Below are positions 1 to 53,890 of a stretch of 53,890 nt of DNA, piece after piece. Each line of letters opens with the position of its first letter. The first letter of the stretch is position 1. The stretch is taken from assembly GCA_022340245.1 (NCBI GenBank), contig JAJDOI010000026.1, positions 1-53,890 of the forward strand. Direction: 5' to 3'. Origin of the DNA: Thiogranum sp. (GTDB lineage: Bacteria; Pseudomonadota; Gammaproteobacteria; DSM-19610). The notes under the pieces were generated by a model, which did no database searches, was not told where the DNA came from, and saw nothing but the letters and a program-made list of their open reading frames with translations. Made by a program: the position numbers and the translations under genes.

Positions 1-26
1 GCAAGCTCAGACATATCCGCTATCCT

Positions 27-395
27 TCAGACCAGTTCCAACGCGGTGTTGATTTTTTCCATCAAGGTTTTCTCGGATACCGGTTTCGTCAGGAAGTCTC
101 GCGCACCCTGGCGGATGCCCCAGACCCGATCGGTCTCCTGGTCCTTTGTGGTAACGATAATGACCGGGATATCTTTGGTCTCCGGGTCCTTGGTCAACTG
201 GCGCGTCGCCTGAAAACCGTTAAGACCCGGCATGACAACGTCCATCAGTATCAGGTCCGGTTTGATCTCCCTGGCGCGCTCGATGCCCTCGGTGCCGTTT
301 TCGGCGGTTTCGACTTCGAAGCCATTCTTTTCCAGCATGCCCTTCAGCACGTGGGCTTCAGTTGGTGAATCGTCAACGATTAAGATTTGTGCCAT
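27..395 (-). CDS. pilH: Type IV pilus response regulator PilH
   Basis: Single-domain CheY-like receiver of 122 residues. The acidic pair D8-D9, the phosphoacceptor D52 (in LILMDVVMPG) and the conserved K104 (FLTKP) are all present, so it should be phosphorylatable. In the Pil-Chp chemosensory pathway PilH is one of two receivers that tune type IV pilus extension and retraction and cAMP signalling. It lies directly downstream of pilG on the same strand, the order known from Pseudomonas. The rest of the cluster (pilI, pilJ and so on) is expected beyond base 1. It has no output domain, so it must act by protein-protein contact. Confidence 0.92.
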   Translation of the reverse strand: MAQILIVDDSPTEAHVLKGMLEKNGFEVETAENGTEGIERAREIKPDLILMDVVMPGLNGFQATRQLTKDPETKDIPVIIVTTKDQETDRVWGIRQGARDFLTKPVSEKTLMEKINTALELV

Positions 396-468
396 CGGTG
401 TTACCCCTTGGTTAATTGCAGCCCCCAGCAGCTAAATGCCGTCACTGGCATCGCTGTGAGTGCGAGTC

Positions 469-924
469 CTATGCGTGGACGTGCTCACGGATCGCGCCCA
501 GCAGTTCATCTTTGGTAAAAGGCTTGGTCAGATACTGATCTGAGCCGACAATGCGACCGCGCGCGCGGTCGAACAGCCCATCCTTGCTCGAAAGCATGAT
601 GACCGGCGTCTCCTTGAACACCTGGTTGTTCTTTATCAGCGCGCAGGTCTGGTAGCCGTCGAGTCGCGGCATCATGATGTCGACAAAAATAATGTCCGGT
701 TTTTCGTCGGCGATTTTCGCCAACGCCTCAAAGCCGTCAGTGGCGGTGACCACCTCGCAGCCTTCCTTCTTCAGCAAGGTTTCGGCGGTCCGGCGGATGG
801 TTTTGGAGTCGTCAATGACCATGACCTTGAGACTTTGCATAGACACCGGCGGCTGCGCACCCTCGACGTCGTCGGCCGGTGTTTCCAATTCTTCCATTTC
901 TGCTGGATCTACAATGGTTTGCAT
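469..924 (-). CDS. pilG: Type IV pilus response regulator PilG
   Basis: CheY-like receiver of 151 residues and first gene of the pilG-pilH pair. The receiver starts near residue 31; the acidic pocket is D38-D39, the phosphoacceptor D82 (FVDIMMPRLDG) and the conserved lysine K134 (YLTKPF). The block YQTCALIKNN is a PilG hallmark and separates it from PilH. PilG promotes pilus extension and cAMP signalling in the Pil-Chp system. The N-terminus carries about 28 acidic residues before the domain; an internal ATG at 840 would give a protein closer to the usual PilG length. Neither start has a strong ribosome-binding site, so the start is uncertain. Confidence 0.92.
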   Translation of the reverse strand: MQTIVDPAEMEELETPADDVEGAQPPVSMQSLKVMVIDDSKTIRRTAETLLKKEGCEVVTATDGFEALAKIADEKPDIIFVDIMMPRLDGYQTCALIKNNQVFKETPVIMLSSKDGLFDRARGRIVGSDQYLTKPFTKDELLGAIREHVHA

Positions 925-1133
925 ACGGCTCGTACCTGACCCATTTGATGATGTCCCGTTTTGCGCCGGCCACCGGCCCCGGCGGGCCCCGCCGCCGGCG
1001 CCCCGATGACCTCAAGCGCCCGATTTGCCGACAAATTTACGTTACAATGGCGGCTACCAGCTTCTATCGTCCGCTCGGCAGCAAACTTTACATTTATGAA
1101 TTCGTTCACATTCCACGTGTCGCCTACGGCCTT

Positions 1134-2084
1134 ATGAGCACTCGACTCGGCATCGTGATGGACCCTATCGGGGCCATCAAAGTCCACAAAGACAGCAGTT
1201 TTGCCATGCTTCTGGCGGCGCAGGCGCGCGGCTGGGAGCTCTGGTACATGGAACAACCGGATCTCTATCTCAGGGACGGGGAAGCATTTGCACGCATGGG
1301 CCGTGTGAAGGTGCGGGATCAGGCCAGCGACTGGTTCGAGCTGGGCGAGTCGGTGGAGCAACCGCTCGGGAATCTGGACGTGATCCTGATGCGCAAGGAT
1401 CCGCCCATGGATATGGAGTACCTTTACACCACCTATTTGCTGGAACAGGCCGAACGCACCGGAGTACTGGTCGTAAACCGCCCGGACGCACTGCGCAACA
1501 GCAACGAAAAGCTCTTCACCGCCTGGTTCCCCGACTGCTGCGTCCCCACCCTGGTGAGTCGGGACGCCGCGCGACTGCGCCGGTTTCTCGACGAGCAGGG
1601 CGACATTATTCTCAAGCCGCTGGATGCCATGGGCGGCGCCTCGGTTTTTCGGGTGCGGGCGGACGACCCGAACATCAGTGTGATCCTGGAAACACTGACC
1701 GAGCTCGGCAAACGTACCGCCATGGCACAGACCTTTATCCCGGCAATCCGCGATGGCGACAAGCGTATCCTGGTTGTCGATGGCGAGCCGGTACCCTATG
1801 CGCTGGCGCGCATCCCGGCGCAGGGTGAGACGCGCGGCAACCTCGCTGCCGGCGGGCGCGGCGAAGGCGTCGCACTAAGCGAGCGCGATCGCTGGATCTG
1901 CAGCCGGGTCGCACCGGAACTGCGCGCCAGGGGCCTGCTCTTCGTAGGCCTGGATGTCATTGGTGACTACCTGACCGAAATCAACGTGACCAGCCCCACC
2001 TGTATCCGCGAACTGGACAAGCTCTATGGCCTCGATATCGGCGGCCAGTTTATGGACGCGATCGCCGCAAAACTGAAGTCCTGA
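1134..2084 (+). CDS. gshB: Glutathione synthetase
   Basis: ATP-grasp ligase that joins gamma-glutamylcysteine and glycine to make glutathione in the cytoplasm. The frame is open further upstream, but ATG 1134 (MSTRLGIVMDPI) gives 316 residues, the same length as E. coli GshB. The ATP-grasp core is visible in ILKPLDAMGGASVF and in the C-terminal metal site (INVTSPTCIRELD). It is divergent from pilG and heads a nine-gene plus-strand run that continues through apbE, tonB, algH, ruvX and the pyr genes. The 209-base gap to pilG must hold both promoters; a TACAAT-like -10 at 1043-1048 is the only element I could pick out. Confidence 0.95.
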   Translation: MSTRLGIVMDPIGAIKVHKDSSFAMLLAAQARGWELWYMEQPDLYLRDGEAFARMGRVKVRDQASDWFELGESVEQPLGNLDVILMRKDPPMDMEYLYTTYLLEQAERTGVLVVNRPDALRNSNEKLFTAWFPDCCVPTLVSRDAARLRRFLDEQGDIILKPLDAMGGASVFRVRADDPNISVILETLTELGKRTAMAQTFIPAIRDGDKRILVVDGEPVPYALARIPAQGETRGNLAAGGRGEGVALSERDRWICSRVAPELRARGLLFVGLDVIGDYLTEINVTSPTCIRELDKLYGLDIGGQFMDAIAAKLKS

Positions 2085-2086
2085 TT

Positions 2087-3136
2087 GTGAACTATCCGCG
2101 CCTTTTCATCGGCCTGGCGATCGCTTGCATCGGCGGCTGTGGGCAGCCGCCGGACACCAGCTACCAGCAGCAGTTGTTCGCATTTGGCACACTGGTCGAC
2201 ATCACGCTGTACGGCGTCAAGCCCGCCCAGGCGAGACAGGCCATACAGGCCGTCGACACCCTGTTCCAGCAGCAGCACCACGACTGGCACGCCTGGCAGC
2301 GCGGCAAACTCGACGACCTCAACCAGGCTATCGCCGAAGGTCGCAGCGTCGACACCGACCCGAGCATCATCACGCTGATCCAGATGGGTCAGCGCTATGA
2401 GCGGCTCAGCCACGGGCTTTTCAACCCGGCCATCGGCCACCTGCTGAAGGTGTGGGGTTTCGAACAGGACGAGCCCAACCGGGTGCCGCCCGATCCAAAG
2501 ACTGTCTCCCGGTGGCTACAGGCCGCACCCAGCACGGCGCAGCTGCACATCGACGGCTCGCGGGTCAGCAGCGGCAACCCGGCGGTAAAGCTGGATTTTG
2601 GCGGATTCGCCAAGGGCTACTCGGTCGCCATGGCTGTTAATCTGCTGGAACAGCGCGGCATTCGCAACCTGATTGTCAACGCCGGCGGCGACCTGTGCCT
2701 GCGCGGCCGCCACGGCGAGCGCCCCTGGCGCATCGGTATCCGCTCGCCGGACGGCAAAGGCGTACTCGCGAGCATGGACCTCGAGGGCGCGCACTGCGTG
2801 TTCACCTCCGGCGACTACGAACGCTATTTTGAGTACCAGGGCAAGCGCTACTCGCACATTCTCGACCCGCGGACCGGTTATCCCGCAGAAGGGGCCCGCT
2901 CCGTGACAGTCCTCGCCAACGACGCCTCGCTTGCCGACGCCGCCGCCACGGCGTTGTTTGTGGCGGGCCCCGAAGGGTGGCAGGATATTGCCCGCAGTAT
3001 GGGTATCGACGATGCGCTGCTCATCGACGCGACGGGCCAGGCGCACATGACCGAAACCCTGACTGGCCTGGTGCATTTCGAGCAGCCGCCGACCGGCATA
3101 GAAACCGTTACGCTGGGGGCGCACGAGCGACACTGA
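2087..3136 (+). CDS. apbE: FAD:protein FMN transferase, ApbE-type lipoprotein
   Basis: ApbE family enzyme of 349 residues that moves FMN from FAD onto a threonine of client flavoproteins such as NqrB/NqrC or RnfG/RnfD. The N-terminus is a short lipoprotein signal with a lipobox-like IGGC, so it should be anchored on the periplasmic side. The Mg-binding and FAD motifs are visible around NAGGDLCLRG and HILDPRTGYPA. It starts with GTG two bases after the gshB stop, which implies translational coupling. No Nqr or Rnf gene is in the window, so the client is unknown. In the Pseudomonas version of this operon gshB is followed directly by tonB, so apbE looks inserted. Confidence 0.9.
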   Translation: MNYPRLFIGLAIACIGGCGQPPDTSYQQQLFAFGTLVDITLYGVKPAQARQAIQAVDTLFQQQHHDWHAWQRGKLDDLNQAIAEGRSVDTDPSIITLIQMGQRYERLSHGLFNPAIGHLLKVWGFEQDEPNRVPPDPKTVSRWLQAAPSTAQLHIDGSRVSSGNPAVKLDFGGFAKGYSVAMAVNLLEQRGIRNLIVNAGGDLCLRGRHGERPWRIGIRSPDGKGVLASMDLEGAHCVFTSGDYERYFEYQGKRYSHILDPRTGYPAEGARSVTVLANDASLADAAATALFVAGPEGWQDIARSMGIDDALLIDATGQAHMTETLTGLVHFEQPPTGIETVTLGAHERH

Positions 3137-3193
3137 AAACGGTATAATTGCTGCATGGTTAACAGGCAGCGGACGCTATTGAAACTGAATGCC

Positions 3194-4048
3194 ATGAATG
3201 TATCCACCCAAGTACCCTTTGAAGCGCCGACCACCGACCGCCTGGCGTTGACGCTGTTCCTGGCCACGGCGGTTCACGCGCTGGTTATCCTGGGGATCAG
3301 TTTCGATGTCTTTGATCGAGACAACGACGAGCAAAACGCGCCGACGCTGGACATAACCGTGGTTAACCGCCAGGACACCAAGCCCCCCGAAGAGTACGAC
3401 TACCTGGCCGAGACCAGCCAGGATGGTGCGGGCAATACCGAAGATAAGGTCCAGCCGCAGCAGGAAAGCATGGCACAGACCCCGCCTCCGGCACCGCCCG
3501 TCGAGAGCACCCCCACGCCGACACAGGTAATGACTGCGGATACCAGCGCCCGGAAAATACAGAAGTCCGAAGAACCCAAGCCTGATGAGAAAAGCGAGGT
3601 GACCAGCGCGGCCGAACTGATCAACCGCAGCATGGAAATGCTGACTCTCAACCAGCAAATCAATCAGACGCTGCAGGCCTACTCAAAGACGCCGAAAAGC
3701 AAGTTTATTTCGGCGCGAACCAAGGAATTCAAATACGCCAGCTACATGCGCGACTGGGTCTCCAAGGTCGAACGCGTGGGCGAACTCAACTACCCGGATG
3801 CGGCACGCCGCCAGAACCTGTCCGGCAAACTCATTGTCCAGGTGGCCGTTTACCCGGACGGCAGCGTCCGCGAGATCACTATCCGTAAACCCTCCGGCTA
3901 CAAAATACTCGACGATGCCGCGGTACGGATTGTCAAACTGGCGGCCCCTTTCGCCCCCTTCCCGGAAAGTATCAAGCGGGAAACCGATGTCCTGTACATT
4001 ACCCGAACCTGGGTGTTTACCAGTGGCAATCGCCTGAGAGGCCATTGA
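3194..4048 (+). CDS. tonB: TonB-family energy transducer
   Basis: TonB-like protein of 284 residues. It has a short cytoplasmic N-terminus, one membrane segment near residues 18-38 (LTLFLATAVHALVILG), a Pro/Glu-rich periplasmic spacer and a C-terminal TonB domain (YPDAARRQNLSGKLIVQ, then a VREITIRKPSG-type strand). It would couple ExbBD proton motive force to outer-membrane receptors, though no exbB, exbD or receptor is nearby. It corresponds in position to tonB3 of Pseudomonas, which is linked to twitching motility. ATG 3155 is possible, but a TATAAT at 3143-3148 just before it suggests transcription begins about there, so ATG 3194 is preferred. Confidence 0.85.
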   Translation: MNVSTQVPFEAPTTDRLALTLFLATAVHALVILGISFDVFDRDNDEQNAPTLDITVVNRQDTKPPEEYDYLAETSQDGAGNTEDKVQPQQESMAQTPPPAPPVESTPTPTQVMTADTSARKIQKSEEPKPDEKSEVTSAAELINRSMEMLTLNQQINQTLQAYSKTPKSKFISARTKEFKYASYMRDWVSKVERVGELNYPDAARRQNLSGKLIVQVAVYPDGSVREITIRKPSGYKILDDAAVRIVKLAAPFAPFPESIKRETDVLYITRTWVFTSGNRLRGH

Positions 4049-4112
4049 ACCCCGGGGTATTCGCGCCGTCCAAACCCTTGTGCAAACTGGGCCGCTCGCC
4101 GATACTAACGCT

Positions 4113-4676
4113 ATGGTAGATGCTCAGTACCTGACCAATCAGTTCCTCATTGCCATGCCCGGGCTGGAAGACCCGAATTTTTTCCACTCGGTCACCTATA
4201 TCTGCGAACACAATGCCGACGGCGCACTGGGCCTGGTGGTCAACCGCCCCCTGGAGATGCGCCTGGGCGAAATCCTGCAGCACATCCAGCTGGACCATGC
4301 CGAGCCGGAGGCTCGCCAGATGCCGGTTCACCTGGGCGGTCCGGTGCAACAGGATCGCGGGTTTGTGCTGCACGAGCCCCTGGGGAACTGGGAAGCCACG
4401 TTAAAGGTTACCGACCGCATCGGCATCACCTCGTCCATCGATATTCTGCATGCCATCGCCCGGAATGAAGGCCCTGAGCGGTCGCTCATCACCCTTGGCT
4501 ACGCCGGTTGGGGTGCCGGGCAACTTGAGCAGGAAATGGCCGATAACGCCTGGCTGAGCGGCCCGGCCAACCCCGAGATCCTCTTTCACACCCCCGATGA
4601 AGAACGTTGGCGGGCCGCCGCCGCGTCCCTGGGTGTCGACCTTGACCTTTTGTCGGGAGACGCCGGCCACGCCTGA
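4113..4676 (+). CDS. algH: YqgE/AlgH family protein
   Basis: UPF0301 protein of 187 residues from ATG 4113, the same length as E. coli YqgE. Family motifs are clear: FLIAMPGLEDPNFFHSVTYI, LGGPVQQDRGF and LGYAGWGAGQLEQE. The biochemical role is not established; the name AlgH comes from an alginate-regulation phenotype in Pseudomonas, and the gene is nearly always next to ruvX, as here. An in-frame GTG at 4080 would add 11 residues that do not look like family sequence. Its stop overlaps the ruvX start by one base. Confidence 0.93.
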   Translation: MVDAQYLTNQFLIAMPGLEDPNFFHSVTYICEHNADGALGLVVNRPLEMRLGEILQHIQLDHAEPEARQMPVHLGGPVQQDRGFVLHEPLGNWEATLKVTDRIGITSSIDILHAIARNEGPERSLITLGYAGWGAGQLEQEMADNAWLSGPANPEILFHTPDEERWRAAAASLGVDLDLLSGDAGHA

Positions 4677-5116
4677 TGGCAAAGCGGGGTGCACAAACAG
4701 CCGGTCCAGGGGTGCAGACGCTGCTGGGGTTTGACTACGGACTCAGGCGCATCGGCGTGGCTGTCGGACAGGCGCTGACGGCATCGGCCACCGCCCTGAC
4801 AACGGTGCGGGCGCGCCACGGCAAGCCTGACTGGTCCGCCATCAGCCGCCTGGTCGCCGACTGGAAACCGGACGCACTGGTGGTCGGAATCCCGTATCAT
4901 ATGGACGGTAGCGAGCAGGAGATGACCCGAAGCTCGGAACGTTTCTGCCGGCAGCTGGAAGGCCGTTACGGCTTGCCGGTGCACCGCGCGGAAGAAAGAC
5001 TGACGTCCCATGTGGTCGAAGCCGGACTGGCAGCGGACGCCGACAAACACGCGGTCGACCCCCTGGCGGCGCAGGTGATTCTGCAGGATTGGCTCCAACA
5101 ACACGCACAGCGATGA
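4676..5116 (+). CDS. ruvX: Putative pre-16S rRNA nuclease / Holliday junction resolvase-like YqgF
   Basis: YqgF family, RNase H-like fold, 146 residues. The first catalytic Asp lies in [16 protein letters not shown], and acidic residues follow in the middle (HRAEERLTS) and near the C-terminus ([13 protein letters not shown]). The E. coli homologue is implicated in maturing the 5' end of 16S rRNA, and Holliday junction resolution was the older proposal. ATG overlaps the algH stop (TGATG), and the 3' end overlaps pyrR (ATGA), so the three genes are probably translated from one mRNA. Confidence 0.92.
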
Positions 5117-5613
5117 CCGAATCATACAACATACCGACACTGATCGATCAGATGGGCGCAAAACTGCGCCAGCTGATAACGATTGATGCTCAGACGCTGA
5201 TGGTAGGAATCCACACGGGCGGCGTCTGGATTGCCCGGGCCCTGCACGAAAAGCTGGCCATACAGGAGCCGCTGGGCGTGCTCGATATTTCCTTTTATCG
5301 GGATGACTTTACCCGCATCGGCATGAATCCGCAGGTCAAGCCCTCGCAGTTGCCATTCAGCCTCGACGACCGGGATATCATTCTGGTGGACGACGTGCTG
5401 CATACCGGCCGCACCATCCGCGCGGCCATGAACGAGTTATTCGATTACGGGCGCCCCGCATCCATTACCCTCGCGGTACTGGTCGAGCGCAGCGGCCGTG
5501 AGCTCCCCATCGAAGCCAACGTGGTCGGTCTGCACATGTCACTGGGATCGGGCGAACACGTGAAACTGAGCGGCCCCGAGCCGCTGGCGCTGGAGGTCAA
5601 GGGCCATACATGA
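5113..5613 (+). CDS. pyrR: Bifunctional PyrR: pyr regulator / uracil phosphoribosyltransferase
   Basis: Type I phosphoribosyltransferase fold, 166 residues. The PRPP-binding loop is seen in [17 protein letters not shown]. In Bacillus PyrR binds pyr mRNA and causes attenuation; in Pseudomonas-type operons it precedes pyrB and acts as a regulator with weak UPRTase activity. The start chosen is the ATG that overlaps the ruvX stop (ATGA). A farther upstream in-frame start would lie wholly within ruvX. The gene overlaps pyrB by four bases. I saw no obvious Bacillus-type PyrR anti-antiterminator upstream, where sequence is fully coding. Confidence 0.92.
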
Positions 5614-6590
5614 GCAGTACTGACCTGCAGATTCGTGATGACGGACGCCTGCGTCACTTTCTGTCCACCGAAGGACTCTCGTACGGTTTGCTCAACGAGA
5701 TTCTGGATACCGCCGAATCGTTCGCCGGCGTCGCCGAGCAATCCGTCAAAAAGGTGCCGCTACTGCGCGGCAAGACCATCGTCAACCTGTTTTTCGAGGC
5801 CAGCACCCGCACCCGTACCACCTTCGAGCTCGCGGCCAAGCGACTGTCAGCGGACGTTCTGAATATCAACGTCAACGCCTCGGCCACGATCAAGGGCGAA
5901 ACCCTGCTGGACACGCTGCGCAACCTCGAGGCCATGCACGTCGATATGTTCGTGGTGCGCCACAGCGACAGCGGCACGGCGCACTTTTTCGCCCGGCACG
6001 CACAACCGCATGTCAGCGTCATTAACGCCGGCGACGGGCGACACGCGCACCCGACACAGGCAATGCTGGACATGTTCACCATCCGCCGGGAAAAAGGCGC
6101 GGATTTCGGCCGCCTGCGTGTGGCCATCGTCGGCGACATCGCCCACTCACGGGTGGCACGTTCGCAGATCCACGCCCTGAATCTGCTCAATACCGGCGAA
6201 GTGCGCATTATCGCGCCGCGTACGCTGATCCCTGCGCACGTCGAGTCGCTCGGCGTGCGCACGTTTCACAGCCTGCGAGAGGGCCTGCGCGATGTCGACG
6301 TGGTGATTATGCTGCGCCTGCAAAACGAGCGCATGCAGGGCGCCCTGTTACCGAGCGAGCATGAGTACTACCAGCTCTACGGCCTGACCGAGGAAAAGCT
6401 CTCCATGGCCAGGCCGGACGTTACCGTGATGCATCCCGGCCCCATCAACCGCGGTGTGGAAATGGACTCGCAGGTTGCCGACGGCTCGCGTTCGGTGATC
6501 CTCAGGCAAGTTACCTATGGCATCGCCGTGCGCATGGCGGTGATGTCCATGGCCATGCAACAAAACCCCGCCCAGGAAAGCAATGCCTAG
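5610..6590 (+). CDS. pyrB: Aspartate carbamoyltransferase catalytic chain
   Basis: ATCase, 326 residues, condensing carbamoyl phosphate and aspartate in the second step of UMP synthesis. The carbamoyl-phosphate loop [15 protein letters not shown] is intact, followed by the HPTQAMLD motif and the aspartate-binding region (MLRLQNERM, then [10 protein letters not shown]). No pyrI regulatory chain is present. The next gene is an inactive dihydroorotase, as in the large class-A dodecameric ATCases of Pseudomonas, where PyrB needs PyrX for assembly. It overlaps pyrR by 4 bases and pyrX by 8 bases. Confidence 0.96.
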
Positions 6591-7869
6591 CCCCAGAATA
6601 AGAATTGCCGGCGGAAGACTGATCGACCCGCACAACCGCATCGACGACGAACTGGATCTGTATATCGCCGATGGCCGAATTGCGGCCGTCGGCGCTGCAC
6701 CCGACGGATTCACCAGCGACATCGAACTCGATGCCACCGGACTGTGGGTCGTTCCCGGCCTGGTTGATCTGTGCGCCCGCCTGCGGGAACCCGGCGAGGA
6801 ATTCAAAGCGACCATAGACAGCGAATGCCGCGCGGCGGCCGCAGCCGGCATCACCACGCTGTGCTGTCCGCCGGACACCAACCCGGTCATCGACACACCA
6901 GCCGTCATCGAGATGATCCACCACCGCGCCCAACAGGTCGGTGGCGCCCGCGTGGTCGGACTGGGGGCGTTGACCCAGAACCTTGACGGCGAACACCTCA
7001 GCGAGATGTTTGCGCTCAAACAGGCCGGTTGTGTCGGCGTCAGTAACGCGCTCAATCCCCTGGCGTCGACGTTGATTCAGCGACGCGCTTTCGAATATGC
7101 CGCCACCTTCGACCTGACAGTATTCCTGCACGCCGACGATGCGGCGCTATCGGCCAACGGTTGTATGCATGAGGGACACGTATCGACCCGTCTCGGCTTG
7201 CCCGGCATTCCGGAATCCGCCGAAACCGTGGCGGTGGCGCGCGACCTGGCGCTGATCCAGCAAACCGGCGTCCGTGCGCACTTCGGGCGCCTCACGACGC
7301 AGCGGGCGGTGCGCATGGTGGCGCGCGCACAATTCGATGGCGCCCCGGTGACTGCCGACGTGGCTGTACCCAATCTTTACCTGACCGAGCTGGATGTCAT
7401 CGATTTCGGCGCCGACTACCACTTCATCCCGCCACTGCGCACCCAGGAAGACCGCGACGGCCTGCGCGAGGGGCTGAGGGGTGGGACCCTGGCAGCCATC
7501 TGCTCCGACCACCAGCCGCATGAACCGGATGCCAAGCGGGCGCCGTACCCTGCGACCGAGCCGGGCGCCTCGGGACTGGATTCGCTGTTACCGCTGACGC
7601 TCAAGCTGGTGACGGAAAACCATATGCTGCTGCACGACGCCATTGCACGGGTGACGAGCGGACCGGCGAGCATACTCAACCTCCCCTGCGGCGAACTGGG
7701 GAGAGGTCGGGCGGCGGACGTCTGCATCCTTGATCCCGATGCGACATGGCGCCTGGACAAAAACAGCATGAACAGCCTGGGCAAGAATACCCCGTTTCTC
7801 GACTGGGAGATGCGCGGCCAGGTTCGCTACACCCTGCGCGACGGCAACATCATCTATAGCCGCGACTGA
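6583..7869 (+). CDS. pyrX: Noncatalytic dihydroorotase-like subunit of ATCase
   Basis: Amidohydrolase-fold protein of 428 residues, homologous to dihydroorotase but apparently inactive. The metal-binding HxH that normally follows strand 1 (DxHxHLREPG) reads [10 protein letters not shown], with C64 and R66 replacing both histidines. Later features persist: a His in FLHADDAAL, a His in [11 protein letters not shown], and the [11 protein letters not shown] block. The usual carboxylated-lysine motif is not recognisable. This pattern matches PyrX (PyrC') of Pseudomonas, a structural partner of PyrB. A true pyrC must therefore be elsewhere in the genome. It overlaps pyrB by 8 bases. Confidence 0.9.
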
Positions 7870-7871
7870 GC

Positions 7872-8747
7872 ATGAAACATCCGGCACATCGCGACACAAT
7901 TGAACTGGAGACAGCCGAGGTCCTGTCACACGAAGCCTGTGACGGCAACCAGTTTATCCTCAGGGTGCACGCGCCCGGTTGCGCCGCCAGCGCCCAGGCA
8001 GGCCAGTTCGCTCACCTGAGCTGTGACCCCCTGCTGGCCATGCGTCGTCCGTTGTCCATCATGCGCGTGGACGCTGCACAGGGCTGGGTGGATTTCCTGT
8101 ACAAGGCGGTTGGGCAGGGCACCGGTCTGCTGAGCCGGCGCGTCGTCGGCGAATCCATCAGCCTCCTGGGCCCTATCGGCCAACCGTTTTCACCGCACGC
8201 GGAGCGCCCTCGGGCGCTGCTACTCGGGGGCGGCGTCGGGATGCCCCCGATGGTGTTGCTCGCCGAAAACCTGAAACGGCTGGGCGGCTATGCACCGCTG
8301 ATATTGCTGGGTTCGGAAGTCCCTTTCCCGTTCACCCAGCGTCCCTCCCGGATCATGGTACCGGGCATGCCAGACGGCACCATCGGCTGCATGCCATTGC
8401 TGGAAGACTGGAACCTGCCCAGCAGACTGGCGAGTCTCCAGGGATACCCCGGCTGTTTCGAAGGCTACATAACCGAGCTTGCCCGTTACTGGCTGGAGGC
8501 CCTGAGTGAGGCACAGCGCGAGGAAGTGGAAATTTTCGGCTGCGGCCCACATCCGATGCTGGAGGCAGTAGCGAAACTGGCGCGGGACTATGCGTTGCCC
8601 TGCCAGGTTTCACTGGAGGAATACATGGCCTGCGCCGTAGGTGGCTGTGCGGGCTGTGTGGTACAGGTGCAGACCGAAAACGGGCCGGCGATGAAACGCG
8701 TGTGCGTAGACGGCCCGGTCTTCGATGCCTACTCGGTTTTCACCTGA
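7872..8747 (+). CDS. PyrK-like dihydroorotate dehydrogenase electron-transfer subunit
   Basis: Ferredoxin-reductase-like flavoprotein of 291 residues. In order it has an FAD domain with RRPLSIM, an NAD(P)-type domain with LLLGGGVGMPPM and FGCGPHPM, and a C-terminal [2Fe-2S] region with four cysteines (CAVGGCAGC and a final C in RVCVDGP). This is the PyrK/PyrDII layout, which passes electrons from class 1B dihydroorotate dehydrogenase to NAD. No pyrD of any type is nearby, and gammaproteobacteria usually use a quinone-linked PyrD that does not need PyrK. Its place at the end of the pyr run, 2 bases after pyrX, argues for a pyrimidine role. The electron acceptor and partner are unknown. Confidence 0.85.
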   Translation: MKHPAHRDTIELETAEVLSHEACDGNQFILRVHAPGCAASAQAGQFAHLSCDPLLAMRRPLSIMRVDAAQGWVDFLYKAVGQGTGLLSRRVVGESISLLGPIGQPFSPHAERPRALLLGGGVGMPPMVLLAENLKRLGGYAPLILLGSEVPFPFTQRPSRIMVPGMPDGTIGCMPLLEDWNLPSRLASLQGYPGCFEGYITELARYWLEALSEAQREEVEIFGCGPHPMLEAVAKLARDYALPCQVSLEEYMACAVGGCAGCVVQVQTENGPAMKRVCVDGPVFDAYSVFT

Positions 8748-8837
8748 AGCCCGCAATCCCTGGCGCAAAAACCACCGGCAGCAACGGCCGTAGAGGTACG
8801 GCGAAGCCGGCGTTTTCGCGCGCCGGGCGAATCACGA

Positions 8838-9956
8838 TCAGGGCGTTTCTACCAGCGTGACGCCCTCCAGCGCATTGCTGGCGTCGACCTCGTTGTCTTT
8901 CAGCTTGATCATCAGGCGCACTTCGTTGGCCGAGTCGGCGTAGTGAATCGCGTCCTCCTGGGTGATCTCGCCCTCGCGGTAGAGTTCGTACAGCGCCTGG
9001 TCGAAAGTCTTCATGCCCTGCTGGTTCGAGCGTTTCATCAGATCCTTGAGATTGTGCACTTCACCCTTGCGGATCGTGTCAGCCGCCAGCGGCGTATTGA
9101 TCAAGACTTCCACCGCGACGCGGCGCCCCTTTCCGTCGGGCGTCGGAATCAACTGCTGTGCCAGGATCGCCTTGAGGTTCAACGACAGGTCCATCAACAG
9201 CTGGCCGCGGCGATCCTCCGGGAAGAAGTTGATAATGCGGTCCATTGCCTGGTTGGCATTGTTGGCGTGCAGGGTAGCCAGGCACAGGTGGCCTGTTTCG
9301 GCGAATGCGATCGCGTGATCCATGGTTTCGCGGGTACGAATCTCGCCAATCAGGATAACATCCGGCGCCTGGCGCAAAGTGTTCTTCAGCGCCGTGCCGA
9401 ATGACTCGGTGTCGATGCCCACTTCACGCTGAGTCACGATACAGCCCGCGTGCTGATGCACATATTCGATCGGGTCTTCGATGGTAATGATATGCCCGGT
9501 ACTGTTGTGATTGCGGTAACCGATCATCGACGCCAGCGAGGTGGATTTACCGGTACCGGTTGCGCCCACGAAGATAATCAGTCCGCGCTTGGTCATGGCG
9601 AGATTCTTGATGATGGGCGGCAGGGTCAGCTCTTCAATGGTTGGAATATTGGTTTCGATACGCCGCAACACCATGCCACAGTGGTTGCGCTGATAGAAAG
9701 CACTGACACGGAAACGCCCCACGCCGGTGGCACTGATGGCGAAATTGCATTCGTGGCTACGCTCGAATTCCTTGCGCTGCTCGCTGGTCATGACACTGAG
9801 CACCACCTCGCGCGCCTGCTCCGGCGTCAGCGTTGACTGCGACACCGGCTTTATGCGCCCGTTGACTTTCATGCTCGGCGGCATACCCGCAGTGATGAAC
9901 AGGTCGGAGCCGCCCTTGTGAACCATGAGTTTGAGTAAAGAGTTGAAATCCATCAT
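8838..9956 (-). CDS. pilU: PilT-dependent retraction ATPase PilU
   Basis: Secretion-superfamily hexameric ATPase, 372 residues. Walker A is GATGTGKST, Walker B follows in the DVILIGEIR region, and the His box is TGHLCLATLHANN. It is slightly longer than PilT and lacks the exact PilT AIRNLIRE motif (here ADTIRKGEV), which identifies PilU. PilU boosts pilus retraction force together with PilT. It sits 10 bases downstream of pilT on the same strand. The start could also be the next ATG, one codon in. It is convergent with the pyr operon across a 90-base gap that has only weak GC hairpins without a T-run. Confidence 0.94.
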   Translation of the reverse strand: MMDFNSLLKLMVHKGGSDLFITAGMPPSMKVNGRIKPVSQSTLTPEQAREVVLSVMTSEQRKEFERSHECNFAISATGVGRFRVSAFYQRNHCGMVLRRIETNIPTIEELTLPPIIKNLAMTKRGLIIFVGATGTGKSTSLASMIGYRNHNSTGHIITIEDPIEYVHQHAGCIVTQREVGIDTESFGTALKNTLRQAPDVILIGEIRTRETMDHAIAFAETGHLCLATLHANNANQAMDRIINFFPEDRRGQLLMDLSLNLKAILAQQLIPTPDGKGRRVAVEVLINTPLAADTIRKGEVHNLKDLMKRSNQQGMKTFDQALYELYREGEITQEDAIHYADSANEVRLMIKLKDNEVDASNALEGVTLVETP

Positions 9957-9966
9957 ACAGCCTCGA

Positions 9967-11004
9967 TCAGCGGAACATTTCTTTGTTCATTGCCTTGGAC
10001 CTGGCGTCGATCCGACTCACCAGGCCACGCGCCACCAGATCCTGCAGGTTCTGATCCAGCGTTTGCATACCCACGGACTGGCCGGTCTGAATAGCCGAGT
10101 ACATCTGCGCGACTTTGTCTTCGCGGATCAGGTTACGGATCGCCGGCGTGCCGATCATAATTTCATGCGCGGCAATACGGCCGCCACCGGTCTTCTTCAA
10201 CAGTGTCTGAGAGATAACCGCGCGCAGCGATTCGGACAGCATGGAGCGCACCATGGTTTTCTCGGCAGCCGGGAAGACGTCGATAATACGGTCGATCGTC
10301 TTCGCCGCGGAGCTGGTATGCAGTGTGCCGAACACCAGGTGGCCGGTTTCGGCCGCGGTCAGGGCCAGGCGGATCGTTTCCAGGTCGCGCATTTCGCCGA
10401 CCAGGATGATATCCGGGTCTTCACGCAGCGCCGAGCGCAGCGCCTCGTTGAAACCGTGCGTATCGCGGTGCACCTCGCGCTGGTTGACCAGGCACTTCTT
10501 GCTTTCATGCACGAACTCGATCGGATCCTCGATGGTCAGGATATGCTCGAAACGCTCGTTATTGACGTGGTCCATCATGGCCGCCAGCGTGGTCGACTTG
10601 CCCGAACCCGTCGGCCCGGTCACCAGCACAATTCCGCGCGGCTGATCGGCGATATCCTTGAATGTCGCCGGGCACCCCAACTCTTCGAGCGTCAGGATGG
10701 TCGAGGGAATGGTACGAAATACCCCGCCGGCGCCCCGGTTGTGGTTGAAAGCGTTGACACGGAAACGCGCCAGGTTGGGAATCTCGAAGGAAAAGTCGGT
10801 CTCCAGAAATTCCTCGTAGTCCTTGCGCTGCTTGTCGTTCATGATGTCGTAGATCAGGCCGTGGACCGTCTTGTGGTCCAGCGCAGGCACATTGATGCGG
10901 CGGATGTCGCCGTCGACACGAATCATGGGTGGCAAGCCCGCGGAAATGTGTAGGTCCGAGGCGTTGTTCTTGACACTGAAGGCGAGTAACTCGGCAATAT
11001 CCAT
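9967..11004 (-). CDS. pilT: Type IV pilus retraction ATPase PilT
   Basis: Hexameric motor ATPase that depolymerises pilin at the inner-membrane base and so drives twitching. It has 345 residues, typical for PilT. Walker A GPTGSGKSTT, Asp box (LTIEDPIEF), Walker B (DIILVGEMRD), His box (TGHLVFGTLHT) and the C-terminal AIRNLIRE motif are all present. The start ATG 11004 has an AGGGAAAG ribosome-binding site. It is divergent from proC. In many relatives a yggS gene lies beside proC here, but none is present in the 207-base gap. Confidence 0.96.
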   Translation of the reverse strand: MDIAELLAFSVKNNASDLHISAGLPPMIRVDGDIRRINVPALDHKTVHGLIYDIMNDKQRKDYEEFLETDFSFEIPNLARFRVNAFNHNRGAGGVFRTIPSTILTLEELGCPATFKDIADQPRGIVLVTGPTGSGKSTTLAAMMDHVNNERFEHILTIEDPIEFVHESKKCLVNQREVHRDTHGFNEALRSALREDPDIILVGEMRDLETIRLALTAAETGHLVFGTLHTSSAAKTIDRIIDVFPAAEKTMVRSMLSESLRAVISQTLLKKTGGGRIAAHEIMIGTPAIRNLIREDKVAQMYSAIQTGQSVGMQTLDQNLQDLVARGLVSRIDARSKAMNKEMFR

Positions 11005-11211
11005 GCGCTTTCCCTTTATATAGAGTTCCGAAGTTCCATATCGTCAGCCAGCCCGAGAACTTAACGGCCGGGCGGGCTGTAGCGGCTGCATTTCAACCCA
11101 AAACGGCGTCGGACGCAAAGCCACGCCCCCGGCATCCGGCGCCGCGGCGAAAGCGGCACCACCGGCCGGCGCTCTTGTCTCAGGCGTTTGTCATCCTGTA
11201 TTGTCTGCGCC

Positions 11212-12039
11212 ATGAAACATACCCGACTCGCTTTTATCGGCGCCGGCAACATGACCCGCAGCCTGATCGGCGGACTCATCGCCGACGGCTGGGATCCCGG
11301 CAGTATTGCCGTCGCCGATCCTGACACCAACCAGCTCAGCGCGATCACGACGCGCTTCCAGGTCCATACCGACACCGACAATGGCCGGGTCGCCGCAGAC
11401 AGCGAAGTCGTTGTGCTGGCAATCAAGCCCCAGATTATGCGCAGTGTCGCGCTCGACCTGGCAGCCACGGTGCAGAAACAGCAGCCGCTGGTCATCTCTG
11501 TCGCGGCCGGTATCCGCACCGGCGACATGCAGCGCTGGCTGGGAGGTACCTGTCCGCTGGTCCGTTGCATGCCCAACACGCCGGCGCTGGTGCAGAGCGG
11601 CGCGACCGCCATGTTCGCCACCCCCGCGGTTTCGTCCAAGCAGAAGGATGTCGCGGAAAACATCCTCAGGGCCGTTGGCCTCGCGCTGTGGGTCGATGAT
11701 GAAGATCTCATGGATGCGGTTACCGCCCTGTCGGGCAGTGGACCAGCGTACTTCTTCCTGGTTATCGAGGCACTCCAGACAGCCGGGCAACAGCTTGGTT
11801 TACCGGCAAAAACGGCCAAGTTGCTGGCCATGCAGACAGCATTCGGGGCCGCCAAAATGGCGCTGGAAAGCAGCGATGAAGCCGCTGTTTTGCGCCAGCG
11901 TGTCACCTCTCCCGGCGGCACCACCGAAAAAGCCCTGGAAGTACTGAAAAACGGAAAACTCGGCGCCCTTTTCAATGAAGCCCTGACCGCGGCGCGCGAC
12001 CGGTCCCGCGAACTGGCACGACAATTCGGAGCCGACTGA
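11212..12039 (+). CDS. proC: Pyrroline-5-carboxylate reductase
   Basis: Last enzyme of proline synthesis, reducing P5C to proline with NAD(P)H. From ATG 11212 it has 275 residues. The N-terminal dinucleotide-binding motif is IGAGNMTRSLIGG, and the C-terminal P5CR signature is seen in LSGSGPAYFFLVIEAL and VTSPGGTTEKALEVL. A TTG upstream at 11188 is in frame but has no supporting signal. It heads a proC-yggT-yggU run; its stop overlaps the yggT ATG by one base. Confidence 0.95.
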   Translation: MKHTRLAFIGAGNMTRSLIGGLIADGWDPGSIAVADPDTNQLSAITTRFQVHTDTDNGRVAADSEVVVLAIKPQIMRSVALDLAATVQKQQPLVISVAAGIRTGDMQRWLGGTCPLVRCMPNTPALVQSGATAMFATPAVSSKQKDVAENILRAVGLALWVDDEDLMDAVTALSGSGPAYFFLVIEALQTAGQQLGLPAKTAKLLAMQTAFGAAKMALESSDEAAVLRQRVTSPGGTTEKALEVLKNGKLGALFNEALTAARDRSRELARQFGAD

Positions 12040-12605
12040 TGGGTAGCAGTTACGTTACCAACCCCGTCGAATTCCTGATCAATACCCTGTTCGGACTCTA
12101 TATTCTCACCGTGATGCTGCGCTTCCTGCTGGCGGTGGTGCGGGCGGATTTCTACAATCCTGTCAGTCAGTTCCTGGTAAAGGTCACCAACCCGCCGCTG
12201 CGACCCATGCGCCGCGTCCTGCCCAGCGTCGGCAAGCTCGACACGAGCGCGCTGGTGCTGATGGTGGCGCTGCAAATGTTGTCTTTTTACCTGATTGCGC
12301 TACTGCGTGGCGGCGGCGTGTCCATCGGTGCCCTGCTGATCCTGTCGGTTGCCGAACTGATAGGCCTGTTTCTCAACGTCCTGCTGTTCTCCATTCTGGT
12401 ACAGGTGGTTATCAGCTGGGTCAATCCCGGCACCTACAACCCGGCGATTTCGCTGCTCTACAGCTTGACCGAACCGGTACTCAGGCCCTGTCGGCGCCTG
12501 ATCCCGCCCATCTCCGGGCTGGACCTGTCGCCGCTGGTGGCATTACTCGGCATCCAGCTCGCCAAGATGCTGCTGCTTCCACCCCTGTATTCGCTGGCAC
12601 ACTGA
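12039..12605 (+). CDS. yggT: YggT family membrane protein
   Basis: Integral membrane protein of 188 residues with two copies of the YggT domain, each having two hydrophobic stretches followed by a conserved NP..P(M/C)RR segment (TNPPLRPMRRVLP and TEPVLRPCRRLIPP). The exact function is unknown; homologues are linked to osmotic stress and to positioning of division proteins. It is translationally coupled to proC (TGATG overlap) and followed 8 bases later by yggU. Confidence 0.92.
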   Translation: MGSSYVTNPVEFLINTLFGLYILTVMLRFLLAVVRADFYNPVSQFLVKVTNPPLRPMRRVLPSVGKLDTSALVLMVALQMLSFYLIALLRGGGVSIGALLILSVAELIGLFLNVLLFSILVQVVISWVNPGTYNPAISLLYSLTEPVLRPCRRLIPPISGLDLSPLVALLGIQLAKMLLLPPLYSLAH

Positions 12606-12613
12606 CGGGGCGT

Positions 12614-12910
12614 ATGTCCGCCGACTGGTACAGCTGGCAGGAGACCGCGCTGATCATCAATGTCCGCGTCCAACCTCGATCCAGCCGCGACGAAATTGCC
12701 GGCGTTCTCGGTGACCAGCTGAAAATCCGCCTGACCGCACCGCCGGTTGATGGCAAGGCCAACCGGGCCTTGTTGAAATTCCTGGCAAAATCCTGCGCTG
12801 TAGCACTCGGGCAAGTGACTATCCTGAGCGGCGACACAGGGCGCAACAAGCGCGTGCGTATCGAAACTCCGCAATCCCTGCCCGCGGGCATAAACGCACC
12901 AGCACCGTGA
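12614..12910 (+). CDS. yggU: DUF167 / YggU family protein
   Basis: Small alpha/beta protein of 98 residues. The family motif VQPRSSRDEIAG near the N-terminus and the APPVDGKANRALLKFLA block are diagnostic. Biochemical function is unknown. The last 10-12 residues are low complexity and vary in the family. It ends the proC-yggT-yggU unit. The start ATG is 8 bases after yggT. Confidence 0.9.
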   Translation: MSADWYSWQETALIINVRVQPRSSRDEIAGVLGDQLKIRLTAPPVDGKANRALLKFLAKSCAVALGQVTILSGDTGRNKRVRIETPQSLPAGINAPAP

Positions 12911-12983
12911 ACAGGGTCACACCGCACCCGCCTGCGGCGGGCTACCCTAGACATTCGCTAACCTATTAATAATCCGTCTAAAG

Positions 12984-13016
12984 ACCCGACTGCAGCGGCC
13001 GCTAGGAGAGTCGGGT
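12984..13016. repeat. Perfect inverted repeat with palindromic loop upstream of the dynamin-like gene
   Basis: Arms ACCCGACT (12984-12991) and AGTCGGGT (13009-13016) match perfectly across a 17-base loop. The loop itself holds the 10-base palindrome AGCGGCCGCT (12994-13003). There is no T-run after it, so it is not a standard terminator. It lies 63 bases before the chosen start of the GTPase gene and could be an operator or a structured leader. Function is not known. Confidence 0.5.
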
Positions 13017-13079
13017 GTGCCTCGGGCGCTACCCTGTCCGAATGATGGCGACAACAAGATAACCCGCGGGAAACGTTGC

Positions 13080-15074
13080 ATGAAGCAGGACCAGCTCGAT
13101 CAAGGCCTACAATCCTACAGTGCCTGGCGCGATGACCTGATCAACACGGTCTCGAATTATCAGGCCTGGCTGGAAGACCATGATATGGCCTCCCCCGACC
13201 AGGAGTTCCGGATCTTCGAAGCCATCGACGCGCTGCGCAAGGACCGCCTGACGATCGCCTTTGTCGCGGAGTTTTCGCGTGGGAAAACCGAGCTGATCAA
13301 TGCGCTGTTCTTTGCCCAGTACGGCAAACGGCTGCTGCCTTCCGAGGCCGGGCGCACCACCATGTGCCCGACCGAGCTGTTTTACGACCACGATCGCGAG
13401 GCTGCATACATCCACCTGCTGCCTATCGAAACCCGCTCGCAGGAACAGAGCATTGCGGATTTCAGGCATGAGCCGATCCACTGGACCCAGATCCCGCTTG
13501 ACGTCGGCAACCCCGACCAGGTCTCGCACGCCCTTCACGAGGTCATCAAGACCAAGCAGGTGCCGGTGCAGCGGGCCCGTGAGCTGGGACTGTATGACGA
13601 GAATAGCGACCCCTATTTCCGTGCGCACGGGACAACACCGGCGCAGGTCGAGATTCCGCTGTGGCGGCATGCGCTGATCAGCTTCCCGCACGATTTCCTG
13701 AAACAGGGACTGGTCGTGCTGGATACACCGGGTCTCAATGCGATGGGCAACGAACCCGAACTGACGCTCAATATGCTGCCGTCCGCCCAGGCGGTGATGT
13801 TCCTGCTGGGTGCCGATACCGGTGTCACCCGCAGCGACATGGAAATGTGGCAGCACCATGTGCGCCCGTTGCACCGCCAGTCCGACAAGAACCTGGTGGT
13901 GGTGCTGAATAAAATCGACACCCTTTGGGACGAACTCAAGGAGTCTTCCAGTATCACCGCAAGTATCGCAGCCCAGCGCCAGGCAACCGCCGAGCAGTTA
14001 CAGGTCGACGTCGCCAGGGTATTCCCCATTTCCGCGCAGAAAGGCCTGATTGCCAAGGTACGCAATGACGCCACCCTGCTGCGCGACAGCCGTCTGGAAG
14101 AACTGGAAGCCTTCCTTGCCGAAACTGTCCTGCCGCACAAGCAGGACATTGTGCGCGAAACACTGGTGTCGCAAATCGGCGGCATGATTGACGAGAACAT
14201 TCAGTTTCTCGAGAGCCGCAAACTGGAAACCGGCAAACAACTGGCCGAACTGCGCTCGCTGCGCGGCAAGAATGCCGATGTCATAATTCACCTCATGAAC
14301 AAATCGCGCGAAGAACAGGCGGCCTACCTGCGCAACGTGGAGAGCTTTCAGAACAGTCGTCGACTTTTGCAGAACCAGGCGCGAAATATGCTCGAGGCGC
14401 TGAGCATGGATGCCGTGGACCGGTTGATCAGCAAGACCCGCGAAACCATGACCCACAGCTGGACCACCGCGGGCATGAAGCGCGGGATGGAAACGTTTTT
14501 CGACGGGGCCCGGGATGCCATGGAACAGGTCAGCGGTCACGCCGAACAGACACGCATGCTGATCCGTGCAACCTACAAGAAATTTCACGAGGAACACGAC
14601 CTGCCGCAGATCGCGCCGAAACAGTTTTCCACGGCCGCGTATTCCACGGAGCTGGAACGGCTCTACCAGGAGGCGGAAGCTTTCAGGCGCAGCCCGGTTA
14701 CCACCATGACCGAGCAGTCGTTCGTCATCCAGAAGTTTTTCATTTCCCTGGTGAGCCATACCCGCAGCCTGTTTTTCAAGGCCAACCAGGATGCCAATGT
14801 CTGGCTGAAGGAAGTCATGAACCCGCTGGTCCGACAGATCAAGGAGCACAAGGCGACCATGGAAAAACGCCTGGAAACGCTGCGCCGCATCAGCGAGTCA
14901 CGCGATACGCTGGACAGCCGCATTAAGGAGCTCGATGCCCATCTGCGTGAGACCAAGCAGCAATTGGACACCCTGCAGCAACTGCGTCATGCGCTGGATC
15001 CGGGATCATCACGCCAGAAGCGGGGCGCCCAGGTCCGTCCAGACAAGTCCGTGTCGGCGGAAGTCGCCGTCTAG
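13080..15074 (+). CDS. Dynamin-like GTPase
   Basis: Large GTPase of 664 residues from ATG 13080. The G domain comes first: P-loop AEFSRGKTE at 63-71 (the usual first Gly is Ala), a Thr-rich switch near 93-98 (TTMCPTE), G3 DTPG at 215-218 and G4 NKID at 277-280. The C-terminal 350 residues are mostly helical with coiled-coil character, and LETGKQLAELRSLRGKN and the last 100 residues are rich in charged heptads. Bacterial dynamin-like proteins remodel or protect membranes; a specific role here is unknown. Unlike many BDLP loci there is no tandem partner. It is a single-gene unit between the IR at 12984 and the terminator at 15166. Confidence 0.82.
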   Translation: MKQDQLDQGLQSYSAWRDDLINTVSNYQAWLEDHDMASPDQEFRIFEAIDALRKDRLTIAFVAEFSRGKTELINALFFAQYGKRLLPSEAGRTTMCPTELFYDHDREAAYIHLLPIETRSQEQSIADFRHEPIHWTQIPLDVGNPDQVSHALHEVIKTKQVPVQRARELGLYDENSDPYFRAHGTTPAQVEIPLWRHALISFPHDFLKQGLVVLDTPGLNAMGNEPELTLNMLPSAQAVMFLLGADTGVTRSDMEMWQHHVRPLHRQSDKNLVVVLNKIDTLWDELKESSSITASIAAQRQATAEQLQVDVARVFPISAQKGLIAKVRNDATLLRDSRLEELEAFLAETVLPHKQDIVRETLVSQIGGMIDENIQFLESRKLETGKQLAELRSLRGKNADVIIHLMNKSREEQAAYLRNVESFQNSRRLLQNQARNMLEALSMDAVDRLISKTRETMTHSWTTAGMKRGMETFFDGARDAMEQVSGHAEQTRMLIRATYKKFHEEHDLPQIAPKQFSTAAYSTELERLYQEAEAFRRSPVTTMTEQSFVIQKFFISLVSHTRSLFFKANQDANVWLKEVMNPLVRQIKEHKATMEKRLETLRRISESRDTLDSRIKELDAHLRETKQQLDTLQQLRHALDPGSSRQKRGAQVRPDKSVSAEVAV

Positions 15075-15165
15075 CGCGCAACCCACGGAGCCTGCCTGCA
15101 CCGCAGAACATCGTCATCAGCGATGCGCATTCGGCGACCAGCGTTATACACCACCCTGACAGAAG

Positions 15166-15193
15166 CCGCCTGAAGCGCTCAGGCGGTTTTTTT
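15166..15193 (+). terminator. Rho-independent terminator after the dynamin-like gene
   Basis: An 8-base-pair stem (CCGCCTGA / TCAGGCGG) with a 5-base loop is followed by seven T. It lies 91 bases after the GTPase stop and before the DUF4426 gene, which therefore must have its own promoter. Confidence 0.9.
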
Positions 15194-15271
15194 CCGTCTG
15201 CTGCAACGCACCCGTCCCGGTTTGGTCTATAGTGTGTGTGGAACTACTGAATCATCAGAAGGAGATGTCGT

Positions 15272-15718
15272 ATGCATAAGAAAAACATGATGCCGTTTCT
15301 GTTCAGCCTCCTGATCGCCGTAAGCGGCGCCAGCTTTGCGGAAAATTCGCAGGATTTTGGCGACTACGTGGTCCATTTCAATGCCCTGAACACTACCTAT
15401 CTCCCGCCCGCAGCCACCCGCGAATACGGTATCAAGCGCAGCAAGAACCGCGGCATGATCAACATCACAGTTCTTTATAAAACATTGGGGACCGCCGGCA
15501 AGCCGGCAGCGGCCAGCGTCGATGCAGAAGCCACCAACCTCACAGGTCAGAAGCGCACCATCAGCCTGCGCGAGGTACGCGAAGGTACCGCCATCTACTA
15601 TATCGGCGACTTTCCCATTACCAACGAGGAGACACTGCGCTTCCATGTGAATGTCAAACCCGAAGGACAAAAGGAAAGCTACGAGGTCAACTTCAAGCAG
15701 CAGTTCTTTACCGAGTAA
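15272..15718 (+). CDS. DUF4426 secreted protein
   Basis: Exported protein of 148 residues with a clear signal peptide (MMPFLFSLLIAVSGASFA, cleavage before ENSQ). The mature part matches my memory of DUF4426 (SQDFGDYVVHFNALNT, then YGIKRSKNRGMINI). Function is unknown; in Pseudomonas the homologue follows metX-metW near proC and yggT. A strong AGAAGGAG ribosome-binding site precedes the ATG. Its last 11 bases overlap the end of the convergent gene on the other strand. Confidence 0.85.
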   Translation: MHKKNMMPFLFSLLIAVSGASFAENSQDFGDYVVHFNALNTTYLPPAATREYGIKRSKNRGMINITVLYKTLGTAGKPAAASVDAEATNLTGQKRTISLREVREGTAIYYIGDFPITNEETLRFHVNVKPEGQKESYEVNFKQQFFTE

Positions 15719-16388
15719 GCTGATACAGGGAAAACACCCCGAACCCCATAACCAGCAAACCGGCCAGCTGGCGGACGCGCGGGTCACGGACCCGCGCGGA
15801 AAGCCGCTCCGCCACCAGCCCCATGGCCAACAGGTTCGGCAAGGTACCCAGACCGAAACTGAGCAGCAGTGCCGCCCCGTACAGGGGATCGGCAGTCGAT
15901 ATGGACCAGATGAGCACACTGTAGACCAGTCCACACGGCAGCCAGCCCCATACCAGCCCCAGGAAGAAAGCCTGACCCGGCGTATGCACCGGCAGGAAAC
16001 GACGGCCCAAAGGCTCCAGGCGGGTCCAGACCAGGCCACCCACACGCTCCAGTTGCACCAGTCCCCGCCACCATCCAGCGAGATAGAGGCCAAGGACGAC
16101 CATGAAGACAGCAGCCACCAGCTGCAGCAACAGTTGCACCTGGTGCAGTCCGCTCCAGTTGGCGGCGACCCAGCCAACACCGCCGAACAGAGCGCCGGCG
16201 ACGGAGTAGCTGGAAATGCGCGCCAGGTTGTAGGCCAGCAGGTAGCGCCAGCGCGCGCTGGTACCGGTGCGAGACCGCGGCAAGCCCATGGAGAGCGCCG
16301 TGACAATGCCGCCGCACATGCCGACGCAATGCACGCCCCCCAGCAAGCCGACCAGGAACGCTGCGAACAGAGAAACATCACTCAGCAT
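15708..16388 (-). CDS. Sulfite exporter TauE/SafE-like (DsbD_2) membrane protein
   Basis: Membrane protein of 226 residues with about six hydrophobic segments. The N-terminal motif GGVHCVGMCGG (C21, C25) and a second Pro-Cys in GWLPCGLVYS are typical of the DsbD_2-type group (PF13386), often found with cytochrome oxidase or copper genes and thought to move reductant or metal. The actual substrate is unknown. ATG 16388 is chosen; a TTG upstream would add six residues. The start overlaps the end of the ampG-like gene by 11 bases, so the two are likely co-transcribed. Confidence 0.82.
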   Translation of the reverse strand: MLSDVSLFAAFLVGLLGGVHCVGMCGGIVTALSMGLPRSRTGTSARWRYLLAYNLARISSYSVAGALFGGVGWVAANWSGLHQVQLLLQLVAAVFMVVLGLYLAGWWRGLVQLERVGGLVWTRLEPLGRRFLPVHTPGQAFFLGLVWGWLPCGLVYSVLIWSISTADPLYGAALLLSFGLGTLPNLLAMGLVAERLSARVRDPRVRQLAGLLVMGFGVFSLYQLTR

Positions 16389-17622
16389 CGGTGCTACCGT
16401 TTTCAAGCCAGGCGCGGAACCGCGTCAGCACCAGCAACCCGGGAATCGCAATGAAAGCGCAGGCGGTGAAGAACACCGTCCAACCCAGCCACTCGGCAAA
16501 ATAACCGGTGGGTGCCGCGACAATCACCCGGGGAACGCCCATCAGGCTGCTGAGCAGGGCATACTGCGTCGCCGTGAACTTTCTGTTGGTAAGACTCGCC
16601 ATGAATGCAACAAAAGCCGCCGTTCCCATGCCGGCACTCAGGTTCTCAAACGCAATCACGCCCGCCAGCAGCGGCAGGCTGTATCCCACCTGTGCGAGCA
16701 CGGCAAAGCCGGCGGTCGACAGCGCCTGCAGGATTCCGAAGCCCCATAGTGCCCGATAGATACCGGTCCGCAGGATAGTCACGCCACCGACAATGCCGCC
16801 GATGATAGTGGCCCAGAAGCCAAACAACTTGACCACCGCTCCGATTTCCGTTTTGCTGAAACCGATATCCAGATAGAACGGCGTCGTCATGTTGCTGGCC
16901 ATGGTATCGCCAACCTTGTACAGCAGAATGAACAACAGGATAAGCATCGCATCGGCGCGCTTGAAGTAATCCGCGAACGGCTGGATGACGGCCTCCCGCA
17001 GACTCCCCGGCATCGCCACATGGATATCCGGCTCGGGCGCAAACAGCGTGGTCATCAGGCCGACCAGCATGATCAGGGCCATCAGCTGGTATACAAGGCT
17101 GAAGCTCATAAAGTCGGCCATGATCAGGCCACCGCCCGAGGCCAGCAGCATGCCCACGCGGTAGCCGTTGACGTACAGCGACGCCCCCAGACCCAACTCC
17201 TTGTCGCTGAGCGCTTCACGCCGGTAGGCGTCGATAACGATATCCTGGCTGGCGGAGAAGAACGTGACCAGCCAGGCGGCGACGGCGACATTCAGCGGAC
17301 TGATGGCCGGTTGTGTCCAGCCAAGCGCGGCGATCGACACCATCAGCAGCAGCTGGATGACGATCAGCCAGCCACGCCGACGGCCGAAAAAAGGCAGGCA
17401 GTAGCGATCCGTCAGCGGCGCCCACAGGAATTTCAGCGTATAGGGCAACCCCACCAGCGCAAACAGACCGATGGTGCCGAGGTCCACACCTTCCTCCTGC
17501 ATCCAGGCCTGCAGGACCGACCCGGTCAGCAGCAACGGCAAACCGGAGGAAAACCCCATCAGCAGGGCCACCAGCATGCGACCCGAGAAGATGCTCTTCA
17601 AAACCGCGCTCACAGGCGGCAC
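16378..17622 (-). CDS. ampG: AmpG-like muropeptide permease (MFS)
   Basis: Major-facilitator transporter of 414 residues with about 12 hydrophobic segments. The N-terminal block MGFSSGLPLLLTGSVLQAWM and GLPYTLKFLWAPLTDRY are characteristic of AmpG, which imports GlcNAc-anhydroMurNAc peptides for cell-wall recycling. E. coli AmpG is longer, at about 490 residues, but shorter AmpG-like forms are common in this group. The first codon is GTG 17622; a second GTG three codons later is equally possible. It lies 18 bases after the Crc-like gene on the same strand. Confidence 0.85.
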   Translation of the reverse strand: MPPVSAVLKSIFSGRMLVALLMGFSSGLPLLLTGSVLQAWMQEEGVDLGTIGLFALVGLPYTLKFLWAPLTDRYCLPFFGRRRGWLIVIQLLLMVSIAALGWTQPAISPLNVAVAAWLVTFFSASQDIVIDAYRREALSDKELGLGASLYVNGYRVGMLLASGGGLIMADFMSFSLVYQLMALIMLVGLMTTLFAPEPDIHVAMPGSLREAVIQPFADYFKRADAMLILLFILLYKVGDTMASNMTTPFYLDIGFSKTEIGAVVKLFGFWATIIGGIVGGVTILRTGIYRALWGFGILQALSTAGFAVLAQVGYSLPLLAGVIAFENLSAGMGTAAFVAFMASLTNRKFTATQYALLSSLMGVPRVIVAAPTGYFAEWLGWTVFFTACAFIAIPGLLVLTRFRAWLENGSTDAE

Positions 17623-17640
17623 CGCGCCGTTGCGGCTGTT

Positions 17641-18414
17641 TTACAGCGGGTAGTCATAGTCGATGATCAGCGGCGCATGGTCGGAGAATCGTTTGTCCTT
17701 GTAGATTCGTGCCGCCTGAACGCGACCCGCCATGCCGGGGGTCACCACCTGGTAGTCTATGCGCCAGCCGACATTCTTCTCCCAGGCGCGGCCGCGGTTC
17801 GACCACCAGGTATACTGATCCGGGCGCGCGTCGACCTGGCGGAATGCATCCACAAAACCCGCGGGCCCGAACACCTCATCCATCCAGGCGCGCTCCTCCG
17901 GCAGAAACCCGGAGTTCTTCAGGTTGCCCCGCCAGTTCTTCAGGTCGATCTGCCTGTGGGCAATATTCCAGTCACCGCAGATAATGTACTCGCGGCGTTT
18001 GCGCCGCAGCCTGCGAAGGTACGGCAAAAAACGCTCCATCATGTCGAACTTCAGCTGTTGGCGTGCCTCGCCCGAGGAGCCGGAATGCATGTACAGTGAT
18101 ATCACGCTGAGCGCGCCGAATTGCACTTCCAGGTAGCGTCCCTCGGCGTCCACATCCGGCCAACCCAGCCCGGCGACAACCCTGTCGGGCTTGCGCCGGC
18201 AGTAGATCGCCACACCGCTGTAACCTTTCTTTCGGGCATCGTGAAAATAGGCCTGCCAGGCACGCGGCCAGAATATCCTGTCCTCCAGCTGACTGACGTG
18301 GGCCCTCGTTTCCTGGATACAGACGACGTCCGCCCGCTGACGACTCATCCAGCTGTAAAAACCCTTGCGCGCGGCTGCCCGGACTCCGTTGACATTCACG
18401 CTGACAATGCGCAT
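17641..18414 (-). CDS. Crc-like exodeoxyribonuclease III family protein
   Basis: ExoIII/AP-endonuclease fold, 257 residues. All catalytic residues are visible: E35 (QETRA), Y108, D148 and N150 (GDWN), D220 (RID) and D245-H246 (SDHAPL). By memory the sequence resembles Pseudomonas Crc more than E. coli Xth[16 protein letters not shown] and ISVNVNG-like blocks, length near Crc's 259, and location divergent from pyrE exactly as crc is. Pseudomonas Crc has lost these catalytic residues and works with Hfq as a translational repressor. This protein is therefore most simply an active nuclease of the Crc branch. A repressor role cannot be judged from sequence. Confidence 0.9.
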
Positions 18415-18476
18415 GCATTCTCCTCGGTCACTTGCGCGTGTATCATACCGGAGCTTTGACGGGGCGGTGGAAGGAT

Positions 18477-19118
18477 ATGCAGCAGTACAAGAAAGAATTT
18501 CTGGAATTTGCCATCGATGTGGGCGTGCTGCGCTTCGGCGAATTCACCCTGAAATCGGGCCGGCTCAGCCCCTACTTTTTCAATGCCGGGCTGTTCAACA
18601 CCGGCCGGCAGCTGGCCCGCCTGGGCCGTTTCTACGCCCAGGCCATCGTCGACGCCGGCAACGAGTTTGATTTGCTGTTCGGTCCCGCCTACAAGGGCAT
18701 ACCCCTGGCGGCCGCCACCGGCATTGCACTGGCCGACCACCACGACCGCGACACGCCGTACTGCTTCAATCGCAAGGAAGCCAAGGACCACGGCGAAGGC
18801 GGCAACCTGGTCGGGGCGCCGCTGGCCGGGCGCGCGCTGATCATCGATGACGTGATTACCGCGGGTACCGCGATCCGGGAGTCGCTGGACATTATCGCGG
18901 CGGCAGGCGCCGAGGCCGCGGGCGTGGCGATCGCGCTCGACCGGCAGGAACGCGGCCGGGGCGAGCGCTCGGCGATCCAGGAAGTCGAGCAGGATCTCGG
19001 TCTGAAAGTCACCAGCATCGTGACACTCGAAGAGTTACAGGTCTTCCTTGCTGACAAGCCGGAATATCGCGCCGCGCTGGGCAGCATCGCGGCCTACAGA
19101 GAGCAGTACGGCGTCTGA
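18477..19118 (+). CDS. pyrE: Orotate phosphoribosyltransferase
   Basis: Converts orotate and PRPP to OMP, the fifth step of UMP synthesis. From ATG 18477 it has 213 residues, identical in length to E. coli PyrE. The PRPP loop is [17 protein letters not shown] and the catalytic loop holds [19 protein letters not shown] ribosome-binding site supports the start. It is divergent from the Crc-like gene across 62 bases, which must contain both promoters. Confidence 0.95.
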
Positions 19119-19143
19119 CCCGAAGGCTGCCTGCGGCAGCGTC

Positions 19144-19899
19144 TCAGCCAATAATCAGTTTGATCCCGATAAGCAGGGTGATAATCTCGAAACCGCGCTT
19201 GATCCAGCGGTTACCCTTCCTGATGGCAAGATGAGCCCCGGCATAGCCGCCAAGCAGTGAGCCGGCCAGCAATGCCGGCAACCACTCCCAGCGGATGTCA
19301 GCGAGAAAAGCCAGCGTCAGCGCGCCGGTACCGTTCCAGAAAATCCCCACCAGTATCAGCGTATAGGCAACTGCGCGCCGGTAGTCCAGGCCAAACCAGC
19401 GCACCAGCCACAGCGTGACGAAAAGCCCGGTGCCGGACGTCAGCGAGCCGTTGAGCGCCCCGATAAAGAACAGTCCCGCGCCGCCCACGGCGAAACCGCT
19501 GGAGTCTCGGTGCTGGGGATTGTCGCGCTGGCCGAGCCCCGGGTTGGCCCAGGAGTACGCGCCAAGCCCTGCCGTGAGCACGCCGAGGGCGATTTCGGCG
19601 CTCCGGCCCGGGATTGCGATAATCAGGTTGGCGCCCAGCCACACCCCCGGCAAGCCCGTGGCAAGTATAAATAGAGCAAGGCTTTTCTCCAGACTGCCTT
19701 CTCTCAAGTGACGCACAGTCGCGCCGATACCCAAGGCAACACTGGCTACTTTATGGGTCGCCAGCGCGACGACGAAGGGCAGCCCGAGGAAAATCAGCGC
19801 GGGTAACTGAATCAGACCCGCGCCACCACCGGAAAATGCCGAGAACAGGTTGGCCAGCAGTGATATGAGGAACAACAGCAGCTGATCGCGCAACTCCAT
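19144..19899 (-). CDS. TSUP family transporter (TauE/SafE)
   Basis: Integral membrane protein of 251 residues with roughly eight hydrophobic stretches. The N-terminal repeat signature (SAFSGGGAGLIQLPALIFLG) and its second-half copy (GALNGSLTSGTGLFVTL) identify the TSUP family. Members export sulfite, sulfoacetate or other small organic anions, but the substrate cannot be read from the sequence. ATG 19899 is used because the codon before it is TTG. It is convergent with pyrE over a 25-base gap that contains a small GCTGCC/GGCAGC hairpin. Confidence 0.85.
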   Translation of the reverse strand: MELRDQLLLFLISLLANLFSAFSGGGAGLIQLPALIFLGLPFVVALATHKVASVALGIGATVRHLREGSLEKSLALFILATGLPGVWLGANLIIAIPGRSAEIALGVLTAGLGAYSWANPGLGQRDNPQHRDSSGFAVGGAGLFFIGALNGSLTSGTGLFVTLWLVRWFGLDYRRAVAYTLILVGIFWNGTGALTLAFLADIRWEWLPALLAGSLLGGYAGAHLAIRKGNRWIKRGFEIITLLIGIKLIIG

Positions 19900-19929
19900 C
19901 AACCGACACCCGGAACATGGCTTGCATCA

Positions 19930-20583
19930 ATGACCGACATGAAGAAACTCAACCGTTACGTATCCCTGGCTTTATTTGCATTTACCTGCCTGTCATCGGC
20001 CGGCGTGCAGGCCGGCAAGCTCTACAAGTGGGTGGACGAGAATGGCCAGGTCCGCTATGGCGACGCCATCCCGGCGAAATACGCCAAAAAACGCAACGAA
20101 ACGCTGAACAAGGAAGGCATTGTGGTTGACCACAAAGCCGCTGCCAAGACCCGCGCACAGCTCGCCGAGGAAGAACGCATCAAGAAAGCCGAGGCGGAAG
20201 AAGAACGCATTCGCCGGGAAAAGGCTTATCAGGACCGTATTCTGCTCGACACCTTTACCAACGAAGACGAAATGGTCATGACGCGCGACGGCAAAATCGA
20301 GGCTATCGAGGCAGTTATTCGCATAACCAAGGGCCGCACCGAAAAACTCAAGCAGCGGCTGGGCGAGTTGCAGCGCACCGCCGCCAATATGGAACGGGCC
20401 GGCAGGCCGGTCTCCGACAACATCAAGAAAGATATCGCGGAATCGCGTGACCAGCTCGACCAGAATCGCCGTTATGTCGTCAATCGCCAGGCCGAACAGG
20501 AGAAAATCCGGGACAAATTTGAAGCCGACATCAAGCGCTTTCGCGAACTCAAAACGGCACAGGCCGCCGAAGCAGAAAAGTAG
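19930..20583 (+). CDS. DUF4124 domain secreted protein
   Basis: Exported protein of 217 residues. A signal peptide (about MKKLNRYVSLALFAFTCL to VQA) is followed by the DUF4124 motif GKLYKWVDENGQVRYGD, then a long charged helical region rich in E, K and R (EEERIKKAEAEEERIRRE), likely coiled coil. The cellular role is unknown; DUF4124 proteins are common periplasmic or envelope proteins of beta- and gammaproteobacteria. A second ATG at 19939 fits a signal peptide equally well. It is convergent with argB, with only 11 bases between the stops. Confidence 0.82.
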   Translation: MTDMKKLNRYVSLALFAFTCLSSAGVQAGKLYKWVDENGQVRYGDAIPAKYAKKRNETLNKEGIVVDHKAAAKTRAQLAEEERIKKAEAEEERIRREKAYQDRILLDTFTNEDEMVMTRDGKIEAIEAVIRITKGRTEKLKQRLGELQRTAANMERAGRPVSDNIKKDIAESRDQLDQNRRYVVNRQAEQEKIRDKFEADIKRFRELKTAQAAEAEK

Positions 20584-20594
20584 CTGCCGCCAGG

Positions 20595-21491
<897 letters not shown>

Positions 21492-24065
21492 TCAGAACGG
21501 CAGCGACAGGCTGGGATCGGCCTGCAGCATCACCCGGCGAAACTCGTCCTGGATCGTGCTCAGCGCCAACTCGTCATCGGCCTCGAAACGCAGTACCAGG
21601 CAGGGTGTGGTATTCGATGCGCGCACCAGACCCCAGCCGCGTTCGAACTCAACCCGCAAGCCGTCGATGGTGGCCACACGGGCGTTCTCGAAGTGCGCAC
21701 CGTTGAGCAGCTTCTCCATGAACACCGGCGGCTCACCTTCGGCCATGGGCACATTGATCTCGGGGGTGCTCATACTCTCGGGCAGTGTTGCAAAAAGATC
21801 GCTTGAACTGCGCGAATCATTGGCCAGAACCTCCAGCAGTCGCGCGGCCGAGTAGAGCCCGTCGTCGAAGCCGAACCAGCGCTCCTTGAAGAAGATATGG
21901 CCACTCATTTCGCCGGCCAGCAGGGCGCCGCTCTCTTTCATCTTGGCCTTGATCAGGGAATGTCCCGTCATCCACATCAGGGCTTCGCCGCCGTGCTCGG
22001 CGACCACCGCTGCCACGTGGCGCGAACACTTGACGTCGTAGATAATCAGCGCGCCGGGGTTGCGCGACAGAACATCCATAGCCAGCAACATCAGCACCCG
22101 GTCCGGCCAGATGACTTCGCCTTGCGAACTGACGATACCGATGCGGTCACCGTCCCCGTCGAACGCAATGCCGAGTTCCGCGCCCGTTTCCTGTACCGTC
22201 TGGATCAATGTCGCCAGATTCTCGGTTTTGCTCGGATCGGGATGATGGTTCGGAAAGTGGCCGTTGACGTCACAGAAGAGTTCGACAACCTCACAACCCA
22301 GCGCCGCAAACAGGCGCGGCGCCGCGTTCCCGGCAACCCCGTTGCCGCAATCAACCACCACTTTCATCGGCCGCGAGATCTGCACGTCTGATTTCACCCG
22401 CTCGATGTAGTCCGGCACTACGTCGACCTGGTCGAGGCTGCCCTCGCCGGTCAGCATATCCCCTGACTCGATGCGCTGACGCAGGCCGTCGATGGCCTCG
22501 TTCGACAAGGTATCGCCGCCGAGAACCACCTTGAAGCCGTTATACTGGGCCGGGTTATGGCTGCCCGTCACCATGACGCCGGAATTGCTGCCCAGGTACT
22601 GTGCAGCGAAGTACAACACCGGGGCTGGCACCTCACCGACATCCTTCACGTCCCGCCCGGTAGCCAGCAGGCCGCGAATCAGGGCTTCGGCAAGCTCTGG
22701 ACTGGAAAGGCGCCCATCGCGCCCCACGACAACAATCTGCTCACCGCGAAAGTATGCTTCACTGCCGATGGCCCGCCCGATTTCGAAAGCCACCTCGGAC
22801 GTGAGACTCTCCCCGACGAGCCCGCGAATATCGTAGGCCCTGAAAATGCCCGGATCGACCTTGCTTTCGACCACGTCCAACCGGCTGATCTCCAGCGCGT
22901 TTTCGTCGAACAACAGATCGCCTTCGATCTCGTCCTCGACCTGCACCACCGGCGCTGCCGCGGGAGGCGGACTGCCTTCGGATACCGGAGTCTCCCTGAC
23001 CGGTGCAGCGGCACGGCTGACGCCGGTCGCAGCTGCTCGTGCAAGCAGCTCGATGGTGTCGCGCATTTCGGCCAGGGCGTTTGGGTACGTGCCCCGGCTG
23101 CGCCCGTCGCGCATGTCCTTGACAATAGTGAGCAGCGTGACCTGATCGCGCCTGAGCCCCGCGCCGAGCTTGCGGAACACCAGCCAGACAAGCGCCGCCA
23201 GTAACAGCGCAGCAACGCCCGCAGCAGCCACCGCGGAAGTCAGCAGCAAGTCACTCCCGGCCGTAACACTGTCAGAACCCCAGTAGCCAACCCGCCAACG
23301 ACTGCCGCTGACCGACATCAGGCTGTCCGGCGCACCCGTTTTGAAGCGGGTATCGCCGCGACTACCCAGTACCACGGGGGCCGCGCCGGAAACCTGCTGT
23401 TGCAACTCGGCATAGCCGTCTGCCTGGTCCTGATTGAGCAGACCTTGCAACTGCTGTACCGGGAAACTGACCAACAGATCACCGACAATGCGCCGTCCCT
23501 GCGGATCAAGAATGCGGCGCACCAGGTTGATATGCTGCTGCGACGTCCCCGACATATGCACTTCCACGGGTGGCGGGGTATCCTGCGTCTCGGCATGCCG
23601 GAGCATGTCGAGTACCGCGTAACTGATGGGCGGACTGGCCTCCAGGTCCGCTTCCTCTATACCGGGCGGCAGGAGTCTCACCCGCACCGAAGCGGGAAAC
23701 AGGTAGGCCAGCGAAGCGGCCTTTTCCGCACGCGCGCCACCATCCCCTTCCATCATCAGTCGTGACAGTTGCGGATCCTTGGCTACCAGTTCCGCCGTCG
23801 CAACCTGGTGCTCGACCCACTGGCGAAAGCTGCCGGCGAACAGACGCGCAGCCAGGTCAGCCTGTTTTTGTTCGCTGGCCCTGAGTTCCAGCACGGTCTG
23901 CAGATAAACCACGACCGGTGGCACGGCGACCAGCAGAACGCCCGCCACCACAAGCAGGAGCATCTGGCTGCGCAGACTGAAGGCGTTGGACGGCTGAACA
24001 GACTCCGACTTGGCAGACTGCGACTTGGCAGGCTGATTCTTACCCGACCCAAAAGGTAGTTTCAT
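21492..24065 (-). CDS. algC: Phosphomannomutase/phosphoglucomutase with N-terminal membrane region (AlgC type)
   Basis: Fusion of 857 residues. The N-terminal third has two hydrophobic segments (near 33-53 and 275-297) flanking a periplasmic region of about 220 residues. The C-terminal 450 residues are a complete alpha-D-phosphohexomutase: start AYDIRGLVGESL, phosphoserine loop VMVTGSHNPAQYNG, metal loop AFDGDGDRIG, sugar loop and C-terminal phosphate loop. AlgC interconverts Man-6-P/Man-1-P and Glc-6-P/Glc-1-P for LPS and exopolysaccharide. The long form is like the full-length AlgC annotated in P. aeruginosa. The extra sensor-like region suggests membrane localisation, but its ligand is not known. 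Confidence 0.93.
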   Translation of the reverse strand: MKLPFGSGKNQPAKSQSAKSESVQPSNAFSLRSQMLLLVVAGVLLVAVPPVVVYLQTVLELRASEQKQADLAARLFAGSFRQWVEHQVATAELVAKDPQLSRLMMEGDGGARAEKAASLAYLFPASVRVRLLPPGIEEADLEASPPISYAVLDMLRHAETQDTPPPVEVHMSGTSQQHINLVRRILDPQGRRIVGDLLVSFPVQQLQGLLNQDQADGYAELQQQVSGAAPVVLGSRGDTRFKTGAPDSLMSVSGSRWRVGYWGSDSVTAGSDLLLTSAVAAAGVAALLLAALVWLVFRKLGAGLRRDQVTLLTIVKDMRDGRSRGTYPNALAEMRDTIELLARAAATGVSRAAAPVRETPVSEGSPPPAAAPVVQVEDEIEGDLLFDENALEISRLDVVESKVDPGIFRAYDIRGLVGESLTSEVAFEIGRAIGSEAYFRGEQIVVVGRDGRLSSPELAEALIRGLLATGRDVKDVGEVPAPVLYFAAQYLGSNSGVMVTGSHNPAQYNGFKVVLGGDTLSNEAIDGLRQRIESGDMLTGEGSLDQVDVVPDYIERVKSDVQISRPMKVVVDCGNGVAGNAAPRLFAALGCEVVELFCDVNGHFPNHHPDPSKTENLATLIQTVQETGAELGIAFDGDGDRIGIVSSQGEVIWPDRVLMLLAMDVLSRNPGALIIYDVKCSRHVAAVVAEHGGEALMWMTGHSLIKAKMKESGALLAGEMSGHIFFKERWFGFDDGLYSAARLLEVLANDSRSSSDLFATLPESMSTPEINVPMAEGEPPVFMEKLLNGAHFENARVATIDGLRVEFERGWGLVRASNTTPCLVLRFEADDELALSTIQDEFRRVMLQADPSLSLPF

Positions 24066-24101
24066 TGCTGTCCCTGAGTAGACTCGATTGTCGAACGGCC
24101 G

Positions 24102-24557
24102 TCAGGCACGACCGGTGTGACCGAAGCCGCCGGCACCCCTGGTACTATCGACAAAATCCTCCACAACTTCAAACCCGGCGCGAACCACGGGCACGAAGAC
24201 CATTTGCGCAATACGCTCCCCGGGTTCGATATTGAAGCTATCGTTGCCGCGGTTCCAGCAGGATACATACAACTGCCCCTGATAGTCCGAATCGATGAGA
24301 CCCACGAGGTTGCCCAGAACGATACCGTGCTTGTGCCCCAGACCGGATCGCGGCAACAGCACCGCCGCGAGCGACGGATCGCCGATGTGGATCGCGATAC
24401 CGGTCGGCAACAGCTCGGTCCGGCCCGGTTCGAGTTTCAAGGTGTCGTCCAGGCAGGCCCGCAAATCGATTCCGGCGGAGCCATCGGTGGCGTAATCCGG
24501 TATCGGAAAGGTGGTGCCGACCCGGCTGTCGAGTATTTTAAGCTGAATGCTCTGCAT
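24102..24557 (-). CDS. dut: Deoxyuridine 5'-triphosphate nucleotidohydrolase
   Basis: Trimeric dUTPase, 151 residues, the same length as E. coli Dut, hydrolysing dUTP to dUMP and PPi. The five motifs are visible: [36 protein letters not shown] and the C-terminal arm [11 protein letters not shown]. The start ATG 24557 lies inside the end of coaBC, overlapping by 20 bases. The frame stays open upstream within coaBC, but the motifs begin only here. Confidence 0.95.
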
Positions 24558-25770
24558 GGGACTCCGTATGTTTGTCGTGAGGGGATGCCTGGTAGCGTCC
24601 GGCGATCTGCTCAACCAGACGCAGAGCCACCCGGTATTTGGTGTCTTTTTCGATGTGCAACTCTCCGCCCTCCCACACCACCAGCAGGGCGTTTTCGTCG
24701 ACGTCAAAGCCCAGATCCGGGCCCACGAGATTAGCGGCAAGCATGGCGATACCCTTGCCGAGGCGTTTCTTGTGGGCGTTGTGGCGCAGATTCTCCGTTT
24801 CCGCGGCAAACCCCACGCAAAACGGCGCTGCGGGCAGACCCGCGACCGTCGCCAGGATATCGGGTGCCGGCTTCAGTTTCAGGGTCAGCTCCGCCGACTG
24901 TCTTTTCAGCTTTCGCGACGCCGTTTCCGCCGGCTGATAATCCGCTACCGCCGCGGCTGCGACGAAGATGTCACAGGCGCCGGCACGCTGCATGACCGCC
25001 TCCAGCATCTGCTGCGCGGATTCCACGCGCACCAAGGCCACACCCGCGGGCCGATCCAGGGAGACCGGACCACTGATCAACGTCACCTCGGCACCGGCTT
25101 CCCGTGCAGCCGCCGCCACCGCGTAGCCCATTTTCCCCGAGCTGCGGTTACTCAGGAAGCGAACCGGGTCAAGCGCTTCGCGCGTGGGCCCGGCAGTTAC
25201 CAGGACCTTGAGCCCGGCGAGCAGCCCCCGACCGAAGGAGTCCGATATGGCCTGGAGCAGCAATGGCGGCTCCAGCATTCGTCCCGCGCCGATATCACCA
25301 CAGGCCTGTTCGCCCGTTGCCGGTCCACACAGTCGCACACCCCGCTCGCACAACACCGCCGCATTGGCCTGCGTGGCCGGGTGTCCCCACATGGCCTGGT
25401 TCATGGCCGGGGCCACCAGCAGCGGTGCACTGGTAGCCAGGCAGATCGCTGCCAGCAAATCATCGGCGCGTCCTTGCGCCAGGCGAGCCAGCACGTCGGC
25501 GGTGGCGGGTGCAATCAGCACCCGGTCCGCCCAGCGGGCGAGCTCGATGTGGTCCATACCGCTGCGATCATCCGACCAACCCTGCCACACCGCTTCACCG
25601 GTCAGCGCCTGAAAAGTCCGAGGTCCGACGAATTCGCCCGCAGACGCGGTCATGACCACCCGCACTCGCGCACCGGCGCCGCGCAACAGGCGTACCAGCT
25701 CGGCGCTTTTATACGCGGCGATACCGCCGCAAACACCGACAAGAATGTGTTTTCCCGAAAGAAAATTCAT
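24538..25770 (-). CDS. coaBC: Bifunctional phosphopantothenoylcysteine decarboxylase / phosphopantothenate-cysteine ligase
   Basis: Dfp, 410 residues. The N-terminal CoaC half is a flavoprotein with [11 protein letters not shown], the catalytic His in [10 protein letters not shown] and [10 protein letters not shown]. The C-terminal CoaB half has [20 protein letters not shown] and the GFAAETE motif. Together they make 4'-phosphopantetheine for coenzyme A; coaD, the next step, is also in this window at 43.7 kb. ATG 25770 is preferred to upstream starts because the family begins with the strand just before [10 protein letters not shown]. It is divergent from radC. Confidence 0.95.
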
Positions 25771-25908
25771 ACTTCGGAGTGTACCAGAAGCCGGGCGCAC
25801 TGGAAGCGACGGGAAATACACTTTACACACCGGGTGCGGCCTTTCATCATGCCCGGAAGGCGTGGAAATTCCACGCCTTCACGGCAACCAGGCACACGGA
25901 GGTGCTGT

Positions 25909-26583
25909 ATGTCTATCCAGCGTTGGCCCGCAGCGGAGCGGCCACGGGAAAAATTATTGTTGGCCGGCCCCCAGGCGTTGTCCGACGCCGAACTGCTCGC
26001 CATCTTTCTGCGCACAGGCACACGCGGCCAGAGCGCGGTGGAGCTGGCCCGCACCCTCGTGCAGGATTTCGGTGGACTGCGCCAGCTGATGGCGGCCGAC
26101 AAGCACCGGGTGTGCGCCACCAAGGGCCTTGGGCCGGCCAAGTACGCCCAGCTGCAAGCGGTGCTGGAACTGGCACGGCGCCACATGGGCGAAGCCTTGC
26201 GCCGCGGCGAATTACTTAAAAACCCTACTGATACAAAATGTTACCTGGCAGCCCGTCTGCGTGACTACCGCCACGAAGTGTTCGCCTGTCTGTTTCTCGA
26301 TACCCGGCACCGCCTGATCAGCTATGAGGAACTGTTCCGCGGCACCATCGACGGGGCCAGCGTTTACCCGCGTGAGGTGGTCCGACGGGCCCTGGAATTG
26401 AATGCCGCCGCCATCGTTCTGGCGCATAACCACCCGTCCGGTATGGCAGAACCCAGCGATGCAGACCGGCGCATTACCCGACGGCTGCAGGACGCCCTCG
26501 GGCTGGTCGACATCCGGGTGCTTGACCACCTGGTGGTCGGAGACCAGGCGGCGGTATCCTTTGCCGAGCGCGGCTGGATTTAG
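25909..26583 (+). CDS. radC: RadC/YeeS family JAMM-domain protein
   Basis: Protein of 224 residues, near E. coli RadC's 222. An N-terminal helix-hairpin-helix region ([13 protein letters not shown]) precedes the MPN/JAMM metalloprotease-like domain with the zinc motif [19 protein letters not shown]-repair role was proposed historically but not confirmed, so the substrate is unknown. The start is set by a GGAGG site seven bases before ATG 25909. A much longer frame runs upstream antisense to dut and coaBC and is rejected. It is followed by rpmB as in most gammaproteobacteria. Confidence 0.92.
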
Positions 26584-26627
26584 GGCCGTTTCCAAGGTCG
26601 GCGCCCCCCCGGATCAGGCGCACGGAC

Positions 26628-26656
26628 TTGTCGAAAAAGGCCCTCTCTGGTATAAA
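26628..26656 (+). promoter_or_regulatory. Sigma-70 promoter for rpmB-rpmG
   Basis: TTGTCG at 26628-26633 and TATAAA at 26651-26656 are spaced by exactly 17 bases. Transcription would start near 26663, giving a leader of about 50 nt before rpmB. The position just after radC matches the known separate promoter of the L28-L33 operon. Confidence 0.72.
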
Positions 26657-26712
26657 GCGCGGTTCTCGTTGCCCGCTCTAAGGGCCGTGCAAGAATGTTG
26701 AGGATTTAAGCC

Positions 26713-26949
26713 ATGTCCAAAGTCTGTCAGGTTACCGGGAAACGCCCCATTACGGGCAACAATGTCTCCCATGCGCACAACAAGACCCGCCGCCGGTTCC
26801 TGCCGAACCTGCATACCCACCGGTTCTGGGTGGAAAATGAGAAGCGCTGGGTGAAGCTGCGTATCTCGTCCAAGGGCATGCGCATTATCGACAAACTGGG
26901 CATCGAATCGGTGCTGACCGATATCCGCGCCCGCGGCGAAAAGGTTTAG
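26713..26949 (+). CDS. rpmB: 50S ribosomal protein L28
   Basis: Basic protein of 78 residues, the usual L28 length. The N-terminus ([20 protein letters not shown]) and [17 protein letters not shown] are diagnostic. It is a structural component of the large ribosomal subunit near the exit-tunnel region. It is the first gene of rpmB-rpmG, with a promoter recognised at 26628 and a terminator at 27129. Confidence 0.97.
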
Positions 26950-26960
26950 AGGGTCAAGCC

Positions 26961-27116
26961 ATGCGTGACAAAATCAAACTGGTCTCGAGTGCAGGCACGG
27001 GACATTTTTACACCACTGACAAGAACAAACGCACCACCCCGGACAAGCTGGAAATGAAAAAGTACGACCCGGTGGTGCGTAAACACGTGATGTACAAGGA
27101 AGCCAAAATCAAGTAA
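26961..27116 (+). CDS. rpmG: 50S ribosomal protein L33
   Basis: Short gene of 51 codons plus stop, starting 11 bases after rpmB. The translation begins [20 protein letters not shown] and ends YKEAKIK; the [17 protein letters not shown] block is typical of L33. Zinc-binding cysteine pairs are absent, so this is the Cys-minus (C-) form. It is the last gene before the bidirectional terminator. Confidence 0.96.
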
Positions 27117-27128
27117 GCGCTCAGGCTC

Positions 27129-27175
27129 GGATACAGCAAAAAAGCCCGGCATAGCCGGGCTTTTTTGCTGTATCC
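27129..27175. terminator. Bidirectional intrinsic terminator, 22-bp perfect stem
   Basis: The arms 27129-27150 and 27154-27175 are perfectly complementary with a 3-base loop (ATA). The GC core GCCCGGC/GCCGGGC is flanked by six A on one side and six T on the other, so it can end transcripts from both directions. It separates rpmG on the plus strand from the convergent desaturase gene. Confidence 0.95.
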
Positions 27176-27195
27176 ATTCGGCAATTCCGGGTTTT

Positions 27196-28398
27196 TCAGG
27201 CCGTTTGCAGGCTGTAACCTTTCAACCGCCGGGCAAAATCCTGCAGCGTCTGCACCCCCGTTGCCTCAGCCTGCTGACACCAGTCCTGCAAGGCCTGCAC
27301 CAGGTTCTCGTGGCTCGCCGCGCTGCGGTTCCATATGCCCTGCAACCGCTCACGGTACTGATAAACCGTACGCAGTGTGGCGAAACGTTCCAGCACACCC
27401 TCCAGCATACGGCGGCTCCGGGCGTCCAGGATGGCCGGATGACGTATCAGCAGCCGCCGGGCACTGCGCAAGTGCTTGCGACAAGCGCCGTTCCTGCAGC
27501 GATATTCCTCGCGCAGAACCGGCAACAACACTTCGCGGGCATAATTTGACATGACGTTGAGCCGGTTGGCGAACACAGCGCGCAGGGTGTCGATATCCAC
27601 GCGCTCCTTGCCGGGCAAGATATGCGCCGTCGGTGCGAGTTTTTTGACCTTCGCCAGACCCAGGGCCTGCAGGATACAAATGTACCCCCAACCCAGATCG
27701 AACTCCCACCAGCGGCTGGAGAACTTGGCCGAACTCGCAAACGCGTGGTGATTGTTGTGCAACTCTTCGCCGCCGATGAGTACGCCCAGCCAGGCGATAT
27801 TGCGCGACGCATCAGGGGTCTCGAAATTACGGTAGCCCCACCAGTGACCGATACCGTTGATTACGCCTGCGGCCCAGACGGGGATCCATAACATCTGCAC
27901 GGCCCACAGCGCCACTCCGGCGAAACCGAACAACAGGTAGTCGACGATCAGCATCAGCGTCACCCCCAGCATCGGGTAAGCGCCATAGATGCGGCGCTCC
28001 AGCCAGTCATCCGGAGTATTGTGCCCATAGTGCTCCAGGGTCTCGGCGTTGTTCGCCTCGATCCGATACAGTTCAGCCCCCTCCCACAGCACCTTTGCAA
28101 TACCGCGCGTCTGCGGGCTGTGCGGGTCTTCCGGCGTTTCGCACTTGGCGTGATGCTTCCGGTGGATCGCGACCCACTCCCGCGTCACCATGCCCGTCGT
28201 CAGCCACAGCCAGAAACGGAAGAAATGGCTCACCACCGGGTGCAGATCCAGCGCCCGATGCGCCTGGTGGCGGTGCAAGAATACCGTCACGCTGACGATA
28301 GTAAGATGGGTGAGAGCCAGACCAACAACGGCATAGACCCACCAGGATGGCTGCAGGAAACCCGCATACCAGGAAAAATCGAACAAAGAATCGTGCAT
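27196..28398 (-). CDS. Acyl-CoA/phospholipid fatty acid desaturase
   Basis: Membrane-bound di-iron desaturase of 400 residues. The three histidine boxes are HRHQAH (42-47), HRKHH (79-83) and HNNHH (214-218), with hydrophobic pairs between them. It resembles the delta-9 DesA/DesB group of Pseudomonas, which introduces double bases in acyl chains aerobically and adjusts membrane fluidity. The C-terminal 150 residues are Arg-rich and helical and follow the catalytic core, as in other long members; their role is unclear. The ATG at 28398 lies 154 bases from the divergent EAL-HDOD gene. Confidence 0.9.
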   Translation of the reverse strand: MHDSLFDFSWYAGFLQPSWWVYAVVGLALTHLTIVSVTVFLHRHQAHRALDLHPVVSHFFRFWLWLTTGMVTREWVAIHRKHHAKCETPEDPHSPQTRGIAKVLWEGAELYRIEANNAETLEHYGHNTPDDWLERRIYGAYPMLGVTLMLIVDYLLFGFAGVALWAVQMLWIPVWAAGVINGIGHWWGYRNFETPDASRNIAWLGVLIGGEELHNNHHAFASSAKFSSRWWEFDLGWGYICILQALGLAKVKKLAPTAHILPGKERVDIDTLRAVFANRLNVMSNYAREVLLPVLREEYRCRNGACRKHLRSARRLLIRHPAILDARSRRMLEGVLERFATLRTVYQYRERLQGIWNRSAASHENLVQALQDWCQQAEATGVQTLQDFARRLKGYSLQTA

Positions 28399-28452
28399 CT
28401 ATGCCTCGGCAAAGCAACAAATGTTCACGGGATTTTACCACACAGCTCGTTT

Positions 28453-28500
28453 ATCCTGCTTTTTTGTTGCAGGATTAGCTGCCGGGGCCGGAACTATAAT
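28453..28500 (+). promoter_or_regulatory. Inverted repeat and -10 box upstream of the EAL-HDOD gene
   Basis: ATCCTGC (28453-28459) and GCAGGAT (28469-28475) form a perfect 7-base inverted repeat with a 9-base spacer. A consensus TATAAT follows at 28495-28500, but no clear -35 sits 16-18 bases before it. The repeat overlaps where a -35 would be and could bind a regulator. GCAGGATT recurs at about 28543, next to the start codon. Confidence 0.4.
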
Positions 28501-28552
28501 GAGCACGAACAGCTAAACTTCAGCAAAAACAAACAATCGGTAGCAGGATTCC

Positions 28553-29761
28553 ATGAGTGACATCTACATAGGCCGGCAGCCCATTTACAATCGCAAGCTC
28601 CATGTGCATGCCTACGAGCTGCTGTTCCGGGCCGCTTCTGACAACAGTGCCAACTTTACCGACGGCGACCAGGCGACCACCGACGTCATCGTCAACACCT
28701 TCCTCGAAATCGGTCTCGACAAAATCGTCGGCAAGCACCTGGCATTCATTAATCTGACGCGGGCCTTTTTTGTCGGCGAACGCAGCATATCGCTGCCTCG
28801 GGACCGGGTGGTGCTGGAGCTGCTCGAGGATATCGACGCCGACGACGAAGTCATCGCCGGCGTCAAACGACTGTCGGAGCAAGGCTACACCATTGCCCTG
28901 GATGATTTTATCTACCACGAATCCCTGCAGCCGCTGGTTTCACTGGCGGACATGGTCAAGATCGATGTCATGACCCTGGACCACGATGAAATTCGCGCGC
29001 ACGTCAGCACCTTGCGCCAGCACCCGTTGCGCCTGGTAGCCGAGAAAGTGGAAACCCAGGAAGAACTCGATTTCTGCATGGGACTGGGCTTTGACTATTT
29101 CCAGGGCTACTTCTTCGCCCAACCCAAGGTCATTCGCGGACAACGCTTACCCAACAACCGCCTGGCCATCCTGAAACTGCTCAGCCGGCTGCAGGACCCC
29201 GGCATCACGCCGCAACAGATAGAGGAGCTGATCGTCCAGGATGTCGCCTTCAGCTACCGCATCCTGCGCTATGTCAATTCCGCCTCACTTGCCTTGCCGC
29301 GCAAAATCGAGTCGATTCACCAGGCGGTTGTCATGCTGGGGGTGCAAACCATTAAATCCTGGACCACTCTGCTGGCCATGTCGCAGGTCGATAACAAACC
29401 GGCCGAGCTGGTAGTGACTGCAATGGTGCGTGGCAAAATGGCCGAAGGCCTGGCCAAAGCCATGAACGCGGCGCAGCCGGATTCATTTTTTACCGTTGGC
29501 CTGTTCTCCGCGCTCGATGCCCTGATGGACAACAGCATGGAGGAAATCCTCACGCAACTGCCACTCGCCGAGCATATTTCCGCAGCGCTGCTGCACCGAC
29601 GCGGTATACATGGCGATGTGCTCGACTGCGCACTCGCCTACGAGCGCGGCCAGTGGGAAACCCTCGGCTGCAGCCAGCTGGGCACACACAAAATCCGCGA
29701 CTGCTACCTGGAGGCGGTGCAGTGGGCAGAGGACGCGTGTCGGCAACTGCTCGAGGACTAG
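28553..29761 (+). CDS. EAL-HDOD signalling protein
   Basis: Two-domain protein of 402 residues: an EAL-like domain (about 1-200) and an HDOD domain (about 205-385). The EAL motif itself reads ELLFR. Other elements resemble active enzymes (INLTRAF, ALDDF, AEKVET), but several metal ligands are hard to place, so c-di-GMP hydrolysis is doubtful. HDOD has DVAFSYRILRYVNSAS, the family's core. This YuxH/CdgJ-like layout often serves as a non-enzymatic regulator of motility. It begins with ATG 28553 in a context with only weak Shine-Dalgarno (GCAGGA). It is monocistronic. Confidence 0.85.
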   Translation: MSDIYIGRQPIYNRKLHVHAYELLFRAASDNSANFTDGDQATTDVIVNTFLEIGLDKIVGKHLAFINLTRAFFVGERSISLPRDRVVLELLEDIDADDEVIAGVKRLSEQGYTIALDDFIYHESLQPLVSLADMVKIDVMTLDHDEIRAHVSTLRQHPLRLVAEKVETQEELDFCMGLGFDYFQGYFFAQPKVIRGQRLPNNRLAILKLLSRLQDPGITPQQIEELIVQDVAFSYRILRYVNSASLALPRKIESIHQAVVMLGVQTIKSWTTLLAMSQVDNKPAELVVTAMVRGKMAEGLAKAMNAAQPDSFFTVGLFSALDALMDNSMEEILTQLPLAEHISAALLHRRGIHGDVLDCALAYERGQWETLGCSQLGTHKIRDCYLEAVQWAEDACRQLLED

Positions 29762-29791
29762 CCAGGTTTGGCGCCGACACCCCGAAGGAGT

Positions 29792-29805
29792 TTGATCCAG
29801 GTCAA
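29792..29805 (+). promoter_or_regulatory. FNR/Anr-like binding site
   Basis: The sequence TTGAT-CCAG-GTCAA matches the consensus TTGAT-N4-ATCAA at 9 of 10 defined positions. It lies 31 bases after the EAL-HDOD stop and points into a noncoding stretch. For a class II site (centre at -41.5), transcription would start near 29840. No other FNR-like site was noticed in the window. Confidence 0.5.
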
Positions 29806-29839
29806 GGAAAGGCGCAAAGCGCAGGCGTAGCCTGAACCG

Positions 29840-29966
29840 CGGTTGGACTAGTGATTCGGTCCGATGCCGGCAAGCTAACTGCTCGGCTCGCTGACATCTG
29901 ACCATTTATCCTTGTCTTCCCTTCCCGTCCTTGCCGCAGCGCCTCGCAACGCTGCGGCAATTTTTT
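29840..29966 (+). ncRNA. Candidate small RNA between the EAL-HDOD gene and ppx
   Basis: Hypothesis from layout only: an FNR-like box at 29792, no open frame longer than four codons after an ATG, a pyrimidine-rich stretch at 29911-29930 (CTTGTCTTCCCTTCCCGTCC) able to pair with Shine-Dalgarno sequences, and a strong terminator ending at 29966. The predicted RNA would be about 120-130 nt. No convincing -10 was found; the weak hexamers near 29826-29850 are the only options. It could instead be the 3' UTR of the EAL-HDOD mRNA. Confidence 0.35.
29931..29966 (+). terminator. Rho-independent terminator upstream of ppx
   Basis: A perfect 11-base-pair stem (TTGCCGCAGCG / CGCTGCGGCAA) with an 8-base loop is followed by six T. 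It lies 170 bases after the preceding stop codon and 61 bases before the ppx start, so it ends either a long 3' UTR or a separate small transcript. Confidence 0.9.
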
Positions 29967-30027
29967 CGGTTGCACCTGCCCGACGTCTGGGAAACAATGC
30001 CTGCACACCCCCTGACGTGCATATCCA

Positions 30028-31527
30028 TTGAACCAGACAACCGATGCACCTTCGCTGGCCGCCATTGATCTGGGCTCCAACAGCTTTCACATGATCGTTG
30101 GACGGATGCAGAACAAGCAGCTGCAACTGATCGACCGGCTGCGGGAACCGGTACGGCTGGCCGAGGGCCTGACCCGGCAGCGCAGCCTCGAACCCGAGGT
30201 CGCTGCGCGCGCGCTGGACTGCCTGCAACGCTTTGGCCAACGCATCCGCGACCTGCCTGCCGACTCGGTCAGGGCCGTTGGCACCAATACCCTGCGCCGC
30301 GCGCACGCCGCCAGCGGCTTCCTGCACCAGGCCGAAGACGCCCTGGGACACAGCATCGAGGTCATCTCCGGCATCGAGGAGGCACGTCTCATTTATCTGG
30401 GTGTGGCCCACAGCCTTGCCGAACCTGGCGGCCGCCAACTGGTCGCGGATATCGGCGGCGGCAGCACCGAACTGATTATCGGCGAAGGTTTTCAGCCCAT
30501 CCAGCTGGAAAGCCTGTACATGGGGTGCGTCAGCATGAGTCAGCGGTTTTTTGCCGACGGCAAAATTGACAAGCCGTCCATGAAAGAGGCCATTCTCGCC
30601 GCACGGCTGGAATTGCAGGCCAGCAAACAGACCTTCAGACGCACCGGCTGGACCATGGCGACCGGTTCATCCGGCACCATACGTACCGTGCGCGACGTCG
30701 TGCTGCAAGCCGGCTGGAGCGACAACGGCATTACGCCGGATTCACTGAAAAAACTGCGCGGCGCCCTGATTGCCATTGGAGACGCGAACAACATCGAGTT
30801 CGAAGCAGTCAGCGAGGACCGCAAACCGGTGTTTGCAGGTGGCGTTGCCATACTCAGCGCGATATTCCATGCGTTGAAAATCGACCGTATGCTGCATTCT
30901 TCGGGCGCGCTGCGCGAAGGACTCTTGTACGACCTGCTGGGACGACTGCAGCACCAGGACATCCGCGAAGGGACCGTGGAGTCGCTTTCCCAGCGCTATC
31001 ACACCGATGTGGAACAGGCGCTGCGCGTCGAGGAAACCGCACTGGCGCTTTCCGAGCAGATCGGGCCATGCTGGCAATTACCGGAACCGTCGACGACCAA
31101 ATGGCTTCACTGGGCGGCGCTGGTGCATGAAATAGGTCTGCTCATCGCTCATAGCCAGTACCACAAACATGGTGCCTACCTGGTGAAATACTCCGACCTG
31201 CCGGGCTTTTCCCTGAGCGAACAGCTGTTTCTGTCGGTGCTGATCCGCTGTCACCGGCGTAAATTCCGCCCGGCCATGGTAGAAGCACTGCCGGAAGACA
31301 TGCGCGACTACGCGGTGCAGTTGTGCGTGGTGCTGCGTCTCTCGGTACTGCTGCAACGCAGCCGCTCGCACAAGGCGTCGCCCGAAGTGCACGTCGACGG
31401 CGCCGAGAAAAGCATTTGCCTGACCTTTCCGCAGGGCTGGCTGGAAGAACATCCTCTCTCTCAGGCCGACCTCAAGGTTGAGCGCAAGCATTTGGCGACT
31501 TTCGGCATCACGCTGGAATACCGCTAA
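30028..31527 (+). CDS. ppx: Exopolyphosphatase (Ppx/GppA family)
   Basis: Protein of 499 residues in the ASKHA fold. The phosphate loops are AAIDLGSNSFHMIVGRM and VADIGGGSTELIIGEG. The C-terminal region is HD-like, with HWAALVHEIGLLIAHSQYHKHGAY. It removes terminal phosphates from polyphosphate; the sequence alone does not exclude pppGpp phosphatase (GppA) activity. Proximity to ppk, in convergent orientation, favours Ppx. The start is TTG 30028 (MNQTTDAPSL); no ATG is available before the first phosphate loop. It probably has its own promoter in the 61 bases after the terminator. Confidence 0.93.
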   Translation: MNQTTDAPSLAAIDLGSNSFHMIVGRMQNKQLQLIDRLREPVRLAEGLTRQRSLEPEVAARALDCLQRFGQRIRDLPADSVRAVGTNTLRRAHAASGFLHQAEDALGHSIEVISGIEEARLIYLGVAHSLAEPGGRQLVADIGGGSTELIIGEGFQPIQLESLYMGCVSMSQRFFADGKIDKPSMKEAILAARLELQASKQTFRRTGWTMATGSSGTIRTVRDVVLQAGWSDNGITPDSLKKLRGALIAIGDANNIEFEAVSEDRKPVFAGGVAILSAIFHALKIDRMLHSSGALREGLLYDLLGRLQHQDIREGTVESLSQRYHTDVEQALRVEETALALSEQIGPCWQLPEPSTTKWLHWAALVHEIGLLIAHSQYHKHGAYLVKYSDLPGFSLSEQLFLSVLIRCHRRKFRPAMVEALPEDMRDYAVQLCVVLRLSVLLQRSRSHKASPEVHVDGAEKSICLTFPQGWLEEHPLSQADLKVERKHLATFGITLEYR

Positions 31528-31580
31528 GCGATAAGCGACCGGTGGTTTGCCGGCGCTGATCGCCTGCCGACCCTCAGTGA

Positions 31581-33647
31581 CTAGGTTTTCGCGAGCAGAC
31601 TGCGCTGGGCCGACCTGACCCGCTGCTTCCCGACCGGACTGCAACGCTTGTACTCGCCATCCTTCTGCAGCACCCAGGCCTCCCTGTTATCGGACAGGTA
31701 CAGTTCCAGTCCGTCCTTCAGAATACGCTGGCGAATCTTCTTGTCCTCTATGGGAAAAGCGACCTCGACACGCTGAAAGAAATTACGCCCCATCCAGTCG
31801 GCACTCGAAAGATAGAGCTCGTAATCGCCCTCGTTGTGAAAATAGAACGCGCGCGTGTGTTCCAGAAAGCGCCCGACAATGGACCGCACCTGAATATGGT
31901 CCGATACCCCCGGTATACCGGGGCGAAGGCAACAGATACCACGAACAATAAGATCGATTTTGACGCCCGCCTGCGAGGCGGCGTACAGGGCGCGAATCGA
32001 TTCCGCCTCAAGCAGCGCATTGCATTTGATAATAATTCGCGCCGCCTTTCCAGCGCGTGCGTTGGCCGCTTCGCGCTCGATCTTCTCCAGCATTTTCTTG
32101 TGCAAGGTAAAAGGCGCCTGCAGGATCTTCGACAGGGCCTTGACCTTGCCCAGACTGGTCAACAGCTGAAAGACCCGGTGCACATCGGCGCCCATGGCGG
32201 GGCTGCACGTTAACAGGCCGTAGTCGGTGTACAGGCGCGCAGTGCGCGCATGGTAGTTGCCGGTGCCGAGGTGTACGTAGTGCCGCAGTTTCTTCGACTC
32301 GCGCCGCGTGATCAGCAGCATCTTGGCATGCGTCTTGTAGCCGACAACGCCGTACACCACATGGGCACCGGCCTCCTGCAGGCGGTTGGCCAGCTGAATA
32401 TTGGCCTCCTCGTCGAAGCGCGCCCGCAGCTCGATGACCACGGTGACCTCCTTGCCGGAGCGCGCGGCATCCACCAGTGCAGTGACGAGCGCCGAATCCG
32501 GGCCGGTCCGGTACAGCGTCTGCTTGATCGCCAGCACCCGCGGGTCCACAGCGGCCTGTTTGAGCAGGTCGATGACCGGCAGAAAGGAATCGAACGGATG
32601 GTGCAGCAGAATATCTCCGGCACGGATCGCCTCGAACATGTTCTGTTCGCTGGCGATACCCTGCGGCCGCCTGGGCGTGAACGGCGGATATTTCAGATCC
32701 GGCATTTCCACCAGGTCGTAAATCGCCAGCAGCCGATTGAGATTGACCGGTCCGTTGTCCTGGTACAGATCATCCTGTCCCAGACGGAACTTGCTCAACA
32801 GGAAATCCTCCATCTCCTGTGAACAGTTGTCCGCCACCTCGAGGCGCACGCAGTCTCCGTAGCGGCGCGACAGCAGCTCGCCCTCAACGGCGTGCAGCAG
32901 ATCGTCGATCTCCTCTTCGTCCACAAACAGCTCGCTGTTGCGTGTCACGCGAAACTGGTAGCAACCGGTCACTGCCATGCCCGGAAACAGGTCGCTGACA
33001 TGCGCGTGAATAATCGACGACAGGAAAACGAAATCATAGGGCCCCTTGGCGCAGTCCTCGGGCAGCCGTATCAACCGCGGCAGCGAGCGCGGTGCCTGCA
33101 CGATCGCCGTACCACTGGAGCGGCCGAACGCATCCTTGCCTTCCAGCGATACGACGAAATTCAGACTCTTGTTGAGAATGCGCGGGAACGGGTGGGCCGG
33201 ATCCAGACCCAGGGGGCTCAGCACCGGCAACAGCTCCTGGCTGAAAAAATCCTGCAGCCAGGCCTCGGCCTTGTTACTCCACTGAGTGCGGCGCACGAAA
33301 CGAATATTCTTCTTTTCCAGCGCCGGTATCAGGTCCTCGTTCAGCACCCGGTATTGTTCTTCGACAAGGCGGTGGGCCTGTTCGCTTATCTGGCTCATCA
33401 CCTCGGTCGGCGAAAAGTTATCCGGGCCCGCCTGCACCGAACCCGAGGCGATTTTCTGCTTCAGGCCGGCAACGCGGATTTCAAAGAATTCGTCCAGATT
33501 GGTACTGGAAATACACAGGAACTTGAGCCGTTCCAGCAAGGGTGTCTGCGGATCCTTTGCCTGCTCGAGGACGCGTCGATTGAACTGCAGAAGACTGAGC
33601 TCGCGGTTGATATACAGTTCGGGCTGAAGAGAATTAATACTGTCCAT
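31581..33647 (-). CDS. ppk: Polyphosphate kinase 1
   Basis: PPK1 of 688 residues from ATG 33647, the same length as E. coli Ppk. The domain order is N, head (around 110-320), then C1 and C2. The C1 start has LLHHPFDSF, the active-site His is in VGYKTHAKMLLI, and C2 includes LRPGIPGVSDHIQVRSIVGRFLEH. It reversibly makes polyphosphate from ATP. A TTG upstream at 33695 is in frame but unlikely. It is convergent with ppx over a 53-base gap, and 99 bases downstream on the same strand from the hydantoinase-like gene. Confidence 0.96.
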   Translation of the reverse strand: MDSINSLQPELYINRELSLLQFNRRVLEQAKDPQTPLLERLKFLCISSTNLDEFFEIRVAGLKQKIASGSVQAGPDNFSPTEVMSQISEQAHRLVEEQYRVLNEDLIPALEKKNIRFVRRTQWSNKAEAWLQDFFSQELLPVLSPLGLDPAHPFPRILNKSLNFVVSLEGKDAFGRSSGTAIVQAPRSLPRLIRLPEDCAKGPYDFVFLSSIIHAHVSDLFPGMAVTGCYQFRVTRNSELFVDEEEIDDLLHAVEGELLSRRYGDCVRLEVADNCSQEMEDFLLSKFRLGQDDLYQDNGPVNLNRLLAIYDLVEMPDLKYPPFTPRRPQGIASEQNMFEAIRAGDILLHHPFDSFLPVIDLLKQAAVDPRVLAIKQTLYRTGPDSALVTALVDAARSGKEVTVVIELRARFDEEANIQLANRLQEAGAHVVYGVVGYKTHAKMLLITRRESKKLRHYVHLGTGNYHARTARLYTDYGLLTCSPAMGADVHRVFQLLTSLGKVKALSKILQAPFTLHKKMLEKIEREAANARAGKAARIIIKCNALLEAESIRALYAASQAGVKIDLIVRGICCLRPGIPGVSDHIQVRSIVGRFLEHTRAFYFHNEGDYELYLSSADWMGRNFFQRVEVAFPIEDKKIRQRILKDGLELYLSDNREAWVLQKDGEYKRCSPVGKQRVRSAQRSLLAKT

Positions 33648-33746
33648 AATGACGCCGTAATGATGAGACCGAGTGACGTTGACTATATCCGGCAACGGTA
33701 CCGGTTTCGATGACCACAGGCAAAAATTCCCGTGGAATGGCCTGGC

Positions 33747-35702
33747 TCAGCTGCGCTCCAGCAGCAGGCAGCCATTGCGATGAACCTGCAACGTCCAGCC
33801 GCGGGCTACATAGGTACTCGCCACGGCATCAAGAACCAGTATCGGTCCCTTGTAGGTTCGCTCGATATCGAGGTCCTCACGACGCCATACCGGCACCGGC
33901 CGCCGCTCGCCGATCACCGCCGCCCGCTCCAGCGGCTGACCCGCTCGCCCCGCGACATCTGTACCCGCGGGCAAGACGCCACGCCCGGTCGAGAGAGCAA
34001 CGCGCAGGTTGACCAGCTCGACAGGCACCTCGAGCGCGTGACCGAAGCGCTGCCGGTGCGCCCGGTTGAAGTCGGCAACTGCCTGGCGAATACTGCGGTA
34101 GGGGATATTCAGGGTAAAGCGTTGTCCGCGGTAACGCATATCCAGACTGTAGGCCGCTTCAATGGCTTGCGCGGCAACGCCCTCGGCGAGCAACTCACCG
34201 CGGCCTTGCTCGACCAGCGCATCGAGGCGCGCGCGCAGCCCCGCATCGTCCTGCTGCAGTAGCGGCGCGCAAAAGCTGTGCGACAGTTGCCGGCCCTTGG
34301 GAGCCGCCAGCATGCCGAGCGCCGACAGCACACCCGCGTGCATCGGCACGAGCGCGCGCGGCATCGCCAGCGCCCCGGCCAATGCACAGACATGCAGTCC
34401 GCCCGCGCCACCGAAGGCCATCAAAGCGTAATCGGCCGGATCAATCCCGCGCTGAACCGAAATCACCCGCAGCGCCTGCGCCATGTGCTCGTTGGCCAAC
34501 TCAACGACACCGCGCGCAGCGGCCTCGGCCGTCAGCCCCATCTCGGCTCCGAGCCTGCCCAGCGCCGCAACCGCGGCCTCGCGCTGAAGCGGCATGCCGC
34601 CGCCCAGGAACGCCGCCGGCCGCAGCCGGCCAAGCACCAGGTTGGCGTCAGTGACGGTCGCCTGCTGTCCACCGCGAGCGTAGCAGGCCGGTCCGGGCTC
34701 AGCGCCGGCGGACTCGGGACCCACCGTCAGCATGCCGCCCTCGTCGACGCGCGCGATCGAACCACCGCCGGCGCCGATGGTGTGCATATCGACCATGGGG
34801 ACCGCCACCGGGTAGCGTCCGACGTGGCCCTCGGATGTCAGGTTCACCTGGCCGTCGATCAGGGCCACGTCTGTCGACGTTCCGCCCATATCGAGGGTAA
34901 GCAGGCGCGAGCAGCCGAGCTGCTCACCCACGGCAAGCGCTCCCATGAGCCCGCCCGCGGGCCCCGACAACAACAGGTTGACGGCGCGCCGCGCCGCCTG
35001 AGTGGCATCGATGGTCAGTGCCGAACTCTGCATAACGTGTACCGGCGCGGGGCTGACGGCGCGGGTGAGACGTTGCAGATAACCCTCAACCCGGGGTCCG
35101 ACCCAGGCATTCAACCAGGTCGCGATGCCGCGCTCGTATTCCCCCTGTTCCGGCAGGATGAACGAAGATCGCGACACGAACAGATGCTCCGGCAGCGCCT
35201 GCTCGATCTGGTATTCGAAGCGCTCATCGAGGTAGGCAAACAGCAGATTGATAGCGACAGCCTCGACGCCGAGCGACTGCAGCCGCTCGACCAGCTGCCT
35301 GACCTCGCTATCGTCCAGGGGCTCGAGCACACGACCATCCGCGGCGAGGCGGCCACCGACTTCGAGACAAAGTTCCGCCGCTACCGGCGGCGGCTCCGGC
35401 TGCGGCTGCAGGTTATATAGTTCACGGCGCGCCTGACGGCCGATGCTCAGCACGTCGCCGAGGCCGTGATTGCTCACATAGGCGGTACGCACACCTTTGC
35501 CCTCGAGCACCGCGTTGGTTGCGACCGTCGAACCATGCACCAGGTAAAACGTCTGCCCTTCCAGGCCCAGCTCGCGAATACCTTGCAGTATCGCCGATTC
35601 CGGCGCTGCGGGCGTTGACAGCACCTTGTGCACCCGGAGCTGTTCGCCGTCGTAGCAGACGAAATCGGTAAAGGTTCCGCCGGTGTCTACGCCCAGCAGC
35701 AT
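33747..35702 (-). CDS. Hydantoinase/oxoprolinase A-family protein
   Basis: HyuA-like ASKHA protein of 651 residues. The N-terminus LLGVDTGGTFTDFVC and the central LTLDMGGTSTDVALIDG are the two phosphate loops; GAGGGSIARVDEGGMLTVGPESAGAEPGP is a strong family signature, given here only in part as the diagnostic element. Relatives are ATP-dependent N-methylhydantoinases, acetone carboxylase beta-type subunits and 5-oxoprolinase halves. HyuB-type partners normally lie adjacent, but none is present, so the substrate is unknown. ATG 35702 fits the family start exactly. It sits 24 bases from the diguanylate cyclase gene on the same strand. Confidence 0.85.
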   Translation of the reverse strand: MLLGVDTGGTFTDFVCYDGEQLRVHKVLSTPAAPESAILQGIRELGLEGQTFYLVHGSTVATNAVLEGKGVRTAYVSNHGLGDVLSIGRQARRELYNLQPQPEPPPVAAELCLEVGGRLAADGRVLEPLDDSEVRQLVERLQSLGVEAVAINLLFAYLDERFEYQIEQALPEHLFVSRSSFILPEQGEYERGIATWLNAWVGPRVEGYLQRLTRAVSPAPVHVMQSSALTIDATQAARRAVNLLLSGPAGGLMGALAVGEQLGCSRLLTLDMGGTSTDVALIDGQVNLTSEGHVGRYPVAVPMVDMHTIGAGGGSIARVDEGGMLTVGPESAGAEPGPACYARGGQQATVTDANLVLGRLRPAAFLGGGMPLQREAAVAALGRLGAEMGLTAEAAARGVVELANEHMAQALRVISVQRGIDPADYALMAFGGAGGLHVCALAGALAMPRALVPMHAGVLSALGMLAAPKGRQLSHSFCAPLLQQDDAGLRARLDALVEQGRGELLAEGVAAQAIEAAYSLDMRYRGQRFTLNIPYRSIRQAVADFNRAHRQRFGHALEVPVELVNLRVALSTGRGVLPAGTDVAGRAGQPLERAAVIGERRPVPVWRREDLDIERTYKGPILVLDAVASTYVARGWTLQVHRNGCLLLERS

Positions 35703-35726
35703 GAATCAAGCCGTTTGCGCCGGATT

Positions 35727-36791
35727 TCAGTCCTCGACCACACAATCGCGGCCGGCCGCCTTGGCGCGGTACATGGCCTGATCGGCCCGCTTCAACAGCG
35801 ACGGGACGTCATCGCCCTGCCGATAAATCGCCAATCCCTGGCTGATCGTAACCTCCACGGTGGCACTGCCGAGCTGCACGGGCTCGGTACCGATACGCCT
35901 GCGGATACGTTCCGCGACCTGGTGTGCCGTATGCAGCGAAGTATTTTCCAGCAGTATCACGAACTCCTCGCCGCCGTAGCGCCCCACCAGGTCGAACTCG
36001 CGTAGTGCCGCCTTGATGCGCGCGGCGACGTCTTTCAGCACCCGGTCACCGGCGAGGTGGCCGTGCTGGTCGTTTATTACCTTGAAATGGTCCAGGTCGG
36101 CCATCACCACCACCAGCGGTTGGCCTGTCTTGGCGGCCCGGCCGATCGCCGTCTCGAGCCCCCTCAGCAGGCTGGTGCGGCTGGAGGTGGCCGTGAGTGC
36201 ATCCTGTTCCAGCTGTTGGCGCAGGTGCTGCTGCTGGTGTTCGAGTTTCTTCAGCGAACGGCCCATGTCGTCGATGCGGGCGCGGTGATAGACCTCGGTT
36301 GCCAGGGCAATATCGAGACTTGCCAGTTTCACCACCAGCTCGGTCAACAGTCGGCGTTCCTCCCGCACATCCATGCGTTCCAGGACCGCTTCCAGGATCA
36401 GGCTCTGCAACAAGCCGACCGCAGCCACGTACAGACTCAGCGGCACGCCCACGCGCGCATGCGTCACCCCCAGCGTGGCGCGGCTCTCGAAGTATTCCAC
36501 GTCTTTGAACCAGCGACCGAAGCCAGTGAGAAACTGGATCTGGCGCTCCCTGAGGTGACCGATATCGAAACTCGACAACAATTCCGCGGCCTGCCCGTGC
36601 TGCATGACCTGCTGGTAAAAACGGTCGATAATCGCGGTAGCGCTGTCGGTGCCCAGAATCCGCTCGTGCAGCAGCCGCACCTGGTCGCGGCTGAAAGGCT
36701 GAAGGCCGATCAGATCCAGCTGCGCCTCACGCCAGCCGGCGTCGAAGCCGAACTGGTCGCAGAGCGGTGTGGCGGGTTTTCCGGCTGGCAT
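35727..36791 (-). CDS. Globin-coupled sensor diguanylate cyclase
   Basis: Protein of 354 residues. Residues about 15-170 form a protoglobin-type sensor with the likely proximal haem ligand H111 (GVTHARVGVPLS), as in E. coli DosC. A short coiled coil (KKLEHQQQHLRQQLEQD) links it to a GGDEF domain with an intact GGEEF at 273-277 and a product-inhibition I-site RxxD at 264-267. It should make c-di-GMP in response to O2 or another gas. DosC has an extra middle domain, so this is the shorter type. It is divergent from the ABC module. Confidence 0.9.
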   Translation of the reverse strand: MPAGKPATPLCDQFGFDAGWREAQLDLIGLQPFSRDQVRLLHERILGTDSATAIIDRFYQQVMQHGQAAELLSSFDIGHLRERQIQFLTGFGRWFKDVEYFESRATLGVTHARVGVPLSLYVAAVGLLQSLILEAVLERMDVREERRLLTELVVKLASLDIALATEVYHRARIDDMGRSLKKLEHQQQHLRQQLEQDALTATSSRTSLLRGLETAIGRAAKTGQPLVVVMADLDHFKVINDQHGHLAGDRVLKDVAARIKAALREFDLVGRYGGEEFVILLENTSLHTAHQVAERIRRRIGTEPVQLGSATVEVTISQGLAIYRQGDDVPSLLKRADQAMYRAKAAGRDCVVED

Positions 36792-36881
36792 AGGAACTAT
36801 CCAAATCTGCAGTGCTTTCAGTTATGCTTACGCACCCGTCTGAATATATAGACGTGCGCCCAAGATTTAATCATAAAGCAG

Positions 36882-37832
36882 ATGGATACCAAAATCCTGA
36901 TCCGCGTAGAAAAGCTCTATCGCTACTATGGCCACCACTTGGCTGTCGAGGCCATCAGCTTCGAGCTGGCCCAGGGCGAGGTGTTGGGGTTCCTGGGACC
37001 CAACGGCGCCGGCAAGTCCACCACCATGCAGATGATCAGCGGCAACCTGGCGCCCAGTGCCGGGCGCATATCGATCAACGGCATCGACCTGCTCGACAAG
37101 CCTCGCCAGGCCAAAGCGGAAATCGGCTATCTGCCGGAACAACCACCCGTCTATCCAGACCTGACGGTCAACGAATACCTCGCCTACTGCGCCAGGCTGC
37201 ACCGTGTGATCAAGGGAAAACGCGACCAGGCGATGGCCCGCGCCATGCAGCGCTGCGGCCTGGAGGGGACCGGCAGGCGCCTTATCGGCAACCTTTCGAA
37301 GGGTTTTCAGCAGCGCGTCGGCATTGCCCAGGCGGTCCTGCACAACCCCGCAGTGGTGATCCTCGACGAGCCGACGGTGGGGCTGGACCCGAACCAGATC
37401 CGCGACATCCGCACGCTGATTCGCGAACTGGGCGAGAATCACGGGATTATCCTGTCAACGCACATACTGCCCGAGGTACAGGCCACCTGCTCTCGCGTTC
37501 AGATCATACACCGCGGCCGCCTGGTGTTTTCGGAGTCCATGGAAACCCTGCGCCAGCGCCTGACCGGCAGTGCCCTGGTGCTGGAAACCGCCGGCCCGCC
37601 GGATATCGACATGCTGCGACAGGTCGAAGGTGTCAGCGCGGCCGATGCGCTTGACGGCAACCGGACGCGCCTGCATTTCGACGCCGACAACCCGGCTGAC
37701 CGGGTGGCGGCCTGCGTGAGTGCACATGGTTGGGGCCTGGTGGAACTGGCGCTCGACCGGCAGACGCTCGAGCAGGTATTTGTCGACCTCACCTGCAGCG
37801 AACAGACCAGCGGCACCGAGGCAGCGGCCTGA
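36882..37832 (+). CDS. ABC transporter ATP-binding protein, GldA/NatA-like
   Basis: ABC ATPase of 316 residues. Walker A is GPNGAGKST, the signature LSKGFQQRVGIAQ, and Walker B VVILDEPTVGLDP. The C-terminal 90 residues beyond the core match the extension common in GldA-type export ATPases. It is the first gene of a four-gene unit (ATPase, permease, GldG-like, DUF4340), whose genes overlap or nearly touch. In Bacteroidetes the GldA-GldF-GldG module supports gliding; in proteobacteria the substrate is unknown. The ribosome-binding site is weak. Confidence 0.9.
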   Translation: MDTKILIRVEKLYRYYGHHLAVEAISFELAQGEVLGFLGPNGAGKSTTMQMISGNLAPSAGRISINGIDLLDKPRQAKAEIGYLPEQPPVYPDLTVNEYLAYCARLHRVIKGKRDQAMARAMQRCGLEGTGRRLIGNLSKGFQQRVGIAQAVLHNPAVVILDEPTVGLDPNQIRDIRTLIRELGENHGIILSTHILPEVQATCSRVQIIHRGRLVFSESMETLRQRLTGSALVLETAGPPDIDMLRQVEGVSAADALDGNRTRLHFDADNPADRVAACVSAHGWGLVELALDRQTLEQVFVDLTCSEQTSGTEAAA

Positions 37833-38584
37833 TGCTGCTGACCATCGCCAGCCGCGAATTCAGGAACCTGTTCCTGTCACCCCTGGCCTGGGCCATCATG
37901 GCCGTTCTGCAGCTGATCGTGGCCTACCTGTTTCTCACCCAGGTCGACACCTACATGGTGCTGCAACCGCGTCTCGCAGGCATCGAGGGTGCGCCCGGCG
38001 TCACCGATATCGTGGTGGCCCCCCTGCTCCAGACCGTTGGCTTCCTGTTCATGCTCATCGCACCGGCAATCACCATGCGGGTGTTCAGTGACGAAAAGCG
38101 CAACCATACCCTCAGCCTGCTGCTGTCGGCGCCGGTGTCCATGTCGGACATCGTGCTGGGCAAATTTCTCGGCGTTGCGCTGTTTTTCCTGGTATTGCTG
38201 GTGATGCTGGCAGCCATGCCCGCGTCGCTGTACGCCGGTACGACGCTGGACACCGGCAAACTGGCGGCTGGCATGCTGGGCCTTGCGCTCCTGCTTTCCA
38301 GCTTTGCCGCCATCGGCGTGTTCATGTCCTCGCTCACCGAACAGCCGGTCGTCGCCGCCGTCAGCACCTTCGGGCTGCTGCTGTTACTGTGGATCATCGA
38401 CTGGAGCGGCAGCAGCAAGGAAAAAGTCGCCAGCCTGTTCGGTTATCTGTCGCTGCAGGGCCACCTGAGTTCGTTTCTAAAGGGCCTGTTCAGCACCACG
38501 GACGTCGCTTACTACGTCCTGCTGATAGCCCTGTTTCTGATCCTCGCCATTCGCCGCCTGGATCAACAGCGTCTCACAGGATAA
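37832..38584 (+). CDS. ABC transporter permease, GldF-like
   Basis: Permease of 250 residues with six hydrophobic segments and the ABC2-type pattern EFRNLFLSPLAWAIMAVLQ near the N-terminus. The start ATG overlaps the ATPase stop (TGATG), so a coupled heteromeric exporter is expected. Long frames upstream in the same phase lie within the ATPase gene. It ends 3 bases before the next gene. The transported substrate is unknown. Confidence 0.88.
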   Translation: MLLTIASREFRNLFLSPLAWAIMAVLQLIVAYLFLTQVDTYMVLQPRLAGIEGAPGVTDIVVAPLLQTVGFLFMLIAPAITMRVFSDEKRNHTLSLLLSAPVSMSDIVLGKFLGVALFFLVLLVMLAAMPASLYAGTTLDTGKLAAGMLGLALLLSSFAAIGVFMSSLTEQPVVAAVSTFGLLLLLWIIDWSGSSKEKVASLFGYLSLQGHLSSFLKGLFSTTDVAYYVLLIALFLILAIRRLDQQRLTG

Positions 38585-38587
38585 ACC

Positions 38588-39955
38588 ATGCAGGTCACCC
38601 GCCACTCCCGCCGACAGCTGCAGTTGCAGACCTTGCTGTTCGTCGTCGCACTGCTGGTGATGGTGGGGCTGCTGGCGTGGCTGAGCACGCGCTACAGCGT
38701 CGAAGCCGACTGGACGCGCGGCGGTCGCAATACCCTGTCGCTGGAAAGCCGCCAGCTGCTGGACGAAATGCCCGATGCTATCCATATCACTGCGTTCGCT
38801 ACCGACAACGACGTAATACGCGGGCATATTCGCGACCTGGTGGCGCGGTATCAACGTTACAAACCTGGCCTGGACCTGCAATTCGTCAACCCGGATGCAG
38901 AACCCGAACGCATCCGCGACCTGGGCATCACCATGGATGGCGAACTCCTCATCGCCTACCAGGGGCGCAGCGACAAGGTTCAGTCTCTCTCCGAACAAAG
39001 CATCAGCAATGCGCTGTTGCGTATTGCCCGGCAGAAGCAACGCAAGGTCGCGTTTCTCAGCGGCCACGGTGAACGCGACCCGAAGGGGCAGGCCAACCAC
39101 GACCTCGGGCAATTCGGTAAACTGCTGGAACAGAAGGGCATCGAGCTCACCAGTCTGAATCTCGCCGAAACGCCCGTGATCCCGACTGATATCAACCTGC
39201 TGGTCATCGCCGACCCGCGCGTCTCGCTGCTGACCGGCGAAGTCCACCTGTTGAACAACTATGTCGATCAGGGCGGCAACCTGCTGTGGCTCGCCGAACC
39301 CGGCGCCTCCGTGGGCCTCGAACCCCTGGCCGAAAGGCTGGGCGTCGAATTCCTGCCGGGCGTGGTGGTCGATGCCACCACCCAGTTGTTCGGTATAGAG
39401 AACCCTGCCTTCGCCATCATTCCCAGCTATCCGATGCACCCCATTACGCGCGAAATGACCAGCCTGACACTGTTTCCCCAGGCCGCCGCGCTGGAAGTCG
39501 ACTCACCGGAAGACTGGCAGGCCGAGCCGCTGCTGACCACGCTGGACCGTTCCTGGACGGAGATCGGCCCCGTCAGCGGTACCATCAAATTCGACGAAGA
39601 CAGTGACGAGCGCATGGGCCCGCTCGACATCGCCTACGTCTTCACGCGCAGCCGCAAACCGGCACAGGCGGACGACGCGGCCGGCGAACAACGGGTGGTG
39701 GTGGTCGGCGACAGCGATTTTCTCTCCAACGCCTATCTCGGCAATGCCGGGAACGTCAACCTGGGCCTGAACCTGTTCAACTGGCTGAACCACGACGACG
39801 AGTTTATCGCCATCACGGCGCGCACCGCGGGTGACGTCAACCTCGAGCTGAGCAGGTTCGCCCAGGCCGCTATCGCTTTCGGTTTTCTGTTTGGCATCCC
39901 CCTGTTGCTGCTCGGCAGCGGCATAAGCATCTGGTGGCGGCGGCGCAACCGCTAG
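38588..39955 (+). CDS. GldG-like auxiliary protein of ABC exporter
   Basis: Protein of 455 residues with a membrane helix near 13-35 and another near 425-447, which place most of the protein outside the cytoplasm. The central part carries the GldG/ABC-type uncharacterised transport domain (VAFLSGHGERDPKG, LVIADPRVSL, LLWLAEPGASVGLEPLAERLG). It probably acts as the periplasmic partner of the permease before it. The start ATG has only a weak AGGATAAA site. Confidence 0.85.
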   Translation: MQVTRHSRRQLQLQTLLFVVALLVMVGLLAWLSTRYSVEADWTRGGRNTLSLESRQLLDEMPDAIHITAFATDNDVIRGHIRDLVARYQRYKPGLDLQFVNPDAEPERIRDLGITMDGELLIAYQGRSDKVQSLSEQSISNALLRIARQKQRKVAFLSGHGERDPKGQANHDLGQFGKLLEQKGIELTSLNLAETPVIPTDINLLVIADPRVSLLTGEVHLLNNYVDQGGNLLWLAEPGASVGLEPLAERLGVEFLPGVVVDATTQLFGIENPAFAIIPSYPMHPITREMTSLTLFPQAAALEVDSPEDWQAEPLLTTLDRSWTEIGPVSGTIKFDEDSDERMGPLDIAYVFTRSRKPAQADDAAGEQRVVVVGDSDFLSNAYLGNAGNVNLGLNLFNWLNHDDEFIAITARTAGDVNLELSRFAQAAIAFGFLFGIPLLLLGSGISIWWRRRNR

Positions 39956-39968
39956 AGGCCCGGGCCCC

Positions 39969-40826
39969 ATGAAATCACGCTGGATAATGAATCTGCTGCT
40001 GCTGGTGGGCATCGTCGCCCTGGGGCTGGTCGCCAGGTATGAGCCCGGCATCGAGGCGCCCACCGAGACCCAGGCGATCACCACGCTGAGAGTCGACGAC
40101 GTGCACCGTATGCACGTTAACCGGCCGCTGCGCGACGACCTGGTGCTGGTTCGCCGGTCACCGGGAAACTGGATTATTGACCGCCCTGCGCCGCTGCCCG
40201 CCGAGGATTTCAAGATTCGCGCGCTGGCACGGCTGGCCGAGCAGAAACCGGTGCGCAGCTACCCCGCCGCCGACATGGACCTCGCTACGCTGCAACTCAG
40301 CCCACCGTACGCCACGATCTTTTTAAATGACACCCCAGTCGAATTCGGCAACCTCGAACCCATCGACGACTTGCGTTACGTACGCGTCGGTGAGCGCGTT
40401 CACCTGATTCCCGATAACTACCTGCCGTTGATGGAAAGCAGCTTTACCCAGTTCGTGCGTGACCGACTGCTCGACAAGGATGCCCGCGTAGAGGCCATCC
40501 GCCTGCCCGATCTGAGCCTGAGCCGGACGGAGCAGGGCTGGCAGATGGATCCGGACCAGGGCCTCAGCGCCGCGGTGCTGCAGCAGTTCGTCGATATCTG
40601 GCAGGATGCGAGCGCACTCAATGTACAGGCCGCCAACCCGGAACAGTCAGGCGACGCGATCGAAATCAGGCTGAAGGGCAAGGAAACCCCGGTCAGGCTG
40701 CAGATCATCAGCCGCAAACCGGAACTGGTACTGGTCCGACCGGACTACGGCATCCAGTACCGCATGGGCAATCGCAGCGAGGCCATGCTGACACTGGATG
40801 CCGCCAAAGCCGACGTTGAAGACTGA
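39969..40826 (+). CDS. DUF4340 domain protein
   Basis: Protein of 285 residues with an N-terminal membrane helix (WIMNLLLLVGIVALGLV) and a predominantly beta remainder with repeated short motifs (VHRMHVNRP, WIIDRP, EFGNLEPIDDLRYVRVG). DUF4340 proteins regularly follow GldG-like genes, as here, and likely complete the export apparatus from the periplasm. No enzymatic motif is visible. It is separated from the previous gene by 13 bases and from mutM by 14. Confidence 0.83.
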   Translation: MKSRWIMNLLLLVGIVALGLVARYEPGIEAPTETQAITTLRVDDVHRMHVNRPLRDDLVLVRRSPGNWIIDRPAPLPAEDFKIRALARLAEQKPVRSYPAADMDLATLQLSPPYATIFLNDTPVEFGNLEPIDDLRYVRVGERVHLIPDNYLPLMESSFTQFVRDRLLDKDARVEAIRLPDLSLSRTEQGWQMDPDQGLSAAVLQQFVDIWQDASALNVQAANPEQSGDAIEIRLKGKETPVRLQIISRKPELVLVRPDYGIQYRMGNRSEAMLTLDAAKADVED

Positions 40827-40840
40827 CCCCGCAGCCCACT

Positions 40841-41656
40841 GTGCCCGAACTTCCAGAAGTCGAAACCACGCGGCGTGGTATAGAGCCCCATATCTGCGGG
40901 CAACGCATCCAACAACTCATTGTCCGCCAGCGGCAACTGCGCTGGCCGGTGACGCGCCGGCTGGAACAGCACCTGGCCGGCCGGTACATCGAGCGTATTG
41001 AGCGACGCGGCAAATACCTGCTGCTGTCGATCGGCAGCGGCACGCTGATCATTCATCTGGGGATGTCGGGCAGTCTGCGCATTCTGGTCGGCGACGCCTG
41101 CGTCGGCCCGCACGACCACGTTGACCTGCTGCTGGACAATGGCAGCCGCCTGCGCTTTACTGATCCACGCCGCTTCGGCGCCTGGCTGTGGACCGGGAAG
41201 GCCATCGAGCAGCACCCTTTGCTCCGAAATCTGGGCCCCGAGCCGCTCGGCGACAGCTTCGATGGTGCGTATCTGCACCGCGCATCCCGCGGCCGGACAC
41301 TGGCGGTGAAGAGTTTTATTATGAACAGCCACATTGTGGCGGGCGTCGGCAACATCTACGCCAACGAAGCCCTGTTCCGCGCCGGCATCCATCCCGCGAG
41401 AGCCGCGGGGCGCATCAGCCGGCAGCGCTATGAGCAGCTCGCCGGCGACATCAGGCTGGTGCTCGACGACGCTATCGGCCAGGGCGGAACCACCTTACGC
41501 GACTTCGTCGGCGGTCAGGGGGAACCGGGCTATTTCAAGCAGTGGCTGCGGGTCTATGGTCGCGGCGGTGCCCCCTGTCCCCGCTGCAGTGCCCCCATCC
41601 GCGAGAGCCGTATCGGGCAGCGCTCAAGCTTCTACTGCCCTGTCTGCCAACGCTGA
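40841..41656 (+). CDS. mutM: Formamidopyrimidine-DNA glycosylase (Fpg)
   Basis: Bifunctional glycosylase/AP lyase of 271 residues that removes 8-oxoguanine. After the initiator Met is cleaved, the catalytic Pro starts PELPEVETTRRG. A helix-two-turn-helix region lies in VGNIYANEALFRAGIHP, and the C-terminal zinc finger is CPRCSAPI...YCPVCQ. The start is GTG 40841. It follows the ABC module closely in the same direction and is convergent with ggt. Confidence 0.96.
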   Translation: MPELPEVETTRRGIEPHICGQRIQQLIVRQRQLRWPVTRRLEQHLAGRYIERIERRGKYLLLSIGSGTLIIHLGMSGSLRILVGDACVGPHDHVDLLLDNGSRLRFTDPRRFGAWLWTGKAIEQHPLLRNLGPEPLGDSFDGAYLHRASRGRTLAVKSFIMNSHIVAGVGNIYANEALFRAGIHPARAAGRISRQRYEQLAGDIRLVLDDAIGQGGTTLRDFVGGQGEPGYFKQWLRVYGRGGAPCPRCSAPIRESRIGQRSSFYCPVCQR

Positions 41657-41676
41657 CGGACCGCGGGACGGCGCCG

Positions 41677-43388
41677 TCAACGCACCTCGGCGCGGCCGAT
41701 ACCGCGCGGGTCCGACGCCGCCTCGACGCGTTGGCGTGCGTAGTCCCAGTAGATAGCCTGCATATTGCCATAGTCACGGGCAAGCTGTTTCAGCCTGTGT
41801 CCGCGCGCAGCCAGCGCATCCAGGACTTCGTCGCTGAAGGCCTCGGGTTCGTATTCAATAAGGTCCGGCAGGTACTGGTGGTGAAAGCGCGGACGCGCCA
41901 CCCAGGACGCGGGTCCGCGCCCGGCTTCCAGATCAAGGATACCCAGCAGAACCATGGTGATAATACGGCTGCCTCCGGGCGTGCCCAGGATCGCCACACC
42001 ACGTTCACTCTCGACAAAGGTGGGGGTCATGCTGGACAGAGGCCGTTTGCCGGGGGCTATGGCATTGGCTTCGGCGCCAACCAGGCCGTAGGCGTTGGGC
42101 ACGCCCGGCTTGGCAGAGAAATCGTCCATTTCGTCATTCAGCAGGACACCGGTTCCAGGCGCGACAAAGCCCGAGCCGAACGGGTAATTGACACTCAGCG
42201 TCGCCGCAACGCGGTTGCCGTCGCGGTCAAGAATCGAAAAATGGGTTGTGTGGTTGCCCGCCGGCGCGGGCTCAGCGGCCGCCAGCGACGCACTCGGCGT
42301 CGCCCGATCGGGACGAATCGAGGCGCGCAAACCCGCGGCGTACCAGGGGTGAATCAATTCCTGTACGGGTATGCTGACGAAGTCCGGATCTCCCAGGTAT
42401 TGGGCCCGGTCGCGGTAGGCACGGCGCATGGCTTCCACGATCAGGTGCACCTGCGCGGCCTCGTCCAGCCGGGTGAGCGGGTAACCTTCCAGGATGTGCA
42501 GCATGGTGGCCAGCGCGACGCCGCCCGAAGACGGCGGCGCAGCCGACACGATATGCAGATCGCGATAGTCAAAACGGATCGGTTCGCGTTCGACGACCCG
42601 GTAGGCCGCGAGGTCCGCCTTCGTCCAGATCCCGCCGGCTTCGCGCACACCTTGCACCAGCAATGCGCCCACTTTCCCTGCATAGAAGCCGTCCCGGCCT
42701 TGCCCCGCGAGCGCGCGCAACGTGGTCGCAAGGTCCGGCTGCCTGATCACAGTTCCCAGCGGCGGGACTTCATTGCGATGCAGGAAAATCCTCGCCGTCC
42801 CGGCAAAACGCTGCAACACCTGCAGTCGGAAAGCAGCCAGGCGCCGGTAATGTTCATCCACCGCAAAGCCTTGCTCGGCCAGACGGATGGCGGGCGCCAG
42901 CGAGTCTGCCAGCGGCAAGCGGCCGTAGTGCGTTGCAAGGTGCGCCAGCGCCGCGGGTTCACCGGGAATTGCCGCTGCCAGCGGCCCGTCCATGGACAGA
43001 CCAGGGACCACGGCGCCCGACTCGTCCAGGTAGAGGTCGCGGTCGGCGGCCAGTGGTGCCCGCTCGCGCCCGTCGATCATCACTTGCCTGCCATCGCTGG
43101 CACGGTGCAACAGCCAGAACCCGCCGCCACCGATACCCGAACTGTAGGGCTCGACCACCGCCAGCGCGGCGCTCACCGCGATGGCCGCATCGAAAGCGTT
43201 GCCGCCCGCACCCAGAATCGCCTGTCCGGCTTCGGTCGCCAACGGATGGGCGCTGGCGACGGCCTGTGCGGGCGGCTTGACGGGCGCGGCCGCCGACGCG
43301 CTGCGCGCGCCGCCAGACAGCGCGAGCACACACAACAAAAAGGCCCCGAACCGGAGCCTTTTTGCTCTCGGAAAACTGTGCCACGCCA

Positions 43389-43389
<1 letters not shown>
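41677..43389 (-). CDS. ggt: Gamma-glutamyltransferase
   Basis: Ntn-hydrolase precursor of 570 residues that cleaves the gamma-glutamyl bond of glutathione in the periplasm. A signal peptide spans about residues 10-34. The autoproteolytic Thr starts the small subunit in NHTTHFSILDRDGN; the oxyanion SSMTPTF and the GxxGG-type GGSRIITM motif follow. The ATG overlaps the ferredoxin stop by one base. An intrinsic-terminator-like hairpin lies in codons 9-18 (43337-43363). The gshB gene for making the substrate is also in this window but far away. Confidence 0.93.
43337..43363 (-). terminator. Intrinsic-terminator-like hairpin inside the ggt signal-peptide codons
   Basis: Read on the minus strand, the arms pair 12 bases with one mismatch around a GTT loop, with core GGCTCCG/CGGGGCC, and the 3' arm ends in five T followed by GTTGTG. 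It begins about 26 bases after the ferredoxin stop codon and lies wholly in the coding sequence of ggt (residues RAKRLRFGAF). It may end part of the coaD-fdx transcription or regulate ggt. Confidence 0.6.
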
Positions 43390-43670
<281 letters not shown>

Positions 43671-43691
43671 CTATATAAGTGGTTAATAATG

Positions 43692-44180
<489 letters not shown>

Positions 44181-44297
44181 TCAGCTGATTGAAGTTACCT
44201 GCAAGTCGGCGCCCGACGCGTCGCGGCGACACGCCTGTCGGCACCATGGATTTATAGTATCAGGTCCACCAACCCGGCAATAGAGCTGGCTTTTTTG

Positions 44298-44876
44298 TCA
44301 TGCCGACTGGAATCGGTAAAGCCGATAGCTGACTGCCCCCGCCTGTTTCTGTCGATACAATTGCCAACCGGCCGGCAGGTCATCGAGGTCTGCGCCTGAC
44401 GGCGCTTCCACATAGATATAGGCGCCATCTTTCAGGAAGTTACCACGAGCCAACAGGTCTGCAGCCGCGGTCAGCAGGTGGGGCTGTGAAAACGGGGGAT
44501 CGAGAAACACCACGTCGAACGGTCCGCCACACCTGGCGAGACAACTCTGGGCAGCGCCGCCAAGCACTTCCACCTGGTCGGCCACCAGGCGCGCTTTACT
44601 GTCCTGCAGCGCACGTACCACGAGCGGATTCCGCTCATTCATCACCACCCGCGCGGCACCCCGCGAGGCGGCCTCGAAACCCAGCGCGCCGCTGCCGGCA
44701 AACAGATCCAGGCAATACGCCCCCGGCAACACGGGGGCCAGCCAGTTGAACAGCGTCTCGCGTATCCGGTCGGATGTCGGGCGCAAGCCGTCGATATCGG
44801 GGAAACCGAGTTTACGCCCGCGCCACTGGCCGGCAATGATTCTGACCTGATTCGACTTCGCGCCCATAGCCGGCAT
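44298..44876 (-). CDS. rsmD: 16S rRNA (guanine966-N2)-methyltransferase
   Basis: Rossmann-fold methyltransferase of 192 residues from ATG 44876. The N-terminus VRIIAGQWRGRKLGFPD, SAM motif LDLFAGSGALGFEA and catalytic DPPFSQP are diagnostic. It methylates G966 of 16S rRNA. The frame is open to a TTG at 44903, but the family starts near here; ATG 44867 is another candidate. In relatives it lies next to the M16 peptidases; here a lamin-tail gene lies between. Confidence 0.93.
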   Translation of the reverse strand: MPAMGAKSNQVRIIAGQWRGRKLGFPDIDGLRPTSDRIRETLFNWLAPVLPGAYCLDLFAGSGALGFEAASRGAARVVMNERNPLVVRALQDSKARLVADQVEVLGGAAQSCLARCGGPFDVVFLDPPFSQPHLLTAAADLLARGNFLKDGAYIYVEAPSGADLDDLPAGWQLYRQKQAGAVSYRLYRFQSA

Positions 44877-44943
44877 GGTGCGCAGCTGTGATTGCCGGGT
44901 CAACCCGGTGGATTGCCGCGTCCACCGGGCTTTGCCCGCTCTC

Positions 44944-45594
44944 CTACCGTCGTCGCTGCCGGGCTACTGACACCAGTCCCATCAACCCCGAGGCAAACAA
45001 CTCGATACCCGCCGGCAAGGGAACACTGCTTACCAACGGCACACTGCCCGGGGTCGGCGTGTCCAGCACAGTAAAATCGACCGCGTTATTGTCGCTATCG
45101 AGCAGCGGGTTGATGCGGGCAATACTGCTGCCGGCCACCGGATCAGGCGCGGCATCGCCTTCCCCGGCGAAGCTGTCCGTCGCAGCGAAACTGCCGTATC
45201 CCACAGCGTCTATAAGCCCGGCCACATCGCGCAATACCACGGAATCGGGGCCGTTCTGATAATCCACGTCGCCGACCAGATCGGCACCGACGACCGCCGT
45301 GGCACCGCTGCCATCGTTGTCGCCGACAAGGAACACGCCATCCGCCGGGATGACGCCGCTCAGGCCGAGACTGGTATATACAGCGCCGTTGCCGCCGTTG
45401 ACGCCCTCCAGTACCAGCCCGTCCAGGCTTTCACCGGGTGAGCCGTACAACTCGACAAAGGCCAGGCCGGCATCACTGCCGCTGGCATCGTAAAACAGCT
45501 CGGAAATAACCGGTGTCGCGCCCAGGGGCGCACTCGCCAGGGCGAGACCGCACGCCGCGCAAACTGTAGAAAAGACAGTAGAAGGGGGGTTCAT
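44944..45594 (-). CDS. Lamin-tail-domain secreted protein with VPLPA-type C-terminal sorting signal
   Basis: Exported protein of 216 residues. A signal peptide (MNPPSTVFSTVCAACGLALA to GA) is followed by an LTD-like beta domain (VISELFYDASGSDAGLAFVEL, GESLDGLVLEGVNG, DSVVLRD). The C-terminus has the motif VPLPA, a hydrophobic segment (GIELFASGLMGLVSV) and the basic end ARQRRR, the tripartite layout of PEP-CTERM/VPLPA-CTERM exosortase targets. No exosortase is in the window. GGAGG six bases before ATG 45594 sets the start. It is flanked by rsmD and the M16 genes. Confidence 0.75.
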   Translation of the reverse strand: MNPPSTVFSTVCAACGLALASAPLGATPVISELFYDASGSDAGLAFVELYGSPGESLDGLVLEGVNGGNGAVYTSLGLSGVIPADGVFLVGDNDGSGATAVVGADLVGDVDYQNGPDSVVLRDVAGLIDAVGYGSFAATDSFAGEGDAAPDPVAGSSIARINPLLDSDNNAVDFTVLDTPTPGSVPLVSSVPLPAGIELFASGLMGLVSVARQRRR

Positions 45595-45661
45595 AGTATC
45601 CTCCATGAAAAGAATTAACGTCCTTGTCGGCACTTGCCGGAGCGACCCGAAACAGGTGTGT

Positions 45662-45687
45662 GCCGGACCGCAGATTAGCGGTCCGGC
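45662..45687. repeat. Perfect 10-bp inverted repeat upstream of the VPLPA gene
   Basis: GCCGGACCGC (45662-45671) and GCGGTCCGGC (45678-45687) pair perfectly around AGATTA. It has no T-run, so it is more likely an operator or leader structure than a terminator. It lies 67 bases before the lamin-tail gene start on that gene's strand. Confidence 0.55.
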
Positions 45688-45720
45688 GGGGCATTAATCA
45701 GGAGGAAATTTCTGAAAATC

Positions 45721-45762
45721 CTGTAAGCTATTTCTGAATCCGTTGTACGAATTTGCTTACAG
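45721..45762. repeat. Inverted repeat CTGTAAGC / GCTTACAG
   Basis: An 8-base perfect inverted repeat (45721-45728 and 45755-45762) with a 26-base spacer lies in the gap between the M16 stop and the lamin-tail gene. Its significance is unknown; it could be chance or an operator. Confidence 0.35.
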
Positions 45763-45767
45763 CGGGC

Positions 45768-47108
45768 TCAGGAACCCCTATCGGCCGGCTGCTTGCGGCC
45801 GACAATAACCGTTACCATATCGTCGACATCCACGCGGCGGCGAAAGGCATCGCGGATCTGCTCCGCTGTCACCGCCTTGATGTTGTCGGTAAAGGTTGAC
45901 AGGTAATCCAGCGGCAGATCATAGAAGCCGATCATCGCCAGATACTCGGTGATCTTGCTGTTGCTGGAGACCGCGAGGGGGAAGCCACCGATGATGTTGT
46001 TCTTCGACGACGCCAACTCTTTATCTGTCGGCCCCTCCTTGACGAACTTTTTCACCGTGTCGCGCAATACCGCCAGCGCTTCGTCGCGCTTGTCATTTCG
46101 CGTCTGGAAGCCCAGGGTATACGGGCCCTCCCGCTTCATGGGAATGAAATAGCTGTAGGCGCTGTAGGACAAGCCACGCTTTTCACGAATCTCCTCGCTG
46201 ATGCGCGACACCAGACCGCTGCCCCCGAGTACGTGGTTACCGACGTACAGCGGGAAGTAATCCGGATCACCGCGGCGCACGCCCGGCTCACCCATCAGCA
46301 CATTGCTCTGGGTCGACGGATATTCGATGAACTGTGTCCTGGCTTTGTTCAGTGCAGGGACCTTGGGCAGGGGCGGCGCCTTCTCGCCTTCGGGCAAGGC
46401 ATCCACCAGCTGGCCGGCGATCGCCTCGGCCTGCTTGCGGGTGACGTCGCCGACGATCACCACAGTGGCATTGCGTGCGACGTAGTATTGCCGGTAAAAC
46501 GTTTTGAGATCCTTGACGGACAAGGCGGCAACGCTGTCCTCGGTACCGGATGGATTGCCGGCGTAGGGATGCTCGCCATACACGTCGTGGTAAAAGGCAT
46601 TTTCGACAATCGAGTCGGGCTGCTGCTTCTGGTATTCGAGACCGGTCAGGGTGCGCTGCTGTTCGCGCTCGAAGTCGGCCTGCGGGAAATCGGGCCGGGC
46701 GAGCACCTTGCCGAACAGATCCAGCGACGGCTGCAGGAGTTTCTCGTCGCTGAGGCTGCGCAGCGATACCCACGCCATGTCGCGTTCGGAACCCGTGCCC
46801 AACTGCGCTCCACGCTGTTCGAAACCGCCTGCGATGGCATCGGCGTCCATCCCGGCGGCACCCTGATCGAGCAGCGCGCTGGTCAGGCCTGCGACGCCGG
46901 CCCGCTCGCCGTCACGGGCGCTGCCTGCGTCGAAGACGATGCGCACGTCGACAATGGGCAGTTCGTGGGCTGCGACAAACAGCACCTTGGCGCCCTTTTC
47001 CGTTTTCCAGCTCTGGATATCGGGCAAGGCCTGGGCCGCGACAGCGTATGACAGGGCGAAAGCCGCCCACAGGCCGCGCAGGACGGGTGAATTGTGCTTA
47101 GCGAACAT
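45768..47108 (-). CDS. M16 peptidase family, noncatalytic subunit
   Basis: Exported protein of 446 residues with two M16-type halves. A signal peptide is present (about 10-27, ending QA). Where catalytic relatives have HxxEH, this protein reads LTSALLDQG (residues 75-83), so zinc binding is lost. The second half keeps family features such as the SRISEEIREKRGLSYSAYS block. Bacterial M16 proteins often form heterodimers of one catalytic and one R/Y-pair-type subunit, and this one overlaps the catalytic gene by 11 bases. The substrate is unknown. Confidence 0.9.
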   Translation of the reverse strand: MFAKHNSPVLRGLWAAFALSYAVAAQALPDIQSWKTEKGAKVLFVAAHELPIVDVRIVFDAGSARDGERAGVAGLTSALLDQGAAGMDADAIAGGFEQRGAQLGTGSERDMAWVSLRSLSDEKLLQPSLDLFGKVLARPDFPQADFEREQQRTLTGLEYQKQQPDSIVENAFYHDVYGEHPYAGNPSGTEDSVAALSVKDLKTFYRQYYVARNATVVIVGDVTRKQAEAIAGQLVDALPEGEKAPPLPKVPALNKARTQFIEYPSTQSNVLMGEPGVRRGDPDYFPLYVGNHVLGGSGLVSRISEEIREKRGLSYSAYSYFIPMKREGPYTLGFQTRNDKRDEALAVLRDTVKKFVKEGPTDKELASSKNNIIGGFPLAVSSNSKITEYLAMIGFYDLPLDYLSTFTDNIKAVTAEQIRDAFRRRVDVDDMVTVIVGRKQPADRGS

Positions 47109-48462
47109 GAGAGGAAATGCCTCCGGCGCGGGGTGGATGTTTGGGATCGATGGGCTGGGGCGAGAGCGTCGCGACCGTCAGCTGATCTTCAACCAGGTAT
47201 TTCCTGGCAACCGCCTGTACCTGCTCCGCGGTCACCGCTTCGATACGCGGCAGGTACTGGTCGGCGTCTTTCCAGCTCAAACCCACCGTTTCCAGCATGC
47301 CGATCTGCATGGCCTGATAGAAAATCGAATCCCGCTCGAAGACCTTGTCGGCGCGGATCTGGGCCTTGACCCGTTCCAGTTCTTCCGCGCTGACGGGCTT
47401 GTCCTGCAGCTGCTTGATCTGCGCCAGCAGCGCCTTCTGCAGGTCGGCGACGCTGTGGCCGTTGGCCGGCGTACCGGAAAACAGAAACAGCGTTTCCAGG
47501 CGGTCGAACGCGTCGTAGCTCGCGCTGGCGCTGGCAGCCACCTGGCTGCCGCGCACCACCTGGCTGGCCAGGCGCGCACTGTCGCCGCCGTCGAGAATGC
47601 TCGCCAGCACCTCCAGGGCGTAGGGTTCCCAGTCCTGCTCCGCGGTCAGCGCCACGGGCGCCTTGTAACCCATGATCAGGTAGGGCAGCTTCGCCGGGCG
47701 CTCGACCACGATGCGCTTGGGCCCGAACTGCGGAATCTCCAGGCGCGGCTTGGGCTTTACGATATCGCTTGGTTTGAGCGGTCCGAAATACTTCTTCGCC
47801 AGGCGGTATACGGCATCCGGATCGACATCGCCTACCACCACCACAACGGCATTGTTGGGCGCATACCATTTCTGGTACCAGTTGCGCAGATCACCGACGG
47901 CCATGGTTTTCAGGTCACCCATCCAGCCAATGGTGGGAATCCGGTAGGGGCTGCTGGCGAATGCCGTGGCGTTGAATTGTTCGTAAGTCAGTGACTGCGG
48001 GTTGTCGTCAGTGCGCATGCGCCGCTCTTCCATGACCACCTGCACTTCTTTCTTGAACTCTTTCGGCGGCAACGCGAGGTTGCGCATGCGGTCGGATTCC
48101 AGCTCAAAACTCACCGGCAGGCGGCTGGCTTCCATGGTCTGAAAATAGGCGGTGTAGTCCTGACTGGTAAAGGCGTTTTCCCGCCCGCCGTTTTCAGAAA
48201 TGATCTGCGAAAACTCCCCCGCCGGGTGGGCTTCAGTGCCCTTGAACATCATATGCTCAAGCACGTGCGACAATCCGGTAATGCCGTCATGTTCGTAACT
48301 GGAACCGACCTTGTACCACACCTGCGATACCATGACCGGGGCTCGGTGGTCTTCCTTAACAATAAGTTTCAGACCGTTATCAAGACTGTATTCGTGAACC
48401 GGCTGAGCGGCGTGAGCGGCCGCCGTGAACAGGGTCACAACCAGTGCGAGCCATCCTCGCAT
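47098..48462 (-). CDS. M16 family zinc peptidase, catalytic subunit
   Basis: Pitrilysin-type protease of 454 residues with a signal peptide (to AHA|AQP). The zinc motif H66-V-L-E69-H70 (in LSHVLEHMMFKGT) is intact, and a downstream Glu lies in EVQVVMEERRMRTDDNP. It is likely periplasmic and works with the following noncatalytic subunit. It is divergent from ftsY, as in Pseudomonas. Confidence 0.94.
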   Translation of the reverse strand: MRGWLALVVTLFTAAAHAAQPVHEYSLDNGLKLIVKEDHRAPVMVSQVWYKVGSSYEHDGITGLSHVLEHMMFKGTEAHPAGEFSQIISENGGRENAFTSQDYTAYFQTMEASRLPVSFELESDRMRNLALPPKEFKKEVQVVMEERRMRTDDNPQSLTYEQFNATAFASSPYRIPTIGWMGDLKTMAVGDLRNWYQKWYAPNNAVVVVVGDVDPDAVYRLAKKYFGPLKPSDIVKPKPRLEIPQFGPKRIVVERPAKLPYLIMGYKAPVALTAEQDWEPYALEVLASILDGGDSARLASQVVRGSQVAASASASYDAFDRLETLFLFSGTPANGHSVADLQKALLAQIKQLQDKPVSAEELERVKAQIRADKVFERDSIFYQAMQIGMLETVGLSWKDADQYLPRIEAVTAEQVQAVARKYLVEDQLTVATLSPQPIDPKHPPRAGGISSHVR

Positions 48463-48535
48463 TCTGTACTCCTTCTGTTTTCGTCCCAGTGGTGGGGGTG
48501 ATAGGATACGCAGACCAGTCTAGACAGCAACAGCG

Positions 48536-49534
48536 ATGTTTGGTTTCAACAAAAAAAATCCCCCCGATAGGCCCGGTGGCGAGAACCCGCAGGATACTGC
48601 TGGGAAAAAGCCGGGCCTTTTCAGCCGCCTGAAGGCCGGTCTGGCGAAAACCCGTGGCGACCTCAGCGAGGGCATCGCCAGGCTGGTTGTCGGCCGCAAA
48701 CAGATAGACGACGAGCTGCTCGAAGAGCTGGAAACCCAGCTGCTGACCGCCGATGTGGGGGTGGAAGCCACGCAGAGCATCATCGAGGATCTCACCCGGC
48801 GCGTCGCACGCAAGCAGCTCAACGATGCCGATGCGCTGATGAACGCCTTGCGCGAAGACATGCGCAGCATGCTCGAGCCGGTGAATGTTCCACTGAGCAT
48901 TCCGGCGTCGGACCAGCCCTTCGTGCTGCTGATGGTGGGCATCAACGGTGCCGGCAAAACCACTACCATCGGCAAAATCGCCCACCACCTCCAGGATCAG
49001 GGCGGCTCCGTGATGCTGGCCGCGGGCGACACCTTCCGCGCCGCGGCCGTCGAACAGCTTCAGACCTGGGGTGAACGCAACCAGGTGCCGGTGATCGCGC
49101 AACAACAGGGCGCCGACTCCGCATCGGTCATCTTCGATGCCCTGCAGGCCGCGCGGGCACGTCACGCGGACGTGCTTATCGCCGATACCGCGGGGCGCCT
49201 GCACACCCAGTCCAACCTGATGGAAGAACTGAAAAAGATCAAGCGGGTTCTGGCGAAGCTGGACCCCAGCGCACCGCACGAAGTCATGCTGGTCGTGGAC
49301 GCCGGCAACGGCCAGAACGCCCTCAGCCAGGCTCGGCAGTTCAACGAGGCTGTCACCATCAGCGGCATAACACTGACGAAGCTGGACGGCACCGCCAGGG
49401 GCGGCATTATTTTCGCCATCGCCAAACAACTCGGTATTCCCATTCGCTTTGTCGGTGTCGGCGAGGCTATCGAAGATCTGCGACCCTTTGACGCGGGGGA
49501 ATTCGTCGACGCCTTGTTCGACAGCAGCGACTGA
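48536..49534 (+). CDS. ftsY: Signal recognition particle receptor FtsY
   Basis: SRP GTPase of 332 residues. A short N-terminal region (about 25 residues, containing a basic GLFSRLKAGL amphipathic helix) replaces the long acidic A domain of E. coli FtsY. The NG domain has GINGAGKTTTIGKI, DTFRAAAVEQL, DTAGR and TKLDGTARGG. It docks ribosome-nascent-chain complexes with SecYEG. It starts the ftsY-ftsE-ftsX operon, with coupled overlaps. Confidence 0.97.
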   Translation: MFGFNKKNPPDRPGGENPQDTAGKKPGLFSRLKAGLAKTRGDLSEGIARLVVGRKQIDDELLEELETQLLTADVGVEATQSIIEDLTRRVARKQLNDADALMNALREDMRSMLEPVNVPLSIPASDQPFVLLMVGINGAGKTTTIGKIAHHLQDQGGSVMLAAGDTFRAAAVEQLQTWGERNQVPVIAQQQGADSASVIFDALQAARARHADVLIADTAGRLHTQSNLMEELKKIKRVLAKLDPSAPHEVMLVVDAGNGQNALSQARQFNEAVTISGITLTKLDGTARGGIIFAIAKQLGIPIRFVGVGEAIEDLRPFDAGEFVDALFDSSD

Positions 49535-50208
49535 TGATCCGCTTTGACAACATCTGCAAGCGTTACCCGGAAGGCAGGGACGCCCTGCAGGCGGTCAGCT
49601 TCCACCTGCCGGCAGGTGCCATGGCCTTTCTCACCGGCCATTCGGGCGCAGGCAAGAGCACGCTGCTGAAGCTCATCGCCTTGCTGGAGCGCTCCACCCG
49701 TGGCCAGTTGTTCCTCGACGGGGAGAACCTGTCCCGGCCCCGCAAGCGCAGAATTCCGTTCGTGCGCCGCAAGATCGGCATGATTTTCCAGAATTACCGC
49801 CTGCTGTTCGACCGCACAGTGTTCGACAATGTGGCCCTGCCGCTGGTGATTGCCGGACACCGTCACCAGGACATCGGGCGGCGGGTGCGGGCGGCGCTGG
49901 ATAAAGTCGGCCTGCTGGACAAAGAACGCGCCCTGCCCATTACCCTGTCGGGTGGCGAGCAGCAACGCGTGGGTATCGCCCGCGCGGTGGTCAACAAGCC
50001 GCCCCTGTTGCTGGCTGACGAACCCACCGGCAACCTCGATCCGGACCTGTCACGGGACATCATGCACCTGTTTGAGCAATTCAATCAGGTCGGCGTTACC
50101 GTACTGATCGCCAGTCACGACCTGGACCTCATTTCCCGACTGCCCTATCCCCAGCTACAGCTGCACCAGGGCCGCCTGGTAAACCCCGAGGTGCTGGCGT
50201 ACGCATGA
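49534..50208 (+). CDS. ftsE: Cell division ATP-binding protein FtsE
   Basis: ABC ATPase of 224 residues. Walker A is GHSGAGKST, the signature [14 protein letters not shown], and Walker [12 protein letters not shown]. With FtsX it regulates septal peptidoglycan hydrolases from the divisome. ATG overlaps the ftsY stop, and its 3' end overlaps ftsX by four bases (ATGA). Confidence 0.97.
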
Positions 50209-51140
50209 AGTTGCCGGCATTTGCCCACGTTTACCTGGTACGCCATGCACAGATGGCACTCAACAGTCTCGGGCGCCTGTACCGGGCGCCGCTGGCGTCG
50301 CTGATGACGGCGGCCGTCATCGGTATCGCGCTTGCGCTGCCCGCCGGCCTGTACCTGCTCACCGGCAACCTGCAGCGGCTCAGCACCCAGTGGGACGGTG
50401 GCGCGAACCTGTCGGTGTTCCTGCGTCACGACGTCTCGGTCACGCAGGCACAGACGCTGAAACACAAGCTCGAAGACTGGCCGGAAATCGAAAAACTGCA
50501 ACTGATCACACCGCAGCAGGCTCTCTCCGAGTTCCGCGAGATGTCAGGCTTCGGTGATGCGCTGGACATCCTGGACGAAAACCCCCTGCCGGTCGTGCTG
50601 GCCATTAAGCCGGTGAGTACTTCTGCTGCCGGTGCCACTTCGGCGGCGTCGCTGCTGGAACGCCTGAAAAAACTGCCACAGGTCGAACTGGCACAGCTCG
50701 ACCTGCAATGGGTCAAGCGCTTCAACGCCATTGTCGACATTGCGCGGCGCACGATTTGGGTCATAGCGACACTGCTGGGCCTGGCGGTGCTGCTGATTAC
50801 CGGCAACACCATCCGCCTGGAAATCCAGAACCGGCGCGATGAAATAGAAATCACCAAACTTATCGGCGCCACCGGGGCATTCATCCGCCGGCCGTTTCTC
50901 TACAGCGGCCTGTGGTATGGCCTGAGCGGCGCGTTGCTGGCAGCCGTGCTGGTGGAACTTGCCTTTCTCCAGCTCGATGACCCGGTCCGACGCCTGGCAG
51001 GGCTTTACCAGAGCGGCTTCAACCTGCAAACCCTGTCGTTCGCCGAGAGCCTGGCCCTGCTGGCTGGCGGCGGCTTTCTGGGCCTGCTCGGCGCCTGGCT
51101 GGCGGTGGGCCGCCACCTCGCGGCCATAGAGCCCGGATAA
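50205..51140 (+). CDS. ftsX: Cell division protein FtsX
   Basis: Membrane protein of 311 residues with four helices; the N-terminal one is around residues 35-57, followed by a periplasmic domain of about 110 residues (LSVFLRHDVSVTQAQTLKHK). The C-terminal three helices match the FtsX/MacB permease fold (NTIRLEIQNRRDEIEITKLIGATGAFIRRPF, cited here only by its central part EIEITKLIGAT). In most gammaproteobacteria rpoH follows directly, whereas here a GGDEF gene lies between. Confidence 0.96.
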   Translation: MKLPAFAHVYLVRHAQMALNSLGRLYRAPLASLMTAAVIGIALALPAGLYLLTGNLQRLSTQWDGGANLSVFLRHDVSVTQAQTLKHKLEDWPEIEKLQLITPQQALSEFREMSGFGDALDILDENPLPVVLAIKPVSTSAAGATSAASLLERLKKLPQVELAQLDLQWVKRFNAIVDIARRTIWVIATLLGLAVLLITGNTIRLEIQNRRDEIEITKLIGATGAFIRRPFLYSGLWYGLSGALLAAVLVELAFLQLDDPVRRLAGLYQSGFNLQTLSFAESLALLAGGGFLGLLGAWLAVGRHLAAIEPG

Positions 51141-51182
51141 CCCGCTGAAAGCACGAAAAATAACCAAACGCCCACATTTTTC

Positions 51183-51210
51183 TAAAGATTTTCTTCCCAA
51201 CGGTCGATCT
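51183..51210 (+). promoter_or_regulatory. Possible sigma-28-like promoter
   Basis: TAAAGATT (51183-51190) matches 7 of 8 of the FliA -35 consensus TAAAGTTT. After 12 bases, GTCGATCT (51203-51210) matches 5 of 8 of GCCGATAA. The spacing is one base longer than the usual 11. It would drive the following GGDEF gene. The match is suggestive, not strong. Confidence 0.25.
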
Positions 51211-51272
51211 CGTTGGATGCGGGTTAACTGCAACTAACAAAAAAAACCAAGATCAAACAGGCCCAGGTCTCA

Positions 51273-52586
51273 ATGCCCCGAAAACTCAATCGCATCCTGG
51301 TGGTGGACGGTTCGGAAGTCGCCCGCACCATCGTTGTTCGTATCCTCAACGAGGAAATGCCGGAAACCGAAATCATCACCTGCGGCACAGTCGCGGAAGC
51401 CTGTGCCTGGCTCGAGCGCAGCCAGTTTGACCTGATTACCACCGCGCTGATGCTGCCCGACAAGGACGGCCTGGAACTGAGCCGCTACGTGCGGGCTTCC
51501 CGACATCATCACTACACGCCCACCATCGTCGTATCCGGGGACGCCGACGCCCGCCTGTTGCGCGAAGGATTCGCCGCCGGGGTTACGGACTATTTCGACA
51601 AGTCGCTGGGCTATCGCGCCTTCGCCGAGTTCATCAAGGATTTCATGCAGCGCAATTCCGGCCTGGTGGGGCGTATTCTCTACGTGGAAGACAGTCAACT
51701 GGCGGCAACCGTACTCATGCGCCTGATGGAGCGTCACGGCTTGCAGGTGATACACACGGCGCTCGCCGAAGAAGCCCTGCAACTGTTACGCGACACCGCT
51801 GCCGGCGGCCCCAAGGAAGACGAAGGTTTCGATATTGTCATCACCGACTTCTTCCTCCAGGGCCACCTGACCGGCGGCGATCTGCTGCACGCCATACGTG
51901 CCCGGTTCCACTATTCCCAGCAGGAAATGCCGGTGCTGGTCCTGACCGGCTCGGAAGCGGACGCAAAACAGGTCGAGGTATTTCACGCCGGCGGCAACGA
52001 CTTTGTCGCCAAGCCGATTGTGGAAGAAGTATTGATGGCACGCATCCGTTCGCTACTGCTGATCAAGCAGCAGTTCGCGGCACTGAAACGTCAGACCGAC
52101 GCCATGCACCGACTGGCAATCACCGACAGCCTCACACGGGTTTATAACCGCCGCTATCTGCTCGATCACGGCGAACAATTTATGGCCAGCCGCAGCAACC
52201 ACCCGGTCGCCGCGGTGTTGCTGGATATCGATCATTTCAAGAAGATCAACGACAACCTCGGCCACATCACCGGTGATCGTGTACTGGAAACCCTCGGCCG
52301 CCTGCTGCTGGACCGGTTACCGGAACACGCCATGGCGGTCCGCTTCGGCGGCGAGGAATTCGCCCTGCTGGTGCCCCGCTGCCAGTCGCGGAACGCCCAC
52401 AACTGTGCCGAGGGGCTGCGCCGCGAAATTGAAGCTCTCGAGCCCGCCGGCGTCACCATCACGGTCAGTATCGGGCTGGCCAGCAACCAGCATCACCCGG
52501 ACATGACGCTGACCCAGCTGCTCAACCATGCCGACAAGGCGCTGTACGCCGCCAAGGCCCAGGGCCGCAACAAAGTGTGTGCCTGA
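51273..52586 (+). CDS. Dual-receiver diguanylate cyclase (REC-REC-GGDEF)
   Basis: Protein of 437 residues. The first receiver (about 5-125) is degenerate: the phosphoacceptor position has Ala58 (DLITTALMLP) and the acidic pair is D12-G13. The second receiver (about 133-255) is intact, with YVEDSQ, the acceptor in VITDFF and KP in FVAKPI. The GGDEF domain has an intact RFGGEEF and no I-site RxxD before it. It should make c-di-GMP in response to phosphorylation of receiver 2. It is similar to PleD/WspR-type proteins. It sits alone between ftsX and rpoH. Confidence 0.9.
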   Translation: MPRKLNRILVVDGSEVARTIVVRILNEEMPETEIITCGTVAEACAWLERSQFDLITTALMLPDKDGLELSRYVRASRHHHYTPTIVVSGDADARLLREGFAAGVTDYFDKSLGYRAFAEFIKDFMQRNSGLVGRILYVEDSQLAATVLMRLMERHGLQVIHTALAEEALQLLRDTAAGGPKEDEGFDIVITDFFLQGHLTGGDLLHAIRARFHYSQQEMPVLVLTGSEADAKQVEVFHAGGNDFVAKPIVEEVLMARIRSLLLIKQQFAALKRQTDAMHRLAITDSLTRVYNRRYLLDHGEQFMASRSNHPVAAVLLDIDHFKKINDNLGHITGDRVLETLGRLLLDRLPEHAMAVRFGGEEFALLVPRCQSRNAHNCAEGLRREIEALEPAGVTITVSIGLASNQHHPDMTLTQLLNHADKALYAAKAQGRNKVCA

Positions 52587-52641
52587 AGCCCCCTGAGCCC
52601 TCATCGGAATCGACCACAGTTCTCTGTATTTGAAGGAACTT

Positions 52642-52669
52642 TTGCCAGGATTAGCACTCTCATTATTCG
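52642..52669 (+). promoter_or_regulatory. Possible sigma-70 promoter of rpoH
   Basis: TTGCCA (52642-52647) and TATTCG (52664-52669) are spaced by 16 bases. The -10 lies inside the spacer of the CIRCE element, so HrcA bound there would block it. Other start sites upstream are possible. Confidence 0.4.
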
Positions 52670-52677
52670 AGTGCTAA
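52651..52677 (+). promoter_or_regulatory. CIRCE element (HrcA operator) upstream of rpoH
   Basis: The sequence TTAGCACTC-N9-GAGTGCTAA is a perfect match to the CIRCE consensus with the canonical 9-base spacer. It ends 34 bases before the rpoH ATG. CIRCE is the binding site of the repressor HrcA, normally in front of groESL and dnaK operons. Confidence 0.93.
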
Positions 52678-52711
52678 ACTTGTGCCAGTTCGAAATGGAG
52701 GTTAGAAAACG

Positions 52712-53578
52712 ATGAGTCATGCTTTGGTCACGACCAGCGCCACGACCCTGCCGGTTCCCAGCGAGCAGCTGGATACCTACCTGCGGGCCGTGTACCGCAT
52801 TCCGGTCCTCAGCGCAGAGCGGGAGTGCGAACTTGCACTGCGCCTGCGTGACCATGACGACGTCGAGGCCGCGCGCGAACTGGTGGTTTCACACCTGCGG
52901 TTTGTGGTGAAAATCGCCCGCGGCTACGGCGGTTACGGGCTACCGCTGGCGGACCTGATCCAGGAAGGTGGTATCGGTCTGATGAAGGCCGTCAAACGTT
53001 TCAACCCGGATGTCGGTGTGCGGCTGGTGTCATTCGCCGTGCACTGGATCAAGGCGGAAATCCACGAATACATTCTGCGCAACTGGCGAATCGTCAAGGT
53101 GGCGACCACCAAGGCCCAGCGCAAGCTGTTCTTCAACCTGCGCAGCGCCAAGCAGCGCCTGGGCTGGTTCAGCCGCGAGGAAGTGGAATCTGTCGCCGAA
53201 GACCTGGGCGTGCCGCCCGAAACAGTGCTCGAGATGGAATCGCGACTCAGTGGCCAGGATGTCGCTTTTGATCCCGCCGCGTCGGCCGAGAGCGACGAGG
53301 AGACGAACTGGTCGCCGTCGGCTTATCTGGCAGCCCCCGCTGCCAGCGACCCGGCGCAGTCCCTCGAACACAACGACTGGGAAAACCGGGTCAGCGAGCG
53401 GCTCCACCAGGCGCTGGAACAGCTTGACGAGCGCGATCGCGTCATTCTCGAACAGCGCTGGCTGAGCGAACAGAAGCTCACGCTGCATGAACTCGCAGAG
53501 CGTTTCGGCGTGTCGGCCGAGCGCATACGGCAGCTGGAAAAGAACGCCATCAATAAACTGAAAAAGCTGATGGATTGA
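52712..53578 (+). CDS. rpoH: RNA polymerase heat-shock sigma factor (sigma-32)
   Basis: Sigma-70 family group 3 factor of 288 residues. Region 2 has [19 protein letters not shown] and region 2.4 [16 protein letters not shown]; the RpoH box [11 protein letters not shown], unique to sigma-32, is present; region 4 has [17 protein letters not shown]. It directs transcription of chaperone and protease genes. ATG 52712 has GGAGG ten bases upstream. A perfect CIRCE precedes it and a strong terminator follows. Confidence 0.97.
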
Positions 53579-53581
53579 TCA

Positions 53582-53636
53582 AATCGTCAGCAAAAAAAAC
53601 GGCCCCGAACAAGGGGCCGTTTTTTTGCTGACGATT
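53582..53636. terminator. Bidirectional intrinsic terminator after rpoH
   Basis: A long, nearly perfect inverted repeat has the GC core ACGGCCCC/GGGGCCGT around a GAACAA loop, flanked by eight A on the left and seven T on the right, and outer arms AATCGTCAGC/GCTGACGATT. It can serve rpoH on the plus strand and the small membrane ORF on the minus strand. Confidence 0.92.
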
Positions 53637-53642
53637 CACGAA

Positions 53643-53735
53643 TCAGGCGAACAACACGACCGAGAGAAAGCTTAACCATGCCACAGTCACCAGTGCGATG
53701 ACGATAAACATCGGAAAACCCTGAAACGTAAACAT
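53643..53735 (-). CDS. Putative 30-residue membrane microprotein
   Basis: Open frame of 30 codons plus stop. The translation begins MFTFQGFPMFIVIALV and continues as one hydrophobic helix ending VVLFA. A GAGGG-type ribosome-binding site lies about eight bases before the ATG (minus strand). It lies 35 bases downstream of ccoS on the same strand and is followed directly by a bidirectional terminator, so co-transcription with ccoS is likely. It could be a small accessory subunit like CcoM of cbb3 oxidases, but I recognise no clear homologue. Confidence 0.5.
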   Translation of the reverse strand: MFTFQGFPMFIVIALVTVAWLSFLSVVLFA

Positions 53736-53770
53736 GCACTTACCCTCGGCAATATTAGCGTTATCTTATC

Positions 53771-53890
53771 TTACTCGTCGTCGTCCTTCAATTGCGGCTT
53801 GCGCGGGATCATCGGATCGTCATCGTCCATGAGTATCCGGTGCGCCGGTCCCTCCAGGTCCTCGAACTGGCCCGAGCGGATGGCCCACAG
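53771..53890 (-). CDS. ccoS: cbb3-type cytochrome oxidase assembly protein CcoS (3' part)
   Basis: The last 39 codons of a gene whose start lies beyond the window. The translated end has AIRSGQFEDLEGPAHRILMD followed by an acidic tail (DDDDP...KDDDE), matching the conserved C-terminal region of CcoS (FixS). CcoS is needed to insert cofactors into cbb3 oxidase. It points to microaerobic respiration genes next to this window. The stop TAA is at 53771-53773. Confidence 0.9.
   Translation of the reverse strand: MWAIRSGQFEDLEGPAHRILMDDDDPMIPRKPQLKDDDE

Follow-up and report, generated by a model that had tools for sequence, protein, structure and literature searches.

The window analysed here is a stretch of 53,890 bases from Thiogranum sp., toward the end of which lie, in order, ftsY, ftsE, ftsX, a response-regulator/GGDEF gene, and rpoH; ftsE was named from its ATP-binding sequence and its position, with no profile scan. 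rpoH (52712-53578, plus strand) encodes the heat-shock sigma factor sigma-32, a protein of 288 aa that matched TIGR02392 (rpoH_proteo) with 401.7 bits against a curated cut-off of 323.1 in a profile search (E-value 1.8e-120). A Shine-Dalgarno sequence, GGAGG, is seen directly at 52697-52701 of the plus strand. The RpoH protein is 84% identical to that of a relative's record labelled Thiogranum sp., 80% to that of one labelled Thiohalobacter sp., and 78% to that of one labelled Gammaproteobacteria bacterium HyVt-519, these names being the depositors' labels, with Thiogranum and Thiohalobacter both within the Gammaproteobacteria. In E. coli, ftsX adjoins rpoH, whereas in the window the two are separated by the gene for a response regulator with a GGDEF (diguanylate cyclase) domain (51273-52586). 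This gene shows 83-86% identity in two of the three named genus relatives compared (L251 and L243) and was not found in the third (L214). The host genome is assembled as 3.41 Mb in 238 contigs and is 92.42% complete.

A motif scan of the window located TTAGCACTCTCATTATTCGAGTGCTAA at 52651-52677 of the plus strand, an exact CIRCE and predicted HrcA operator whose 9-base arms, enclosing a 9-base loop, have no mismatch to TTAGCACTC-N9-GAGTGCTAA and which is kept in relatives. This bears out the claim of an earlier note on this DNA that an exact CIRCE ends 34 bases 5′ of the rpoH ATG (52712). GGAGG lies in between. It is the sole site in the window within three mismatches of CIRCE, where 0.01 are expected, and one of 100 shuffled windows held such a match. 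A chance origin of the match was considered and is ruled out by the shuffles and the expectation together with the hrcA-linked conservation described below. When the host genome was checked, hrcA was present as a PF01628 match (223.5 bits, cut-off 22.2, E-value 4.5e-66, profile search), and a genome scan returned a second exact CIRCE, the only other one, before groESL. hrcA itself is preceded by a degenerate CIRCE with three mismatches, TTAGCAGTG-N9-GAGTGCTAG (L003 1501-1527, minus strand). Since the hrcA site is degenerate and the groESL and rpoH sites are exact, autoregulation of hrcA may be weaker than control of its targets.

The arrangement recurs among relatives of the host. rpoH was matched at an E-value of 1e-80 in 169 of 186 relatives' genomes, and the upstream set comprises 150 regions from 149 genomes, the 20 genomes with the weakest rpoH matches having been left out. 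With CIRCE called at three mismatches or fewer within 400 bases upstream of rpoH, 123 of the 150 regions carry a site, 71 of them an exact one. A check of close relatives found the site conserved with at most one mismatch in all 15 rpoH regions read from the window's genus, its own included, and in the three read from the same family; in two other members of the genus rpoH was not matched. hrcA, identified through PF01628, was found in 134 of the 186 genomes, and CIRCE precedes rpoH in 110 of 117 cases with an hrcA match in the genome versus 13 of 33 without. The corresponding counts are 96 of 103 versus 9 of 29 outside the window's family (P 2e-11) and 90 of 97 versus 5 of 22 in genomes at least 95% complete (119 rows, a set that leaves out the window's own genome at 92.42%; P 4e-11), where these P values, like those given below, treat genomes as independent and use no tree. 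Outside the window's family, the sampled genomes mostly belong to different families, thus the pattern is not one clade recounted. The earlier note had not taken the arrangement to be common, but it is the rule among the sampled hrcA-bearing genomes.

When the relatives are aligned, the CIRCE arms are nearly invariant, whereas loop positions 4-9 vary freely. The invariance of the arms, together with the fact that sites are mostly gone where hrcA is gone, is a sign of continuing selection. Judged from its sequence, the CIRCE before rpoH is a real and functional-looking predicted operator. The suggestion, made when the site was first noticed, that HrcA may control rpoH is supported by the presence of hrcA and by conservation of the predicted site. 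Seven of the 117 rpoH genes from hrcA-bearing genomes have no CIRCE within three mismatches, and one of these (G131) has a sequence resembling CIRCE with an 8-base loop. CIRCE also stands before rpoH in five genomes of 95% completeness or more (G112, G094, G146, G153, and G035) in which PF01628 has no match; in these, hrcA may have been lost or left unassembled, or the repressor may have been replaced. In one genome of the window's genus (G014:C33:2218-2880), the hrcA match contains one in-frame TGA, reflecting either an assembly error or a broken gene.

The more interesting part of this promoter, overlooked in the earlier note, is the interlacing of CIRCE with elements of a predicted sigma-E promoter. 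A predicted -35 element of RpoE/AlgU type, GAACTT (GGAACTT with the preceding G), lies at 52636-52641 of the plus strand at a conserved offset from CIRCE, and a predicted -10 element, TCTCA, follows 16 bases later at 52658-52662 of the same strand. The first TC of TCTCA closes the left CIRCE arm, and its TCA falls within the CIRCE loop. In E. coli, rpoH is known to be under sigma-E control, which the earlier note listed for that organism; such control is predicted for the window as well, through bases that also belong to the operator. The RpoE/AlgU promoter consensus has been published as GAACTT-N16-17-TCcaA (PMC3247240). The host promoter fits GAACTT-N16/17-TCNNA, and rpoE is present in the same genome (TIGR02939, 319.2 bits, cut-off 236.15, profile search). 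GAACTT-N16-TCTCA (52636-52662) is the only match to GAACTT-N16-TCNNA in the window. This pattern occurred at least once in 18 of 100 window shuffles, and it is therefore weak when taken alone, the stronger evidence being its positional conservation.

A predicted sigma-70 promoter shares bases with the same palindrome. The right CIRCE arm and the three bases that follow it (ACT) form a predicted extended -10 element, TGCTAAACT, at 52672-52680 of the plus strand, and TTAGCA of the left arm (52651-52656, plus strand), 18 bases from the -10, is a candidate for a weak -35. TTAGCA and TAAACT make 8 of 12 consensus matches, and a consensus sigma-70 scan (TTGACA/TATAAT, 16-18 bases apart, threshold 9/12) returned no match. 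The -10 overlap mentioned in the earlier note corresponds to TGCTAAACT, made up of the right arm and ACT; the consensus scan did not report it, and the claim is kept on the strength of its conservation. Of the 123 rpoH CIRCEs, 28 have G in place of A as the third base of the left arm (TTGGCACTC), and two have the mirror change in the right arm. Such an imbalance between the arms would give a better sigma-70 -35 element (TTGGCA).

The features specific to rpoH were brought out by aligning its 123 sites on CIRCE against 26 groES sites. For this control, 42 genomes were searched and 26 of 30 loci were used, the other four having no CIRCE within three mismatches; 14 of the 26 groES CIRCEs come from the window's own family, so that conservation of their flanks appears higher than it would across a wider range of genomes. 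A GAAC box is found with 86 of the 123 rpoH CIRCEs, at offset -15 in 73, at -16 in 10, and at -14 or -13 in three, and is missing from 37, whereas none of the 26 groES CIRCEs has GAAC at -15 or -16. At loop position 3, A is found in 92 of 123 rpoH CIRCEs versus 2 of 26 groES CIRCEs. The rpoH loop starts with T, then A or C, then A, which with the TC of the left arm gives TCNNA 16 bases past GAACTT. Likewise, T occupies position 6 of the -10 hexamer, three bases past the right arm, in 113 of 123 rpoH CIRCEs versus 3 of 26 groES CIRCEs, completing TGCTAAAAT, TGCTAAACT, or a similar candidate extended -10, with TAAAAT (51/123) as the commonest hexamer at rpoH. Outside the window's family, loop-3 A, the -10 T, and the GAAC box occur in 75, 95, and 68 of 105 rpoH CIRCEs and in 2, 3, and 0 of 12 groES CIRCEs, respectively. 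The commonest groES form has the loop ACT with CTATTA upstream, in contrast to the T-[AC]-A loop, upstream GGAACTT, and downstream AAT at rpoH.

The two sigma-E elements vary together, and they vary with the sigma factor. Loop-3 A is present in 76 of 86 rpoH CIRCEs with a GAAC box versus 16 of 37 without (P 4e-7), and outside the window's family in 59 of 68 versus 16 of 37 (P 8e-6), so this loop base follows the predicted sigma-E promoter. The box itself accompanies 84 of 108 CIRCE-bearing rpoH genes of rpoE-bearing genomes versus 2 of the remaining 15 (P 2e-6), where rpoE was called at an E-value of 1e-40 and 12 of the 143 genomes counted fell below the family's curated cut-off. Both carriers of the box lacking an rpoE match (G002, listed as 99% complete, and G011) belong to the window's genus, and their rpoE was perhaps unassembled or missed. 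In the last 250 bases before rpoH, GAAC[TC]-N15-18-TCNNA is found in 92 of 123 regions with CIRCE and in 10 of 27 without, whereas the reverse complement is found in 2 and 0, respectively, and shuffles give means of 3.5 and 0.62. Some of the 10 CIRCE-less matches sit far upstream, and at least two of them (G096 and G131) are in regions with a sequence resembling CIRCE with a small insertion or deletion.

We propose that the palindrome is an HrcA operator within the rpoH promoter that represses both predicted promoters and gates sigma-32 by chaperone load, a reading to which we assign a probability of roughly 0.8. The operator would overlap the predicted sigma-E promoter in its -10 and start region and would span the predicted sigma-70 promoter from -35 to -10. 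From the usual distances between -10 and start, transcription is predicted to begin at about 52668-52670 (sigma-E) and at 52687 (sigma-70). In other bacteria, HrcA requires free GroEL to be active. As long as the cells are unstressed and free GroEL maintains HrcA activity, the repressor would keep both polymerases off, and the supply of sigma-32 would be low. Once GroEL is taken up by misfolded protein in the cytoplasm, HrcA would release the operator and rpoH would be transcribed, at a basal level by the sigma-70 polymerase and more strongly by the sigma-E polymerase if the envelope were also stressed. Newly made GroEL would then restore HrcA and close the loop. What the sequences show is the site and its conservation, its link to hrcA, and sigma-E elements that are interlaced with it in a near-fixed register and linked to rpoE; binding of HrcA, repression of each promoter, and feedback through GroEL, which is known for HrcA elsewhere, are inferred.

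An unlikely but still appreciable alternative is that HrcA controls the sigma-70 promoter only and that the sigma-E polymerase out-competes or ignores it, so that the two inputs act in parallel, as an OR. Of the two marks, the extended -10 that overlaps the right arm is indeed the more widespread, with T in 113 of 123 sites versus the sigma-E box in 86. However, the operator contains the sigma-E -10 and the predicted start, at a register that is fixed in 73 of 123 sites and one base further in 10, and the simplest assumption is that bound HrcA would occlude them. It is improbable, in our estimate, that CIRCE is a relic to which HrcA binds with little effect, rpoH levels being set mainly by translation and by the stability of sigma-32. 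In E. coli, control of sigma-32 is exerted mostly after transcription, and the site is kept in 5 of 22 rows of near-complete genomes without an hrcA match, both of which would agree with such a relic; the near-invariant arms beside freely varying loop positions 4-9, and the absence of most sites where hrcA is absent, argue against it.

Less probable still is that the palindrome acts within the leader of the rpoH mRNA, by forming a hairpin or sensing temperature, and not as a DNA operator. It is a perfect inverted repeat close to the start codon, and E. coli rpoH mRNA contains a thermosensor. Yet a hairpin role would require neither the agreement of the arms with the CIRCE consensus nor their occurrence together with hrcA, and because the predicted starts lie inside or past CIRCE, the left arm would be outside both RNAs. 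When the predicted mRNA starting at 52668 was folded, it showed no advantage over shuffled sequences (z -0.30), and the leader hairpin or thermosensor was rejected as unsupported, though thermosensing of the E. coli kind within the coding region may still occur.

The rpoH site has the same operator sequence and repressor as the CIRCEs of groESL and hrcA-grpE-dnaKJ, but those serve chaperones, whereas the target here is a positive regulator. At E. coli rpoH, the upstream region contains GAACTT-N16-TCTGA, which has the same GAACTT-N16-TCNNA form and is called P3, but this sigma-E promoter is farther from the rpoH ATG than that of the window. Nothing closer than seven mismatches to CIRCE was found in the 700 bases tested upstream of E. 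coli rpoH, and HrcA had no match in E. coli, which served as a control of the profile search. As early as 2004, rpoH of Geobacter sulfurreducens was predicted to have a CIRCE upstream (PMC545781, Table 8), and control of rpoH by HrcA is therefore not a new idea. That case resembles the present one in that the site (position -51) is exact and the genome contains hrcA, but it concerns another class and an in silico prediction only, and the pertinent parts of that source mention no overlap of CIRCE with a sigma-E promoter (PMC545781). A search of open-licence full texts returned no recognised account of the interlacing of CIRCE with sigma-E elements or of a family-wide pattern. Permina and Gelfand (2003) may reportedly already list rpoH CIRCEs in beta- and gammaproteobacteria, and Ueki and Lovley (2007) are said to have studied the RpoH of Geobacter.

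In named genomes, the composite GAACTT-N9-CIRCE occurs in at least 118 stretches from beta and gamma lineages, with Alcanivorax, Thioalkalivibrio, Methylovulum, Rhodocyclaceae, Chitinilyticum, Limnobacter, and Arenimonas among the matches listed. rpoH lies downstream on the same strand in 114 of the 118 matches listed; in three of the others, the sequence stops 156-200 bases past the match, and in the remaining one (L305), CIRCE precedes an rpoH on the opposite strand. In L305, GAACTT is accordingly misplaced, and its match appears accidental. Among the matches listed, the composite is thus nearly restricted to rpoH. In a species-weighted sample of the phylum, it was found in 7 of 398 genomes, a lower bound since the pattern required GAAC at a fixed offset and a near-exact CIRCE with no mismatches allowed; these were 7 of 137 in the window's own class and 0 of 261 in other classes. 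Counted by species, the composite is thus a minority pattern; it is frequent only when families are counted.

Heat-shock control is commonly presented as a choice between positive control by sigma-32, as in E. coli, and negative control by HrcA, as in Bacillus. Here the negative regulator appears seated on the gene of the positive regulator in many families of a class and would share bases with an envelope-stress promoter. If this holds, the signals of two stress sensors converge on a few dozen base pairs, and E. coli provides a model of a special case. We tentatively suggest, at somewhat less than even odds, that most hrcA-bearing families of Gammaproteobacteria (in the GTDB sense, beta lineages included) have a composite rpoH promoter in which one HrcA operator covers the sigma-E and sigma-70 starts, so that chaperone load vetoes or permits the envelope input, and that the wiring of E. 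coli, with sigma-E but no HrcA, is a remnant left after loss of hrcA.

In one genome (G091; L323, G091:C8:47600-49400, 255-296), the composite stands before a ClpB-like gene. The first 495 residues of its product match ClpB with 835 bits, which is below the whole-protein ClpB cut-off, as a portion of a protein would be expected to score. The rpoH gene of the same genome has no CIRCE within three mismatches, and the sigma-E/CIRCE module may have changed its target in this organism.
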